From: an uncultured Pseudomonadales bacterium
Lineage (GTDB): Bacteria; Pseudomonadota; Gammaproteobacteria; Pseudomonadales; Porticoccaceae
NCBI GenBank assembly: GCA_943788895.1
Contig: CALSRZ010000001.1
Span: 186,001-250,000, forward strand
Direction: 5' to 3'
Length of the DNA: 64,000 bases
The notes beneath the pieces were generated by a model, which was not told the origin of the DNA, did not search any database, and saw only the letters and a program-made list of their open reading frames with translations. The first letter of the stretch is position 1. The number at the start of each line of letters is the position of its first letter. A program made the position numbers and the translations under genes. Shown here in pieces: positions 1-64,000 of this stretch.

Positions 1-1
1 A

Positions 2-160
2 GAGAATACTCAGTTTGCCGATACTCCTGTGGTTGTGCCCAGTGAGCGGGTTGCCGCTATAGCCACAGCGTTGGGTTACAGACGCGTGATTAGCGCAGAA
101 AATGCGCTACCTGAATCTATGTTGGCAGCTGTTCATAGGGCTCTCGATTCAGAAATATAA
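2..160 (+). CDS. hemD: Uroporphyrinogen-III synthase, C-terminal end (partial)
   Basis: Only the last 52 codons are in the window; the open frame enters at the left edge and stops at 158-160. The visible tail contains VVPSERVA followed by an alanine-rich helix, as at the C-terminus of HemD, which cyclises hydroxymethylbilane to uroporphyrinogen III in heme and siroheme synthesis. The identification rests mainly on context: hemX and hemY follow directly on the same strand, as in the hemCDXY operon of gammaproteobacteria. The fragment is short, so sequence alone would not prove it. Confidence 0.75.
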   Translation, partial: ENTQFADTPVVVPSERVAAIATALGYRRVISAENALPESMLAAVHRALDSEI

Positions 161-278
161 GCAGAATGGCTTTCTGTATTGGGCGTCTAAATTCAGAGGC
201 TAAATTGAGAAGCTATTGCATAGAAACCCCATCAGGGGCTACTCTTTAAGAAATTAAGCCTTTGATCCAAGAGGAAAA

Positions 279-1466
279 ATGGTGACGGATAAAAAAACAA
301 CTCAGGCTGCGGAAACAGCACCTAAGCAAGAGTCTAAGTCAGACGCTAAGGTAGCAAGCGCTAAGGCTTCTGCCGCAGATACAGCAACGGCGAAAAAAAC
401 AGCCGCTAAAAAACCTCCGGGTAGACGTTCTACAACAGCCGCGAAAAAAGGCTTTCCCTGGATAAAAACCTTCTTGCTACTAATACTCATCGGCGCCTTG
501 GGTACTGCAGGTTGGCTTGGCTGGACAGAGTGGCAAGCGCAAATAGAGAACAGGGCTGGCGACTCAGATAGTCTGCAGGACGATATGGCAGCGTTAGAGG
601 GCAAGCTGGAACAGCAGCAACAGCTGACCCGCCAGACGATTCAACAGCAGACTCAATTAATTGCTCAGCTAGAAGATCAACTCTACGCAGTTAAGCTAAG
701 GTTAAACTCCCAGGCCGAGCGAATCCTCCAGCTGGGTACTGCCAGTCGTGGTGACTGGATGCTCTCCGAGGCCGCCTACCTGATTCGCCTTGCCAATCAG
801 CGCTTGCAAGTCGAGCGCAGTATCGAGAATCCTCTGGCGATACTCGAGAATGTCGACAATATTTTCGTGCAGTTAAACGATCCCGAATTGATTCCGGTGC
901 GCAGAGCTTTGGCTGAGGATATAGCGGCATTGCGAATGACCGGCAAGATTGATCGCGAGGGAATCTTTCTCGAGCTGGAGGCTATCTCCGCAGCGATAAA
1001 ACAGCTGTCGATCATAGAGCCCGCCAGCCGCGCTAAAACAGCAAAACCAGTTGCAGCTGAAGATGCCCAGACGGCGTCGCTATTAAATATCGTAGAGCGC
1101 TTTAGTCAAAAACTCGGCCAGCTGATTGTGGTGCAAAAACGCCAGCAGCCGATTGAGCCGCTATTGACCAGCACTGAGCAGTCGATTATCCAAAAAAATA
1201 TTTATCTGTTGCTTGAGCAGGCCCAGAGTGCGCTGCTTAAAGAAGAACAGATTATCTACAGCACCAGCCTGGAAAAAACCGCAGCCCTCCTAACTCGTTA
1301 TTTCCAGTTAAACAGCCAGAGCCAGGCGCTAATAGAGCGACTAAATCTACTTGCTGAGCGTCCAGTTATTCAGGGCCTGCCAGATATATCTGGCTCAGTG
1401 GCTGCGGTTCAAACCATGCTGACCCTGCGTCAAAGTCGCATCAGTGATGGGGAGCAAGAGAAGTGA
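279..1466 (+). CDS. hemX: HemX family membrane protein
   Basis: A 395-residue HemX-type protein. The N-terminal ~57 residues are rich in Lys, Ala and Thr and should be cytoplasmic. One membrane segment follows at about residues 62-84, then a Gln-rich coiled coil (about 95-150) and a helical C-terminal domain. HemX proteins are often labelled uroporphyrin-III C-methyltransferase, but this one has no SAM-binding methylase domain; the family's role is unclear. The ATG at 279 follows an AGAGG ribosome-binding site. The stop overlaps the hemY start by 4 bases, implying translational coupling. About 120 bases separate it from hemD. Confidence 0.9.
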   Translation: MVTDKKTTQAAETAPKQESKSDAKVASAKASAADTATAKKTAAKKPPGRRSTTAAKKGFPWIKTFLLLILIGALGTAGWLGWTEWQAQIENRAGDSDSLQDDMAALEGKLEQQQQLTRQTIQQQTQLIAQLEDQLYAVKLRLNSQAERILQLGTASRGDWMLSEAAYLIRLANQRLQVERSIENPLAILENVDNIFVQLNDPELIPVRRALAEDIAALRMTGKIDREGIFLELEAISAAIKQLSIIEPASRAKTAKPVAAEDAQTASLLNIVERFSQKLGQLIVVQKRQQPIEPLLTSTEQSIIQKNIYLLLEQAQSALLKEEQIIYSTSLEKTAALLTRYFQLNSQSQALIERLNLLAERPVIQGLPDISGSVAAVQTMLTLRQSRISDGEQEK

Positions 1467-2683
1467 GAAGACTGCTTGTTCTGTTGATGCTGGCACTGTT
1501 GATCGGTGCTGCACTGGTCTGGGTTTTACAGCAGGGCAGTGGCTATATCCTGCTGAGTTTTTCCGACTTTAGTATTGAGATGAGCGCCTGGACCGGGCTG
1601 TTGATCTATCTGACCGCCACCGGCCTATTGCTGTGGTTACTTCTAACCTGGCGCTGGATAGCCGGCGCTGGCGGCTTTCGCCTGTGGTGGAAAAATCGTC
1701 GCAGTACCCGAAAAATAAACCAGACCGCCGAGGGCCTTTTACTGTTTGCCGAAGATGATTGGCAACAGGCGGAAAAACTTCTCTCCCAGTCGGCTGATAA
1801 GTCAGCAATGCCAGTGGTTAATTTATTGTTTGCAGCGCGAGCAGCGGCTGACAATAACCAGATCGATCAGGCTCGGCAGTTGTTAAAGCGTTTAAAAATA
1901 ACCTATCCAAAGTCCAGTTTTGTCGCCGATAAAGCGTTGGCAGAACTGCTGTTACTCGAAGAGAAACCTTTAGAGGCACTGCAGATTCTTAGAGGCATGC
2001 ACAGTAAAAAGCCCAGTGATCGCGGTCTACTACGATTACTGGCCGATGCCTACTATATGGCTGGAGACTGGGGCCCATTGCAGAAGTTACTGCGCGATCT
2101 CAAGCATTACAAAGTGGTTACTGGTGAAGCCCTGGCCAATCTTGAGCTGGATGTCTACTGCAGCCTCCTCGATGAATACAGGGCAGATACAGAGTTGCCT
2201 GTGAGTGAGCAAAAAGCCCTGTTGGAAGATATCTGGTATTACACGCCGAAAAAATTACACCGACATCCGCAGTTGATTGCCGTCTATGCCAATAGCCTAA
2301 GCAGAGTTGGCGCGCCGGAAAAACAGCAGGTGCTGTTGATCAAAGCATTAAATCATCAGTGGCATCCGCAGCTGGTAGTGCAGTTTGGCGAGTTGCGGTC
2401 GACAACCCCGGAAAAGCAGTTGATTCAGGGTGAGAAATGGCTGCAAAAGCATCGCGACGATCCCGATCTATTACTGGCGCTGGGACTTATCTGTCAGCGA
2501 CTGAGTTTTTGGGGTAAGGCGCGGGACTATTTGTCCGCGGCAGTTGCGCTGCAGCCATCGACCCAGACTTATATCGCCCTGGCCGAAGTGCTGGAGAAGG
2601 TTGGCGATAGCAGTGCCAGTGCTGAAACCTACCGCCGTGGCCTAATGGCTGCCCAGCAGCAGGAACAACAGCAAGAAGACTAA
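1463..2683 (+). CDS. hemY: HemY family inner-membrane TPR protein
   Basis: A 406-residue protein with two N-terminal membrane segments (about residues 3-22 and 40-63), a basic loop (KNRRSTRK) and a long helical region with TPR character. This is the architecture of proteobacterial HemY, encoded with hemX at the end of heme operons. It is not the Bacillus protoporphyrinogen oxidase of the same name. The start is GTG at 1463, overlapping the hemX TGA. The C-terminus ends in a Gln/Glu-rich tail. Its stop overlaps the stop of the convergent nfo gene by 4 bases, leaving no room for a terminator between them. Confidence 0.9.
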
Positions 2684-3528
2684 ACCGCCGTCTGGAAGCT
2701 GCGCAGCAGATCTATCTCATCGGCCCAGATAGAGGGGTCGATGGTTTCCAATACCAGCGGAATCCCGTCAAAGCGGTTGTCCTGCATAATAAATTGAAAA
2801 ACATTCATCCCCAGATTGCCGAGCCCGAGGCTGTGATGGCGATCGACCCTGCTGGAAAATTCCGAGCGCGAATCATTTAGGTGCATGCCGCAGAGATACT
2901 TAAAGCCAACGGTTTTCTCGAAGTCAGCAAAGACTTTTTCGCAGCCATCGGTGCTGCGCATATCATAACCGGCGGCAAAGGCGTGGCAGGTGTCATAGCA
3001 GATACCGACGCGGGTTTTATCTTCGACGCCGTCGATCATCGCCGCCAACTGCTCAAAACTAAAGCCGAGATTGCTGCCCTGACCGGCGGTATTTTCGATC
3101 ACCGCAGTCACGCCAGATGTGGCATCCAGAGCCAGATTAATTGACTCGCAAATTTTCTTAATACATTCGTCTGAAGAAATTTTCCGCAGATGACTGCCAG
3201 GGTGGAAGTTGAGGTAATGCAGACCGAGCTGCTCACAGCGCTGCAGTTCATCGACAAATGCCTCTCTGGATTTTTCCAGTCCCTCGCGCTCTGGATGACC
3301 GAGATTGATCAGGTAGCTATCGTGAGGAAGAATCTGTTGTGCCTCGAAGTTGTACAGTGCACAGTTTTCCTTAAACGCCTCAATGCTCTGTTGGGTCAGG
3401 GGTTTTGCCTGCCACTGGCGCTGGTTTTTGGTAAAGAACGCAAAGGCAGTGGCGCCAATTTTATGGGCATTAACCGGCGCATTTTCGACACCGCCAGCGG
3501 CGCTGACATGGGCTCCAATATATTTCAT
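2680..3528 (-). CDS. nfo: Endonuclease IV (AP endonuclease)
   Basis: A 282-residue endonuclease IV, close to the 285 residues of E. coli Nfo. It cleaves the phosphodiester bond 5' of abasic sites and removes 3' blocking groups in base-excision repair. Trinuclear zinc-site motifs of the AP endonuclease 2 family are visible in order: [35 protein letters not shown] and LETIDPS. It begins [18 protein letters not shown], typical of the family. It is monocistronic and convergent with hemY, with the two stop codons overlapping. Confidence 0.96.
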
Positions 3529-3637
3529 AGACAGATATTCTTATATTTTAATTGCTCGTTAAAAGGCGCATGATAAGGCAACAAAAGCCCAAATTCATTA
3601 GTAGATCCAATAAGGGTTTATTGGCAGTCTAGCGGCA

Positions 3638-3651
3638 TTGATTGCCATCAA
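3638..3651. promoter_or_regulatory. FNR/Anr-type binding site
   Basis: The sequence TTGATTGCCATCAA matches the FNR/Anr consensus TTGAT-N4-ATCAA in all ten defined positions. It lies 76 bases before the hemerythrin start codon. If it acted as a class II activator site centred at -41.5, transcription would start near 3686. The match is seen directly; the regulation is inferred, and no fnr/anr gene lies in this window. Confidence 0.6.
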
Positions 3652-3663
3652 CAGCTATAGGTA

Positions 3664-3685
3664 TTAAACCTGTTAACAGGTTTAA
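3664..3685. promoter_or_regulatory. 22-bp perfect palindrome upstream of hemerythrin gene
   Basis: A perfect inverted repeat whose left arm is TTAAACCTGTT, with the right arm its exact complement and no spacer. It sits between the FNR-type box and the hemerythrin gene. No T-run follows, so it does not look like an intrinsic terminator. Its size and position fit a dimeric regulator's operator covering the presumed -10 region. The cognate regulator is unknown. Confidence 0.5.
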
Positions 3686-3726
3686 ATTGGATTACTGTAG
3701 AGGCAAAACTGAGAGAGGGGCAGACT

Positions 3727-4164
3727 ATGACCGATTTCGATTGTACACCTCAGGTAGATCTTGAGTTTATGAACGCAGAGCACCGCAAAGCCTTTGATGA
3801 TGCCAATGAGATTAAACGCCTTTTGGAGATTGCAAAAAGCGATTTAAAGGGGGTTGAAAAGAGCATAGATCGGCGTTTAGATCGGTTGCTAGCGGATACT
3901 CTAAATCACTTTTTTCTCGAAGAAAAGTATATGGAAGAGTACCAGTTCCCGGCGCGAGCTAGGCATCAACAGGCCCACCAGCAGTTTATGGAGACGATGA
4001 AGGTTGAATATAACCACTGGCAGTCCGAGCATAACCTGGCCGCTGCTATGCGGCTTGAGCGCTATGTTGATAAGGATTTCCCCGAGTGGCTGGTCAACCA
4101 TATAGTCACCATGGATACAGTTACCGCCAGCTATATAGCCCGCCATGGGGGCGGTGCCCTGTAG
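3727..4164 (+). CDS. Bacteriohemerythrin (O2-binding di-iron protein)
   Basis: A 145-residue single-domain hemerythrin. All expected di-iron ligands are present: His19, the H-x3-E pair His61/Glu65, the H-x3-H pair His80/His84, and the H-x4-D pair His125/Asp130. Bacterial hemerythrins bind O2 reversibly and serve in O2 storage, delivery or sensing. It has no signal peptide or fused signalling domain, so it should be cytosolic. The ATG follows GAGAGGGG. It appears monocistronic; the next gene, mnmC, is convergent 10 bases away. An FNR-type box and a 22-bp palindrome upstream suggest oxygen-responsive expression. Confidence 0.93.
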   Translation: MTDFDCTPQVDLEFMNAEHRKAFDDANEIKRLLEIAKSDLKGVEKSIDRRLDRLLADTLNHFFLEEKYMEEYQFPARARHQQAHQQFMETMKVEYNHWQSEHNLAAAMRLERYVDKDFPEWLVNHIVTMDTVTASYIARHGGGAL

Positions 4165-4174
4165 AGCCAAGGCT

Positions 4175-5449
4175 TTAAATACGCTTTCTTTTTAAGTCGC
4201 GAATAATAAATCGCGCCGGATTGATGGCGTTTAATAATGCCTGTTCCAGCACTGGCGTCTCACCGGCAATCTGTGCCGCCAGTACCTCGGCAGTCAGGGG
4301 CGCATAACTCAGCCCCCGCGATCCCATACCGCAATTAACATAGAGATTGGGCAGGTAACTGCCGCGAGTGGGTAGTACTGTTTTCGCATCGCGGCGCAGG
4401 ATAGCGTAGTCCTTAAGCATTTCCGGCACATTGGGCAGAGGGCCAGAAATTGGCAAGTAATCCGGTGTGGTGCAGCGGAAGTTGGCGCGTCCGCTAAGGC
4501 TTTCAATAGCCGGCTCACCCAGAGCTGCAGCCAGTCCCGGATCGGTGGCGCTGATCTGGGCAATATTGGTCTGGTGATCCTGATCGCGAACCTCGCGGGT
4601 AAAAATATCTTTGTTATAGGTCGCGCCGCAGCTGTGCAGGCCATTTTCGGCGGGGGTGAAATAACCCTCACCACAGATAACCGTTTGCAGCTGACTGCTC
4701 TCGGCAGTGCAGGGTAACTGGCTGATCTGGCCGCGTATTTTTCGCAGCGGCAAATACTCGCTCTGGGCAAAGTTTTTACAATCAAAGGCACTGGCAATTA
4801 CTACAGTTTCACTGTTTAAGATGCACAGCCCAGCGCTATCTTTTAACGCCCAACTGTTTTTGTCTTTGTCGTGATCGAGGCTGTGAATATCGGCCTGGAT
4901 CAGGGGGATATTATGGGTCTCCAATAGCTGCTGGCAGATCAGAGCCGGCGGCAGCCAGCCGAGCTGGGGAAAATAGAGGGCGGTTTTTGCACGCAGCGGA
5001 ATACCGGCCAGCTTGCAGAGTTGTTTATTGTCGACGGATTGGACTATCTCTGGCCGGTCGGCAAAGCGCTGACTGATCTGGGCAAAATCCTCAACCTTTT
5101 TAGGGCTCTCCGGCACCACCAGAATACCGCACTGCTTTCCCAGTCCACGATCCCAGAAGGGTTGATAGTAGTCGCTACAAAACTGGATTGCAGCCAGATT
5201 AACCCGCGGTAAAACATCATCTCGTGGCGACAGTTTTGGGTAGACAATTCCCTGAGAATTTCCCGAGGCCTCGGCGCCAGCATGGGGGTGGCGATCGACA
5301 ACGGTTACCTTAAAGCCGCGGCGCTGCAAAGCCACCGCCGCAGTGCAGCCAGCGATACCGGCACCGATAATAGTGACTTCTTTAGTAATAATAGGGGCGG
5401 GCTGTTTTACCAGATACCAGGGCAGTTCGGTTATTCGATCGTCACTCAT
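4175..5449 (-). CDS. mnmC: Stand-alone MnmC oxidoreductase domain (FAD-dependent cmnm5U34 demodification)
   Basis: The 424 residues correspond to the C-terminal half of bifunctional MnmC, which converts 5-carboxymethylaminomethyl-uridine at tRNA position 34 to 5-aminomethyl-uridine. Visible motifs are the FAD dinucleotide-binding GAGIAG, EASGNSQG followed by YPKLS, GSRGLSYAPL and the MnmC-like ending NPARFIIRDLKR. The SAM methyltransferase half is absent: immediately upstream is a flavodoxin whose TAA stop shares its last A with this ATG at 5449. The N-terminal PW motif matches the linker where the full-length enzyme would join. A longer start at 5485 is possible but would lie inside the flavodoxin gene. 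Whether a separate methyltransferase exists elsewhere is unknown. Confidence 0.85.
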   Translation of the reverse strand: MSDDRITELPWYLVKQPAPIITKEVTIIGAGIAGCTAAVALQRRGFKVTVVDRHPHAGAEASGNSQGIVYPKLSPRDDVLPRVNLAAIQFCSDYYQPFWDRGLGKQCGILVVPESPKKVEDFAQISQRFADRPEIVQSVDNKQLCKLAGIPLRAKTALYFPQLGWLPPALICQQLLETHNIPLIQADIHSLDHDKDKNSWALKDSAGLCILNSETVVIASAFDCKNFAQSEYLPLRKIRGQISQLPCTAESSQLQTVICGEGYFTPAENGLHSCGATYNKDIFTREVRDQDHQTNIAQISATDPGLAAALGEPAIESLSGRANFRCTTPDYLPISGPLPNVPEMLKDYAILRRDAKTVLPTRGSYLPNLYVNCGMGSRGLSYAPLTAEVLAAQIAGETPVLEQALLNAINPARFIIRDLKRKRI

Positions 5450-5982
5450 TAAAGAGTGCCAAACTCGCCGATAATCTGTGTACACCAGCGGGCGATAAAT
5501 TCATCGGTTAATTCAAGCTGATTTTCATCGTCCAGAGGCAGGCCGACAAATTGTTGTTTATCCGGGGTAAGGGCTTTGGATTCATCAAAGTCATAACCCT
5601 GATTGGGCCATGCGCCGACCATATTGGCACCCTGATTTTTAACCTTGGCCCAAAGATAGCCCAGCGCATCCTGAAACCATTCCGGGTAGCCAATCTGGTC
5701 GCCGAGTCCGTAGACCGCGACCTGTTTACCCGAGAAATCGATAAGGTCGAGCTGATCCCAGTGGGTCTCCCAATCTTCCTGCAGCTCACCGTAATCCCAG
5801 GTGGGTATACCCAGAATCAGATAGTCGTAGTCCGCCATTAGGCTAAGAGGATGATCGGCAATATTGTGCAGGCTGACACTGTGGTTTTTAAAGTTGCTAT
5901 TGATCTGCTCGCAGATCTTTTCCCCTGCCATCTCGGTGTAGCAGGTCGAGCTGCCATAAAATAAGCCAATTTTTACTGTCAT
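5449..5982 (-). CDS. Flavodoxin (FldA/FldB type)
   Basis: A 177-residue long-chain flavodoxin, an FMN-binding electron carrier. The N-terminal phosphate loop reads GLFYGSSTCYTEMAG. The isoalloxazine-binding loops are GIPTWDYGELQEDW and YGLGDQIGYPEWFQDA. An extra C-terminal loop typical of long-chain flavodoxins is present. It lies upstream of the MnmC oxidoreductase with a one-base stop/start overlap, so the two proteins are made from one message. This raises the possibility, by inference only, that flavodoxin is a redox partner of MnmC. FldA and FldB are not distinguishable here. Confidence 0.92.
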   Translation of the reverse strand: MTVKIGLFYGSSTCYTEMAGEKICEQINSNFKNHSVSLHNIADHPLSLMADYDYLILGIPTWDYGELQEDWETHWDQLDLIDFSGKQVAVYGLGDQIGYPEWFQDALGYLWAKVKNQGANMVGAWPNQGYDFDESKALTPDKQQFVGLPLDDENQLELTDEFIARWCTQIIGEFGTL

Positions 5983-6082
5983 TATGTTGTTTTCACTATT
6001 TTGTTTTTACTAGTGGCAATTCTCAAGCTGAAGGTTGAATACTCTGCCACTACAGCGCTTTTCGCCATAATACCTATGAGAT

Positions 6083-6547
6083 TTAGCTGCCGCCAGAAAA
6101 GCCCAATTGCCGCCAGGCTTCATAGGTGACAATAGAGACGGTATTAGAGAGATTTAGGCTGCGACTATCCTTCTGCATCGGCAGGCGCAAGACATTGCCA
6201 CTGCCCACGCCATTGCGGATATCTTCAGGTAAGCCCCTGGTTTCAGGGCCAAATAGCAGCGCATCGCCGGGTTGATAACGGGCCGCTGAGTAACAGACCG
6301 ACCCCTTGGTGCTCAGAGCATAGATATTTTTTGGCTGACAGCTGCTGATATAGGCATTCCAGTGGGCATGAACTTTTAGCGACTGAAACTCCTGATAGTC
6401 GAGACCGGCGCGACGCAGTTTTTTATCGTCGAGATCAAATCCAAGCGGTTCAATCAGGTGCAGGCGAAAACCGGTATTGGCGCAGAGGCGAATAATATTG
6501 CCGGTGTTCGGTGGAATTTCCGGTTGGTAGAGAACAATATCTAACAT
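6083..6547 (-). CDS. trmL: tRNA (cytidine/uridine-34 2'-O)-methyltransferase TrmL
   Basis: A 154-residue SPOUT methyltransferase (E. coli TrmL 157). TrmL 2'-O-methylates the wobble base of tRNA-Leu isoacceptors. Family motifs are [18 protein letters not shown] at the N-terminus, [11 protein letters not shown], and the knot region RLPM followed by [16 protein letters not shown]. The ATG at 6547 is chosen because the protein then begins [11 protein letters not shown], as in the family; a start at 6589 would overlap gcvR and add 14 unlikely residues. It is 28 bases downstream of gcvR on the same strand. Confidence 0.94.
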
Positions 6548-6575
6548 AGGTAATAGAATCTGTTTAAGAGTCTGT

Positions 6576-7088
6576 TTAAGACTCGACAACCTCCACCATC
6601 AGATCGTCGGAGAGGCTCTCCAACAACTGGGTCAGCTGCTCTTCAGACATACCGGCGGGCAGCTGCGTGTAGGCGTGGGCATAAAACATCATGCCGGCAG
6701 ACATGGGTGCGCTTTCGCAGAAAGTTTCCAGTGAGACCAGATTGACCTGATGGCTGGCCAGCAGCGAGGATATCTCGCCGACAATACCAGAGCGGTCATT
6801 GGCAACAATTTCCAGGCAGCTGATATGGGCTTCATCATCAGACTGCGGGCCGCTATTTTCGACAGTAATCTTAATACCCTGATCGGCCAGCGCAGCTAAA
6901 TCCTGCTCGAGAGGCTGCTGTGCCGCCGCATCCACTTCAACCATCAGAATGCCGGCAAACTTGCCAGCCAGTCGAGCCATGCTACTTTCCATCCAGTTGC
7001 CGCCATGCTTACTAATGGTCTGGGCGACCTGCTCAACGATGCCGGCGCGATCGTCAGAGATAATGGTTAGTACTAAATAGTTGCTCAT
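6576..7088 (-). CDS. gcvR: Glycine cleavage system repressor GcvR-like, tandem ACT domains
   Basis: A 170-residue protein made of two ACT domains, about residues 4-80 and 90-165. Each starts with the DRAGI/DRSGI motif, as in GcvR, which binds GcvA and represses the glycine cleavage operon when glycine is low. It lacks a DNA-binding domain, as expected. The ATG at 7088 is preceded by AGGAG. It is divergent from yheU, with an 86-base shared upstream region, and probably co-transcribed with trmL. Neither gcvA nor gcvTHP is in this window, so the regulatory target is inferred from the family. Confidence 0.85.
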
Positions 7089-7174
7089 TTTTGACTCCTA
7101 GTCTTAACTGCGCATGATTATCGCACTATTATGCACATCACAGTGTTTTTAAACAGACTAAGGGTAAACGTTAA

Positions 7175-7450
7175 GTGATTGAAATTCCTGCTGAGAGATT
7201 GAGCGCCGATATTCTGCGTGCGGTTATCGAAGAATTTATTCTTCGTGAAGGCACCGACTATGGCTCCCATGAAGTCAGCCTGGAAAATAAAATCGATCAG
7301 GTAAGGGGTCAGTTAAGTCGAGGTGAGGTATTGATTACCTTTGATCCGGCCACTGAAAACTGCAACCTGTTAACCCGCAATCAGTTCCAGAGATATGAAT
7401 CCGAGCAACAGCAGCAAAATCAGGATCAACAGTCGGGGTCGGAATTTTGA
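7175..7450 (+). CDS. yheU: YheU (UPF0270) family protein
   Basis: A 91-residue protein of the YheU family, whose function is unknown. The family core EFILREGTDYG followed by SLENKIDQVRGQL is clear, and the extra ~15 C-terminal residues are Gln-rich. Translation starts at GTG 7175. The TGA stop overlaps the TTG start of tilS, so the two are probably translationally coupled. Confidence 0.88.
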   Translation: MIEIPAERLSADILRAVIEEFILREGTDYGSHEVSLENKIDQVRGQLSRGEVLITFDPATENCNLLTRNQFQRYESEQQQQNQDQQSGSEF

Positions 7451-8808
7451 GCAGGGCAATTGTTAAAGCCAAGCGCGAGCTCAGCGCCAGCGCAGTATTT
7501 GCCAATTGGCAGGAGCAGCTCGACAGCGCGCCACAGATTTTAGTCGGCCTCAGCGGCGGTCTCGATTCTTCGGTTCTATTAAGTCTGGTCTGTGAAGTGG
7601 TGGCAGCCGAGAAAATTACCGCAGTGCATATCAATCATGGCCTATCGCCAAATGCCGATCACTGGCAGCAGCAGAGCGCTGAGTTCTGTCGATCTCTGGG
7701 TGTACGATTGCACGCTGAGTCGGTGACTGTTCTTGAAGTTGGTGGCGGCCTTGAGTCCGCGGCTCGCGATGCCCGCTACACAGTGTTTGAAAAGCTGATT
7801 GTCGAAGAGGGTATTTTACTCCTCGGTCATCATGCCGATGATCAGGTTGAGACCGTACTCTATAGACTGTTGCGCGGATCTGGGCCAAAAGGTCTGGCGG
7901 GGATTCCAGTTACTCGCCCACTGGGGCACGGGAAATTATTAAGGCCGCTGTTGGATTGGCCAAAAATTGCTCTGGAGAACTGGGCGAGCAGAAAACAGCT
8001 GCGCTGGATTGAAGATGAGAGCAATCAGCAAGACAGGTTTGATCGCAACTATCTGCGGCGTCGGGTTGTACCCGCACTGGCTGAGCGCTGGCCCGATTAT
8101 ATTCAGGGCGTTACTCGCTCGGCTCAACACAGTCACGAGGCCGATCAGCTTGCTGAATCTGTGGCATGGACTGATCTGGAAGATCTGGATGTTAGACCCG
8201 AACGCGCCGGTTTGTCGCTGTCACTAACAAAGTTTAATCAGCTCGAGTCACTGCGACAGAGAAACTTACTGCGCTACTGGCCGACTTTTTATCGCCTTGC
8301 CGCCCTTGGCCCAAACCTTGTCGATGAGGTTTTAAACTCCCTGGTAAGCGCCCGGGAAGATAGTGAGCCAAAGGTAGTGCGCGCAGAAATCCAACTCTGC
8401 CGCTACCGTGATCGACTGTATTTACTGAATCTTAGCGGGCGGCCAAAAATGGCTGATGATGTCTGTCTGTTTTGGCATGCCGATGAGTTGTTGGTGCTGC
8501 CCGATGGCACTCACCTGAGTGCTGAGCGGGTTCGCGGCGAAGGCCTGCGGATCGACGATGTCAGTCAGCTGAGCCTGCGCTTTCGTCAGGGTGGTGAACG
8601 CTGTCAGCCGGCCGGCAGGGATCGCTCCAACAGCCTAAAAAAATTACTTCAGGAATATGCTCTTGAGCCTTGGTGGCGAGAGCGAATCCCACTTTTTTAT
8701 ATCGAGGAGCAGCTGGTTGCTGTGGGCGATTTATGGGTTTGTCAGGGCTGGCAATGTGGCGCTGATGAAGAGGGCTTAAAAATCACCTGGCAGACAAACT
8801 CTCTGTAG
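7447..8808 (+). CDS. tilS: tRNA(Ile)-lysidine synthetase
   Basis: A 453-residue TilS, the PP-loop ATPase that attaches lysine to C34 of tRNA-Ile2 (anticodon CAU), changing decoding from AUG to AUA. The ATP-pyrophosphatase loop SGGLDSS is near residue 35; AVHINHGLSPNAD and the HHADDQVET/LLRGSGPKGLAG segments follow. The C-terminal TilS domain has RQGGERCQPAGR and SLKKLLQE. The start is TTG at 7447, overlapping the yheU stop; a later start would cut little before the P-loop. Length is slightly above E. coli (432). Confidence 0.95.
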   Translation: MSRAIVKAKRELSASAVFANWQEQLDSAPQILVGLSGGLDSSVLLSLVCEVVAAEKITAVHINHGLSPNADHWQQQSAEFCRSLGVRLHAESVTVLEVGGGLESAARDARYTVFEKLIVEEGILLLGHHADDQVETVLYRLLRGSGPKGLAGIPVTRPLGHGKLLRPLLDWPKIALENWASRKQLRWIEDESNQQDRFDRNYLRRRVVPALAERWPDYIQGVTRSAQHSHEADQLAESVAWTDLEDLDVRPERAGLSLSLTKFNQLESLRQRNLLRYWPTFYRLAALGPNLVDEVLNSLVSAREDSEPKVVRAEIQLCRYRDRLYLLNLSGRPKMADDVCLFWHADELLVLPDGTHLSAERVRGEGLRIDDVSQLSLRFRQGGERCQPAGRDRSNSLKKLLQEYALEPWWRERIPLFYIEEQLVAVGDLWVCQGWQCGADEEGLKITWQTNSL

Positions 8809-8970
8809 AATCCTGCAACCCTTTCTGTTAATCTACTCTCCCATCTTGGGTAGGGTGGGTCTCGACCATTTTCATGGTCAAACAAGCCTTTCACAATTAC
8901 AATTTTTTTAGATTCAGCGCTTTATAAAGTGAGTTTCAGATTCACTGTGTAAAGGGTTTATGGGTCGTGA

Positions 8971-11483
<2,513 letters not shown>

Positions 11484-11564
11484 AGATTCTTAAGACCTAA
11501 TTAAGTCATAAATTTAACCATTTTAATTGCAGTAAATAGTCGAAATTATTGGAGAAAATAGTAA

Positions 11565-12857
<1,293 letters not shown>

Positions 12858-12921
12858 ACCAGGCTGTTTCATAGTGCGCAGGTTTGCGTGCAAATTTTGT
12901 CAAAGCGAATAGAATGCTTCT

Positions 12922-13230
12922 ATGCGTTGGTTATTGGTTATCTTGCTTGTTTTTCTCGCTGGCCTGCAATTTCGATTGTGGGTCGGAGAGGGCAGTCTCG
13001 CCCATCGCGCTGAGCTAAATCGCCAGCTCGAAGAGCAGGAAGTTGAAAATCGGGCGCTGCGTGAACGCAACGCCCTGATCGCCACCGATGTCGAAAGTCT
13101 CAAGACAAATCTCAATGCCATTGAAGAAAAAGCCCGCGCCGATCTGGGTATGATCAAGCAGGGCGAAACCTTCTATCTGGTAATTGATAAAAACCAGCCG
13201 GGCTCGAAAAGCAAGGACAGCGACCAGTGA
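12922..13230 (+). CDS. ftsB: Cell division protein FtsB
   Basis: A 102-residue bitopic membrane protein with one N-terminal transmembrane helix (about residues 2-20) and a periplasmic coiled coil (about 25-70). This is FtsB, which with FtsL and FtsQ links early and late divisome proteins and activates septal peptidoglycan synthesis. The conserved ARADLGMIKQGETFY motif follows the coiled coil. It lies between eno and ispD, its standard place, and its TGA overlaps the GTG start of ispD. Confidence 0.93.
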   Translation: MRWLLVILLVFLAGLQFRLWVGEGSLAHRAELNRQLEEQEVENRALRERNALIATDVESLKTNLNAIEEKARADLGMIKQGETFYLVIDKNQPGSKSKDSDQ

Positions 13231-13940
13231 GCGCCGTCAGCTATTGGGCCATAGTTCCAGCTGCTGGAAGCGGACAGAGATTCGGTGCCGAGCTCGCCAA
13301 ACAGTTCCACAGTATTGGCGACAAACTGGTCGCAGACCATACACTCGGTCGTCTGTTAACTATTTCCAAGCTGCAAAAAATCCTTGTTCCCTGTAATCCC
13401 GGTGCTGAGTCTTGGGCGCAGGTTTCTGCGCTTAAAGATCAGCGCGTAGAGCTTCTTGCCGGTGGCGCAGAGCGTTTTCATTCAGTGTTAAACGGTCTGC
13501 GCGCGCTGGCTAATATTGCTGGCAGTGATGACTGGGTTCTGGTTCACGATATGGCGCGGCCCTGTGTAACCAGCGCGGATATCAATAAGTTAATTGAGCA
13601 GCTGGACGGCCATGCGGTGGGCGGTATTCTCGCCACACCAATCAGCGATACTCTGAAAAAAGTAACAGCAGATAATACCATTACAGAGACTCTGGATCGC
13701 AGTGATTACCGGGGCGCCCAGACCCCGCAGATGTTTCGTTACGGCCTGCTGGTTAGAGCCCTTGAGACAATGCTGGAAAAACAGCAGGTACCTACGGATG
13801 AAGCCTCGGCGATTGAGTATATCGGCGAGCAGGCGATGATTGTTGAAGGTCGTCGTGACAATATTAAAATTACCCATCGTGAAGACCTGGTTATTGCCCA
13901 GGCGATTATGGGGTATCAGGAGAGCGAGCAATGCGTATAG
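13227..13940 (+). CDS. ispD: 2-C-methyl-D-erythritol 4-phosphate cytidylyltransferase
   Basis: A 237-residue IspD, the third step of the MEP isoprenoid pathway, joining CTP and methylerythritol phosphate. The CTP-binding loop is [10 protein letters not shown] with KQF following; [10 protein letters not shown] and the [11 protein letters not shown] region are also family features. It starts at GTG 13227, overlapping the ftsB stop by 4 bases. Its 3' end overlaps ispF by 10 bases, giving a tightly coupled ftsB-ispD-ispF unit. Confidence 0.97.
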
Positions 13941-14404
13941 GTCATGGTTACGATGTTCATGCATTTGGTGAAGGCGATAAGCTTATTCTTGGCGGTGTAT
14001 CCATTCCCTACCACCAGAGTTTTATTGCCCACTCCGATGGCGATGTATTAATTCACGCATTAATTGACGCTATTCTCGGTGCCTTAGCACTCGGCGATAT
14101 AGGTCAGCATTTTCCCGATACAGATCAGCAGTGGCAGGGCGCAGATAGCCGTCAGTTGCTGGCGCATGCTGTGCAACTAATGGATGCAAAAGGCTATCAG
14201 CTGGGCAATGCAGATATCACCATAATTGCCGAACAGCCAAAGATGCTGCCCCATCTGAATGCCATGCGCGGCAATCTCTGTGCCGATCTAAGCTGCCAGA
14301 TGGAGCAGTTGAATATCAAAGCCACGACCACCGAAAAGCTCGGTTTTGTTGGCCGTAAAGAAGGCATCTCCTGTCACGCAGTGGTTTTGCTGACCACTAA
14401 ATAA
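13931..14404 (+). CDS. ispF: 2-C-methyl-D-erythritol 2,4-cyclodiphosphate synthase
   Basis: A 157-residue IspF, which cyclises the CDP-methylerythritol phosphate made after IspD and IspE. The divalent metal-binding motif GYDVHAF is at the N-terminus, followed by [18 protein letters not shown] and, near the end, the [15 protein letters not shown] signature. The ATG overlaps the end of ispD by 10 bases. Length matches E. coli IspF (159). Confidence 0.98.
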
Positions 14405-14418
14405 GTTTCAGGATAGCG

Positions 14419-15403
14419 ATTATCAAAACCCAAGAATTCAATTTTCACAGCCTGCCACGGCTATTTCCCGAGACCTTTGGGCGCGCAGTCTATCGCAGCC
14501 AGCCGGAAGATTTTCTTGTCGATGAGGTTTTGGGCTTTGAGCCCAGCGGTGAGGGCGAACATCTTTTTTTACACATCAAAAAGCGTGACCAGAACACCCA
14601 GTGGGTTGCCGGATTGCTATCAAAGTTGGCAGGTATCAAGCGCAATGATGTGAGCTTTTGTGGTCTAAAAGATCGCTTTGCGGTCACCACTCAGTGGTTT
14701 AGCCTCTACTTGCCTGGTCGCGAGTTGGGCCCTGACCAGTTGCAGCACGATGATTTTGAAATTCTCTCAATGGCACGTCACCATAAAAAATTGCGTCGCG
14801 GAATGCACAGCGGCAATCAGTTTCGGCTAGTCCTTAGAGAGTTTTCTACCCTTGAAGATCGCTTCGCAGAGATCGAAACGCGAGCTGCAAAAAATAGCCC
14901 TAGATGGCGTACCCAATTATTTTGGTGAGCAGCGTTTTGGCCACGATTGCGGCAACTTGCATCAGGCCCAGGAATTGATTGAACGCGATCAGCTTAAAGG
15001 CAACCGTCGCGGTACCGGCATGATTCTCTCGGCAGCGCGATCATGGTTATACAATCTGGTGCTTGCCGAGCGCATTCGGCGCGATAACTGGTCAGCGCCG
15101 ATGGAATTTGAAACCCAACCCTGTGCGCCACTCTGGGGTCGCGGACGCTCAGCGGCCGGCGGCGATCTGCAGCAGCTCGAAAATAGCATACTCGCAGACT
15201 GGCAGAGCTGGTGTTATGCCCTTGAACATGCGGGCCTAAAACAGGAACGCCGTGCCACGGTATTGATGCCCGACTCTCTTGAGTGGAGACGTTTTGGGAC
15301 AGATCAGTTGGAATTATCCTTTGGTCTTTCTGCAGGTGGCTATGCGACTGTGGTACTGCGTGAAATCGCTGAATTATTCCGCCCCCAGATTCAAGCCCTG
15401 TGA
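14419..15403 (+). pseudogene. truD: tRNA pseudouridine(13) synthase, one frameshift
   Basis: The first frame encodes the TruD N-terminus (ETFGRAVYRSQPEDFLVDE; catalytic motif CGLKDRFAVT). After about 14884 similarity continues one frame over with GVPNYFGEQRFG and runs to 15403. Removing one base near 14884 restores a continuous product of about 327 residues. TruD makes pseudouridine 13 in tRNA-Glu. No ATG, GTG or TTG precedes the conserved start; ATT at 14419, five bases after AGGA, is the best candidate, so initiation is also uncertain. Since ispF upstream and pcm downstream are intact, a base-calling error is as likely as true loss. Confidence 0.85.
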
Positions 15404-15517
15404 TATATTGACGATCATCGGCGCGGCTCTATTTTGGCTGCGCATTAAAAGAAAAAACTGTCATAAATAAAAGAATTTTGGCCTGTGCTGACAGGCTTTG
15501 GGAATAGAGGATATTGC

Positions 15518-16189
15518 GTGAACTCAAGTGAAATGGCCGGCATAGGTATGACATCGCAGCGCACGCGAGAGCGGCTGATTCAGCGCTTAAAAGATCAGGG
15601 TATCAGCAATCAGCGAATCCTTGATGTCTTTCGGGTTACCCCGCGACATATCTTTCTCGATGAAGCCCTATCCCATCGCGCCTACGAAGATACAGCACTG
15701 CCGATCGGCTTTTCACAGACACTCTCGCAGCCCTATATAGTCGCTAGAATGACCGAGATATTGCTGGCTGAAGGGCCGCTCGAAAAAGTTCTTGAGATCG
15801 GTACCGGATCCGGCTTTCAGGCTACCATACTGGCTCAGTTGGTCGATCGGGTCTACTCGGTTGAGCGTATCGAACCGCTGTTAATCAAGGCTAAAGACCG
15901 CTTTCGAAAGCTGGGCCTGCGCAATATCACCGCTGAACTTTCCGATGGCAGCTTTGGTTGGCAGAGACACGCTCCCTACAATGGTATTATCACTACGGCG
16001 GCACCTCAGGCAGTACCGGACGAGTTGCTGCATCAGCTGGCGCCAAATGGCATCTTGGTAATTCCTGTTGGTGCTGGTGACGTTCAGGATCTGCGCGTAC
16101 TGCGTAGGGTCGGCGACTCTTCAGAGTTTGAAGAAGAGATTGTCGAACAGGTTAAGTTTGTGCCACTACTCGGTGGACTGTCACGCTAG
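15518..16189 (+). CDS. pcm: Protein-L-isoaspartate O-methyltransferase
   Basis: About 223 residues. Pcm methylates L-isoaspartyl residues in damaged proteins so that they can revert to aspartate. The SAM-binding motif is [17 protein letters not shown]; the preceding [15 protein letters not shown] segment is the substrate/active-site region. GTG at 15518 is preferred because AGAGG lies 8 bases upstream; an in-frame upstream start at 15485 lacks such a site. In most gammaproteobacteria surE lies between truD and pcm; here only 114 bases separate them and surE is absent. Confidence 0.95.
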
Positions 16190-16240
16190 CATCAAAGCCT
16201 TAAAGTACTGTTTATAAAAGCAAAAGATTCCGGAGCAACC

Positions 16241-17179
16241 ATGCGCAGCCTCAGACAGAATTTACTACTTTTCTTAAAGGGCATAGCCATGGGTGCTGCT
16301 GATGTTGTTCCCGGTGTATCCGGTGGCACCATTGCCTTTGTCAGCGGTATTTACCTTGAGCTTATCAATAGCATCAAATCGCTTAATCTCCAGGCTTTAA
16401 AAGTGTTGAAGTCTCAGGGTTTAGCCGCAGCCTGGTGCCATATCAATGGAAATTTTCTCGCGGTGCTTCTAAGTGGCATTCTCACCAGCTTGTTTTCCCT
16501 GGCAGTGGTTATGCAGTTCCTGCTTGCCGAGCATCCACTGCCCCTATGGTCCTTCTTTGTTGGGCTTATTGCAGGTTCAGTGATCTATCTGCTGCGCCAG
16601 TACCCCTTCGCCCACTGGTTTGATGCGCTGTTATTTGCGCTGGGTATTGCCGCTGCTTGGGGTATTTCTATAGCACCGGCGGTGCAGCTAGAGGGTAACC
16701 ATCTGACCATGTTTGTTGCCGGCAGTATCGCCCTTTGCGCAATGATTTTACCGGGTATTTCCGGTTCATTTATCCTCGTATTACTGGGACTGTACCCGGT
16801 ATTTATTGGCGCTATTGCCGGTTTCCAAATTGATATTCTGCTGGTCTTTGGGCTCGGCGGAATTCTCGGATTGATGTTTTTCAGCCGTCTGCTCTCCTGG
16901 TTGCTGGCGCATTTTGAAGTTGCGGTTATAGCCACCATGTGTGGTTTTTTGGTTGGCAGCTTAAATATTATCTGGCCCTGGAAGTTGGTCGTCGATTCGA
17001 TGCTTAGTCATTCGGAAAAGACCATCGTTCTGTCATCACAGAATCTCTGGCCCGGGGAGTTTTTGCAGCTGGTCGGTGAGGATCCCCAAACAGTGCTGAG
17101 TCTTTCAGCCATGCTGTTTGGCTTGATTTTGGTGCTCGCTTTAGAATATGTTGGCTCGCGTCAGGATAAACCTCTGTAG
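16241..17179 (+). CDS. DUF368 membrane protein (PopT-type polyprenyl-phosphate transporter)
   Basis: A 312-residue multi-spanning membrane protein with the DUF368 signature GAADVVPGVSGGTIAF near the N-terminus and a second PGISGSF repeat near residue 170, giving an internal duplication of roughly eight helices. Members of this family in Vibrio cholerae and Staphylococcus aureus have been shown to recycle undecaprenyl phosphate across the membrane. Undecaprenyl phosphate recycling for cell-wall and LPS synthesis is therefore the likely role. It is inserted between pcm and nlpD on the same strand, 52 bases after pcm and 11 before nlpD. Confidence 0.88.
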   Translation: MRSLRQNLLLFLKGIAMGAADVVPGVSGGTIAFVSGIYLELINSIKSLNLQALKVLKSQGLAAAWCHINGNFLAVLLSGILTSLFSLAVVMQFLLAEHPLPLWSFFVGLIAGSVIYLLRQYPFAHWFDALLFALGIAAAWGISIAPAVQLEGNHLTMFVAGSIALCAMILPGISGSFILVLLGLYPVFIGAIAGFQIDILLVFGLGGILGLMFFSRLLSWLLAHFEVAVIATMCGFLVGSLNIIWPWKLVVDSMLSHSEKTIVLSSQNLWPGEFLQLVGEDPQTVLSLSAMLFGLILVLALEYVGSRQDKPL

Positions 17180-17189
17180 GTAAACTAAT

Positions 17190-17963
17190 GTGTTGCGACT
17201 AACAGCCTCGACAGTATCTCCTATCGCAATTTTGATGGCCCTGGTCATCACTGGCTGCAGCTCGTACAGCAATAATCATCCAGCGCCGGTGAGCAGCCGC
17301 GCCCAACCGCCTTCAAAGCGTATTCTGGTTCACCAGGTTGAGCCTGGAGAAACTCTCTACTCGATCGCCTGGCGCTACGATCTCGACTTTCGTAAATTAG
17401 CCCGTGCCAACGGTATAAATGCCCCCTTTGTGATTAACCGCGGGCAGTTGCTGTCACTGGACACCAGTAAAGTCAGTCTGCGCTCGGCGACAACAGTAAA
17501 GCGGGTGCCGATTTCGCCTAAAGCTGCGGCTACCGAAACTAGCCGGAGCACTGTTCAAACAAAAAAAGCCACCGTCAAAAAAGCCCAGGTTAAAGAGCCT
17601 GTCTATGCCAACAATTGGCGCTGGCAGTGGCCGGTTAAGGGCAAGGTTATAGAGTCTTTCAATCCCAAAGAACTGCGCAAAGGCATCAAAATAAAAGCAG
17701 TTAGCCGCTCTGCGGTGCGCTCCGCTGGCCCTGGTGTGGTGGTCTACTCGGGGGAGGGATTACGCGGCTATGGCAAGCTGGTTATTATCAAGCACAGTGA
17801 AATTCTGTTAAGTGCTTACGCCCACAACCAGCAGATTATGGTAAAAGAGGGCCAAACCGTTAAACAGATGGAGATAATTTCTCGTTTGGGCGCCAATGGA
17901 ACACTCTATTTCGAGATTCGCAAAGATGGCTATCCCATTAACCCGGTAACGTATTTGAAATAA
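17190..17963 (+). CDS. nlpD: NlpD-type lipoprotein, LysM plus LytM (M23) domains
   Basis: A 257-residue lipoprotein. The signal peptide ends in lipobox ITGC (Cys near residue 23). A LysM peptidoglycan-binding domain (about 47-92, HQVEPGETLYSIAWRYDLD) and a linker rich in Lys and Thr follow. The C-terminal M23 fold (about 145-255) lacks the zinc ligands of active LytM peptidases: KGIKI replaces the HxGxD type. This matches NlpD, a non-enzymatic activator of the amidase AmiC in daughter-cell separation. Start GTG at 17190. It precedes rpoS as in E. coli. Confidence 0.93.
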   Translation: MLRLTASTVSPIAILMALVITGCSSYSNNHPAPVSSRAQPPSKRILVHQVEPGETLYSIAWRYDLDFRKLARANGINAPFVINRGQLLSLDTSKVSLRSATTVKRVPISPKAAATETSRSTVQTKKATVKKAQVKEPVYANNWRWQWPVKGKVIESFNPKELRKGIKIKAVSRSAVRSAGPGVVVYSGEGLRGYGKLVIIKHSEILLSAYAHNQQIMVKEGQTVKQMEIISRLGANGTLYFEIRKDGYPINPVTYLK

Positions 17964-18116
17964 ATGTTAAGAAAAATTATCTAAATTTGATTAATCGGTG
18001 TAGTATTGGTTTTTCAAGTAGTAAATTAAGTTGTAAAAAAGGAAGAGGTACTGTTCTGGATAGGTCACTAGATTGGTGATTTTGAACATGGAGTAACATG
18101 CAAAGGGGATGCAAAC

Positions 18117-19040
18117 GTGAGGGATCAAGCGTTAGCTGCTGAGCAGCGAGTAGAGTCAACCGATGGTCAGTCAGGCACATCGGAAATAAGCCATCAGGTC
18201 ATTGATGCAACCAGTTTATATCTCAAAGAAATTGGTTTCGCGCCGTTATTGACGGCCAAAGAAGAAGTCTTCTATGCCCGTAAATTTCTCAAGGGCGATG
18301 AATCAGCACGCAAGCGAATGATTGAAAGCAACCTGCGATTAGTGGTTAAAATCGCCCGTCGCTATGTCAATCGTGGGCTCGAACTGCTCGATTTAATTGA
18401 AGAGGGCAATATTGGATTAATGCGCGCCGTGGAGAAATTTGACCCAGAGTTGGGCTACCGTTTCTCAACCTATGCCACCTGGTGGATTCGGCAAACCATT
18501 GAGCGGGCGCTGATGAATCAAACCCGCACCATTCGATTGCCGGTGCACGTCGTTAAAGAACTCAATGTCTACGTGCGAGCCTCGCGAAAGCTGGCTCAGC
18601 GTCTCGACCACACACCCACACCTGAAGAAATTGCCGAGGAAGTCGACAAACCGGTCGCCGATGTCTTGAAAATTCTCAGCCTTAGCGAGCGGATTTCATC
18701 GATTGATATTCCGGTTGCAGAGAATGAGAAGAGTCTGGTTGAGACAATTTCTGCCGGTGGTTCTTTCAGTCCGGAGCGACAGATAGAGGGTGAGGACTTG
18801 TCAGCGGCACTCAATGAGTGGCTTTCCCAGCTTCCCGAGAAACAGCGTGAAGTCTTGGTCAGGCGCTTTGGATTGTTGCACCATCAGGAAGAGACCCTCG
18901 AACAGGTGGGTCTGGAGATCGGTTTGACCCGCGAGAGAGTGCGACAGATACAGGTCGATGCACTACGCCGTCTGCGAGATGTATTGCGCAAGCATGGCTT
19001 AAACGGCGATCTGTTATTTAAAGAGCTTGAGGAGGCATAA
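18117..19040 (+). CDS. rpoS: RNA polymerase sigma factor RpoS
   Basis: A 307-residue sigma-70 family factor. Region 1.2 ([11 protein letters not shown]), region 2 ([20 protein letters not shown] through [18 protein letters not shown]), region 3 and region 4 (the helix-turn-helix [19 protein letters not shown]) are all present. It lacks the long region 1.1 of RpoD, fitting the stationary-phase and general stress sigma factor RpoS. The start is GTG at 18117 behind AAAGGGG. The 153-base gap after nlpD leaves room for its own leader; in E. coli the main rpoS promoter is inside nlpD. A strong terminator follows. Confidence 0.96.
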
Positions 19041-19090
19041 GCTCGATGGTCGCTGTAAAGTAATCAGGTAGCTTCTAACAAAAGCCACAA

Positions 19091-19128
19091 ACATAAAAAA
19101 ACCCAGCCTTGGCTGGGTTTTTTTATGT
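19091..19128. terminator. Bidirectional intrinsic terminator between rpoS and ppa
   Basis: A perfect inverted repeat of 18 bases per arm with a 2-base loop: an A-run followed by ACCCAGCC, loop TT, then GGCTGGGT followed by a T-run. The hairpin core is GC-rich and flanked by A/T runs on both sides, so it can end transcription from rpoS on the plus strand and from ppa on the minus strand. Confidence 0.92.
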
Positions 19129-19142
19129 TCTACCAGCTGGAA

Positions 19143-19673
19143 TTACTCAGCCAGGTAGCGCTCACGAGATGAAATAACTTCAGCGCGTGCAGATTCAGCA
19201 TCTTCCCAACCGTCAACTTTAACCCACTTACCTGGCTCAAGAGCCTTGTAGTTTTCAAAGTAGTGAACGATTTGGTTGAGCAGCAGCTCAGGCAGATCAG
19301 CGATCTCTTGAACATGATCATAGATCTTGGTCAGCTTGCTGTGTGGAACAGCTAGAAGCTTGGCATCGATACCTGATTCGTCGCTCATTTTCAGAACGCC
19401 AACAACACGGCTGCGGATAACTGCGCCTGGTACTACTGGGTAGGGAGATACTACCAATACGTCCAGTGGGTCGCCGTCTTCTGACAGAGTCTGGGGTACA
19501 TAGCCATAGTTGGCTGGGTAGAACATTGGCGTAGCAACAAAACGGTCAACAAAAATAGCATCGCTATCTTTATCTACTTCGTATTTGATTGGATCGTGAT
19601 TAGCTGGAATCTCGATAATCACATTAATATCGTTGGGCAGGTCTTTACCGGCCGGAATGTCGTTGTAGCTCAT
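19143..19673 (-). CDS. ppa: Inorganic pyrophosphatase
   Basis: A family I soluble pyrophosphatase of 176 residues, matching E. coli Ppa. It hydrolyses pyrophosphate released by biosynthetic reactions. The signature DGDPLDVLV with its metal-binding aspartates is intact, and the N-terminal [16 protein letters not shown] region is typical. ATG 19673 ([13 protein letters not shown]) is chosen because homologues start there; the open frame extends to 19721 but those residues look non-coding. It is convergent with rpoS across the terminator. Confidence 0.97.
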
Positions 19674-19856
19674 GATTTTAAATCCGTCAGAGTTTGGGTT
19701 TGGTACTAGAGTACATTGCAATATTTCGGCGCGGATTATAGCGACTTGATGAAAAATTGACCAGTGCGGCTTTTAGGGAGATATAAGCGGCGCTATTAAG
19801 GCGCTGCAGTCGCAGTTTAAATTGACTCCAGCACCTCTGTTTTTATCCCCTGTGAA

Positions 19857-21074
19857 TCATTGCAGGCGGAAGGTAATAGGTATGCTTAATTCAAATGAAT
19901 CGGCGCTTATCTGCTCCGGCAGTGTTGGGAATGGGGCGGCTTTTTCTACCGCTTTTAGAGCAGCTTTATTAAGGCTGCTGTACTTGGATTCCTGAGTTGT
20001 CAGTACATTTTTCAGCTCACCAGAGCGGCCAATTTTTATCGCCACACGAACCGTACCCTGTTGATTCTTAGATACCGCACGGCTTGGGTAGGAGATATTC
20101 TGGTAGATTTTCTGCACAACCAGCGGCGTGTAGTCTCTCTGTGCCAGAGCTTCGGCTACATTGAAATCAATATCTTCTTCAGAATCTGGCTCTTCAGTGG
20201 CTGGATTTTCACTGGTTTCAGCTGCTGGCAGGTCGGAAGTGCTGGTTTCATAGCCAGCAACTGTCTTGGGGTCGACGCCTTCGCTTGCAGAGGCTTTTTC
20301 TTCTGCAGCGATTTCAGCTTCAACAACAGGTTCTTCTTTGATCTCTGCGATTTTTATTGGCTGTGGTATTACTTTTTCTTTGACCTTTGGTGTCGCTGGT
20401 TTTACCACTGGTTTCGCAGGCTCTGGGAGAATCCATGATGCTGCTAAAGCAACTCGTTGCTTATCTGGTGTAAGGCTTTGTAAAAGGTCTCGCGCTTGAT
20501 AGTTGCGCTGGTTACCCAAAAGCTCTTGCTTAAAACTGGTGCTGGGAGGTATGGCCCCGATCCAGGTACGTAAAAGCAGACCAAAGACCTCACCGGATAG
20601 ATCAGAAATTAACTCGGTGCCGTTAAAGCGCATCGAAGTGCCGCTCTCAGGTGAGAATAGATATTCCAATATATCGCCTTTTTGCGGTGCTGATTTAGGC
20701 GCCTGCATCAGTGCAATTAACTCTTCAGCTGAGTCAGAGAAGTTGTCGCGGCTGTTGTTGATCGAGATGCTCTGCATCCACAAGTTGATCCAGCGGCGCT
20801 TGGAGTAGTTGTTGAGAATGCGCACTTCCATACGCTTTTCACTGTCCATGGCTTGGATGACTTGCGGGTTATTGTGGGCGGTTTCGGTATACAGGCCGGC
20901 AACAAATTGATCTTTTCCCAGATCGGTGTAAATGGTGCTGCCATTGAGTATCAGTTCAGCTTTTACCGAGTAGGAAAACAGCAGGGCGATGGCGATAACC
21001 AAGCTGGAGAAATATAAGCGCCCTGTGTTTGGCCTACTATTTGATCTTTCCTTCTCTGAATTGTGCGTAAACAT
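19857..21074 (-). CDS. Chalcone-isomerase-like domain fused to a TonB C-terminal domain
   Basis: About 405 residues. A membrane anchor or signal segment (about residues 18-42) precedes a periplasmic domain resembling bacterial chalcone-isomerase-like proteins (about 43-195; the GEVFGLLLRTWIGAIPPS stretch is characteristic). A Pro/Lys/Glu/Ala-rich disordered linker (about 210-310) leads to a TonB C-terminal domain (about 315-405; YPSRAVSKNQQGTVRVAIKIGR and ending FRLQ). TonB C-domains contact outer-membrane receptors, but no exbB/exbD lies nearby and the anchor lacks the usual immediate Pro-rich stalk. The ATG at 21074 follows AGGACTAGGGA. Specific function is unknown; the domain calls are by eye. 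Confidence 0.7.
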   Translation of the reverse strand: MFTHNSEKERSNSRPNTGRLYFSSLVIAIALLFSYSVKAELILNGSTIYTDLGKDQFVAGLYTETAHNNPQVIQAMDSEKRMEVRILNNYSKRRWINLWMQSISINNSRDNFSDSAEELIALMQAPKSAPQKGDILEYLFSPESGTSMRFNGTELISDLSGEVFGLLLRTWIGAIPPSTSFKQELLGNQRNYQARDLLQSLTPDKQRVALAASWILPEPAKPVVKPATPKVKEKVIPQPIKIAEIKEEPVVEAEIAAEEKASASEGVDPKTVAGYETSTSDLPAAETSENPATEEPDSEEDIDFNVAEALAQRDYTPLVVQKIYQNISYPSRAVSKNQQGTVRVAIKIGRSGELKNVLTTQESKYSSLNKAALKAVEKAAPFPTLPEQISADSFELSIPITFRLQ

Positions 21075-21456
21075 GGTCCCTAGTCCTTTATCAATCCCTG
21101 TAACAGGCTTTTGTAACAAGCTATATGTCATCCCATTGTCATCATGGCAATCACCAGTTCAAGCTGAGTGCTATAAAATGCCAACCAGTGCACCCTTAGC
21201 TGCTATATATTGGCGTTGTGATCACAGTATGGCTGGCAAAATCTCTAGCACTTCCAGAGAATATAAGTGCTATTTCAGCTGAAAAACCTTACCGGGTGCA
21301 CTACTTTTAACTCTGTGAGTTTGCAGAAAGATAGGCATCTGGGTTTGCCGAAAGATTAATGTTGCAACATTAGGTTACCGGCACAGGTAAACTGCTGGAC
21401 TCTTTAAACCGTATATAAGCGATTAAAAAAGCTTAAAAAATGGCCTAAAAAAATGG
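21075..21456. other. Divergent intergenic region between TonB-fusion gene and RND operon
   Basis: A 382-base region containing both divergent gene starts. Apart from the palindrome at 21357-21372 no RNA gene or obvious -35/-10 pair is apparent. Stretches just before the RND operon are A-rich. Confidence 0.5.
21357..21372. promoter_or_regulatory. 16-bp perfect palindrome, candidate operator of RND operon
   Basis: TAATGTTGCAACATTA is a perfect palindrome located 85 bases before the membrane-fusion protein start. RND efflux operons are often controlled by a local TetR-type repressor binding such a site. No regulator gene is adjacent here, so the assignment is inferential. Confidence 0.4.
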
Positions 21457-22554
21457 ATGGTTCCTTTGAATAAAAATGTACGCGTGTCACTTATTCTCGC
21501 TGCGGCAATTTTCCTCTGGTTAGCCAGTGGCTTATTTCTCTCGCCGACCACTGATGGCAATGCTGGTAAATCCGTTGATTCCAGTCTCACCTCTATCGAG
21601 GCGACCTGGGTAGAGGTTCAGCAGTTCAGGCCGCAGCTGTCACTGCGGGCGAAAACTGAAGCCAACCGCGCAGTCGATGTTAAAGCCCAGGTCGGTGGCC
21701 GCATAGTTGCCGTTCCCGTGGAAGAGGGCGCGCAGGTTGTCGCCGGTGATACGCTGTGCAGAATTGATGCAGAGGATCGCGCCCAGAGAATTGAACATGC
21801 AGCAGCGGCCCTGGCACAGGCAAAAATTGAATATGACGGTGCGCAAAAACTTAAGCAGAGTGGCTATCAGTCGGAGCTGGCTATAGCCCAGGCCAAAACC
21901 CGGCTTGAGTCGGCGCGAGTGTCCGTCGAGCGCAGTGCTCTGGATATGCAGAACCTGTCGATAAAGGCTCCCTTTGCTGGAATTGTTGAACGTCGCCCGG
22001 TGGAAATAGGTGATTTTGTTCAGCCCGGACAGCTCTGTGCGCAGGTCGTTGAGCTGAATCCACTAAAAATCACCGCAGTGATCACCGAGAGTGAGATCAG
22101 TAAAATTTCTCTGGGAAGTGTTGCCAGAGTCACTCTGGTTAATGGTGATCTGCTCAATGGAAAAATTACCTATCTGTCCCATCAGGCAGATGCAGTGACC
22201 CGCAGTTATAAAGTTGAGGCTACGGTGGAAAACCCGCAGCTGAAATTTCTTGCCGGTATGTCCGGTCGCCTGCAGATTGAGGGCCAGCCTGTTGCGGCGC
22301 ACCTGATATCGGCGAGCCTTATGCTGCTTGATGATCAGGGTCGACTGGCGGTTCGCGCGGTCAACGAGCAGGGTATTGTCAGTACCCTGGGTATCACCAG
22401 CGTCGGTGAGAGCAGTGATGGTGTCTGGGTGGCTGGGCTTCCCGACAGCGTTGCACTGGTCACATTGGGGCAGAACTATGTGACTGAGGGTGAGCAGGTG
22501 GAAGTCTCTTACAGCAACAGCCCTGAGCCCTTAAATAGCCCTGACAATCAATAA
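21457..22554 (+). CDS. RND efflux periplasmic adaptor (membrane fusion protein)
   Basis: A 365-residue HlyD/AcrA-type adaptor. An N-terminal membrane anchor (about residues 9-28) is followed by a lipoyl-like half-motif (AQVGGRIVAVPVEEGAQV), an alpha-helical hairpin (about 105-165), the second lipoyl half (IKAPFAGIVERRPVEIGDFV) and beta-barrel domains. Such proteins couple an inner-membrane RND pump to an outer-membrane channel. The RND permease follows 16 bases later. No outer-membrane channel gene is present, so the pump may use a TolC from elsewhere. Substrates cannot be predicted. Confidence 0.92.
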   Translation: MVPLNKNVRVSLILAAAIFLWLASGLFLSPTTDGNAGKSVDSSLTSIEATWVEVQQFRPQLSLRAKTEANRAVDVKAQVGGRIVAVPVEEGAQVVAGDTLCRIDAEDRAQRIEHAAAALAQAKIEYDGAQKLKQSGYQSELAIAQAKTRLESARVSVERSALDMQNLSIKAPFAGIVERRPVEIGDFVQPGQLCAQVVELNPLKITAVITESEISKISLGSVARVTLVNGDLLNGKITYLSHQADAVTRSYKVEATVENPQLKFLAGMSGRLQIEGQPVAAHLISASLMLLDDQGRLAVRAVNEQGIVSTLGITSVGESSDGVWVAGLPDSVALVTLGQNYVTEGEQVEVSYSNSPEPLNSPDNQ

Positions 22555-22570
22555 CGGGAAAATGATTTAA

Positions 22571-25500
22571 ATGAATTTTCTCAACCGAATAATCGACCAC
22601 TCCAGAGCCACTCTCTCAGTTATGTTGTTGATTCTCTTTGCTGGCACCATGGCACGAGTGACCATGCCAGTGGAAGTGAATCCCAATGTCACGCTTCCAG
22701 TAGTGCTGATTATGGTCAGGCATGACGGTATATCACCAGAAGATGGTGCTCGCCTGCTGGTTCGCCCGATTGAGAAAGAGTTAAAGACCCTAGATGGTCT
22801 CGATGAGATCAATGCCACCGCCCGAGAGGGTGCGGTGTATATTCTCGCCGAGTTTGATATCAGCGAAGATATAGCCACTGTGGTCGCCGAGGTTCGCGAG
22901 GCCGTCGATCGCGCCAAAGCGGAATTCCCCCAGGAAACCAAAGAGCCGATAGTTAATGAGCTGAGCCCCAGTCCTGAACCTACGGTGGTAGTGACTTTTT
23001 CCGGCGATAATATTTCTGAGCGCGAGCTCTACACCACGGCAAAATACTTTCAGCGCCAGCTTGAAATACTCCCCGATGTTCTCGAAGCTGAGATGTCTGG
23101 GCATCGCGATGAAGTGGTCGAAGCGGTTCTCGATCCCTACAGACTCGAGCAGTACAGTATCACCGCTGACCAACTACTGGGATCGGTAAGGGCAAACAAC
23201 CTGCTAATTCCCGCCGGTGAGATGGATGCAGCTCAGGGCCGTTTTGGTATCAAGATTCCTGCACTAATTGAAAGTACCGAAGATATTCGCAATTTACCCC
23301 TGCGCTTCACTGCCGACGGGGTTATCACCCTGGGCGATGTGGCAGAGGTGCGCCGCACCTTTAAAGATCCTCTCGGGTTTAGCACTCTCAATGGCAAAAA
23401 GACCATCGCCATCGATGTTCGCAAGCGCCTTAAGGCTAATTCCATTGAAACTGTAGCTGCTGTGCGCAGTGCTATTGCCAATGCCGAGGGGCAGTTTTCC
23501 CAGCAGATAAAAATTGATTATATCTTTGATAGCTCCGAGCAGGCCCAGTCGATGGTGAGTGAGCTGCAGGGAAATATTCTCACCGCCATGAGCCTGGTGC
23601 TGGTACTGGTGGTCGCGACACTTGGAGTGCGCTCCGGATTGCTGGTCGGCTTTGGTATTCCATTCTGCCTGCTGGGTTCTATGATTGTCGTCAATATGCT
23701 CGGCTTCAGCTTTAACTTTATGGTTATGTTTGGTCTGCTGCTGTCGCTGGGTATGCTGATCGATGGTGCCATTGTTGTGGTTGAATTTGCCAATACCAAA
23801 GCATCGGAAGGACTTTCGATACGCGAGGCCTATGTCGAGGCAGTGCGCCGTATGGCGGTGCCGGTTACCGCCTCAACCGGCACAACATTGGCGGCATTTT
23901 TGCCACTGCTGTTCTGGCCCGGGGTCTCCGGTGAATTTATGTCCTACCTGCCGATAACGGTGTTCTCGGTATTGGCTTGGTCGCTTACCTATGCATTAGT
24001 TTTTGCGCCGACACTGGGAATCGTTATTTCCCGCCGCCGCGGTGCCAGCAAGCGTCTCCCCGAGAGTCATGAGTCAGAAGATTCGGCTAAGACCCTGTTT
24101 CAGCCACTGCTGAATTTCTATTTAAGACTGCTGACGCCAATTATTGCCAGGCCGGTAGTCTCCTCCTGTCTGGCGGTGATTTTCCTGATCGGTATCTTTT
24201 TCAGCTATGGAAAGTTCGGTGCTGGGCAGGCATTTTTTGCCGATATTGAAAATCGTTATGGCATGGTCAATGTTCGCGCTCTGGGTAATCTATCCGTGGA
24301 AGAGCGTCGGAAAATCACCGCAGAGGTAGAGCAGAAAATAAGCTCTGTTGAAGGTATTCAACAGCTCTATGGATTTAGTGGCAACAACTCACTGGTTCTT
24401 GAAAGGGGTGCCAGCCGTGACAAGATAAGTTCATTTTTGGTCGAGCTCTATCCCCGCGCCCAGAGAGAGCGAGGCAGTCTGGAGATATTTGCCGAGATAC
24501 GTCAGCGCACCAAGGATATGCCAGGAATCTATGTAACCGGTAAGGAAGTTGAAGGCGGTCCTCCGGTGGGCAAGGATATTCAAATTCAGATTTCCTCTAC
24601 AGATCGTGAGGGGATGTATCAAAAGACCGCTGAGATTCGCCAGTGGATTGCAGACAATATTGAAGGGTTGCGGGATATTGAAGATACCTTGCCACTCGCT
24701 GGTATCCAGTGGGAGATGGCGGTTGATCGGTCCCAGGCGGCAATGCTCGGGGTCAATGTCGGCAGCATAGGTCAGATGGTGCAGATGGTCACCAATGGCG
24801 TGATGGTCGGTGAGTACCGCCCGGATGATGCCGATGATGAGCTGGAGATTCGCCTCAGGTATCCCCAGCAGAATCGCCAGCTGGCGGCACTCGATGAGCT
24901 GCGTGTTAATACCAGTGCCGGGCCTGTGCCTATCAGCAGCTTTACCCAGCGAGTTGCCAAGCCCCGGGTCGATGCTATCCAGCGTTTCGATATGGTCGAG
25001 ACGGTGTTTATTATGGCCAATACCGAAGATGGCTATCTCTCCGATAACCAGACAACACAGATTGCCGACTGGTTAGAGAGCCAAGATATCGACGACTCGA
25101 TCAAGATTAAATTTCGCGGTGCCAATGAGGAGCAGGCCGACTCGGCAGAATTCCTCAGTGTCGCTTTCTCACTGGCGATGTCACTAATGCTAATTATGCT
25201 GGTGATGCAGTTCAACAGCTTTCTACCAGGCCCTGCTGATTCTGTTTTCGGTAGTGATGTCGACCGCCGGTGTACTGCTTGGTTTGATAATCTCGCAGGC
25301 CGTATTCAGCACTATTCTGACCGGTGTCGGCATAGTCGCGCTGGCCGGTATTGTGGTGAACAATAATATTGTTCTGATCGATACCTATAACTATCTGCGC
25401 CGCGAAAATAGAGCCCTGACCGCCGTAGAAGCTGTATATAAAGCTGCCAAGTCGCGCTTCCGTCCGGTGATGTTAACCACAGTGACTACCGTTGTCGGGC

Positions 25501-25733
25501 TCTTGCCCCTGGCCAATGGCTACAGTGTGGATATTATTAATCGCAACTTGGAGGCCGGCGGTATGGTCTCTTCCTGGTGGCAGCCACTGGCCAGCGCGAT
25601 TGTTAATGGTCTGTTGCTGGCCACAGTGCTGACGCTGCTGCTGACACCGGCGATGCTACTGTTGCCAGAGATAATCTCCAAGCGATTGGGCATGCGTGTT
25701 GCCGATCATCAATTTGAGACTGAAAAGTCTTAA
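22571..25733 (+). pseudogene. RND efflux permease, one frameshift near 25220
   Basis: The inner-membrane RND pump partner of the upstream adaptor, about 1,053 residues when joined. The first frame covers residues 1 to about 884, with the N-terminal helix, a periplasmic porter domain and the TM4 region GMLIDGAIVVVEFANT with its proton-relay aspartate. Near 25220-25222 (TTT after AACAGC) the frame shifts; similarity resumes with VMSTAGVLLGL and GIVVNNNIVLIDTYN in the frame ending at 25733. Dropping one T joins both parts, so this is a single-base insertion or a consensus error. Broad family AcrB/MdtB; heavy metal or drug specificity cannot be told. Confidence 0.88.
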
Positions 25734-25767
25734 TCGGGCTTATGGCTTTTTAATAAAAGGCTTGTTT

Positions 25768-26097
25768 GTGAAATATTTATTTAGTTTTTTCTATCAGAGC
25801 TTAAATCTGGTCGCGCTGTTACTCAGCGCATACTTTGCTGCCTACTATATGCAGTCCCACTGGCTAGCGGTGGCGTTTATCGCCGCTGCTCCTCTACTGC
25901 AGGCAATTACTCAGTTTGATAGGTCCGCAGTATCCAGCGCCCCGCCAACTAAGGTAAAGCTGCCGCTGGTATCCCTGCTGGTGATGCTTGGCAGCGCCTG
26001 GTTATTACTCAGTGTTCCCGAGGCGGGTCTGGCACTCTGGTTGGGCTTTGCCTGTATAGGTGGGTTTATTCTCAATACCTATTGGGTCGAGGAATAA
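25768..26097 (+). CDS. Small membrane protein of unknown function
   Basis: About 109 residues with three hydrophobic segments (roughly 8-30, 32-48 and 68-105) separated by a short polar loop. The GTG at 25768 has AAAAGG 8 bases upstream; an earlier start at 25696 would overlap the permease gene. It lies between the RND permease and dinB on the same strand. I recognise no family; it could be an accessory of the pump or unrelated. Confidence 0.6.
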
Positions 26098-26114
26098 ACC
26101 GGCGAGACAGGCTG

Positions 26115-27210
26115 ATGGTTGATACTGGCAATAGTACTGAGCTAAGAAAGATTATCCATTGTGACTGCGACTGTTTTTATGCCGCGGTAGAGATGCGCGA
26201 TGACCCCTCACTGCAAGCATATCCAATTGCCATCGGCGGCAAATCAGATCGCCGTGGTGTAGTTGCCACCTGCAACTACAAAGCCCGCGAATACGGTGTT
26301 AGATCGGCTATGCCGACCGGTCAGGCGCTCAAACTCTGCCCCGATCTGGTGGTTATTCCCGGCACCATGGCCAAGTATCGCGAAGCCTCATTAAAAATCC
26401 GCCAGATATTTTATCGCTACACCGACCAAGTCGAACCACTGTCTCTGGATGAAGCTTACCTGGATGTCACTGACTCTAAGCTGTGCAGTGGCAGCGCTAC
26501 ATTGATCGCCGAGGAGATCCGTCGGGTGATCGAAGCCGAGGTGGGGGTGACGGTTTCGGCGGGTATTGCACCGAATAAATTTCTCGCCAAGGTCGCCAGC
26601 GATATCAATAAACCCAATGGGCAGTTTGTGATCACCCCGCAGAATGTTGCAGCTTTTGTTGAGCAGCTTACCGGTCAAGCGCATTAATGGTGTCGGCAAG
26701 GTTACCAATGAAAAGCTGCTGCGTATGGGAATTAAAACCTGCGCCGATTTGCAGCGCTTTGAACTTATAGAGCTGATTAATAAATTTGGCGTATTTGGCA
26801 AGCGTCTCTTCGATCTCTGTCGCGGTATCGATAACCGTCCGGTAAATGCTAATAGCAGGCGCAAGTCACTGAGTGTCGAACATACTTATTCCGGGGATCT
26901 CTCCGATCAGCAGGCCTGCCTGGAAAAGTTACCGGAACTGTTGATGGAACTGCGCAGTCGACTGCGGCGTGTCGACAGTGACTATCTGGTGACCAAGCAG
27001 TTTATAAAAATAAAGTTTAATGATTTTACGACTACCACTCTCGAGCGCGCGGTGGAAAAAGACCTTCCCTTGGAGAGTTTTGAACTATCTGTCATGCAGG
27101 CCTGGCAGCGCGGCGGGCGACCGGTGCGGCTGTTGGGAATAGGTGTGCGTTTTATTGATGCCGGTGAGCCTGGGCGGGCAATTCAGTTGGATCTGTTCGA
27201 TAAGTCATAA
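26115..27210 (+). pseudogene. dinB: DNA polymerase IV, one frameshift near 26669
   Basis: A Y-family translesion polymerase. The first frame contains the N-terminal metal site ([13 protein letters not shown]), [15 protein letters not shown] and the catalytic [10 protein letters not shown]. It breaks after FVEQL near 26668-26670 and resumes one frame over as [12 protein letters not shown], the helix-hairpin-helix of the thumb, followed by the little-finger domain. Removing one base gives about 364 residues, normal for DinB. The C-terminus QLDLFDKS resembles a beta-clamp-binding peptide (QLxLF), supporting an originally functional enzyme. The start is ATG 26115; an upstream frame begins at 26082 but lacks similarity. 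Confidence 0.9.
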
Positions 27211-27222
27211 CTTTCGATAACG

Positions 27223-27273
27223 ATAAGCTGTAACACCTAATAAGCTGTAGCACCCAATAAGTTGTAACACTTG
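27223..27273. repeat. Three tandem copies of a 17-bp unit
   Basis: Three adjacent 17-base copies of the form ATAAGCTGTAACACCTA, with copy 2 and copy 3 diverging at a few positions. They begin 12 bases after the dinB stop. Copy number and period are read directly; no function is known. Confidence 0.8.
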
Positions 27274-27333
27274 TGGGCAAGTCAGATGGTCGACTGGTAG
27301 ACTGGTAAATGAATTAAAATTTGGTTTTCTATT

Positions 27334-27665
27334 GTGGTTGAGCGTTCCAGTAAAAAAAGCATTCGTGGTGATATTCAGCGCAAAACTGAAGAATTTCTCT
27401 CCCGTGGCGGCGAGATTAAAAAGCACGAGCGCGGTGAGACTGGCGAGCCGGCAGATAAGCCTCAGGGCCAGATCGGTGTTTGTCAGCAACCAGCCACGCC
27501 AGACCAGAACCTATATCAATGATGTTGTCTCGGCTGTGGATAGCCGCAAGAAGAAATCTACTAAATCAACGCCCAAGCCGACGGCTCAAGCGCCGACGCA
27601 AGAAAGTGATCTACGATGATTTTGGTGAACCGTTGCGCGAAGTCTGGGTAGACGACAAGGGCTAG
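27334..27665 (+). pseudogene. Small basic conserved-looking protein, two apparent frameshifts
   Basis: A short Lys/Arg-rich protein of about 110 residues spread over three frames. It starts at GTG 27334 with KKSIRGDIQRKTEEFLSRGG, continues one frame over near 27470 (SNQPRQTRTYINDVVSAV), and ends in the third frame with KKVIYDDFGEPLREVWVDD before TAG at 27663. The EEFLSRGGEI stretch resembles small regulators such as SutA of Pseudomonas, and the acidic tail is compact and folded-looking, but I cannot assign a family. The stop overlaps the convergent lipA stop by 4 bases. Two indels in 330 bases fit local sequence error. Confidence 0.5.
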
Positions 27666-28642
27666 CTAATATCTTCGCCGCGGGCCTGTTTGTCGGCATG
27701 GTAGCTGGAGCGTACCAATGGCCCACAAGCCGCCTGGCTAAAGCCGATGCTCTCGGCATATTCTGTGTACTCGGCAAACTCATCGGGATGGACAAATCGA
27801 TCGACCGCCAGATGGCTGGGTGAAGGCTGCAGATACTGTCCCACTGTCAGCATATCCACATCGTGGGCACGCAGATCATCCAGTGTTCTCAACAGCTCAT
27901 CCTTGGTTTCACCCAGACCAACCATCAGGCCAGACTTGGTCGGTACATTTGGATTACGCGCTTTGTAATCCTTGAGTAGTTTAAGCGACCACTCATAGTT
28001 TGCGCCCGGGCGCGCCTCGCGATAAAGACGCGGGATAGTTTCCATATTGTGATTGAACACATCCGGTGGCGTCTCGCTAAGAATGTCCAGAGCGGGGGCC
28101 ATACGACCGCGGAAGTCGGGAACCAGAACTTCAACTTTAAGTTCCGGGGTAAGAATTTTTGCCTCGCGAATACAGTCGGCAAAATGCTGGGCACCGCCAT
28201 CGCGCAGATCATCGCGATCCACCGAGGTGATAACCACATAGCTGAGGCCCATCTCGTGGATAGCCTTGGCCAGATTGGCCGGTTCTTCAGTATCCAGCGG
28301 ATTTGGCTTGCCGTGGCCGACATCGCAGAACGGACAGCGTCTGGTGCAGATCTCACCCATAATCATAAATGTCGCCGTGCCATGACTAAAACATTCGTTG
28401 AGGTTGGGGCAGGCGGCCTCTTCGCAGACGGTGGCCATCTTGTGCTCACGAAGGATATTTTTAATCTGCTGAACTCTGGGCGAGGTAGAGAGACGGATAC
28501 GCATCCACTCGGGCTTGCGCTGTATCTCGGTGGTGGGAATAACCTTGACTGGAATCCGCTCAACCTTGTCGGCACTGCGCAGCTTCTCGCCCTGTTGCAG
28601 ACGACGGGTGCGTTGTGGGGGTGTTACAGATTCTGAAGACAT
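27662..28642 (-). CDS. lipA: Lipoyl synthase
   Basis: A 326-residue radical-SAM enzyme inserting two sulfurs into octanoyl groups on lipoyl domains of dehydrogenase complexes and GcvH. The radical SAM cluster motif [10 protein letters not shown] and the auxiliary cluster motif [12 protein letters not shown] are both intact. It is the last gene of the minus-strand block, 8 bases after lipB, its partner in lipoate synthesis. Confidence 0.97.
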
Positions 28643-28650
28643 GGGATTCC

Positions 28651-29331
28651 TTAAATAAATTTATTCAGTACAGAGCTGTCAGGGCCAATCTGGTGGGCAT
28701 TATAACCGAGTCCCGCGGTTAAATTGTCGGCCAATTGCTGCATTACCTGTTCAATACTCGGCGGACTGTCAATTAGATCAGCCATCTGAGTCATTGCCAC
28801 GCCGAGACCGCAGGGATTAATCCGCTGCCAGGGCGACAGATCCATAGAAACATTAAAATTTAACCCGTGGTAGCTACAGCCTTTGCGGATACGCAGACCC
28901 AGAGAGGCGATCTTATCGCCATTATCTGTGTAGACCCCCGGGGCATCGCGGCGTGGCGCTGCGTTGATCTGCCAGTGCTCTAATGTATCCACCAGTGCCT
29001 GCTCAATTAGGCTGACCAGATCGCGCACACCGAGTTTTAAACGTTTTAGGTCGACCAGCACATAGGCAGTTATCTGGCCGGGCCCATGGTAGGTGACATG
29101 GCCTCCGCGATCACTTTTCACTACCGGGATATCGCCGGGTAAAAGCACATACTCTTCCTTGCCTGCCTGACCCTGGGTAAACACCGGCTGGTGTTCAAGC
29201 ATCCAGATTTCATCGGCAGTGGCGGTGTCGCGCTGCTCATTAAAGCTTTTCATCGCGGCAAAGGTATGACTGTAATCCTGAGTGCCAAGATAGCGAACTA
29301 TAAGCGGCGTGCAGCTTTCCATCGACTGCAT
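28651..29331 (-). CDS. lipB: Octanoyl-ACP:protein N-octanoyltransferase
   Basis: A 226-residue LipB, transferring octanoate from acyl carrier protein to lipoyl domains before LipA acts. Family motifs are [12 protein letters not shown], the catalytic lysine region [11 protein letters not shown], and the catalytic cysteine in [12 protein letters not shown]. It starts at ATG 29331, two bases past the ybeD stop, and is followed at once by lipA. Confidence 0.97.
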
Positions 29332-29333
29332 GG

Positions 29334-29609
29334 CTAGAGCACCATCTTGACCCGAGCGCTGGTTTTCAGTGCTGCGAAAATAACCTCGAGTTGAGGTTTG
29401 CCGGTGGCGGTAATCACCACCGTAATCGATTGCCAGCTGCCTTTGCTGCTGTCGCGGACAGTAATTTTTGCCTGATCAAAGCCCGGAGCATGGGTTTCCA
29501 TAACACTGAGCACATGTGCATTCAGTTCCGGATGCGCGGCACCCAATACCTTGATCGGATATTCGCAGGGAAACTCTATTTGTGGGGCTTCTTGTTCGCT
29601 CACAGGCAT
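29334..29609 (-). CDS. ybeD: YbeD (DUF493) family protein
   Basis: A 91-residue YbeD-family protein with an ACT-like fold expected from the family, including IEFPCEYPIKVLGAA near the N-terminus and SITVVITATGKPQLE. YbeD sits between dacA and lipB in E. coli, exactly as here. Its role is undefined, though conserved linkage suggests a link to lipoylation. Confidence 0.92.
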   Translation of the reverse strand: MPVSEQEAPQIEFPCEYPIKVLGAAHPELNAHVLSVMETHAPGFDQAKITVRDSSKGSWQSITVVITATGKPQLEVIFAALKTSARVKMVL

Positions 29610-29657
29610 CGCTCAGTAAAGAATAAAGGGTTTAAAATAAATTCTATAAAAAGTTAA

Positions 29658-30847
29658 TTAGGATAATAGCTGGGTAATCGTCAGCACAATCCAGTCGATA
29701 AAGCGGGAAAATAGACCGGATTGCTCGACCGCAGCTGTGGCAACCAGAGGCGTGTCGACCAGTATTTCACCCTCTAGGGAGACCTGCAGTCGACCCAGTT
29801 CCTGACCGATAACAATCGGTGCCTTAATCTGCTCATCGATAAGAATATTGGCTTCGAGTTTCTTCTCTGCACCGCGGGCCAATGTCAGAGTGACATCGTC
29901 GCTAATGGTCAGGTTGAGAAACTCATCTTCGCCGTACCAGACTTTGGCGTTCTCTTTAATAATATCGCCGACGGCGTAAATAGTTTTGGTATTGAAGTAG
30001 CGGAAGCCGTAGGAGAGTAACTTCTGCGACTGGCTGGCTCTGGTCTTGTCACTGGTGGCGCCGAGAACAACCGAAATAAGACGCATATTTTTGCGTTTCG
30101 CCGAGGCGACCAGACAGTAACCCGCAGCTTCTGTGTGGCCGGTTTTTAGGCCGTCAACGCTGCTGTCGCGCCACAGCAGACGGTTTCTGTTCGGCTGGTT
30201 AATATTGTTGTGCTTAAAATATTTTTCCGAGTAGATGCTGTAGTGCTCGGGATGCTCTTGAATAATCGCCCGCGCCAGAATCGAGAGATCGCGCGCTGTA
30301 GAGACCATTCCCTCGTAGGGCAGGCCAGTTGCATTAAAGTACTCTGTGCTCGGTCATCCCCAGCAGTGCTGCCTGCTGGTTCATGCTGTCGGTAAAGGCA
30401 TCTTCGTCGCCGCTGATATGTTCAGCTAGGGCGATAGAGGCATCGTTGCCGGACTGGATAATCACGCCGCGCATCAGGTCGATAACCGGTACTCTGGTGC
30501 GTGGACTGAGGAACATGGTTGAGCCATCAGTTTTCGCGCCACCTTTCTCCCAGGCGTTGTCGCTGATTAATACCATGATCATCTTTTTTAACTCGTCCCT
30601 CAGCGATCTCGTTGGAGACAATATAGGTGGTCATCATCTTGACCAGACTGGCGGGAGGCAGTGGCAGATCGGCATTGCTTTCAACAATAATGTGGCCGGT
30701 TTCCGCGTCGATAAGAATCCAAGATTTAGCCGCAAGCTCCGGTGCTGCTGGAATAAGTTGCTGGGCCTGTGCTGAAGATAGGCACAGTAGAAGCAGAGCA
30801 GAGGAAGCGCAGGGTAAAATCCATTTTTTCAGCCATTTTTTCAGCAT
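29658..30847 (-). pseudogene. dacA: D-alanyl-D-alanine carboxypeptidase (PBP5/6), two frameshifts
   Basis: DacA trims the terminal D-Ala of peptidoglycan stem peptides. A signal peptide (about residues 1-28) and the serine motif SLVKMMT (SxxK) are in the first frame. The second frame, entered near 30577-30589, has SDNAWEKGG and the SGND motif. The third, entered near 30340-30349, has STARDLSILA, the KTG motif (DGLKTGHTEAAGYC), the PBP5 C-terminal domain and a C-terminal amphipathic anchor. All three catalytic motifs survive, so the breaks are single small indels. It lies between rlpA and ybeD, as in E. coli. Confidence 0.9.
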
Positions 30848-30950
30848 AGTAGTTCACGACTTGGTTATGAGTTTAAACGGCCGATAGTTTACCACCTGAA
30901 TGCAGAAAATGTTCGCCCGAGATAGCGGACTAATCACTAATTTTTTCGAT

Positions 30951-31851
30951 TCACAGATTCAGGTTTGTGCGCGCTATGCTGATTAGGGCGTCACTGAAAA
31001 AGTATTCAGATTGGCAGTCTTTTTTCAGCATGGCTTTAATGCTTAACAGCTCGATATTGTCAGCAATTGGACCAATCCACAGTTTGTGCAACTTATCCTG
31101 GGTGCGCAGAACAATCGGCTGGCTGGTCAGGCTGCGGATTTTGTTTTTAAGCTGTTGCGCAGTGGCCATATCAGTAAATGCGCCGACCTGCAGATACTGG
31201 TCCAGCTTTCGCGCCTGTTGCAGTCTTGGCTAAGCTTCTGTGTCTGCGGGGCTGGAATGGTGGCGTGGCTTTTCGGTTTAGGGCTTCCGTATCTATAGCC
31301 TCAATAAGAACGTTGGCCGTGCCCTTATCCGCATAGCCGAGCTTCATAGCACCCACATAGGAGAGATCAATCAGACGCTCGTCATGAAATGGGCCGCGAT
31401 CATTAATCCTGACCACAATTGAACGGCCATTTTCGGTATTAGTCACTCTGGCATAGGAGGGAATCGGCAGGCTTTTATGGGCGGCGGTCATGCCGTACAT
31501 ATTATAAATTTCACCGTTCGAGGTCAGTCTGCCGTGAAACTTGGTGCCGTACCAGGAGGCGACACCGGACTTCTTATAACCCTTATTGCTCGGCAGTACC
31601 CAGTAGGTTTTACCAAATACTTCGTAGGGGCTTTTATTGCCGGCTCTGGTGATCGGTTCAGGCTTGGGCGTGGCATTTGGGATAACGCTGGTATCTATGC
31701 GTTTACCAGCGCCGTCTTTCTCGACCATCATGGGTATTGAACTGCAGCCAAACAGGCTGACTAGAGTCAGCCCGAGAATAAGTTGGCGCAGTTGCTGCAA
31801 GGTAGTTCGCCCGGAAGAAATCAGCCTATTTACAGTCAGAGGACTGCGCAC
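30951..31851 (-). pseudogene. rlpA: RlpA septal lytic transglycosylase lipoprotein, frameshifted
   Basis: The N-terminus is a lipoprotein signal with lipobox LFGC (Cys near residue 36). The double-psi beta-barrel domain (VASWYGTKFHGRLTSNGE through VVRINDRGPFHDERLIDLS) is intact in the first frame. The frame then drifts in the linker (likely two indels, around 31210-31260), and a SPOR domain (MATAQQLKNKIRS and following) continues in another frame to the stop at 30951. RlpA cleaves peptide-free glycan strands at the septum, with SPOR binding denuded glycans. The 5' end overlaps the end of mltB by about 26 bases. Confidence 0.87.
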
Positions 31852-32883
31852 AGTAGCGCTCCTGAATCAGTTCGCTGAGTTGATAGACCGCCATGGCGTA
31901 TTTGGTGCGCGGGTTGTAGCGGCTGATCACATAAAAGTTATGTAATCCCAGCCAGTATTCATTGCCATATTTGGCCTTAAAACGCATCGGCAGGGCTTTG
32001 GTATCGGCGGGGAATTGCTCGATAATCTTATAACCCTGGCTGTTTAATTCTGCCAGCGTCGCCTTGGGGCGATGGAGCTTATTCAGAGCTCTCTTCGGCG
32101 GGGTCGCTGCTGATATTGGCGCGCATGGCCACCGCTTCACCCTGTCTTCCAGCCATGTTTGGCAAAGTAATTTGCCACACTGCCAATCGCATCGGTGGGG
32201 TTTGTCCAGATATTGGCAAACTGGTCGTCGTCAAAATCAACCGCGTAGTTGCGGTAGCTGCTGGGCATAAACTGACCGAGACCCATAGCACCGGCATAGG
32301 AGCCTTTTAGTTCGACGGGGTTCTGGTTTTGCTCGCGGGCGAGCAGAAAAAGATTTTCCAGTTCGGCGGTGAAAAAGCGCTTTCGCGAGGCGCGTTTTTC
32401 GGTGTAGGTATAGTAGTCAAAGGCCAGTGTTGCCAGGGCATCAACACCTTTATAGCTGCCGGTATTGCTGCCGTAGTTGGTTTCCACACCAATAATGCTG
32501 ACGATAATGGCTGGCTCGACACCGAGCTCGCGCTGGGCTCTTTCCAGAGTTGCTTTATTCTCCTGCCAGAATTTTACGCCGCCTTTAATACGTCGCTCAG
32601 AGATAAAATGTTTGCGGTATTCATACCAGGGTTTAACCTTTTCGGCGGGTCGACTCATCGCTTTGACGATCGATTCCTGATGTTTGGCAGACCTTTAGCC
32701 AGTCGACAATTTCTTCGCGCTTAAACTGGTGTTTCTCCACCATCTGTCGATAAATTCAGCGGCTTCTGGATGTGTCGAATAGTCCCCGTAACTGCTGGAG
32801 GAAAGCCCGGCGGCAACGAGGGAGAGCGTAAATAGCGATGCTTTTAACAGTGTGGAAAAATATTTCTTAAGGGGTATATTCAA
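31826..32883 (-). pseudogene. mltB: Membrane-bound lytic murein transglycosylase B, multiply frameshifted
   Basis: Pieces in different frames align to MltB from end to end. These are a secretion signal (about residues 1-32); a KHQFKREEIVDWL stretch; SRPAEKVKPWYEYRKHF; the catalytic-domain core IIGVETNYGSNTGSYKGVDALATL with its glutamate; GSYAGAMGLGQFMPSSYRNYAVDFD; and a C-terminal AELNSQGYKI region. At least four indels are needed (near 32740, 32690, 32145 and 32090). MltB cleaves glycan strands to 1,6-anhydro products. The gene sits between mrdB and rlpA, a common arrangement outside the enterics. Confidence 0.88.
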
Positions 32884-32893
32884 AGTTTTATTC

Positions 32894-34021
32894 CTAGATC
32901 CGTTTCGGCTCAGTGCTGATGGCCATCAGAATACCAAATCCGAGAAACAGAGTCACAATTGCTGTGCCGCCATAACTGATAAATGGCAGCGGTGCTCCAA
33001 CTACCGGCAAGATACCTGAAACCATACCCATATTGACAAAAATATAGACAAAAAATGTCAGGCTTATAGTGCCGGCCATAATGCGTCCAAACATGGATTG
33101 GGCGTTGAGGGCGATAATCATGCAGCGCCCGATCAGTAACAGGTATAGCACCAGCATGCCGAGCACGCCAATTAAGCCAAACTCCTCTGCCAGCACGGCA
33201 ATAATGAAATCCGTATGGCTCTCCGGCAGAAAGTTAAGTTGCGACTGAGTACCCTCGGTCCAGCCTTTACCGCTGAGACCACCAGAGCCGATAGCCGTGG
33301 TTGACTGCATAATATTCCAGCCGGCTCCAAGCTTATCCTGTTCCGGCGACAGCAGAGTTAAGACGCGCTGTTTTTGGTAGTCATACATCACATAGAACCA
33401 CAGGGTAGGTACTGCTGCCATGGCCAATAGGGCCGTGGATAGTAGGTAGCGCTTGCCGAGTCCGGCCAGAAAGAGAGCAAAAAAGCCCGAGGAAAAAATA
33501 ATTAACGAGGTGCCGAGATCGGGCTGTCTGGCGACTAAAAGGACCGGAATTAAGGTGGCGATAACGCCGATAGTCACATGTTTAAAACGCGGTGGCATAT
33601 GGCGTTTGCCGAGATAGGATGCCAGGGTCATGGGCACGGCAATCTTCATCAGTTCCGAGGGCTGGAATCTGGTGACGCCGAGATCCAGCCAGCGCTGGGC
33701 ACCTTTTGCGCCAACTCCAAAAAACAGCACGGCGACCAGTGATAACAGGCCGCAGAGATAGATAAAAATTGACCAGCGCTCCCACAGGCGCGGCTGAAAC
33801 TGAGCGATAACAATCATCGCGAACAGGCCGATAAACATAAAGGTCGCCTGGCGTTTAACATAGAAAATACTTTCGGCGCTGGCGCTGTAGAGCACTGCCA
33901 GGCCGATACTGCAGAGGGCGATTAAAATCAGCAGTAGCGGAATATCTATATGCATAATCCGCGAGGGCCTGCGGTCACCACCGGGGCTGCTTAGCTGACG
34001 GACAAAATCATTTCTGTGCAT
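32894..34021 (-). CDS. mrdB: RodA (MrdB) peptidoglycan polymerase
   Basis: A 375-residue SEDS-family membrane protein with about ten transmembrane helices. RodA is the glycosyltransferase of the elongasome and pairs with PBP2. Conserved segments include QPSELMKIAVP, RQPDLGTSLII with the SEDS aspartate, QSTTAIGSGGLSGKG, and the C-terminal GAPLPFISYGGTA. It starts at ATG 34021, 6 bases after the mrdA stop, so the two subunits are co-expressed. Unlike its downstream neighbours it is in one frame. Confidence 0.96.
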   Translation of the reverse strand: MHRNDFVRQLSSPGGDRRPSRIMHIDIPLLLILIALCSIGLAVLYSASAESIFYVKRQATFMFIGLFAMIVIAQFQPRLWERWSIFIYLCGLLSLVAVLFFGVGAKGAQRWLDLGVTRFQPSELMKIAVPMTLASYLGKRHMPPRFKHVTIGVIATLIPVLLVARQPDLGTSLIIFSSGFFALFLAGLGKRYLLSTALLAMAAVPTLWFYVMYDYQKQRVLTLLSPEQDKLGAGWNIMQSTTAIGSGGLSGKGWTEGTQSQLNFLPESHTDFIIAVLAEEFGLIGVLGMLVLYLLLIGRCMIIALNAQSMFGRIMAGTISLTFFVYIFVNMGMVSGILPVVGAPLPFISYGGTAIVTLFLGFGILMAISTEPKRI

Positions 34022-34027
34022 GATCGG

Positions 34028-35896
34028 TTATGGCTCCTGGTTTTCCGCTACAGCTGCCGATGGGTCTGATTGCATATAGGCATCTATCACTGCCCGCGCG
34101 ATTGGCGCCGCGGCAGAGCCGCCATGTTCACCATTTTCAACAATTAATCCAATCGCAATCTTTGGATCATCTGCTGGTGCAAAGGCAATAAACAGCGCGT
34201 GATCCCACTGCCGTTCGGCGATCTTGGTACTGTCATATTTGTCTTCGGCATCGATACTGATGGCCTGCGCAGTACCGGTTTTGCCAGCAATCTTATAGGT
34301 TAAGCCTTTACTGATACTGCGCGCGGTACCGCGGTTGCTGTGCACAACATTCTCCATTGCCCGATGCACATAGTCCCAGTGTTTGTCGCTGATTTTAATC
34401 TCTTCACGGGCTTCAATAATGGGCTGCGGTTGGCCATTAATGGCTTTTACCAACTGCGGTGTGCGCACTTCGCCGCGACTGGCAATCCGCGCTGACATCA
34501 CCGCCAGCTGCAGCGGTGTGGCGAGCATAAAGCCCTGTCCGATACTAGTATTGATGGTGTCGCCGTTAAACCAGCTCTGTCCGCGAGAGCCTTTTTTCCA
34601 GGCTCTATTTGGCATAATGCCGCGCTTTTCACCGGGCAGATCAATACCTGTGGTGGAGCCGAGACCAAACTGGGCACCATAGTCTGAGAGCAGGTCGATA
34701 CCGGTTTTAACGCCCAGCCCATAAAAATAGATATTGCAGGATTCGACAATTGCCTTGGCCAGATCAACCCCGTCGCCGTGACCACCGCGGGCAAAGTTAT
34801 GATCTCGCCAGGGCCGTTCAATGCCCTTGAAATAGAAATAGCCGTTGTCCTTAATTTTGTAGCTGGGGGTGACAATATTGTGTTGCAGCGCGATAAGTCC
34901 AAACATCGGCTTGATCGTCGAACCGGGGGGGTACTGGCCGCGAATCGCGCGATCAAAAAGTGGCCGGTCCTGAGAGTAGAGCAGACTGTCGTAATTCTTT
35001 TGACTGATTCCCGAGACAAATAGGTTGGGGTCATAGCTGGGGGCGCTGATCATCGCCAGAACGCCGCCGGTTTCTATCTCAATGGCCACCAGGGCGCCGC
35101 GCTTGTCTCTAAAAGCTTCGAGGCCAACCTGCTGCAGGTTGCTGTCGAGATAGAGGGTCAGGTTGTCGCCGGATACGGCACCGGTTTTATCCAGTACGCG
35201 GGTTACCCGACCCAGGGCATTGGTCTCGACCTGCTCACTGCCAACGTCCCCGAGCAGCTGCTGCTCATAGAATTTTTCCAGACCAATTTTGCCAATCGAA
35301 TCGGTGCCGCTGTATTTAATCGCTTCAATGGTCTTGCTCTCGCGTTCATTGATACGTCCGACATAGCCAACCACATGGGAGAACAGTTCACCGTCGGGGT
35401 AGAAGCGCTTGAGTCGCGCCGAGGTCTCCGCGCCGCGCAGTCGATGGCCATTAACTGCGAGCACTGCGCGCTCTTCTTCACTGAGATTAAAACGCAGGCT
35501 GGTCTTGGCGAAAGGGCGGCGCTGTTTTAGGCGCTTGCGGAAGCGTTGAATATCGCGCTCAGAGATATTGATGATCTCACCCAGATCGGCGAGCAGCTCT
35601 TCCAAATCTTCACTGCGTTCGGGCACTATGGTGAGGTTGTAGCTGGGACGGTTATCGGCAATCAGTTTGCTGTTGCGGTCGTAGATCAGTCCGCGGGAAG
35701 GTGCGACGGGGCGAACCAGTACGCGGTTGTTGTTGGACTGGGTGGCGAAATCTTCGTAGCGGGAAATTTGTAAGTCAAAGTAGCGGGCAACTAGCACAGC
35801 GGTTAGCAGCAGGGTTCCGACTGCGGTGACCAGCAGCCTGCGGGCGAACATAATGCGCTCGCGAGCCGGATCTGAAAAAGCTGCACTATCCCTCAT
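34028..35896 (-). CDS. mrdA: Penicillin-binding protein 2 (elongasome transpeptidase)
   Basis: A 622-residue class B PBP (E. coli 633). An N-terminal membrane anchor (about residues 18-38) precedes the dimerisation domain, with the conserved RPVAPSRGLIYDRN motif. The transpeptidase domain carries SxxK in PPGSTIKPMFG, SxN in SCN, and KTGTAQ. PBP2 crosslinks lateral-wall peptidoglycan with RodA. The start ATG at 35896 is 56 bases after rlmH. The frame is intact over 1.9 kb, in contrast to the frameshifted genes downstream. Confidence 0.97.
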   Translation of the reverse strand: MRDSAAFSDPARERIMFARRLLVTAVGTLLLTAVLVARYFDLQISRYEDFATQSNNNRVLVRPVAPSRGLIYDRNSKLIADNRPSYNLTIVPERSEDLEELLADLGEIINISERDIQRFRKRLKQRRPFAKTSLRFNLSEEERAVLAVNGHRLRGAETSARLKRFYPDGELFSHVVGYVGRINERESKTIEAIKYSGTDSIGKIGLEKFYEQQLLGDVGSEQVETNALGRVTRVLDKTGAVSGDNLTLYLDSNLQQVGLEAFRDKRGALVAIEIETGGVLAMISAPSYDPNLFVSGISQKNYDSLLYSQDRPLFDRAIRGQYPPGSTIKPMFGLIALQHNIVTPSYKIKDNGYFYFKGIERPWRDHNFARGGHGDGVDLAKAIVESCNIYFYGLGVKTGIDLLSDYGAQFGLGSTTGIDLPGEKRGIMPNRAWKKGSRGQSWFNGDTINTSIGQGFMLATPLQLAVMSARIASRGEVRTPQLVKAINGQPQPIIEAREEIKISDKHWDYVHRAMENVVHSNRGTARSISKGLTYKIAGKTGTAQAISIDAEDKYDSTKIAERQWDHALFIAFAPADDPKIAIGLIVENGEHGGSAAAPIARAVIDAYMQSDPSAAVAENQEP

Positions 35897-35952
35897 ACTA
35901 TCTTTTTACCATCTCTGTGCGTTATCTCTGCCTGTCATTAAGAGCGCCCCTA

Positions 35953-36423
35953 TTAACTGCGATGATAGGGATGCTTGGCATTGATTGTCCACGCCCTGTA
36001 CATCTGCTCCATCAATACTATGCGCACCAGTGGGTGGGGCAGTGTCAGGTCGGAGAGTGACCAGCGCATATCTGCGCGGGCTAAACATTCTTTTGAGAGT
36101 CCATCCGGGCCGCCAATAATCAGGCAGATATCGCGGCCATCCATCTGCCAGTCGGCCAATTTACTCGCCAGCTGCTCGGTGCTCAATGAGCGCCCGATCA
36201 CATCCAGGGCAACGACAAAATCCCGAGCGCCTATGGCCTTTAGCAACGCCTGGCTCTCTTTCTCAATAGCTTTGCTGGCGGGTTGGTTTTTACCCCGCGC
36301 GCCCAGTGCTATTTCGATGGTCTCAATGCGCAACTCTGGCGGCATGCGTTTGCTGTACTCATTGCAGCCAGTCTCTACCCAGCTGGGCATGCGCGTACCT
36401 ACGGCGAGCAGCTTAAGTTTCAT
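35953..36423 (-). CDS. rlmH: 23S rRNA (pseudouridine-1915 N3)-methyltransferase
   Basis: A 156-residue SPOUT methyltransferase (E. coli RlmH 155). It methylates pseudouridine 1915 in helix 69 of 23S rRNA on assembled ribosomes. The knot motifs FVVALDVIGRSLSTEQ, IGGPDGLS and LPHPLVRIVLMEQMYRA are intact. It follows rsfS by 13 bases, in the usual rsfS-rlmH-mrdA-mrdB order. Confidence 0.97.
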   Translation of the reverse strand: MKLKLLAVGTRMPSWVETGCNEYSKRMPPELRIETIEIALGARGKNQPASKAIEKESQALLKAIGARDFVVALDVIGRSLSTEQLASKLADWQMDGRDICLIIGGPDGLSKECLARADMRWSLSDLTLPHPLVRIVLMEQMYRAWTINAKHPYHRS

Positions 36424-36436
36424 TAACTATCTATTT

Positions 36437-36814
36437 CTACGTCAGGTCGCCGAGCAGATTTTGCTCGTCATCACCGTTCTCGGGAAAGTCCCCGGGGCGC
36501 ACTGACCAGAGTTTTTCAAGGTCGTAAAAGGCGCGTGTTGCCGGCAACATAACGTGCACAATCACATCGCCAAAATCGACCAGAATCCACTCGGCAGTGT
36601 CATCACCCTCAACGCCAAGCAGTTCGAAGCCAGCGTTCTTGCCTTCGACGGCAACATTGTTGGCCAGTGATTTTACCTGACGGTTTGAATTACCGCTGGC
36701 GACAACCATGGTGTCCATTACGCCGGTCAACTCACGTACGTCCAGTGAGGTAATATTTTCCGCCTTAACTTCTTCCAGCGCCGAGATAACAATTTCTTTC
36801 AATGATTGGGACAT
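36437..36814 (-). CDS. rsfS: Ribosomal silencing factor RsfS
   Basis: A 125-residue RsfS/DUF143 protein, which binds L14 on the large subunit and blocks subunit joining in starved cells. The core DTMVVASGNSNRQVKSLANNV and the EWILVDFGDVIVHVM strand are typical. The C-terminal tail is acidic. It lies between nadD and rlmH with short gaps, consistent with one transcript. Confidence 0.96.
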   Translation of the reverse strand: MSQSLKEIVISALEEVKAENITSLDVRELTGVMDTMVVASGNSNRQVKSLANNVAVEGKNAGFELLGVEGDDTAEWILVDFGDVIVHVMLPATRAFYDLEKLWSVRPGDFPENGDDEQNLLGDLT

Positions 36815-36823
36815 ATAAACAGA

Positions 36824-37456
36824 TTACTCATATAAGTGTTGTTGTTGAATACAGTTAACCACTGCTGCCGGGGTCAGATAGTCGATCTTTTCTCCGGTGC
36901 TGATTTTATGGCGTATCGCAGTGGATGAAATCCCCAGCATGGTCAGATTGCAAAGATGCAGTTTACCAGCGCTGGATTGTTTTAGTGTCGGTAAGTCGTC
37001 ACAGAGTCGCGCGCTGATCCAATCGGCCAGTGCCCCGGATTGCGGAACCTGATAGCCGGGTCGCGAAGAGACCACTATATGGCAGTAGTCCGTCAGCTGT
37101 TGCCAGTCACGCCAGCTATCCAGTGAGGCCAGCACATCCATGCCGACACAGAGATAGAGTGCTGTGCTGTCACCAATCTGCGCTCTTATGGCACGCAGGG
37201 TATCGATGGTATAGCTGGGCCCATCGCGGCACAGTTCAATATCGTCGGCGAGCAGCTGGGATTGTTCGCCAATGCCCAGTTTAAGCATCTCCAGACGTTG
37301 CTCTGGCGAGGCACTGGGTGCTTCGCGATGAGCGGGTAGCGCACAGGGAATCATCCGCAGGCTGTCGACCCCAAGCAGTTCCGCAAGCTCTATGGCAATT
37401 CTAAGATGGCCATTGTGAACCGGATTAAAGGTGCCCCCAAAGATAGCGACCGACAT
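36824..37456 (-). CDS. nadD: Nicotinate-nucleotide adenylyltransferase
   Basis: About 210 residues. NadD adenylates nicotinate mononucleotide to deamido-NAD. The nucleotidyltransferase motif GGTFNPVHNGHL (HxGH) opens the protein and ISSTAIRHKI closes it. ATG 37456 begins one base past the proA stop, and the family starts there; an earlier in-frame start at 37483 would lie inside proA. The substrate-binding VGMDVLASLDSWRDWQ segment is present. Confidence 0.96.
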   Translation of the reverse strand: MSVAIFGGTFNPVHNGHLRIAIELAELLGVDSLRMIPCALPAHREAPSASPEQRLEMLKLGIGEQSQLLADDIELCRDGPSYTIDTLRAIRAQIGDSTALYLCVGMDVLASLDSWRDWQQLTDYCHIVVSSRPGYQVPQSGALADWISARLCDDLPTLKQSSAGKLHLCNLTMLGISSTAIRHKISTGEKIDYLTPAAVVNCIQQQHLYE

Positions 37457-37457
37457 A

Positions 37458-38715
37458 TTATTGACGGATCTGCCCGTCGCCATAAACCACCCATTTCTGA
37501 CTGGTTAGGCCCTCGAGGCCCACAGGGCCGCGGGCGTGAATCTTGTCGGTGGAAATACCGATCTCGGCACCCAGACCATATTCAAAACCATCGGCAAATC
37601 TTGTCGAGGCATTGTGCATCACCGAACTGGAATCCACTTCGCGCATAAAGCGCTGAGCATGGGCCGTGTTTTCAGTGACAATAGATTCAGTGTGCTGAGA
37701 GCTGTAGCGGTTGATATGCTCAATCGCCTGATCCAGACCGGCGACCACTTTGATCGCCAGAACAGGGGCCAAATACTCTTCGTACCAGTCCTGTTCAGTG
37801 GCAGCGTTAGCTCCTGGAATAATTGCACAGGTCTTTTCACAGCCGCGCAGTTCCACACCTTTTTCGGCGTAAAGTGCAGCTAGCTCGGGCAGAACCTGGG
37901 CGGCAACTGATTCGGCGACCAATAAGGATTCCATCGCATTGCAGACACCGTATCTGTGGGTCTTGGCATTCAGAGCAATAGCCAGAGCCTTTTGCAGATC
38001 GGCTTCGTCATCAATATAGACATGGCAGTTGCCATCCAGATGCTTAATAACCGGCACCCGGGCATCGGCGCTGATGCGTTCAATCAACCCTTTGCCACCG
38101 CGGGGCACAATCACATCCACATAGTCAGGCATGGTAATCAGCTCACCCACCGCAGCGCGGTCGGTGGTATTGATCACCTGAACAATATTTTCCGGCAGGC
38201 CAACCGCTTGCAGGCCGCGGCTGATACAGGCGGCAATGGCCTGATTGGAGGCGATAGCTTCACTGCCGCCACGCAAAATAGTCGCATTGCCCGACTTTAG
38301 GCAGAGGCTGGCCGCATCGATAGTCACATTGGGGCGCGATTCATAGATAATCCCAACCACACCCAGAGGCACGCGCATCTTGCCGAGCTTGGATACCGCT
38401 GGGGCGATCCTGCAGATCGGTGATCTTGCCAGTGGGGTCGGGCAGTTGTGCAACCTGTTGCAGACCTTCAATCATGCCGTCGATACGCGCAGGATTGAGT
38501 TCAAGGCGATCGAGCAGGGCGGCATCCAAACCATTGTTGCGGCCATTTTCCATATCCACAGCATTGGCTGCCAGAAGGTTGTCGCGGTCACTGTTCAGCG
38601 CATCGGCAATAGCCATTAAGTGCCTGGTTTTTTAGGGATGTGTCAGCGGCGGCAATCACTCTCGACGCTTCTCGCGCCTGGTGCCGACAGTCTGCATATA
38701 GCTTTTAATAGTCAT
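37458..38715 (-). pseudogene. proA: Gamma-glutamyl phosphate reductase, frameshifted near its N-terminus
   Basis: Most of ProA (from [17 protein letters not shown] on, with [13 protein letters not shown], the catalytic cysteine region [13 protein letters not shown] and the [14 protein letters not shown] ending) is in one frame. The N-terminal ~100 residues are split: ATG at 38715 begins MTIKSYMQTV, and further pieces (REASRVIAAADTS and [15 protein letters not shown]) are in other frames. About three indels near 38690, 38620 and 38400 would restore roughly 420 residues. ProA reduces glutamyl-5-phosphate in proline synthesis. proB is not in the window. Confidence 0.9.
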
Positions 38716-38775
38716 AATTTTCAATCAGATAGAATCAATAGAATTCAAAGTGAGCATTATACGTTTTGCTTGTCA

Positions 38776-39248
38776 TTAATGCCTGACTTTAAATAAAAGG
38801 CGCGTGTAAATTAGTTTACGCTTGAGAGTATCCAGCAACAAACTGGTTTCAGTTGAGGAGACGCCATCAATTGCCCGCACCTCACCCAGCAGGGCATTGA
38901 ATGCTTCCAGGCTGTGGGTGCGAATATCAGCAATCAGATCCCAGCGCCCATTGGTGTTGTGGATAGTGGCAATTTGCGGAATTCCCATCAGCGCACTGAC
39001 CACCGCCGGGGACTTTTTTCCCTTCCACAGCAATGCTCATAAAGGCCCTGATTGGATTTATTTCGGCACTGCTCTTTCAGGTTGACCGTGTAATTTAAAA
39101 TAATCCCGCGACTCTCAAGCAGATGCATACGATTTTGTATGGTTGCCCGGGACACATTTAACTGCTTGGCCAGCTTCACCACCGGTGTGCGGGCATCGGA
39201 GCGCAAAATTGAAATCAGCTTCTTATCCAATTGATCTAATTTAGTCAT
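38776..39248 (-). pseudogene. Lrp/AsnC-family regulator, frameshifted
   Basis: The N-terminal winged helix-turn-helix (LDQLDKKLISILRSDARTPVVKLAKQLNVSRATIQNRM) is intact from ATG 39248. After YTVNLKEQ the frame breaks, continues as AEINPIRAFMSIAVEG in a second frame, then after the A-run near 39015 as SPAVVSALMGIPQIATIHNTNGRWDL, the amino-acid-binding RAM domain. Two indels rebuild about 157 residues. It is divergent from ornithine cyclodeaminase and arginase, the arrangement of Lrp-type activators of arginine/ornithine catabolism, so those genes are its likely targets. Confidence 0.8.
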
Positions 39249-39385
39249 ATTGCTACTTATCTCTTTCAATTTGTCATTAATATTTGCAATTAGTTACATT
39301 CTGGTGTCTTTTTTATAGCTGTGCAAGCCCTAATAATGCACTCCTGACTGTCTACTTTTTTACTGACTTTATAGGAGTGCTGGTT

Positions 39386-40422
39386 ATGACAAGATTTATT
39401 GACACAGATACCATGGCCACATTGGTCGACAGGGTCGGCATCGAGCAATTACTCGCTGAACTGTGCCAATTTATCGAGCATGATTTCAAACGCTGGGATC
39501 AATTTGATAAGTCTGCCCGACTTGCCTGCCACAGTGATATTGGGGTTATTGAGCTGATGCCCACCGCTGATAATCAGCAATATGGCTTTAAATATGTCAA
39601 TGGTCATCCCGGCAACACTCAGAAAGGTCTCTCTACGGTTATGGCATTTGGTGCCTCGCTGAAGTTGCCACCGGCTATCCGCTGCTGCTATCAGAATTAA
39701 CCATCAGCACCGCGTTTAGAACTGCCGCTACTTCGGCTATGGCTGCTCGAGAACTGGCACGACCAGAGTCAAAGGTGCATGGCCATTATCGGCTGTGGTT
39801 GCTCAGAGTGAATTTCAGGCAATTGCCTTCCACGCTCTATTGGGTATTACAGAGATTCGCGCCTACGATATTGATCCTCTGCGATCAGAAATTTGTCGCC
39901 AATCTGGCACTGTTCCCCAACTCTAAAGTTATCACTGCCTCGTCTACTGCCGATGCAGTTAAAGGTGCAGATATAGTCAGCACCATTACTGCCGACAAAG
40001 CCTGTGCCACTATTTTGACCGCGGATATGATCGAACCCGGTATGCATATCAATGGTATTGGCGGCGACTGCCCGGGCAAAACTGAAATTCATCCCGATGA
40101 TGCTGCGTCGCGGCAAAATTTTTGTTGAGTACGAACCGCAAACGCGTATTGAGGGGATATTCAGCAGCTGGATGCCGACCACCCGTCACGGAATTCTGGC
40201 AAGGTGTCTAACCGGCAGTGCCAGCGGTCGAGATAGCGCCGAACAGGTTACTGTATTTGACTCGGTGGGCTTTGCCATGGAGGATTTCTCGATGCTGCGC
40301 TATCTGTACAAGACGGCGCTGGAGTTAAATCTGGGTGAAGATATTTCACTGGTACCGACCATGGATGATCCCAAAAATCTCTATTCAATGCTTGCCAATG
40401 GTCAGCGCTGTATCTTCAATAA
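39386..40422 (+). pseudogene. Ornithine cyclodeaminase, multiply frameshifted
   Basis: Successive frames give an OCD/mu-crystallin family protein: MTRFIDTDTMATLVD, then KYVNGHPGNTQKGLSTVMAFG, then EVATGYPLLLSELTISTAFRTAATSA, then the NAD-binding IIGCGCQSEFQAIAFHALLG, then KGADIVSTITADK, then HINGIGGDCPGKTEIH and VFDSVGFAMEDFSMLRYL. At least four indels lie between 39660 and 40100. The enzyme converts ornithine to proline and ammonia. TAA at 40420-40422 is the best stop, because AAGG and the TTG start of arginase follow directly. Motifs are conserved, so any breakage is recent or artefactual. Confidence 0.82.
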
Positions 40423-40428
40423 GGCGAG

Positions 40429-41397
40429 TTGCCTAATGTACTTCGGCAATTTGCATCAGTCTCGCTCAGGCCACAGCCGCGGATTCAAATTATTGGTGTG
40501 CCGATTGATCTCGGCGCTTCTCGGCGGGGAACTGATGGCGGCCCCTCGGCGCTGCGAGTTGCAGGCCTTGGTGAGCAGTTGGCAGACGCTTGGATATCAG
40601 CTGGCCGTTGAGAAAGATATTCCGGTTCCGACCATGGAAAGCTGTAGTGAAGATCAGTCTAATGCGCTACAAAGCCGAGATTCTCCAAGTCTGTACCGCC
40701 TTGGCGAGAGCAGACTCGCAATGCATTGGCAGTGGTGATATGCCATTGATTATTGGCGGTGATCACTCTATTGCCCACGGCAGTGTCGCTGGTGTTGCCT
40801 GCTCATTATCAGGATCAGAGATCAGTCAATCGGGCTGCTGTGGTTTGATGCTCACGGCGATATAATACACCCCAAATCTCACCCTCCGGCAATATTCATG
40901 GAATGCCGCTGGCTCATCTGCTCGGTTATGGCGATACAGATCTGGCCAATATTATGGGCTTTAGCCCAAAGGTTCGCCCGGAAAATGTGGTGCTGATCGG
41001 TATTCGCGATATTGATGCGGCGAGCGAGAGTTAATTCATCAGTCCGGTATTACCGCTTACACCATGCGCGATATTGATGAGTTGGGTATGGCGCGAATCA
41101 GTCGCGAAGCCATGAAATAGTCTGCAATGGCACCGCCGGCTTTCATGTTAGTTTTGATGTTGATGGCTGCGATCCCTCGGTAATACCGGGCTCTGGCACA
41201 TTGGTGCCCGGGGGGTCAGTTTTAGAGAGGCGCATCTGCTTTTGGAGTACTGTGCAGATACGCAAAAGATGCTCTCCATGGAGGTTGTCGAACTCAACCC
41301 ATTTCTGGATCAGGGCAATATTTCAGCCGAGCGCACCATATCACTGATTAAAAGCGCCTTTGGAAACGAGTGCTTTGAGGTTCATAAAGCTCGTTAA
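40429..41397 (+). pseudogene. Arginase, multiply frameshifted
   Basis: Arginase family (ureohydrolase) fragments in order: [61 protein letters not shown] with [12 protein letters not shown]; and SFDVDGCDPSVIPGSGTLVPGG, then MLSMEVVELNPFLDQ. The Mn-binding motifs GGDHS, DAHGD and DVDxxDP all survive although at least five indels separate them. Arginase splits arginine to ornithine and urea, supplying ornithine to the upstream cyclodeaminase. The TTG at 40429 is the likely start, 6 bases after the preceding stop. Indel density here is the highest in the window. Confidence 0.85.
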
Positions 41398-41410
41398 AGC
41401 TCTAAAAAAA

Positions 41411-42427
41411 TTAAAGATACTTGCTAACAATCCCCGCCAGTGCCTCAAGGTGCAGCGGCTGTGAATTCAGGCAGGGGATATAGTGAAAAGTCTCACCACC
41501 GTGCTCGGTGAAAATCTCGCGACCCTCGCCATCAATCTCTTCGATAGTCTCGAGACAGTCAGAGGAAAAGCCCGGGCAGATCACCGCCAGATGCTTTACA
41601 CCCTGATCGGGCATAGCTTCCAGAGTCTTATCTGTATAGGGCTGCAACCAGGGCTCGCGACCAAAGCGCGACTGGAAGGTGGTCATGATTTTATCTTCAT
41701 CCAGACCCATCTTCTCACGCACCAAGTCGAGTCGTCTGATGACAGAGGCAGTGGTAGGGATCGCCATTGTGCAAGTAGCGCTCGGGGGTGCCATGGTAGG
41801 AGAACATCAACTTGTCGGGCATACCATGTTCATCAATATGCGCCTGAATACTCTGCGCAGAGTGCATTGATATAAGCCGGCGTCTGGTGATAGCTGCCAA
41901 TAAAATGCAGCTCTGGAACCCAGCGGGTTTTAGTAAACGTTTGCGCCACTGCATCAAAGGTTGAGCCAGTGGTTGCACCGGAGTACTGGGGATAGAGAGG
42001 CAGCACAGTAATATCGCGAACATTCTGCGCGGTCAGCTCGGCAATCGCCGATTCCATAGAGGGGTTGCCATAACGCATACCCAGTACCACCGGCACATCG
42101 TCATTAAATTTTTCATCGAGAATCTTTTTAACCCCAGCCACCTGTGCCTTGCTGTGAACCAGCAGCGGAGAGCCGCCCTCAGACCAGACAGTCTGGTAGA
42201 GCTTGGCCGAACGGCGCGGACGAATACGCAGAATAATCAGATTGAGAATCATCCACCACAGCAGTCGCGGAACCTCGACAACTCGGGGATCGCTGAGAAA
42301 CTCTTTTAAGGTAGCGACGCAGTTCAGGGGTTTTCGGTGCATCCGGGGTGCCCAGATTGCATAGCAATACGCCACGTTTTGGCGAAGGCCCTTTGTGGTC
42401 GTACTCGGTCTGGCCCTGATACTTCAT
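41411..42427 (-). pseudogene. hemH: Ferrochelatase, three frameshifts
   Basis: HemH inserts iron into protoporphyrin IX, the last step of heme synthesis. ATG 42427 starts MKYQGQTEYDHKGPSPKRG and leads to GVLLCNLGTPDAPKTPELRRYL. The frame shifts near 42315 (continuing EFLSDPRVVEVPRLLWW; GMRYGNPSMESAI; VLPLYPQYSGATTGS), near 41860 (LMFSYHGTPERYL with the active-site histidine) and near 41740 (PGFSSDCLETIEEID). The full length, 1,017 bases or about 338 residues, is normal. An aerobe with intact hemX/hemY should need this gene, which argues for sequence error rather than true loss. Confidence 0.9.
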
Positions 42428-42613
42428 CTGTGCTCCCAATGCTGCTGTTGTTATTCTGGCTGTTGTTCTGTTGTGCGATATGCGGAAACCATACTGCATG
42501 AGTCGCGGATCGCCAAATATTATCGACTAATTATTCACGCTGGTGTACGTGCCAGGCCTGTGGCTGGATTTGGTATAGAGGATTAAATTGCTTTTAGTGA
42601 TCGATTTTTAAAA

Positions 42614-42642
42614 GCTGACCCCCAACCCCTTCAAGGCTATAA
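42614..42642 (+). promoter_or_regulatory. Probable sigma-70 promoter of prfC
   Basis: A perfect -10 box TATAAT at 42637-42642 lies 17 bases after CTGACC at 42614-42619, a 4-of-6 match to the -35 consensus. The prfC ATG is 43 bases downstream. This is a pattern match; no transcription start is known. Confidence 0.55.
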
Positions 42643-42685
42643 TGCCCGCCTTTCACATACAGTGTACTGGTAACCAGAAAACCCA

Positions 42686-44258
42686 ATGACCGATTCAGCT
42701 TCAGATCGCCGCACCTTCGCTATTATCTCGCACCCGGATGCGGGTAAGACCACCATCACCGAAAAACTATTGCTGCTCGGCAATCTGATTCAGGTGGCGG
42801 GTACGGTAAAGGGTCGCAAAAGCGATCGCCATGCGACCTCGGACTGGATGTCGATGGAGAAAGAGCGTGGTATCTCGGTGACTTCATCGGTGATGCAGTT
42901 TCCCTATCGCGACTGTATGGTCAATCTGCTCGATACTCCCGGTCACGAAGATTTCTCTGAGGATACTTATCGCACTTTGACTGCTGTGGATTCATCGCTG
43001 ATGGTGATTGATGGCGCCAAAGGCGTGGAAGATCGCACCATTAAGCTGATGGATGTCTGCCGTCTGCGCGATACGCCGATCCTTGCCTTTGTAAACAAGA
43101 TGGACCGCGAGATTCGCGATCCTATCGAGCTGTTGGATGAGATCGAGAGCGTACTTAAAATTAAAGCGGCGCCGATCAATTGGCCAATTGGTATGGGCCG
43201 TGGCTTCCGCGGTGTCTACAACCTCTATACAGATACCATTCATGTTTACACTCAGGGCAAGGGCCACACCCTGGCGGATGATATCCAGATTAAAGGTCTG
43301 GATTCCCCTGAAGCCTATGCCGCGCTCGGTGACTATGCCGATGATGTGCTTGAAGAGTTGGAGCTGGTCAAAGGCGCAACTCACGAGTTTGCTATGGACG
43401 ATTTTTTGGCCGGTCGTCTGGCACCGGTGTTCTTTGGCACAGCTATGGGCAACTTTGGTGTCCGCGAGATGTTGGATGATTTTGTTCGTTGGGCACCGCC
43501 ACCACAGCCGCGAGCGACCAAAGAGCGTGAGGTGGTGGCCGATGAGAAAAAATTCAGCGGCTTTGTGTTTAAGATTCAGGCCAATATGGATCCCAAGCAC
43601 CGCGACCGCATTGCCTTTCTTGCGTATCTGCTCGGGCAAATACACCAAGGGCATGAAGATGAAGCATGTGCGCACGGGCAAGACAGTGCGTATTGCCGAT
43701 GCTTTTAGTTTTAAGGCGGGTGAGCGTATCTCTCTTGAAGAAGCTCAGGCCGGCGATATTATCGGTCTGCACAATCACGGTTCAATTCAGATTGGCGATG
43801 CCTTTACTGAGGGTGAAGATCTAAAATTCAGCGGCATTCCGCACTTTGCCCCAGAACTGTTTAAGCGTATTCGGTTAGCCGATCCGCTCAGAGCCAAGCA
43901 GTTGCATAACGGTATTCGCCAGCTGTCGGAAGAGGGCAGTACTCAGGTATTTTTCCCGTTCCGCAACAACGATGTGATTGTTGGTGCTGTGGGCCAGCTG
44001 CAGTTTGATGTTGTCGCCTATCGCCTGAAAGAAGAGTACGGTGTAGAGGCAATCTATGAGCCGGTAAATGTGCATTCGGCGCGCTGGACTGAAGCTGAGG
44101 ACAGCAAGCAGCTGGACTCTTTTAAAAACAAGACTCAGGATAATCTGGCAGTTGATGGGGGTGGCCATCTGACCTATTTGGCACCGACCCGGGTAAATTT
44201 ATCACTGACCGAAGAGCGCTATCCGGAAATTGCATTTCGCTCTACGCGCGAGCATTAA
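42686..44258 (+). pseudogene. prfC: Peptide chain release factor 3, one frameshift near 43618
   Basis: RF3 is the GTPase that recycles RF1/RF2 after peptide release. G1 ([15 protein letters not shown]), G3 ([16 protein letters not shown]) and G4 (NKMDR) are intact in the first frame. At 43615-43621 the frame shifts, and [26 protein letters not shown] and [16 protein letters not shown] continue to 44258. The total of 1,573 bases is one more than a multiple of three, fitting a one-base insertion in a product of about 523 residues (E. coli 529). prfC is dispensable in some bacteria, so true loss is possible, but the rest is well conserved. Confidence 0.92.
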
Positions 44259-44303
44259 TACAGCCAACTTTAGCTAAAATAATAAGAATTGAAGAGGCCA
44301 ACT

Positions 44304-44924
44304 ATGAGTGACAGAGGTGTGAGCAAAAAGGTAAATACAATCTCCCAGGAGCAATGTCCTGAGCATTTGCGCACCAATCGCAGTCGCTTTACCCGCTGGT
44401 TTGGCAGAACTTTCTACCGCTCAATCGGCTGGAACCTGGAAGGCAATATAGTCGACTCTGAGCGCGTATTGATTGTCGCCGCTCCGCATACCTCTAACTG
44501 GGATTTTGTCTTTGGTATCGCCGCTGTTTTAGGTATTAATGCCCGGGTGCGCTGGCTGGGCAAACACAGCATTTTTAAGCCCGGTATAACCTGGTTTATG
44601 CGCTGGCTGGGCGGTATTCCGGTCAACCGCGATCAGCCCGATGCGGTGATGGGCTATGTGGATGAAGCGGTTAAAAAAGACAATGGTGTGGTGTTAGTGG
44701 TAGCACCTGAAGGGCACGCGTAAAAAGTCACCGAAATGGAAGTCTGGGTTTTTGCGTATCGCCGAGAAAAATAACTGCAAAATTCAACTCGGTGCCTTGG
44801 ATTTTCCAATAAGCGGATTGTACTCGGCGATGTATTTGAACCCACCGGTGATAATCAGGCTGATATTGCGGCCATTATCGAATACTACGGTCAGTTTAAG
44901 GGCAAGCACCCGGATCAGTTTTAA
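44304..44924 (+). pseudogene. Lysophospholipid acyltransferase (PlsC-like), frameshifted
   Basis: An acyltransferase of about 206 residues. The catalytic HX4D motif (PHTSNWDF) and the GGIPVNR motif are in the first frame. At 44711 GAAGGGCACG breaks the PEGTR motif: an extra G gives a premature stop, while the next frame reads EGTRKKSPKWKSGFLRIAE. A second indel near 44805 leads to RIVLGDVFEPTGDNQADIAAII and TAA at 44922-44924. Such enzymes acylate lysophosphatidate or related lipids at the membrane. The ATG at 44304 follows GAGG. Family is clear; substrate is not. Confidence 0.8.
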
Positions 44925-44949
44925 ATAATGGTTTTCCATAGGCAAAAGT

Positions 44950-45309
44950 ATGGATTTTATTATTACCGTTGGACTCACATTTGCCTCTGTTCTGGTGGCC
45001 CTTCTAGTGTTTCGCTATGTTGGGCTTCCTGTCTATCGTATCGAAGCTATCAATATAAAAAGACTCCTGGAATCAGTGCTGGCTGAAACGGCCACTGAGG
45101 ATGACTGGGATGTATTTATCGGTATGCCAATTCACCATAATCCAGAGCTGGATGACATTCGCGTTCAATGTGCTATGTTAGCGCTCACTGAGATGACAGT
45201 GCGGCGCGGATTGGTTATTTTCTCCGACACTGGTCGGGCGCAGATTGAAGAGCAGCTGAAAACTCTCAACAGACAAATTTCGCAAAAAACGGAGCACCAT
45301 CATGATTGA
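44950..45309 (+). CDS. Membrane-anchored protein of unknown function
   Basis: A 119-residue protein with one N-terminal membrane helix (about residues 3-26) and a soluble alpha/beta remainder with no recognised motif (DDWDVFIGMPIHHNPELDDIR, near the middle, is the most distinctive part). Its last 8 bases overlap the start of the AI-2E family transporter gene, so the two are probably co-translated. I do not recognise the family. Confidence 0.7.
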   Translation: MDFIITVGLTFASVLVALLVFRYVGLPVYRIEAINIKRLLESVLAETATEDDWDVFIGMPIHHNPELDDIRVQCAMLALTEMTVRRGLVIFSDTGRAQIEEQLKTLNRQISQKTEHHHD

Positions 45310-46368
45310 AAAGACATCACCGATCGCCAGATTTCTGGTTGTTGCCGCTGCCTTTGTCATTGTAGTTTCTGGCCTAAAAATGGCTGGAGCTCTGTTGGTG
45401 CCTTTTTTACTGGCAGTATTTATTGCCATGATTGTATCGCCTCTCTTAGGTTGGCTTAAGGATCGTGGGATTCCCGGCGGTCTGGCTATCCTGCTTATTG
45501 TTATATTAATTCTATTGGTCGGCCTGTTATTAACGGCGGTGATTGGTTCTTCTGTGGACAACTTCCGTCAGGATATTCCGCTTTACTCCGCCAAACTGAC
45601 GGCGATGAGCGAGGGCGTTCAGCAGTGGTTGAGCCTGCGCGGTATTGTTATCGACCAGCAGCTTTGGCAGAACAGTTTCGACCCCAGTGTCGTTATGTCA
45701 TTTGCCGGCAGTACCCTGGCATCCTTTGGCAATGTGATGACCAATGCGGTGATGATTCTGCTGACAGTGATATTTATTCTTGCGGAAAATATGGGCTTCG
45801 GCGAAAAACTCAGATTAGCCAGGGGATCTGATGTCTCTCAGGAATGGCTAACTAAATTTTCCGAGAGCGTGCACAGCTATCTGGCGATTAAAACGGCAAT
45901 CAGCCTGCTTACCGGACTGCTGATCTTTATCTGGTTGAGCATTCTCGGTGTCGACTATGCAGTGCTCTGGGGGCTAGTCGCCTTTTTACTTAACTTTGTT
46001 CCCACGGTGGGTTCGTTTATTGCTGCGGTGCCTGCGGTATTGTTGGCCCTGTTCAGCTGGGGAGTTTTTCCGGCTGGCTTAACTCTCGGCGGTTTTGTTG
46101 TGGTCAATCTGGTGATGGGCAATATGCTTGAGCCGCGCTGGATGGGCAAGGGTTAAATCTCTCACCGCTGGTGGTATTTGTCTCTCTGGTACTCTGGGGC
46201 TGGGTGTTGGGTCCAGTGGGAATGCTGCTGTCGATTCCGCTGACCATTATGATTAAAATTGCGCTGGAAAATCAGGAAGAGACGCGCTGGATTGGTGTGT
46301 TACTTGGTTCTGGTGCTGTCCTCGAGCCGGCCAATGCAGAGGCGGACAGTCAAGAAATCGCGGAATAG
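45302..46368 (+). pseudogene. AI-2E family (PerM/YdiK-type) membrane transporter, one frameshift
   Basis: About 355 residues when joined, with roughly eight membrane helices in the AI-2E transporter/PerM pattern. These are an N-terminal pair (VVAAAFVIVVSGLKMAGALLVPFLLAVF), a soluble middle, then GVDYAVLWGLVAFLLNFVPTVGSFIAAVPAV with its conserved NFVPxVG, and the closing [13 protein letters not shown]. At the GGG run 46150-46152 one G appears to be missing: GGT TAA should read GGG TTA AAT, continuing [16 protein letters not shown] to 46368. Members export small molecules or Na+; the specific cargo is unknown. Confidence 0.87.
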
Positions 46369-46713
46369 AGAAAGACCATTGATCGAAGGGCAGGGAGGAG
46401 CAATAAATTTCTCTGTGCTGACTCACCTCAGTGGCGATGATCTATCGCTGACTATAATAATGCGTCCATTCGATGACTTTCCTATAGAACTAAAAAAGCC
46501 CGAGAATAGTCATACCAGCGAAGGCTGGGGATGGTATCTCTCAATTCATAGACCCCAGCTCTAGCCTTCACTTGAGGATGTTAATATAGCTCGTCAATTA
46601 CCACTTTCGCGTGAGAGGATAAGCTGTCCTATAGTTACAATGGTCATATAATTGGCCACTCCTAACCATGTTATTGCGCGGTCACATTGCTATTGGATAT
46701 ACGGACATACAAA
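46369..46713. other. Intergenic region with hairpin repeat and one copy of a flanking direct repeat
   Basis: Two features stand out. At 46469-46501 the stretch starting TTCGATGACTT recurs imperfectly at 47925-47958, on the far side of the DUF3800 gene. At about 46509-46540 is an imperfect hairpin with core CCAGC-gaag-GCTGG inside an ATACC/GGTAT outer stem; its GTCATACC start resembles dispersed GTCATTCC-type intergenic repeats of proteobacteria. No convincing coding frame was seen here. Confidence 0.55.
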
Positions 46714-47589
46714 ATGGAACCTAAGGACGAAAAACAGCTCCCGTTATTTGAAATGGGGGGTGAAAATATTCAACTTGTGCAACATTCTGAAGCTCGAGGT
46801 GAAGAGCAAGAAAGTAACTATAGCAAGTATATTATTTATGTTGATGAAAGCGGGGATCATAGCCTGCAAAGCATCGATGAAAACTACCCTCTATTTGTCC
46901 TCGCCTTCTGCGTTTTCCACAAGAGGTACTACAGCGAAGTGATTGTTCCTTCCTTGGAAAAATTTAAGTTTAATCATTTTGGACATGACCAGATTGTCTT
47001 GCATGAAAATGAAATTCGTAAAGAAAAAGGTGCATTTAATACTTTTCGAAGCCGTGAGGAAAAGGAACATTTCATACACCAGCTTACTGATATCATTGAG
47101 TACAGTAACTTTATTTTAATAAGCTGCACAATCGACAAATTAGCACTTAAAAAGCAGGGCGATATTACTCCCAACCCATACCATATTGCTCTGGGTTCCT
47201 GCCTAGAAACTCTCTACGAATTCCTGCAAGAGAAAAATCAGCACACAAAGGAAAATCACGTAGTAGTAGAGTGCAGGGGAAAGAAAGAGGATAACGAGCT
47301 GGAACTGGAGTTCAGGCGAATTTGTGATGGTAATAATCGTTTGGGAATTACCTTGCCTTTCGATATCATTTTCTCTGATAAAAAGGTTATGTCCTCTGGT
47401 CTTCAATTAGCTGACTTAGTGGCCAGGCCAATAGGCTTAAATTTGCTAAAACCAAATCAAGAGAATCGTGCTTTTGAGATTCTTAAGGGTAAATTTTACT
47501 GTGATGGTGGACGTGAGCGGGTTGGGCGAGGTTATGAGGGCAGGGGAATGAAGATTTACCCTTCCCCAGAAAGCGAAAAGCCCCGATGA
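46714..47589 (+). CDS. DUF3800 domain protein (accessory, RNase-H-like fold family)
   Basis: About 291 residues. The DUF3800 signature YIIYVDESGDHS (acidic Asp/Glu with His) is near residue 40, and the closing conserved SSGLQLADLVARPIG is near residue 235. Between them are HENEIRKEKGAF and VVVECRGKKED, which may supply further acidic residues of an RNase-H-like nuclease site. Catalysis is unproven for the family. ATG 46714 is favoured over 46687 as the protein then begins MEPKDEKQLPLF. Codons are A/T-richer than neighbours, and the gene lies alone beside tRNA-Phe between imperfect direct repeats, suggesting acquisition. Confidence 0.8.
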   Translation: MEPKDEKQLPLFEMGGENIQLVQHSEARGEEQESNYSKYIIYVDESGDHSLQSIDENYPLFVLAFCVFHKRYYSEVIVPSLEKFKFNHFGHDQIVLHENEIRKEKGAFNTFRSREEKEHFIHQLTDIIEYSNFILISCTIDKLALKKQGDITPNPYHIALGSCLETLYEFLQEKNQHTKENHVVVECRGKKEDNELELEFRRICDGNNRLGITLPFDIIFSDKKVMSSGLQLADLVARPIGLNLLKPNQENRAFEILKGKFYCDGGRERVGRGYEGRGMKIYPSPESEKPR

Positions 47590-47986
47590 AACTCACCGAG
47601 GCAATAACGCCGACCGGGCACCCCCAATCCACTTGAACTTAGTATAGGTGATTGGCAGATAAAGATTCAAGCATTTGAAATAATAAAAATGGATTGGATT
47701 CTCTTACTTGGTATTCACCACACAACCTGACGGCCGTCACATTCAATGCCCGAATATGACGTTAATCTGGCTCGGGTGGCAGAATGAGAAGAAGTACAGC
47801 CACCAACACCAAATAGTTTCACAGAAATACGGGGTCTCGGACTAAATGCGAAGCGTTTTGGGCGCGTTCGCAAAGCGAAGGCGGGGTGCAACCCTGAGCG
47901 CTTTAGCGCGAATCCATCTAACCGTTCGATGACTTCTCTTACAGAACCAAAAAACCCCCAGCTTTCACTGAGGCTTTTTAGAATTA
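47590..47986. other. Hairpin-rich non-coding segment between DUF3800 gene and tRNA-Phe
   Basis: A 397-base stretch without a credible gene. Hairpins include GCCCCGATGA pairing with CACCGAGGC (about 47580-47606), TTCGC-aaa-GCGAA (47867-47879) and GCGCT-tt-AGCGC (about 47899-47910). The second copy of the direct repeat flanking the DUF3800 gene is at 47925-47958, and a C-rich/GAGGC stem followed by a T-run is at about 47950-47980. A GACCGGGCACC stretch near 47613, matching the 3' end of tRNA-Phe, could be an attachment-site remnant. Confidence 0.5.
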
Positions 47987-48062
47987 TGGTGCCCGGTCTC
48001 GGAATCGAACCAAGGACACGAGGATTTTCAATCCTCTGCTCTACCAACTGAGCTAACCGGGC
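47987..48062 (-). tRNA. tRNA-Phe (GAA)
   Basis: A 76-base tRNA with encoded CCA. Read on the minus strand it begins GCCCGGTTAGCTCAG, has a 7-base anticodon loop TTGAAAA (anticodon GAA) closed by a GAGGA/TCCTC stem, the T-loop GGTTCGATTCC, and ends ACCGGGCACCA. The acceptor stem pairs throughout. It is nearly identical in layout to E. coli tRNA-Phe. Confidence 0.97.
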
Positions 48063-48130
48063 GTCGCAATCAGATGTGCACTTTGCGAGAGGCGCGTATT
48101 AAAGCGTCTGAAATGCACTACGTCAAGGGA

Positions 48131-48403
48131 TTATTCAGCAGGTGGCACGTATCCTTCAGCTTGATCGACATCTTCACCGGCAAAGAACTTTTCTCGCTGC
48201 TCCGAGAGGTAAGTTCGAGCGGTCAAATCCATCATATTCAGGCGCATTTCATTAATAAGCGTCGTCTGGTGAGTCATCCACTCAGCCCATGCCTGTTTCG
48301 AGATATTGTCGAAAATTTCCTGTCCCTTGGGTCCGGGAAAGGGGGGCATATCCAGCCCGGGTAATTCTTGCTTGAGTTTGCGACAGTGAACCATGCGCGC
48401 CAT
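48131..48403 (-). CDS. yggX: YggX family Fe(II)-trafficking / oxidative damage protection protein
   Basis: A 90-residue YggX protein, involved in iron-sulfur cluster protection and oxidative stress resistance in Salmonella and E. coli. It starts [18 protein letters not shown] with the conserved cysteine at position 7, followed by [19 protein letters not shown] and a C-terminal [16 protein letters not shown]. The ATG lies two bases after the mutY stop, the standard mutY-yggX pairing. Confidence 0.96.
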
Positions 48404-48405
48404 AA

Positions 48406-49471
48406 CTAACCTCTGGGTAAAATTTTAATAGTGTTCTGTAGCAGTGCCTTGATTGGAGCAGGCATGCCCAATGATAGTGGATTCTGCGGGTTATACCAGA
48501 CTTGATTGCTGCCTTCGGCTATCCGGCTGGCGCTGGCCGCGAGTTACCTACGATATCTGAACTGGCTGATAATCGAGATGGAAGTGACTAAAAGTATGCC
48601 GCTTCCCTTCAAGACCTGCTGGCTTTCAGCTCTATACCCAGCTTTAAACAGGTTTCCTCTAACTGATCCTGTGATTCGCACTGGGGGAATACCCAGAGTC
48701 CACCCCACAACCCTGCCGGCGGATTTTGCTCTAACAGCAGGGCCCATCGCTATTTTTAATCATTAAAAAACAGGTGGTTCTTACCGGCAGCTTTTTCTTC
48801 GGCTTTTTGCCCGGGTAATCCTGTGGGTTGCCCTGTTTAAATGCTTTACAGTCTTTCATTAAAGGGCACTGCTCGCAGTTGGGCGATGATCTTGTGCAGA
48901 GGGTTGCACCCAGATCCATCATCGCCTGAGTATAGTCGGCGATACGTTTGAAGGGCGTGTAGGTCTCGGCAATTAACCAGAGCTTTTCAACCACAGCACT
49001 TTTGCCCGGCCAGCCATCGGTGGCGCTAAAACGAGCCAGTACACGTTTTACATTGCCATCGAGAATCGTCGCCTGATTTTTAAAGGCGATGGAACTGATT
49101 GCACCAGCGGTGGAGCGCCCTATACCGGGCAGCTCGATCAGCTGGGGTACATTATCCGGAAACTGTCCGCTCAGTTCGCTGCTAACAAGCTGTGCAGTTT
49201 TATGCAGATTGCGTGCGCGGGCGTAGTAGCCAAGCCCTGTCCAGTGGTGCAGTACCTCATCCAGTGGTGCTGCAGCCAGTGCATCTACTGTTGGGTAGCT
49301 GTGCATAAAGCGTTCGAAGTAGGGGATTACTGTGCTGACCTGAGTCTGCTGAAGCATAATCTCCGAGATCCAAACCCGATAGGGATTGATACTCTGCTGC
49401 CATGGCAAATTGGTACGGCCATATTGGTCGAACCAGTTGAGCACTGCATTTTGGAATTTTTTAGGGGACAC
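48406..49471 (-). pseudogene. mutY: Adenine DNA glycosylase, frameshifted in its C-terminal domain
   Basis: MutY removes adenine opposite 8-oxoguanine. The catalytic domain is intact from GTG 49471: WISEIMLQQTQVSTVIPYF, the helix-hairpin-helix LPGIGRSTAGAI, the catalytic Asp region YTQAMMDLGAT, and the iron-sulfur motif CTRSSPNCEQCPLMKDC. It breaks near 48735 (TGA after DGPCC). The C-terminal Nudix-like 8-oxoG recognition domain continues in other frames (PPAGLWGGLWVFPQC; RHTFSHFHLDYQPV; a WYNPQNPLSLGMPAPIKALL end), requiring at least three indels to 48406. The full length is about 354 residues. The catalytic domain alone could still make a partial product. Confidence 0.88.
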
Positions 49472-49497
49472 TATTTATAACTCGTCATTCTATTTCG

Positions 49498-51363
49498 TTA
49501 TTTTAGTTTCTTTTCCAGAACGCCTTTAAGAAGGCTTTTTAGTGGGTCTGCCTCAGGCTGGTCGCCACTGTCTTTTTCAGTGACCGGTGTATCAAAAAGC
49601 TGTCCGCCTAGCTGTTGAAAAATACTGCCTTTAAGGAATTCTCTCACTAGGCTGTCATCTGGTTTGCAATTGGTCTTGCCATCTACTTCGTAACTGCCAC
49701 TGCAGATAAACGGCAAATCGCGATTGCGCAGAGTCTTATTTACCGAGCATCCAGAGGGGCTGGTAGTGGTGCCGTTAACTCTGGTATTGGCGGTAAGGTT
49801 GTAGCGTTTTAGCAATAACTGCACTGTGCCACGGCCACTGATAGAGAGGTTTCCGGTGGCTGTTTCCAAGTCCCTAATCAGCACCTTGCCATTGTTTAGG
49901 CTAAATTGGCTGCTCAGGGTTTCCAGCTCTGTGCCCTTTGACCAGGTTCTGTTGGATGGGCTACCGCCAAATAGGGCGGCGGCATTACAGAAGGTCTCTT
50001 CTGCATTAACAGCCAAATAAGTTGGGCTTAAAACAGTAAGCTGACCCCCGCCACTAAGTGCGCTGAGTATCTCGTCACTGCTGTTGCCGCTACCTTGTAG
50101 ATCAGCTTCCAGGCTAAGCAGGCCCGACAGATCACTGTTGTCGGCAATAGCCGGCAGGGCAAGCTCTAGATCTATATCTTTCAGCGAGCTTTGCAGCTCA
50201 AATACAGGGGTTGCAGAGCGCATATCCAGTCGCCCTGTTGCATTGACCTGGCCGCCAAAGAGGTCGGCATTTAACGAGCTTAATCGCAATACCCGATTGT
50301 TGCCGAACACATTGCTGTAGAAATTTTTCACTGCAAAATCATTAAATTTAATGCTGCTCAGGGTCATTTCAACCTGGCTCTGGCCATGCCAAAGTGCAAA
50401 GGGAATTGCCAGTGGTGCAAACAGGCCGCTGTTGTCAGCGTTGCTGCCAGATTTGGGCAGATAGTTTGATGCGTTGATATTATCGGCTGAAACAATGGTG
50501 GTGAGTTTGTTATCTGGCTGGTCTATTTGCAGGTCAATCGCAATGGCCTGGCCATCGAGAATTATTAGATTATTAATATCAGACAAAGCATTGGCATCAA
50601 CGCTAAAGCGACTTTCGATGCTGAGGTCGGTCAAGGCTGAGGGGTTGGCCATCTCAGGTACGCTGACAATAGGCAGTATTTCTGCTATCCGCTGCAGTTG
50701 CTGTATCAGACTAAAGTTGTTGGTCTGTAGATTGCCCTCAACAAAACTTAGGTTATCGCTGGCTTCAATGCTGCCATTTATCTCAATTTCATTTAGGCCA
50801 ATTGCCAGATCAGACAGGCTGAAGCTTTGTACTCTGCGGTTATCAATCATAACTGCAACAGAGGTATCTACGGCAAACTGCTGTCCACCAAGCGCCTGCA
50901 AGGACAGTGTGAGTGGGAACTCTGTGCTATCCAAACGGATATTGCTGGCTTTAAGGCTGATATTATCCAACTCTACCGGTAGGCTGTTTGGGGCTTTATA
51001 ATTGAGCTGGCCGCCGTTGATCTCCACGGAGCTAACGGTGAGCTGATTTGGGTCGATAATGATCGAGAACAGATCGGTCCAGGCCACTGAAAGGCTTAGC
51101 TTATCCAAGCTGCCAGAAGCAGCAACCTGGTCGGAAAAGCTAACCTGCTGAATGCTGATGCCCGGCTGAGGAAGAAATTTCCAGGCTAGATCGCCGTCAA
51201 TGGCGAGATCCCAACCCTGTTGGCTGGCCAGAGACTCAATATCTGTCTTGTAGCTGTTTATATCGACAGCCAATAGGATATAAATTATTGCAGCAGAAAA
51301 TAAAGTGACCACTGCGATTAGGCTAGTGGTCACCCATTTAAAAAAAATATTCACAGTCACCAA
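49498..51363 (-). CDS. AsmA family protein
   Basis: A 621-residue AsmA-type protein with one N-terminal membrane helix (about residues 8-32) and a long beta-rich periplasmic body. Family features are IDGDLAWKFLPQPGISIQQVSFSD near the N-terminus and the C-terminal AsmA repeat with FSLNNGKVLIRDLETATGNLSISGRGTVQL. A Cys pair within SGCSVNKTLRNRDLPFIC may form a disulfide. AsmA-like proteins are thought to bridge the periplasm for phospholipid transport to the outer membrane. The frame is intact over 1.9 kb. It is 26 bases before mutY on the same strand. Confidence 0.88.
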   Translation of the reverse strand: MVTVNIFFKWVTTSLIAVVTLFSAAIIYILLAVDINSYKTDIESLASQQGWDLAIDGDLAWKFLPQPGISIQQVSFSDQVAASGSLDKLSLSVAWTDLFSIIIDPNQLTVSSVEINGGQLNYKAPNSLPVELDNISLKASNIRLDSTEFPLTLSLQALGGQQFAVDTSVAVMIDNRRVQSFSLSDLAIGLNEIEINGSIEASDNLSFVEGNLQTNNFSLIQQLQRIAEILPIVSVPEMANPSALTDLSIESRFSVDANALSDINNLIILDGQAIAIDLQIDQPDNKLTTIVSADNINASNYLPKSGSNADNSGLFAPLAIPFALWHGQSQVEMTLSSIKFNDFAVKNFYSNVFGNNRVLRLSSLNADLFGGQVNATGRLDMRSATPVFELQSSLKDIDLELALPAIADNSDLSGLLSLEADLQGSGNSSDEILSALSGGGQLTVLSPTYLAVNAEETFCNAAALFGGSPSNRTWSKGTELETLSSQFSLNNGKVLIRDLETATGNLSISGRGTVQLLLKRYNLTANTRVNGTTTSPSGCSVNKTLRNRDLPFICSGSYEVDGKTNCKPDDSLVREFLKGSIFQQLGGQLFDTPVTEKDSGDQPEADPLKSLLKGVLEKKLK

Positions 51364-51438
51364 CGGTTTAAGGGTTGCTTTGGGAGCCTCATATTACATC
51401 AAAGAGTACAACCCTTAAACACTGGAAAAGGCTAAGCT

Positions 51439-53703
51439 CTAGAAAGAGTAGCTCGCTCTTAAGCCCAGGTTTCTGCCGGACATTGGCACTTCGTCCTTAA
51501 CAAATGAGCTGTGATTTCTTGCAGCTTCATTCAGCAGATTTTTGCCGAACAATGACAGGGTTAATTCGTGCCCTGGGCTAGTCTCAACTGTTTTTGATAG
51601 ATTCAGATTTAATATTTGGAATCCATCTGTCGCAGTTTCGTTTTCAGCCGTAGCATTCTGGACTGATACATCCTTTAGAGACAGTGCAAACTTAAGACCA
51701 TCTTCCACATAGGCAACTCGGTATAAGTCTCTATCCGGGGTTATACGTGGAATGTTTGACCCGTCGGTAAACTCTCCTGAAACCGAATCTCTTCCGTATG
51801 AAAGCGTTAGTGCGCCACGAGCAAGGTCAAAGGTCTTGCCTAGTTCAATTTCATAGCCGTCAAACTCAGCGTCTTGCTGAAGATAGTTGGCAAGAATTAA
51901 ACCGCCATGATGCTCTTCCTCTTCATGCTCCTCATGCTCTTCTTCAGTCTCATCCATTAGGTAGATATAGTTATCTACATCATTTTGGAAGAAGGTCAGG
52001 GCAGCAAAGAATCCATTCTTTTCATAGTTAAAGCTCAGATCGATATTGTTGGATTTTTCTGACGCCAGGTTGAAATTACCAATCTCTACTCGCCCTGTTG
52101 CCAGATGAGGCCCATTCATTAATAACTCAACCGCTGTAGGTGCTCTTTCGACAGAGGCCAGTCCAAAACTCACCTCTAGTGAATCATTAATATTTCTGCT
52201 TAGAGTCAGGGCATAACTAGTAGTGTCGATATCCCGATCAAAATACTCCAGCTCTTCTTCATGCTCGTCTTCGTGCTCTTCCTCATGTCCCTCTTCATGC
52301 TCTTCTTCATGGCTGACAGAACCTTTTCTGGAAATTTGATCATGTCTAATACCAAAGTCGGCATGAAATAAGTCAAAGTCTTTGCTCAGATAGTAACCAA
52401 GGGTTATTTCTTCGCTTTCCGTTGGGTTGATAAAGGCCTCTTCGCCAATAACAGAAATATCTTCAACCACAAAATTCACGGCGATTTTTTGAGAGACGGA
52501 ATCATTGGCTAGGTCAAAAATTGCACCATATTCTCTGGCTTCATTACTGAATGTTGTTGGGCCCTCTTCGTGATGCTCGCCTTCATGTTCCTCACCTTCG
52601 TGCTCTTCACCCTCTTCATCATGTCCTTCTTCTTCGGCATGTTGCTCTGTGTGTGAATAATCGGAATCTCTGAAGTGATAGTCGATTTTTGATAACCAGC
52701 TGTTTCCTAAAACAAAAGAGCCTTCTAGATTGATGATATTAGACTCAGTTGTGGAGAAGATTCTTTCGCCTTCGTGTTCATCTTCATGGCCTTCTTCGTC
52801 TTCATGGCCCTCTTCTCCGGCATGTTCATCTTCATGTCCTTCATGGCCTTCGCCATGAAAAGGAATACCGTAAACATTTTCTATGTCGCTCACAGACAGT
52901 CCGAAATATCCCCAATCTCCGGTCTTGGATATACCTACTCTTTTAGAGGTGGACGCGATATCAGAGTTAGGCAGGTAACCTAAATCTTCTTCGTGCTCTT
53001 CACCCTCGTGCTCCTCTGCATGATCTTCATCTGCATGCTCCTCACCTTCGTGCTCTTCCTCATGATGAACAACTGCGCCATCTGGAATATCAAAGTCGCC
53101 GAACTGAGAGTCTTTGTAAGCAGCGCTGATATTCAAGCCACCGATATTGTTTTGGTAAGAGAAGTCGTGAGAGTCGCCATCATTGACCGACTGAGCTTCT
53201 AAGCCCAGCTTAAACTTTGATTCTGTAAAGTCTTTTCGGGCAATGGTGTTATCAACCACATTCACTATTCCGCCAATGGTTCCGTTGGAATAAAGTAGTG
53301 ACGATGGGCCTCTGACAATTTCGATTTGCTGGATGTTATTTAAATCAACATCATTGACATGATCCGGACCCAAACCTGAAACATCTCTGACCACTACGCC
53401 ATTATTGAGAACCTTTACTCTGGATCCCGACATGCCTCGGATAATCGGTTGGCCAACAGCGGCACCATAATCACTGGTGGATATGCCGACTAAGCTATCA
53501 ATACTGGCACCAATGCTTTGGCTTGCATCAGTAGCGATAGATTCGCCATTGATAACATGCAGTGGGTTTGAGATTTCATCTGACGTGGCATCAATCAACG
53601 ATGATGTGATAATAACTTCTTCTATATTGCTGTTTGCGCTCACTGATAGTGGCGCCAGCAGAGCAGCCACAGCCAGAGCTGCAACGTATTTTGGAGTATA
53701 CAT
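51439..53703 (-). CDS. TonB-dependent receptor with five His/Glu/Asp-rich loops (probable zinc or metal uptake)
   Basis: A 754-residue outer-membrane receptor with a signal peptide (1-23), a plug domain (about 30-155; VVRDVSGLGPDHVNDVDL, IEIVRGPSSLLYSNGTIGG) and a 22-strand-type barrel ending in YSF, the usual C-terminal aromatic. Five tracts made almost only of His, Glu, Asp and Gly interrupt the barrel at about residues 212-240, 283-313, 351-380, 464-487 and 585-599. Their spacing suits extracellular loops. His-rich loops occur in ZnuD-type zinc receptors, so a transition-metal substrate is inferred. A small secreted His/Cys protein gene lies 45 bases upstream. The DNA of the tracts is repetitive. 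Confidence 0.88.
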   Translation of the reverse strand: MYTPKYVAALAVAALLAPLSVSANSNIEEVIITSSLIDATSDEISNPLHVINGESIATDASQSIGASIDSLVGISTSDYGAAVGQPIIRGMSGSRVKVLNNGVVVRDVSGLGPDHVNDVDLNNIQQIEIVRGPSSLLYSNGTIGGIVNVVDNTIARKDFTESKFKLGLEAQSVNDGDSHDFSYQNNIGGLNISAAYKDSQFGDFDIPDGAVVHHEEEHEGEEHADEDHAEEHEGEEHEEDLGYLPNSDIASTSKRVGISKTGDWGYFGLSVSDIENVYGIPFHGEGHEGHEDEHAGEEGHEDEEGHEDEHEGERIFSTTESNIINLEGSFVLGNSWLSKIDYHFRDSDYSHTEQHAEEEGHDEEGEEHEGEEHEGEHHEEGPTTFSNEAREYGAIFDLANDSVSQKIAVNFVVEDISVIGEEAFINPTESEEITLGYYLSKDFDLFHADFGIRHDQISRKGSVSHEEEHEEGHEEEHEDEHEEELEYFDRDIDTTSYALTLSRNINDSLEVSFGLASVERAPTAVELLMNGPHLATGRVEIGNFNLASEKSNNIDLSFNYEKNGFFAALTFFQNDVDNYIYLMDETEEEHEEHEEEEHHGGLILANYLQQDAEFDGYEIELGKTFDLARGALTLSYGRDSVSGEFTDGSNIPRITPDRDLYRVAYVEDGLKFALSLKDVSVQNATAENETATDGFQILNLNLSKTVETSPGHELTLSLFGKNLLNEAARNHSSFVKDEVPMSGRNLGLRASYSF

Positions 53704-53748
53704 TTTTATACCTTTTACTTAAAAAATTAGAGTTGTAGAGTTAAATTT

Positions 53749-54024
53749 TTAAGCGTTAGAGGGCGGTGCTCTGGAAAGGTAAAGGGAGAACTTCTGGGAA
53801 GATTTAGCCGTGCTGAAGACGGCTATTGCAACTGTGGGTGCAACCAGAATAGCGGCACTGCTATCAGGATTGACGATAACGGTGGATTCTTGAAAGCAAA
53901 TACTACAGCTGCCTTCTTGATGGTCGCGATCTCCATCAATATGGCTATGGGCAGATGTAACAACAGACCCAAGCCCTAAAATTAGGCTCAGTGCGACTGC
54001 TACTATCCATCTATAGTTTTTCAT
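53749..54024 (-). CDS. Small secreted His/Cys protein (DUF2946-like)
   Basis: A 91-residue protein with a signal peptide (about 1-25, cleavage near SAHS). The mature N-terminus is HIDGDRDHQEGSCSICFQES, combining H-x-H, D-x-H and a CxxC pair. A hydrophobic helix (about 55-72) follows and the C-terminus ends SRAPPSNA; a RAPP end is seen in DUF2946 proteins. It starts at ATG 54024, 45 bases before the metal-type TonB receptor, so both are probably one operon. Metal binding in the periplasm is plausible but inferred. A 5-bp inverted repeat (GTGAT-tgt-ATCAC, 54029-54041) lies just upstream. Confidence 0.7.
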   Translation of the reverse strand: MKNYRWIVAVALSLILGLGSVVTSAHSHIDGDRDHQEGSCSICFQESTVIVNPDSSAAILVAPTVAIAVFSTAKSSQKFSLYLSRAPPSNA

Positions 54025-54028
54025 GCGC

Positions 54029-54041
54029 GTGATTGTATCAC
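54029..54041. promoter_or_regulatory. Short inverted repeat upstream of metal-uptake operon
   Basis: GTGATTGTATCAC has 5-base inverted arms and a 3-base centre, immediately before the small secreted protein's start codon on the minus strand. It could be a repressor site (for example Zur or another regulator), but it does not match the Zur consensus I know and could be chance. Confidence 0.3.
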
Positions 54042-54073
54042 CTAATTGTTTCGGAAATATAAAAAATTCTGGT

Positions 54074-54079
54074 TATAAT
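54074..54079 (+). promoter_or_regulatory. Possible -10 box of hisB
   Basis: A perfect TATAAT located 36 bases before the hisB ATG. No good -35 box lies 16-18 bases upstream, so the promoter may be weak or depend on an activator. Confidence 0.35.
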
Positions 54080-54114
54080 GCGCTTTTGAAATGAGTCTGA
54101 CGTTGGAGAACACC

Positions 54115-54708
54115 ATGGCTGATCGCATTGCGACAGTGACACGCAATACCCTAGAATCACAGATTACAGTGACCGTTAATCTGGATGGAACAGGTAAAGC
54201 AAACTTTGCTACACCTGTGCCTTTCCTAGAGCATATGCTTGACCAGATTGCCCGCCACGGCTTGGTGGATCTGGATATCCAAGCGAAGGGTGATACCCAT
54301 ATTGACGACCACCACACGGTTGAAGATATTGGCATAACGCTGGGTATGGCGATCGCTAAAGCGATTGGCGACAAGAAAGGCCTAACTCGCTATGGCCACG
54401 CCTATGTACCATTGGATGAAGCGCTGTCTCGTGTAGTGATGGATTTTTCTGGCCGTCCAGGTCTGATTATGAAAGCGGATTTTGTCCGCAGCCATGTCGG
54501 CAGTTTTGATGTTGACCTGGTACGTGAGTTCTTTCAGGGCTTTGTAAACCACGCGCTGGTTTCGTTGCACATCGATAACCTGCGCGGCGCCAATGCTCAC
54601 CACCAGGTCGAGACCATCTTTAAGGCCTTTGGTCGCGCACTGCGCGTAGCAGCAACTGCTGATGAACGCATGGCCGGTGTAATGCCGTCTACAAAAGGTA
54701 CTCTCTAA
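54115..54708 (+). CDS. hisB: Imidazoleglycerol-phosphate dehydratase
   Basis: A 197-residue single-domain dehydratase, without the N-terminal histidinol-phosphatase half found in E. coli HisB. It catalyses the sixth step of histidine synthesis. Metal-binding motifs [39 protein letters not shown] and GANAHHQVE are all present. ATG 54115 ([10 protein letters not shown]) with GGAG upstream is chosen over 54091. hisH follows, but a hairpin with T-run sits on the stop codon between them. Confidence 0.97.
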
Positions 54709-54722
54709 GAGTACCTTTTTTT
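54693..54722 (+). terminator. Intrinsic terminator or attenuator overlapping the hisB stop
   Basis: Stem AAAAGGTACTC with exact complement GAGTACCTTTT, a 5-base loop and a run of seven T from 54716. It spans the last hisB codons and the stop codon. Since hisH begins 57 bases later, it may reduce hisB-hisH readthrough rather than fully end the operon. Confidence 0.75.
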
Positions 54723-54778
54723 AAAAGAAGTTTTTTACAGAAGTTTTTTGATAGATAGACCAACTACGAAAAAATCTT

Positions 54779-55429
54779 ATGAGTGATTTCCGCAGCCATA
54801 TAGCCGTGATTGATTACGGTATGGGCAATCTCCATTCCGTTGCCAAAGCCCTGGAGACTGTCTGCCCCGGTGCCAAAGTCTCTATAACTGCCGATCCTGC
54901 CGTGGTTGAGGATGCCGACCGAGTGGTATTTCCCGGCGTTGGCGCAATTCGCGACTGTATGGGTGAGATTCAGCGCTTAAATGTTGGTGACGTGGTCAGT
55001 CAGGCCATGAAGAGCAAGCCGGTACTGGCAATCTGTGTTGGTATGCAGGCACTGCTGGAAAGCAGCGAAGAAAATGGCGGTGTTAATTGCCTGGGTCTAT
55101 TGCCCGGTCAGGTCAAATTTTTTGGTGATAATCTGGTCGATCAGCAGGGTGCCAAGCTCAAAGTTCCCCATATGGGCTGGAATAATGTTCAGCAAACCAT
55201 TGATCACCCACTGTGGCAGGGAATAGAACAGAATAGTCGCTTTTACTTTGTACACAGCTATTATGTAGTCCCCTCTGACGAATCTTATGTTGCCGGACGC
55301 TGCGACTACGGCGTTAACTTTGCCGCTGCACTAAGCCATAAAAATCTCTTTGCCGTGCAATTCCATCCGGAAAAAAGTGCCGATGCTGGCCTGCAGTTGC
55401 TGCGTAACTTTTGTAACTGGGACGGCTAA
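54779..55429 (+). CDS. hisH: Imidazole glycerol phosphate synthase subunit HisH
   Basis: A 216-residue class I glutaminase that supplies ammonia to HisF. The N-terminal [16 protein letters not shown], the nucleophile motif [16 protein letters not shown] and the FHPEKS with its catalytic His/Glu are intact. The ATG at 54779 follows the hisB terminator-like hairpin by about 55 bases. hisA and hisF, which usually follow hisH, are not downstream here; instead a DUF2288 gene follows in 6 bases. Confidence 0.97.
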
Positions 55430-55434
55430 GTAGC

Positions 55435-55743
55435 ATGACGGAAACGCCGGATAATCAAGAGCTGGTCGCGCGCCTAAACAGCGAGACGGCAAAAATCGGC
55501 TGGCATGAATTGCAAAAGCACTATGCGCTGGGTAATGTTTTGGCGGTCGCTGAGGATGGTGATTTAATTCAGGTGGCTATAGCTCTACATCAAGATAACA
55601 GCGCACAGATCCAGCAGTGGCTTGACGAAAAAGTGGTATTGGAAGTTGGTGATCAACAGGCCCTAGCCTGGTATGAATCCAATGCTACGGTTTGGGCACT
55701 GGTTATTCCGCCATTTATTTTGGTACAGGCAGTTAGTTCATAG
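55435..55743 (+). CDS. DUF2288 family protein
   Basis: A 102-residue acidic protein of the DUF2288 family, with KIGWHELQKHYALGNVLAV and the C-terminal [15 protein letters not shown] strand. Function is unknown. The start lies 6 bases after the hisH stop, implying co-transcription. Its last 11 bases overlap the convergent mnmH gene. Confidence 0.8.
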   Translation: MTETPDNQELVARLNSETAKIGWHELQKHYALGNVLAVAEDGDLIQVAIALHQDNSAQIQQWLDEKVVLEVGDQQALAWYESNATVWALVIPPFILVQAVSS

Positions 55744-56845
55744 AATCTTCAGATGCAGAATAACTGGTTATATATTCAATGGCCTCAGCACGACTACCCC
55801 GAAACACCACCAGCTCTTCCTTCTGCTCCAACTGATAACTGTACATAGGGTCGTAGTACTCTTGAGTCAGCACCGTAAGCCAATGGCGGTGGCTGGCAAA
55901 GTTATCCTGATGTTGTACAGCAATAGCATTTTCCATTGAGTCCAAAAGTTCTTTAGTGCGTTGACCACCCAAACGCTTTTTTACCCGCAGCAAACTCTCG
56001 GTCAGATAATTTGCAAATTCCTGCTCACCCGTCGCGCCATAAAACGCCATAGTTTTACTGTGGCGCTCAATCACATACTCCTGCCACAGCCGTTCCAGGC
56101 GCTCCTCAAAATCCATATCAATCACCACAAATGCACTCTGTGCCATCAGATCAGAAAAATAATGGGGTAGATGACGGGCACCAATATTGCGGCTTTCATC
56201 TTCTAAAATAACTGTTTTATCAGGGTGCTGGTTTTGTACTTTTAGAAGATCAAGGGCAATTTTATTTTCAAAATCGACTTGCGCAGGCTGGCAATCCAGT
56301 GGGCGGCCAAAACTCGAACCCTTGTGATTAGCCGCGCCCTCAAGATCAACGCCAGTGGGCAACTGCTGAATAATCTCCGTCTTGCCGGTACCGGTCATAC
56401 CAGACAAAATAATAAACTTATGGGACTGACAGTAATCGTTCAGATAGTTAAACAGAAACCCGCGCAGGGATTTATAACCACCCTCGACTTTAGGGCATTC
56501 GATGCCAGCTTCAGCCAGCCATTCCTGACTGAGTTGCGAGCGTAGACCACCGCGCGCGCAATACAAAACAGCGTTGGGATTGGCCGTGATAAAGTTCTGC
56601 CATGCCTTAATGCGCTGAGCCTTGAGTTCACCGCTAACCAGCTTATGCCCCAATTTAATAGCCGCTTGCTGACCCTGTTCCTTATAACAGATGCCCACCT
56701 GATGGCGCTCTTCATCGGCCATAAGTGGTAGATTAGCCGCGAAGGGCAGTGCGCCAGTGGCAAACTCAATCGGTGCCCGCACATCAATCATCGGACGATT
56801 GTCGAGCAGCAGTTGCCGGTAATTATTCACCAGTGCCAGGTTCAT
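55733..56845 (-). CDS. mnmH: tRNA 2-selenouridine synthase
   Basis: A 370-residue MnmH (SelU/YbbB). It replaces sulfur by selenium in 2-thiouridine at tRNA position 34 using selenophosphate, through a geranylated intermediate. The N-terminal rhodanese domain has its catalytic cysteine in [10 protein letters not shown] (about residue 96). The C-terminal P-loop is [12 protein letters not shown]. It overlaps the selD stop by 4 bases (ATGA), so the selenium donor enzyme and its user are translationally coupled. Confidence 0.95.
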
Positions 56846-57888
56846 GGAATAACCACAATCTGCGGGCTATCGGTAACAGCTGCCAGCTCGCCAATTGGCT
56901 GATCATAACAACCGGCCTGTTTAAGTATTTGACTAACCTTCTGTGCATCCTTTGGCTCAACCGCAACTAACAGGCCGCCGCTGGTCTGCGGATCGCAGAG
57001 CAGTGTTTGGCTCTGCTGGTCAGTGCCACTGATATGCTGGTTAATACTCTCCCAGTTGCGTGTGCTGCCGCCGGGAACACAGCCCTGATTAAGGTAATCA
57101 ATAACTGCACTATCTAAAAGCGGAATCTCTTTTACATTAACCGTTGCCGATAGATCGCTACCCTGACAAATCTCCAGCAGATGACCGAGAAGGCCGAAGC
57201 CGGTGACATCGGTCATACAGCTAACTCCATCTACCTCTGCCAGTTCAGCGCCAATGGTGTTTAGCTTCATCATGCTCTCCACCGCGAGGCGCGAATGTTC
57301 AGGCTGCAATTTACCCTGCTTTTCAGCAGTGGTAAGAATCCCCACACCAATGGGTTTAGTCAGGAATAATAGATTGCCTGCTTTCGCAGTACTGTTTTGC
57401 TTAAGGTTTTTAAGTGCTACCCGACCGGTAACGGCCAGACCAAAAATAGGCTCCGGCGAATCAATAGAATGACCGCCGGCCAGATGAATACCTGCCTCAC
57501 CACAGGCATGGCGTCCGCCATCAATCACCTTTTGCGCCACCTCGGCAGACAGCAGATTGATTGGCCAGCCAAGAATTGCAATGGCCATCATCGGTGTGCC
57601 GCCCATCGCATAGATATCACTGATCGCATTGGCGGCGGCAACGCGGCCAAACTCAAAAGGATCATCGACAATCGGCATAAAGAAATCAGTGGTGCTGATC
57701 ACCCCAGTGCCATCGCCCAGATCATAGACCGCGGCATCATCTTTGGTGTTATTGCCAACCAGCAAACGCGGATCATCCGGCGCCACATAGTCAGTTTTAA
57801 GAAAGGTCTCCAGTACGGCGGGCGCAATTTTGCAGCCGCAACCGGCGCCGTGGCTGTACTGGGTAAGTCTGATCTGATCTTTGGACAT
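56842..57888 (-). CDS. selD: Selenide, water dikinase (selenophosphate synthetase)
   Basis: A 348-residue SelD, making selenophosphate from selenide and ATP. The active-site motif GAGCGCK with catalytic cysteine (not selenocysteine) and lysine is near residue 14. The ATP-binding [25 protein letters not shown] and [12 protein letters not shown] segments follow. ATG 57888 ([10 protein letters not shown]) matches the family start; an earlier in-frame start at 57999 would add 37 atypical residues. No selA, selB or tRNA-Sec is in the window, so the visible use of selenium is tRNA modification through mnmH. Confidence 0.96.
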
Positions 57889-58031
57889 AGCTGTTTTTAT
57901 TAACTGTGGATATAAGGACTGTAGGGTACTTGTTTTGCCGGGGCAGGTCATGGGTTTGTTTACCGATTGGAAGAGCAAATAGACTGCAATAGGCTGCAAT
58001 GATAGAGTTCAAAAAAAGGTTTTAAAAAATT

Positions 58032-59525
58032 ATGTCAGTCAGCTTATTAATTTCACTAACACTCTATTTCGCCGCCATGCTATTAATAGGCCTCTACGCC
58101 TATCGCCGCTCAACCGACGATGTTGCCGGATACCTGTTGGGTGGTCGTCAGCTGGGCCCTGCTGTTACCGCACTATCAGCGGGTGCCTCGGATATGAGTG
58201 GCTGGATTATTATGGGCCTGCCGGGCGCGGTATACCTCAGCGGCCTGAGCAATATTTGGATTGGGTTAGGGCTGGTGGCCGGTGCCTATCTCAACTACCT
58301 GTTAGTTGCGCCGCGCTTACGCGCCTATACAGAAATAGCTGGCGATTCGATTACCTTGCCCGACTTCTTTGAAAATCGCTTTGAAGACAGTTCCCGACTA
58401 TTGAGGATTGTCGCCTCTATAGTGATTATTGTTTTCTTTACCGTATACACCTCATCCGGCCTGGTCGGCGGTGGCAAACTGTTTGAAAACGCCTTTAACC
58501 AAAGTTATGAAATGGGCCTCTATATAACCGCCGGCGTAGTGGTCATATATACATTATTTGGTGGCTTTCTCGCGGTCAGCATGACCGACTTTGTGCAGGG
58601 CTGCATTATGTTTGCGGCGCTGATTCTGGTGCCGATTGTGGCGGTTACAGAGCTGGGCGGCGTTGGACCTGTGATTAATACGGTAAGCAGTATTGATCCC
58701 AGTCATCTATGGCTCAGTAATCTCTCCATTGCAGCTGTAATTTCCTCGCTGGCTTGGGGGCTAGGATATTTTGGTCAGCCACATATTATTGTGCGTTTTA
58801 TGGCTATACGCTCGGTAGGTGAGATTAAGCTAGCGCGACGTATAGGCATGAGCTGGATGATCACTTGCCTGCTGGGATCTATGGCAGTCGGTTTTGTCGG
58901 TATCGCTTTTGTTGCCAAGGCGCAGGTGTCACTGACAGATCCTGAAGCAATTTTTATTCTGCTATCACAGTTACTCTTCCATCCCTTTATTACCGGATTT
59001 TTGCTGGCAGCGGTCTTGGCGGCAATTATGAGTACCGTTTCATCCCAGTTACTAGTGACATCAAGTTCCTTAACTGAAGATATCTATAAAGCGTTTTTGC
59101 AAAAAGAGGCATCACAGCAACAACTGGTTTTTGTCGGTCGCCTCTGTGTTGCGCTGGTGGCAGGGCTGGCTATTTTTCTCGCCCACAATAGAGACAGTTC
59201 CATACTACAGTTGGTAAGCCATGCTTGGGCAGGCTTTGGTGCAGCTTTTGGCCCGATGATTTTATTGAGTCTTTATTGGCAGAGGATGACATCGGCTGGC
59301 GCGTTGGCAGGTATAGTTGTTGGAGCCGCTACTGTTCTTGTTTGGATCTATGCGCCTATAAGTATTGCCGGGCAATCATTAAGCCAGATTATCTATGCCA
59401 TGGTGCCGGGTTTCTTGCTGAGTACGCTGGCTATTGTGCTGGTCAGTCGGCTGACGCGCAAGCCGTCAAAAGAGGTTAATGCTGCGTTTTCGGCAATGGA
59501 AGTCAGGGTAAAAAGTGAATTTTAG
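58032..59525 (+). CDS. putP: Sodium/proline symporter PutP
   Basis: A 497-residue sodium:solute symporter with about 13 transmembrane helices. PutP-like features are GGRQLGPAVTALSAGASDMSGW near TM2 and the TVYTSSGLVGGGKLFE and QLLVTSSSLTEDIYKAF segments. It takes up proline with Na+, fitting a marine organism. It is divergent from selD with about 143 bases between. Proline specificity is inferred from similarity. Confidence 0.92.
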   Translation: MSVSLLISLTLYFAAMLLIGLYAYRRSTDDVAGYLLGGRQLGPAVTALSAGASDMSGWIIMGLPGAVYLSGLSNIWIGLGLVAGAYLNYLLVAPRLRAYTEIAGDSITLPDFFENRFEDSSRLLRIVASIVIIVFFTVYTSSGLVGGGKLFENAFNQSYEMGLYITAGVVVIYTLFGGFLAVSMTDFVQGCIMFAALILVPIVAVTELGGVGPVINTVSSIDPSHLWLSNLSIAAVISSLAWGLGYFGQPHIIVRFMAIRSVGEIKLARRIGMSWMITCLLGSMAVGFVGIAFVAKAQVSLTDPEAIFILLSQLLFHPFITGFLLAAVLAAIMSTVSSQLLVTSSSLTEDIYKAFLQKEASQQQLVFVGRLCVALVAGLAIFLAHNRDSSILQLVSHAWAGFGAAFGPMILLSLYWQRMTSAGALAGIVVGAATVLVWIYAPISIAGQSLSQIIYAMVPGFLLSTLAIVLVSRLTRKPSKEVNAAFSAMEVRVKSEF

Positions 59526-59620
59526 TTAGCTGCTTTGAGACAAAAAACTACCACTCTCGTTTGCATGGCTCTCAATGGTAAATTACCGTTAACATTGACC
59601 ATCCAGTGTTCAATAGAGCA

Positions 59621-59649
59621 TTACAAAATCTCTGCGCTAGGTTTATAAT
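59621..59649 (+). promoter_or_regulatory. Possible promoter of carbonic anhydrase gene
   Basis: A TATAAT box at 59644-59649 preceded at 17-base spacing by TTACAA, a weak -35 (3 of 6). The gene's ATG is at 59690. Pattern match only. Confidence 0.35.
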
Positions 59650-59689
59650 CGCACTGGCTATTATCTATACAAACATACAGGTAAAAAAT

Positions 59690-60282
59690 ATGTCTGACAG
59701 CAATCTTCCCAGTGAAAACTTAAGCGCCTTGATGGATGCCAATAAAGACTACTCCGAGACTCTTTGATAAATCAGGGCTTAGCTTCACCTCCAGCCAAAC
59801 GCTTCGCTATCCTCACCTGTATGGATGCGCGAATGGATCCGGCCAAATTTGCCGGTCTGGAAGAGGGTGATGCCCATGTGATTCGCAATGCCGGTGGTCG
59901 CGCTACAGATGATGCTATTCGCTCGCTGATAATCTCCCATAAATTTTTAGGCACACTGGAATGGTATGTTATTCAACATACTGGCTGCGGTATGGCCACG
60001 GTAACCGATAATAAAATTGCCGAGTTGCTGGAAGAAGATTTAGAGACAGCGGTTCATGATGGCGAGCAGTGGGTAAACCCTGAACGCCAGAGCAGTGAGA
60101 ATACCAAGGCCGGTTCTGCGGCTGGAAAATCCATTGAATGGCACAGCTTTAGCGATTTGCACCAGAGTGTTTTAACGGATGTTGAGAAAATTAAAAACCA
60201 TGAATTGGTGCCCAGCCATATTCGCGTGCATGGTTTTATTTTTGATGTAAAAACTGGAAAACTCAGCCCAGTTACTCCCTAA
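59690..60282 (+). pseudogene. Beta-class carbonic anhydrase, one frameshift near 59762
   Basis: A beta carbonic anhydrase of about 197 residues. ATG 59690 begins [25 protein letters not shown], then TGA; one base missing near 59760-59764 restores the frame as [16 protein letters not shown]. The zinc-site motifs CMDARMDP (Cys, Asp, Arg) and HTGCGM (His, Cys) are intact. It interconverts CO2 and bicarbonate. The compact size and MDARMDP spacing suggest the clade with Mycobacterium-type small enzymes. The total length (593) is one base short of a multiple of three, supporting a deletion. Confidence 0.88.
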
Positions 60283-60752
60283 GGGGTTAGCCCTGTAGAA
60301 ATCCTCAGTTGGTCATCCCAACGGAACTTAGTGACGAGGGATCTCCAGCAGATTTCTCCCTACGGTCGGAATGAACTGTTCGGACTTTGTGAGAGCAAGG
60401 AAAGGGGGCCATCATTCCGAACAGCCTCTAACGACTTATGACAAAACCGGCCTTTTTCCTTTCCTCTGTCTGCCCGACAATATCCTATCGTTGGGCAGCT
60501 TTTTCAAGCATAGGATGACAAAAGGCGTCGAAATAATAAAGGACGTCGGCATCTCAAATAGTACCTCTAATTTTCACATTATAAAAAATACGCCCTCAAT
60601 TTTTGCCAGATCACAAGATTGGTCTACATTTATATAAGAAGAGGTAAAAAATAAGAATGCTTATGTAATGGGGGAGTTAGGATGCTTTTTTCAAGCATTA
60701 CGAATAGATGCAGAGTCCGCGTCTACCTACTAGGTGAATTTATCACTATGGG
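60283..60752. repeat. Hairpin-rich intergenic element
   Basis: A 470-base gene-free stretch with several inverted repeats: GTTGG-tcatc-CCAAC (about 60310-60325), TCGGAATGA (60365-60373) with TCATTCCGA (60412-60420), overlapping CTGTTCGGA (60376-60384) with TCCGAACAG (60416-60424), and a long stem CTGCCCGACAATA/TATCGTTGGGCAG (60470-60498). The GGTCATCCC start and GGGATCTCC resemble dispersed palindromic intergenic repeats, and the element near 46510 shares the GTCATxCC start. A frame at 60371-60637 has no similarity that I see. Confidence 0.6.
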
Positions 60753-63419
60753 GTGGCGGTGTTGAAAGTACCTATTCCAGCCAATGAGGTTGATCGTCTC
60801 AAGGTGCTTCAAGATCTAAAATTACTCGATACTGAACCCGAGGTTGAGTTAGATCAGTTAACAAAACTCACCGCACAGATTTGTAATGTTCCTATTGCGT
60901 TAATTTCATTGATTAACAAAGATCGTCAGTGGTTTAAGTCGAATATAGGATTTAATCTAAAAGAGACTCCAAGAGATGTCGCATTTAGTGCGTATGCCAT
61001 AGTCAACCCCGATAAAATAATGGAGGTTGTAGATACTCAAGATGATCCCCGCTTTAAAGATAATCCCCTCGTTGTAAAGGACCCAAAAATTCGCTTCTAT
61101 GCTGGTGCACCTATAGTCACCAGCAACGGAGTTTGCTTGGGAACACTCTGTGTTTTAGATTATAAACCGCGTAAATTATCAGCAAATCAACGCTATGCCC
61201 TTTATCTGCTTAGCGATTTCGTTGTCAGACATATTGAATTGCGTGAAACTCTTAGAATTCTTACCCAGTCCGAAGGGTTTCTCTCGGATGAAACTGTCTC
61301 GCTCAAGTCAAAGGTTGATCAAGTGGCGGTGTCATTAGAAAAAGAAATTGGCTTGCGGATCGAATCCGAGTTGTTTTCTCGGCGCATTTTAGATATGTCT
61401 TTTGATGCGGTTATCACCACGAATAAAAACGGACAGGTACTCAATTGGAACCCCAAAGCAGAAGAAATTCTTGGGTATACCCCTGAATATACATTAAACA
61501 AGTCGCTACTTGAATTGATTGTGGAACCCGAGCAGCGTGAGTCGATTAGAACTGAAATGGATCGAATTGTTGCAGAAAATGGCCATGGATATGGTAAGGG
61601 TAATGGTCGTTTTAAGCGTGACCGTATTAAGATGAATGTCGTCAGGTCAGATGGTAAAAAAGTTGCTGCAGACGTGTACATAATATCCTTTCCGCGAATT
61701 AAAGAGTACATCTTTACTTTTTTTATCAAAGATTTAACTGAATGGAATAGACAGCTTGAAGAATTAAAAGTCTCTGCGATCACGTTCAACAGTCAGGAGG
61801 GAACCATTATTACCGATGGTGATTTGAATGTGCTGCGGGTCAATAGTGCTTTCATAAAAATCACTGGATTCAATGAAGAAGACGTTATTGGTAAAATGCC
61901 AGATCTATTGAATTCCGATCAACATGACCGCAACTTTTATAAAAAAATATTTAAGTCTTTAGAAAGAAGTGATGGCTGGGAAGGTGAGGTTTCCAGCAAA
62001 TCTAAAAATGGTGAAATCATTCCACTGCACCTAAGTATCACGGCAATTCATAAGGTTTCAGGGGAGGTTAGTCACTATGTTATTGGCTTTGCAGATATTA
62101 CCAAAAGTAAACAGGATGCCGATGAAATTTATAGTTTAGCCTTTTTTGACCCCCTCACAGGTCTACCCAATAGGCGTTTGCTTATGGATAGATTAAATCA
62201 AGCTGTAGGCACTGGCGCCCGAAGTGGCCAGATGGCCGCGCTGCTTTTTATTGACCTAGATAATTTTAAATCATTAAACGATTCACTGGGTCATAGCTAT
62301 GGCGATCTGATGTTGGTTCAGGTAGCCGAGCGATTAAGGAGCTGCTTGCGGATTGAAGACTCGGTTGCCCGTATAGGGGGTGATGAATTTGTGGTTATTT
62401 TGCAGAATATCACCGAGGATGCGCCGGCCCAGACTGAAGTTGTGGCCAAAAAGATTTTGGCATCACTCAGTAGGCCCTATTTTTTGAAAGATCATGAGTA
62501 CTTTTGCAGTGCAAGTATTGGCGCCACTCTATTCAATAGTCATGGTGCTAATGCGGATGAACTGCTTAAGCAGGCTGATTTGGCCATGTATCAGGCGAAA
62601 AAGTCAGGACGTAATATGCTGAGATTTTTTGATCCTCAGATGCAGGAAAATATCGCACAGCGAGTAAAGCTTGAAAATGCTTTGCACAATGCACTTATTA
62701 ACCATCAATTCCAACTCTATTACCAGGCCCAGGTTGATGGTTCCAATAAGATAATAGGTGCAGAGGCATTAATTCGTTGGGAGCATCCGAAGCTTGGCGT
62801 TATATCACCCGATGATTTCATTCCTCTTGCTGAGGAATCAGGGTTGATTCTTCCTATAGGATACTGGGTTTTAGAATCTGCTTGTGCTCAGTTAAAAAAA
62901 TGGCAAGCTAATAGCCAAACATCAGCTATGACATTGTCAATTAATATTAGTCCACGTCAGTTCCATCAAGCCGATTTTGTAGCGGAGGTGCTGAAGAGTT
63001 TATCGAAAGTCACGGTTGATCCTAAATTGCTTAAACTAGAGCTGACAGAAAGAATTTTATTAGAGAATACAGAAGAGGCTGTCACCAAAATGGGTGAACT
63101 TAAGGCTGCGGGGGTTGGGTTTTCCTTAGATGATTTTGGTACTGGATTTTCATCTATGTCTTATCTGACTAAATTGCCACTATCGCAACTAAAAATAGAC
63201 CAATCGTTTATCCATAATATAGGCTCTAAGGAAAGTGATGAAATCATTGTCAAGACGATAGTTGGAATGTCGAAAAGCCTTGGATTAGAGGTGGTTGCTG
63301 AGGGGGTGGAGTCGCAGGATCAGTATGACTATTTAGAGTCCTTAGGCTGCCAATTATTTCAAGGTTATTTTTTTGCTCGACCGGAACCAATTGCTGAATT
63401 TAATAGTCTTCTGAATTAG
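60753..63419 (+). CDS. GAF-PAS-PAS-GGDEF-EAL bifunctional cyclic di-GMP signalling protein
   Basis: An 888-residue cytosolic sensor. A GAF domain (about 18-165), two PAS domains (about 205-325, FDAVITTNKNGQVLNWNP, and 340-450, SQEGTIITDGDLNVLRVNSAF), a GGDEF domain (about 455-615) with intact RIGGDEF, and an EAL domain (about 630-885) with EALIRWEHP, ELTERILLEN and DDFGTGFSS all present. Both cyclase and phosphodiesterase active sites look complete, so it may make or break cyclic di-GMP depending on ligand. There are no membrane helices. The start is GTG 60753; GTG 60759 is equally possible. It is monocistronic, with a strong terminator after it. Confidence 0.93.
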   Translation: MAVLKVPIPANEVDRLKVLQDLKLLDTEPEVELDQLTKLTAQICNVPIALISLINKDRQWFKSNIGFNLKETPRDVAFSAYAIVNPDKIMEVVDTQDDPRFKDNPLVVKDPKIRFYAGAPIVTSNGVCLGTLCVLDYKPRKLSANQRYALYLLSDFVVRHIELRETLRILTQSEGFLSDETVSLKSKVDQVAVSLEKEIGLRIESELFSRRILDMSFDAVITTNKNGQVLNWNPKAEEILGYTPEYTLNKSLLELIVEPEQRESIRTEMDRIVAENGHGYGKGNGRFKRDRIKMNVVRSDGKKVAADVYIISFPRIKEYIFTFFIKDLTEWNRQLEELKVSAITFNSQEGTIITDGDLNVLRVNSAFIKITGFNEEDVIGKMPDLLNSDQHDRNFYKKIFKSLERSDGWEGEVSSKSKNGEIIPLHLSITAIHKVSGEVSHYVIGFADITKSKQDADEIYSLAFFDPLTGLPNRRLLMDRLNQAVGTGARSGQMAALLFIDLDNFKSLNDSLGHSYGDLMLVQVAERLRSCLRIEDSVARIGGDEFVVILQNITEDAPAQTEVVAKKILASLSRPYFLKDHEYFCSASIGATLFNSHGANADELLKQADLAMYQAKKSGRNMLRFFDPQMQENIAQRVKLENALHNALINHQFQLYYQAQVDGSNKIIGAEALIRWEHPKLGVISPDDFIPLAEESGLILPIGYWVLESACAQLKKWQANSQTSAMTLSINISPRQFHQADFVAEVLKSLSKVTVDPKLLKLELTERILLENTEEAVTKMGELKAAGVGFSLDDFGTGFSSMSYLTKLPLSQLKIDQSFIHNIGSKESDEIIVKTIVGMSKSLGLEVVAEGVESQDQYDYLESLGCQLFQGYFFARPEPIAEFNSLLN

Positions 63420-63456
63420 ATCAAAATCCTATTGCTGTTATGTATTGGTAAGAATT

Positions 63457-63486
63457 AAAAAGGGGTGCTGAAAAGCACCCCTTTTT
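63457..63486. terminator. Bidirectional intrinsic terminator
   Basis: A perfect 12-base stem, AAAAAGGGGTGC with GCACCCCTTTTT and a 6-base loop. It lies between the plus-strand GGDEF-EAL gene and the minus-strand ribonucleotide reductase end and can serve both. Confidence 0.93.
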
Positions 63487-63509
63487 AATATTTGGATAAG
63501 CGATACTCG

Positions 63510-64000
63510 CTAGCCACATTTAGAATCGCCGCAGTTTAGGCAGGTCATACAGCCATCCATCAGGATAACCGCTTTCACGCTACACTTCTTGCAGACCTCT
63601 GCAGTGGGTGGGAAATCACTGCTCTCTGAAGCAGCAGGCGCAGCAGCGGAGCCTTCAAACTCAGCGCGCTTTTCGTCCATAATTTTCTGCTGGTGCTCTG
63701 GGATTTCTGGCTTTTTGAGCATGCCAATTTTCTGCAGATGATCTTCGATCGCCCAGCCAATCTCAGCGACTAGTGAGGGCATAAACTTACCGCCAGGCTT
63801 AAAGTAACCACCCTGCGGATCAAATACAGCCTTGAGCTCTTCCACCAGGAATGTGCAGTCACCACCTTTGCGGAATACCGCAGAGATAACGCGAGTCAGT
63901 GCCACAATCCACTGGAAGTGATCCATGTTTTTCGAGTTGATAAAGACTTCAAACGGGCGGCGCAACTCATGGTCAGTGCCCTCGTTCAAAATAATATCGT
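63510..64000 (-). CDS. nrdJ: Adenosylcobalamin-dependent ribonucleotide reductase, C-terminal end (partial)
   Basis: The 163 codons inside the window match the C-terminal part of class II (B12-dependent) ribonucleotide reductase. They include DHELRRPFEVFINSKN, the TRVISAVFRKGGD segment, and the C-terminal Cys-rich tail (CKKCSVKAVILMDGCMTCLNCGDSKCG pattern), which probably carries electrons to the active site. The frame is open to the right edge. The enzyme makes deoxynucleotides without needing O2. The rest of the gene lies outside, so full-length integrity cannot be judged. Confidence 0.9.
   Translation of the reverse strand, partial: DIILNEGTDHELRRPFEVFINSKNMDHFQWIVALTRVISAVFRKGGDCTFLVEELKAVFDPQGGYFKPGGKFMPSLVAEIGWAIEDHLQKIGMLKKPEIPEHQQKIMDEKRAEFEGSAAAPAASESSDFPPTAEVCKKCSVKAVILMDGCMTCLNCGDSKCG

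Follow-up and report, generated by a model that had tools for sequence, protein, structure and literature searches.

What is the function of a small His/Cys-containing gene that directly precedes a TonB-dependent receptor interrupted by five tracts of histidine and acidic residues? The pair lies in the window, that is, the whole stretch of 64,000 nucleotides analysed, and both reading frames are present where the preliminary description had placed them. It is probable, in our opinion, that the two genes together form a metal-acquisition unit, in which a CruR-type nascent-chain metal sensor encoded by the upstream ORF (uORF) controls a ZnuD-like receptor, with zinc as the likeliest metal. The motif, its spacing, the predicted mRNA pairing, the C>G bubble, the predicted loop placement and the conservation were computed. 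The receptor gene contains the following elements:

51439..53703, minus strand: ZnuD-like TonB-dependent receptor, 754 aa, ATG start, C-terminal Phe; plug at aa 43-146, 22-strand barrel in the predicted model, signal peptide by eye
52978..53082, minus strand: His/acid tract 1, aa 208-242, between barrel strands 3 and 4, predicted extracellular loop L2
52762..52869, minus strand: His/acid tract 2, aa 279-314, predicted extracellular loop L3
52552..52653, minus strand: His/acid tract 3, aa 351-384, predicted extracellular loop L4
52243..52323, minus strand: His/acid tract 4, aa 461-487, predicted extracellular loop L6
51892..51954, minus strand: His/acid tract 5, aa 584-604, predicted extracellular loop L8

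Tracts were called from 15-residue windows in which H/E/D/G made up 75% or more and His occurred three times or more. Under this fixed rule the number of tracts given earlier holds, but not their length: they span 35, 36, 34, 27 and 21 residues instead of 15-31. Of their 153 residues in total, 30 are His and 76 are Asp or Glu. Shuffling the receptor protein 2000 times gave a mean of 0.035 tracts and a maximum of 2, and of the 136 frames in the window that run from stop to stop over 100 aa or more, only the receptor's contains any tract. As had been supposed, the tracts are predicted to be extracellular: by strand parity the structure model places all five on extracellular loops and none in the periplasm.

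NF038289 (ZnuD) is the best-scoring among the NCBIfam models listed for the receptor (207.7 bits, E 3.6e-61), below its curated cut-off of 950. ZnuD (4rdr) also ranks first in a fold search with the receptor model (E 1.2e-42, TMt 0.78). In the structural alignment, D114, H115 and H533 align with the D-H and the H of the ZnuD chain, and we take them as counterparts of its zinc ligands D99, H100 and H499, with an inferred numbering offset of 14; the fourth ligand of ZnuD, E340, falls in the unaligned part. These residues are conserved in 32/34, 34/34 and 34/34 rows, respectively, of an alignment (A1) of 34 sequences that leaves out fragments and the broken-frame L021 and L022. ZnuD from Neisseria meningitidis (PDB: 4rdr, 4rdt, 4rvw; PMC4557270) thus resembles the receptor in fold, D-H plug motif and loop His. 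It differs in that identity is about 21% in the structural alignment, the NCBIfam ZnuD cut-off is missed, and five long His/acid loops are found here versus the one metal-sensing loop 3 reported for ZnuD (PMC4557270). Zur control, reported for ZnuD in the same work, is suggested for this receptor group by boxes in relatives. The top fold match, the aligned ligand-type residues and the modelled extracellular tracts point to a ZnuD-like outer-membrane metal receptor with a putative role in zinc import, in support of the metal-scavenging ZnuD-type receptor originally claimed.

The small gene has the following anatomy:

53749..54024, minus strand: uORF, proposed metal-sensing arrest peptide, 91 aa, signal-like N-terminus (by eye)
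53941..53949, minus strand: H-S-H codons, aa 26-28, first part of the presumed metal sensor
53896..53907, minus strand: C-S-I-C codons, aa 40-43, second part of the presumed metal sensor
53761..53772, minus strand: R-A-P-P codons, aa 85-88, presumed ribosome-arrest motif (function of the motif reported in PMC9426467 and PMC12992588)

H-x-H and CxxC, both named in the preliminary description, are thus present, while its D-x-H is really D-R-D-H (D-x-D-H). The C-terminal RAPP, the most informative feature of the gene, had been missed. The protein ends in SRAPPSNA, with a 41-residue linker between CSIC and RAPP and a 3-residue tail. Pfam model PF11162 (DUF2946), the domain of CruR, gives the uORF 16.0 bits (E 0.022), under the gathering score of 23.7, and a relative (G096, with a uORF identical to that of L110) 22.4 bits (E 4.3e-4), which likewise falls short. 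This sub-cut-off score (16.0 vs 23.7) and the spacing of 41 instead of the 45 of CruR weigh against a CruR-type reading. DUF2946 gave no match over the cut-off in the window's own genome, so there is no classical CruR there for comparison. A chimeric origin of the uORF would rest on 12 residues and is not claimed.

Related receptors were collected at 128 loci (48 + 30 + 50). Nineteen were dropped, 13 with less than 700 nt upstream and the others with an identical 400-nt upstream stretch, leaving 109, among which the near-identical pairs L014/L015, L036/L050 and L028/L040 were kept. With gene starts corrected, an upstream ORF ends in R-[AG]-P-P in 82 of the 109 loci, so the gene pair is indeed conserved. 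A first count of 77/109 took the match start as the gene start, which lies inside the gene for L051, L052, L054, L055 and L103; the motif controls, the anatomy of 76 distinct uORFs and the stem test below rest on this first set. In the controls, altered motifs were found in 1, 1, 4, 0, 0 and 0 of 109 loci and the antisense strand gave 0/109. Two further RAPP/RGPP uORFs fall narrowly outside the rule (L104, with a 16-residue tail, and L140, with runs of N). None of the 17 other TonB receptor loci of the window's genome is preceded by a RAPP/RGPP uORF. In the clade to which the window's receptor belongs, such a uORF is present in 40 of the 42 rows that include upstream DNA. About a quarter of the 109 loci are without a RAPP ORF, which counts against the CruR-type reading; these include L112, L122, L125 and L128, which resemble a different, N-terminally extended receptor.

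Conservation within the 76 distinct uORFs is best at the C-terminal R, A/G, P, P, in which the R and both P never vary. In 76/76 a Cys precedes the R by 44-49 residues, and the linker is unconserved. CxxC itself is absent from 30 of 77 uORFs, and thus the group as a whole does not share the CruR sensor; where CxxC is present, its distance to RAPP is 40 (2 uORFs), 41 (16), 42 (12), 43 (10), 44 (6) or 45 (1). H-x-H occurs in 53/76 uORFs here and in 8/20 DUF2946 uORFs; it is therefore not diagnostic and was rejected as a hallmark of the group. C-x-Y-C, in contrast, is diagnostic, since it is found in 0/76 uORFs here and in 20/20 DUF2946 uORFs having CxxC and RAPP. Compared with the sister genome, nonsynonymous/synonymous codon changes number 1/1 in the sensor, 12/2 in the linker and 1/4 in the last 15 codons.

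CruR (Bp2923, a DUF2946 uORF) precedes the copper receptor gene crtA/bfrG in Bordetella pertussis (PMC9426467, PMC12914433). The window's uORF is similar to it as the first gene of an operon with a TonB-dependent receptor, with CxxC, C-terminal RAPP, near-fixed spacing and a C>G bubble. It differs in the CxxC-RAPP spacing, 41 here and 40-45 in the group versus 45 in CruR and of the order of 44-46 in the DUF2946 set; adding 5 residues to this spacing is reported to strongly reduce the CruR response (PMC9426467). Further differences are a CxxC that is not C-x-Y-C and is lost in 30/77 relatives, with a single Cys at -44 to -49 retained, a receptor that is ZnuD-like and not CrtA, probably zinc as the metal, and a short gap with a predicted Shine-Dalgarno stem (45 nt vs 162 bp). 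CutF from Rhodobacter capsulatus, with CxxxC and a proline-rich end, senses copper, which turns its target on (PMC9973294). Like CutF, the uORF product would be an exported nascent metal sensor, and in CutF translation is reported to open a stem shielding the Shine-Dalgarno of the next gene (PMC9973294). However, the window's uORF has CxxC and the RAPP arrest motif in place of CxxxC and the proline-rich end, and here metal should turn an importer off. The RAPP/RGPP uORF class (EMBO J 2025, PMC12992588), described as having a signal sequence, a C-terminal RAPP/RGPP and a TonB-related gene downstream, is matched in general by our uORF, with the signal sequence judged by eye and arrest predicted; the main text of that paper makes no mention of zinc, Shine-Dalgarno, hairpin or stem-loop. 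SecM-secA likewise combines an RAxP arrest with a Shine-Dalgarno-sequestering stem, which is predicted here, but SecM senses secretion instead of metal and its arrest sequence differs (PMC10987492).

Which metal is sensed? A candidate Zur box lies just ahead of the uORF:

54029..54041, minus strand: GTGATACAATCAC, perfect palindrome, 4 nt ahead of the start of the uORF

Alone, this palindrome is weak: 30/300 promoter shuffles reach its score, and in the sister genome one half of it is lost. Conserved Zur control of the window's operon was therefore rejected, and the box is a candidate only. The genome contains 6 GTKATNNNATMAC sites, this one included, against 5 for the reversed-pattern control, and a second of the six sits between znuA and a gene of the Fur family that we took to be zur. 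We settled on the degenerate form once the palindrome had been seen; it is backed by the E. coli znuA-znuC box GTGATATTATAAC. Of the other four sites (L177 to L180), the neighbours of two were read: L177 and L180 adjoin hemA-like and ribosomal-protein genes (names by eye). Zur-like boxes occur at 10 uORF-less and 6 uORF-bearing loci once gene starts are corrected; in uncorrected regions the counts are 8/32 vs 0.4 in shuffles and 6/77 vs 1.4, respectively. Pfam annotation, applied to 10 neighbouring genes only, found a MerC gene next downstream of the receptor in 3 relatives. Judging from the Zur-like boxes and the MerC neighbours, zinc appears the likelier metal and copper a possible one.

The identity of the metal is contested because one SAR86 relative (L012) has SCO1 and COX15-CtaA genes immediately upstream in the same orientation, and because CruR and CutF respond to copper. 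A CtaA gene is also found near L017, on the opposite strand. The same arrest mechanism could thus operate with copper, as for CruR/CrtA, the His/acid loops then collecting copper; the CxxC of the window's uORF would suit this, and OprC is the next metal-receptor family in the fold search. We regard copper as rather unlikely, since ZnuD outranks OprC (1.2e-42 vs 1.1e-28), the TonB-copper model gives the receptor 42 bits against a cut-off of 472, and Zur-like boxes are present in several relatives. OprC binds copper through Cys, Met and His, whereas the receptor has 0 Cys and 5 Met. The C-x-Y-C of all 20 DUF2946 uORFs with CxxC and RAPP, lacking in all 76 here, also argues against copper. Copper-related RAPP uORFs, moreover, are reported to be lacking in Bacteroidota (PMC12992588), yet an RGPP uORF is found ahead of the receptor in flavobacterial relatives (L051-L056).

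How could the uORF control the receptor? The following mRNA elements are predicted:

53776..53781, minus strand: UACCUU, 5' arm of the predicted Shine-Dalgarno-sequestering stem, under a ribosome stalled at RAPP
53709..53714, minus strand: AAGGUA, 3' arm, which includes AAGG, the Shine-Dalgarno of the receptor
53717..53754, minus strand: inner A/U-rich hairpin inside that stem, arms 53746-53754 and 53717-53725
53749..53898, minus strand: C>G bubble, candidate Rho-utilisation region, C minus G +16%, last 150 nt of the uORF

The stem was tested in 67 of the 76 distinct uORFs (Shine-Dalgarno by rule, gap of 15-130 nt), with start codons picked by the best Shine-Dalgarno match. The mean probability that the Shine-Dalgarno pairs with the ribosome-covered segment was 0.79, compared with 0.21 in shuffles. 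Predicted pairing exceeded 0.5 in 64/67 loci and was 0.88 in the window, for a footprint widened after seeing the result of the segment first tested (RAPP to stop+12), which gave 58/67 and 0.0 in the window. Overall, the Shine-Dalgarno is paired at 0.85 against 0.76 in shuffles, so only its partner is unusual. Different sequences form these stems in different clades. Of six groups folded with RNAalifold, three (slot five-tract, one-tract of the genus, and window pair) show the Shine-Dalgarno stem. The g10, u42 and SAR86 groups do not, although their single-sequence folds pair the Shine-Dalgarno with the footprint. Double changes affected 3, 3 and 1 pairs in three groups, counts that do not locate the pairs in the stem; one double change in the stem, a C-G to U-A exchange, was seen by eye in L010 and L071.

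Published work on CruR would instead suggest that the uORF acts solely through Rho-dependent termination, the Shine-Dalgarno stem being incidental. In 75/76 uORFs the last 150 nt contain more C than G, the +16% of the window is matched by 4/1428 overlapping 150-nt segments in local genes, Rho is encoded in the genome, and RNAalifold misses the stem in half of the groups. Nevertheless, Rho alone seems unlikely to us in view of the 45-nt gap between uORF and receptor, compared with 162 bp in CruR, the excess of footprint pairing over shuffles, the clade-specific stems and the exchange in L010 and L071. Rho termination and the stem may act together.

The C-terminal RAPP, the near-fixed distance from sensor to RAPP, the unconserved linker, the predicted Shine-Dalgarno-sequestering mRNA and the C>G bubble lead us to read the small protein as an arrest regulator. 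The conserved features are those of a ribosome-arrest regulator, leaving the proposed secreted capture and hand-over partner unsupported. A periplasmic metallochaperone, passing metal from the receptor to an inner-membrane transporter, would account for the hydrophobic signal-like N-terminus seen by eye in 14 aligned uORF proteins, for the downstream His and Cys residues (H-x-H in 53/76, the Cys at -44 to -49 in all) and for the conserved pairing of the genes. It would not explain why conservation peaks at the extreme C-terminus, why the linker drifts in sequence with its length held, or why the receptor Shine-Dalgarno is tied by predicted pairing to the uORF mRNA. Moreover, RAPP is reported to be required for CruR function (PMC9426467) and to arrest in vitro (PMC12992588), mature CruR is considered short-lived by its authors (PMC9426467), and the similar CutF, initially conjectured to act as a chaperone, was later reported as a nascent regulator (PMC9426467, PMC9973294). 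On these grounds we rejected the metallochaperone as very improbable. More improbable still is import of haem or an organic metal complex in place of free metal: the haem receptor model TIGR01785 matches weakly (5.1e-30, 104.5 bits, cut-off 316.85) and PhuR, a haem receptor, scores level with OprC as a fold match, but ZnuD is reported not to bind haem despite a shared His pair (PMC4557270), and the His/acid tracts and Zur-like boxes suit metal instead.

For the arrest regulator we propose the following mechanism, in which ribosome arrest, metal binding, polarity and metal identity are what we infer. At the cell surface, the five His/acid loops would capture a divalent metal, zinc most probably, and hand it to a D-H...H site buried in the receptor, from which TonB would drive its import. 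Under metal scarcity, a ribosome on the uORF would stall at the C-terminal RAPP, covering the anti-Shine-Dalgarno segment and shielding the C-rich Rho-loading region, and the receptor would be produced. With metal in ample supply, the nascent H-x-H...C-x-x-C, just out of the ribosome or the Sec channel, would bind it, and the resulting folding or pulling of the chain would release the arrest. The uORF would then be finished, the stem would form, Rho might terminate transcription and the receptor would be off. It is tempting to go further and propose, tentatively and with slightly less than even confidence, a RAPP-uORF subfamily with a zinc-sensing H-x-H...C(xxC), controlling a ZnuD-type receptor by arrest, with the Shine-Dalgarno stem, Rho or the two together as the means. 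At this family's hisB-asmA locus the receptor appears to have been replaced and the sensor kept, so that sensor and transporter would be exchangeable modules.

CruR and CutF, two experimentally studied metal-sensing arrest uORFs, both respond to copper (PMC9426467, PMC9973294), and according to the CruR paper no riboswitches for Cu and Zn have been described (PMC9426467). Among the literature matches listed we found no zinc-sensing arrest or leader peptide, which does not prove absence, and the titles and abstracts of those on marine ZnuD or zinc in SAR92/SAR86 and on MerC with Zur contain no such arrangement. Control of zinc uptake at the outer membrane is usually assigned to Zur. If the metal is zinc, the locus would be a translational zinc switch at the outer-membrane step, zinc probably being sensed as the nascent segment emerges on the periplasmic side. 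For CruR, sensing is reported to be cytoplasmic; for CutF, a periplasmic site has been proposed.

In summary, the 76 distinct uORFs, with spacings of 40-45, CxxC retained or lost and clade-specific stems, form a natural series that provides a ready mutational data set on how nascent chains read metal. Some His-rich small secreted proteins beside TonB receptors should be annotated as regulators and not as chaperones. If the zinc reading is true, a zinc uORF would replace or back up Zur in bacteria of the surface ocean (SAR92, SAR86).

The locus lies in a host genome of 1.95 Mb whose nearest named relatives are Porticoccaceae and gamma proteobacterium HTCC2207, SAR86 being more distant; we term the host SAR92-like. 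It comprises two genes:

53749-54024, minus strand: small gene, an upstream ORF (uORF)
51439-53703, minus strand: receptor ORF, 754 aa, with plug and barrel domain

The small gene begins 4 nt downstream of a palindrome, and 45 nt separate its stop from the receptor ATG. The C-terminal sequence of its product is SRAPPSNA, which contains RAPP, the motif at which CruR, a Bordetella uORF controlling a copper TonB receptor, arrests the ribosome (PMC9426467). RAPP and RGPP uORFs are described as widespread before TonB receptors, and CruR arrest as demonstrated in vitro (PMC12992588). The preliminary description took the small protein for a metal hand-over partner of the receptor. This is not borne out, since the SRAPPSNA ending and the conservation of RAPP/RGPP point to an arrest peptide. 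Most likely, the small gene encodes a metal-sensing arrest peptide, the locus being a variant of the already known RAPP-uORF control of TonB receptors.

The receptor has 39 His and no Cys. Its top NCBIfam model is ZnuD (E 3.6e-61; 207.7 bits, below the cut-off of 950), and its closest solved structure is ZnuD 4rdr. The earlier reading as a metal receptor is sound in outline. The His/Glu/Asp/Gly tracts had also been observed correctly: there are five, of 21-36 residues each, far above chance. The structure predicted by AlphaFold2 from a 34-row alignment (mean pLDDT 79, pTM 0.81) has 22 barrel strands and places the tracts between strands 3-4, 5-6, 7-8, 11-12 and 15-16. By a strand count taken from the C-terminal one, whose end is periplasmic, the tracts are predicted to fall on extracellular loops L2, L3, L4, L6 and L8, and not in the periplasm, a placement that would have spoken against the original proposal. 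Each of the five includes stretches of low confidence, in keeping with flexible loops. In a Foldseek search, ZnuD entries take the top ranks (E 1.2e-42 to 4.9e-41), ahead of OprC and of PhuR, a haem receptor (both 1.1e-28). The zinc ligands of ZnuD are reported to include D99, H100, H499 and E340 (PMC4557270). Receptor D114, H115 and H533 align with a D-H and an H in the ZnuD chain and, by an inferred numbering offset of 14, would correspond to D99, H100 and H499; the counterpart of E340 could not be placed in the alignment. Among the 34 rows, D114 is D in 32, and H115 and H533 are H in all 34.

In a quick, midpoint-rooted tree of 102 distinct receptors, with several long-branch joins flagged (that of L019 among them), all five-tract receptors fall inside one clade of 44 (SH-aLRT 100). 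By a rule that gives a lower bound where tracts are short, its members have 0 (1), 2 (2), 3 (4), 4 (15) or 5 (22) tracts, and the 58 rows outside it 0 (10), 1 (23), 2 (17), 3 (7) or 4 (1). The receptor of L018, from a record titled Crocinitomicaceae, lies inside the SAR86/SAR92 clade and follows a uORF of the same design; this contig is probably mis-binned.

The gene pair was sought in other genomes, as had been suggested, and is conserved. An upstream ORF was counted if it had 70 aa or more and closed with R-[AG]-P-P followed by no more than 14 residues. Taking the match start as gene start, 77 of the 109 usable receptor loci carry such a uORF. The controls belong to this count: altered motifs gave 1/109 ([AGSTVLIP][AG]PP), 1/109 ([KHNQED][AG]PP), 4/109 (PP[AG]R) and 0/109 (three others), and the antisense strand 0/109. 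Corrected gene starts bring the count to 82/109, adding L051, L052, L054, L055 and L103, where the match began inside the gene; L104 and L140 have a uORF just outside the rule. No RAPP/RGPP uORF precedes the other TonB receptors of the host genome (0/17 loci). Within the clade of 44, the uORF is found in 40 rows; two others have 0 and 69 nt of upstream DNA, and L083 and L134 lack RAPP. In L083 (upstream of 1494) the same peptide has its motif degenerated to QAPP, and in L109 (upstream of 1452) a His/CxxC peptide ends in QAP; both are possible natural losses of arrest.

Across the 76 distinct uORFs first counted, the motif keeps R, P and P without exception and has A (88%) or G at its second position. 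All 76 have a Cys 44-49 residues ahead of the motif R, and at positions -41 to -5 the most frequent residue reaches at most about a third. CxxC is absent in 30 of 77; elsewhere it stands 40 (2), 41 (16), 42 (12), 43 (10), 44 (6) or 45 (1) residues from RAPP. Compared with the sister genome, the uORF of the window shows nonsynonymous/synonymous codon changes of 1/1 over the first 47 codons, 12/2 over the linker and 1/4 over the final 15. A drifting linker with near-fixed spacing is consistent with CruR, where a frameshifted stretch ahead of RAPP is reported to be tolerated and five added residues are not (PMC9426467). DUF2946, the CruR family, matches in 32 of 244 genomes sampled from the host's order. 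Among 30 such loci kept, C-x-Y-C occurs in 20/20 RAPP frames with CxxC (spacing 44-46), whereas it occurs in 0/76 uORFs of the ZnuD-like receptor group. Expanded His-rich sensors with a Cys 47 residues before RAPP are seen in L138, L139, L091 and L092, with GEH/DGH repeat units in L139 and L138; these loci form a natural series of sensor variants. Six flavobacterial uORFs end in RGPP (L051:4217-4540, L052:4140-4472, L053, L054:4376-4681, L055:4119-4445 and L056), with a repeated His/Cys pattern, CxxC missing in 5/6 and one- or two-tract receptors, a separate sensor design worth study.

Arrest could act on the receptor mRNA in two ways. In the 67 uORFs where a Shine-Dalgarno could be recognised and the gap measures 15-130 nt, the segment first tested (RAPP start to stop+12) pairs with the Shine-Dalgarno above 0.5 in 58, with 0.0 in the window. 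The segment was then redefined as the stalled-ribosome footprint, which reaches from 12 nt upstream to 24 nt downstream of the first RAPP base; predicted pairing averages 0.79 (above 0.5 in 64/67; window 0.88), against 0.21 with the upstream segment shuffled. Ranked among 40 shuffles, 42/67 loci lie at or below 5% and 63/67 at or below 20%. Total Shine-Dalgarno pairing is ordinary (0.85 versus 0.76 shuffled), the unusual feature being its place; for comparison, the mean pairing with a wider region, -81 to -30, is 0.35 in 68 other genes. The predicted partner varies between clades. Judged by eye from alignments, the stem arms are UACCUU with AAGGUA in the window, ACCUGUAA with UUACAGGU for one-tract receptors of the genus, CCUCUAAA with UUUAGAGG for the other five-tract receptors of the hisB-asmA slot, and CCUUUAAA with UUUAAAGG, a changed pair, in L010 and L071; in several SAR86 loci the Pro-Pro codons CCUCCU themselves appear to pair with GGAGG. 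RNAalifold finds the stem in 3 of 6 groups. Over the final 150 nt of the uORF, C exceeds G in 75/76 (mean +12.4%, versus -3.2% in the receptor); of 1428 overlapping 150-nt windows in local genes, 4 reach the +16% of the uORF studied here, and the host encodes Rho. Given the predicted stem, the C bias and Rho, both Shine-Dalgarno shielding, as reported for SecM (PMC10987492) and CutF (PMC9973294), and Rho, as reported for CruR (PMC9426467), look available as outputs. The main text of the CruR paper does not mention a Shine-Dalgarno. As the classical DUF2946 uORFs of the order (L182-L208) show the same predicted pairing (mean 0.60 versus 0.13 shuffled, n=20), the stem may be a wider feature and not peculiar to the ZnuD-like receptor group.

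We favour zinc, with some reserve, as the metal sensed and imported; reading the arrest peptide as a zinc sensor is the bolder interpretation compatible with the evidence. Copper, a clearly less probable candidate, would fit the CxxC of the uORF, the CruR precedent and a SAR86 locus (L012:3108-5587) where COX15-CtaA, a third gene and SCO1, all in the orientation of the uORF and receptor, immediately precede them; the ZnuD-like receptor type argues for zinc instead. Also in favour of zinc, a Fur-family gene beside znuA in the host genome, which we take as zur, has a perfect Zur box, and the uORF promoter in the window carries a candidate one. Zinc is likewise favoured by Zur-like boxes, scored where 9 or 10 of the 10 positions of GTTATNNNATAAC match inside 300 nt. 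They were first counted at 8/32 loci without and 6/77 with a uORF (0.4 and 1.4 in shuffles); with corrected starts they occur at 10 loci without one, or about 10/25 because seven of the 32 really have a uORF, all counts including near-duplicates (L014/L015, L036/L050, L028/L040) and same-genus rows. A MerC gene, a further pointer to zinc, is next downstream of the receptor at L014:8510-8911, L018:2850-3266 and L020:8217-8639 (gaps of 392, 104 and 48 nt), and this MerC-domain membrane protein is possibly the inner-membrane step for a group-12 metal. By eye, an ORF after the L155 receptor resembles it.

The arrangement hisB - [uORF + receptor] - asmA - mutY, with gene names presumed or by homology, recurs in the bacterial family (window 49498-54708; L158-L168), the slot holding a one-tract receptor in some cases and a five-tract one in others. 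By hisB detection, 16 loci of the five-tract clade and 24 others occupy it. In their sensor halves, uORFs that precede five-tract receptors in the slot share a mean identity of 36% (maximum 65%) with slot uORFs of one-tract receptors, and of 10% (maximum 22%) with uORFs preceding five-tract receptors at other places. Sensors in the slot are thus alike regardless of the receptor behind them, which suggests, as the most economical reading, in-place replacement of the receptor downstream of a resident sensor uORF; this would be understandable if the two kinds of receptor import one and the same metal.
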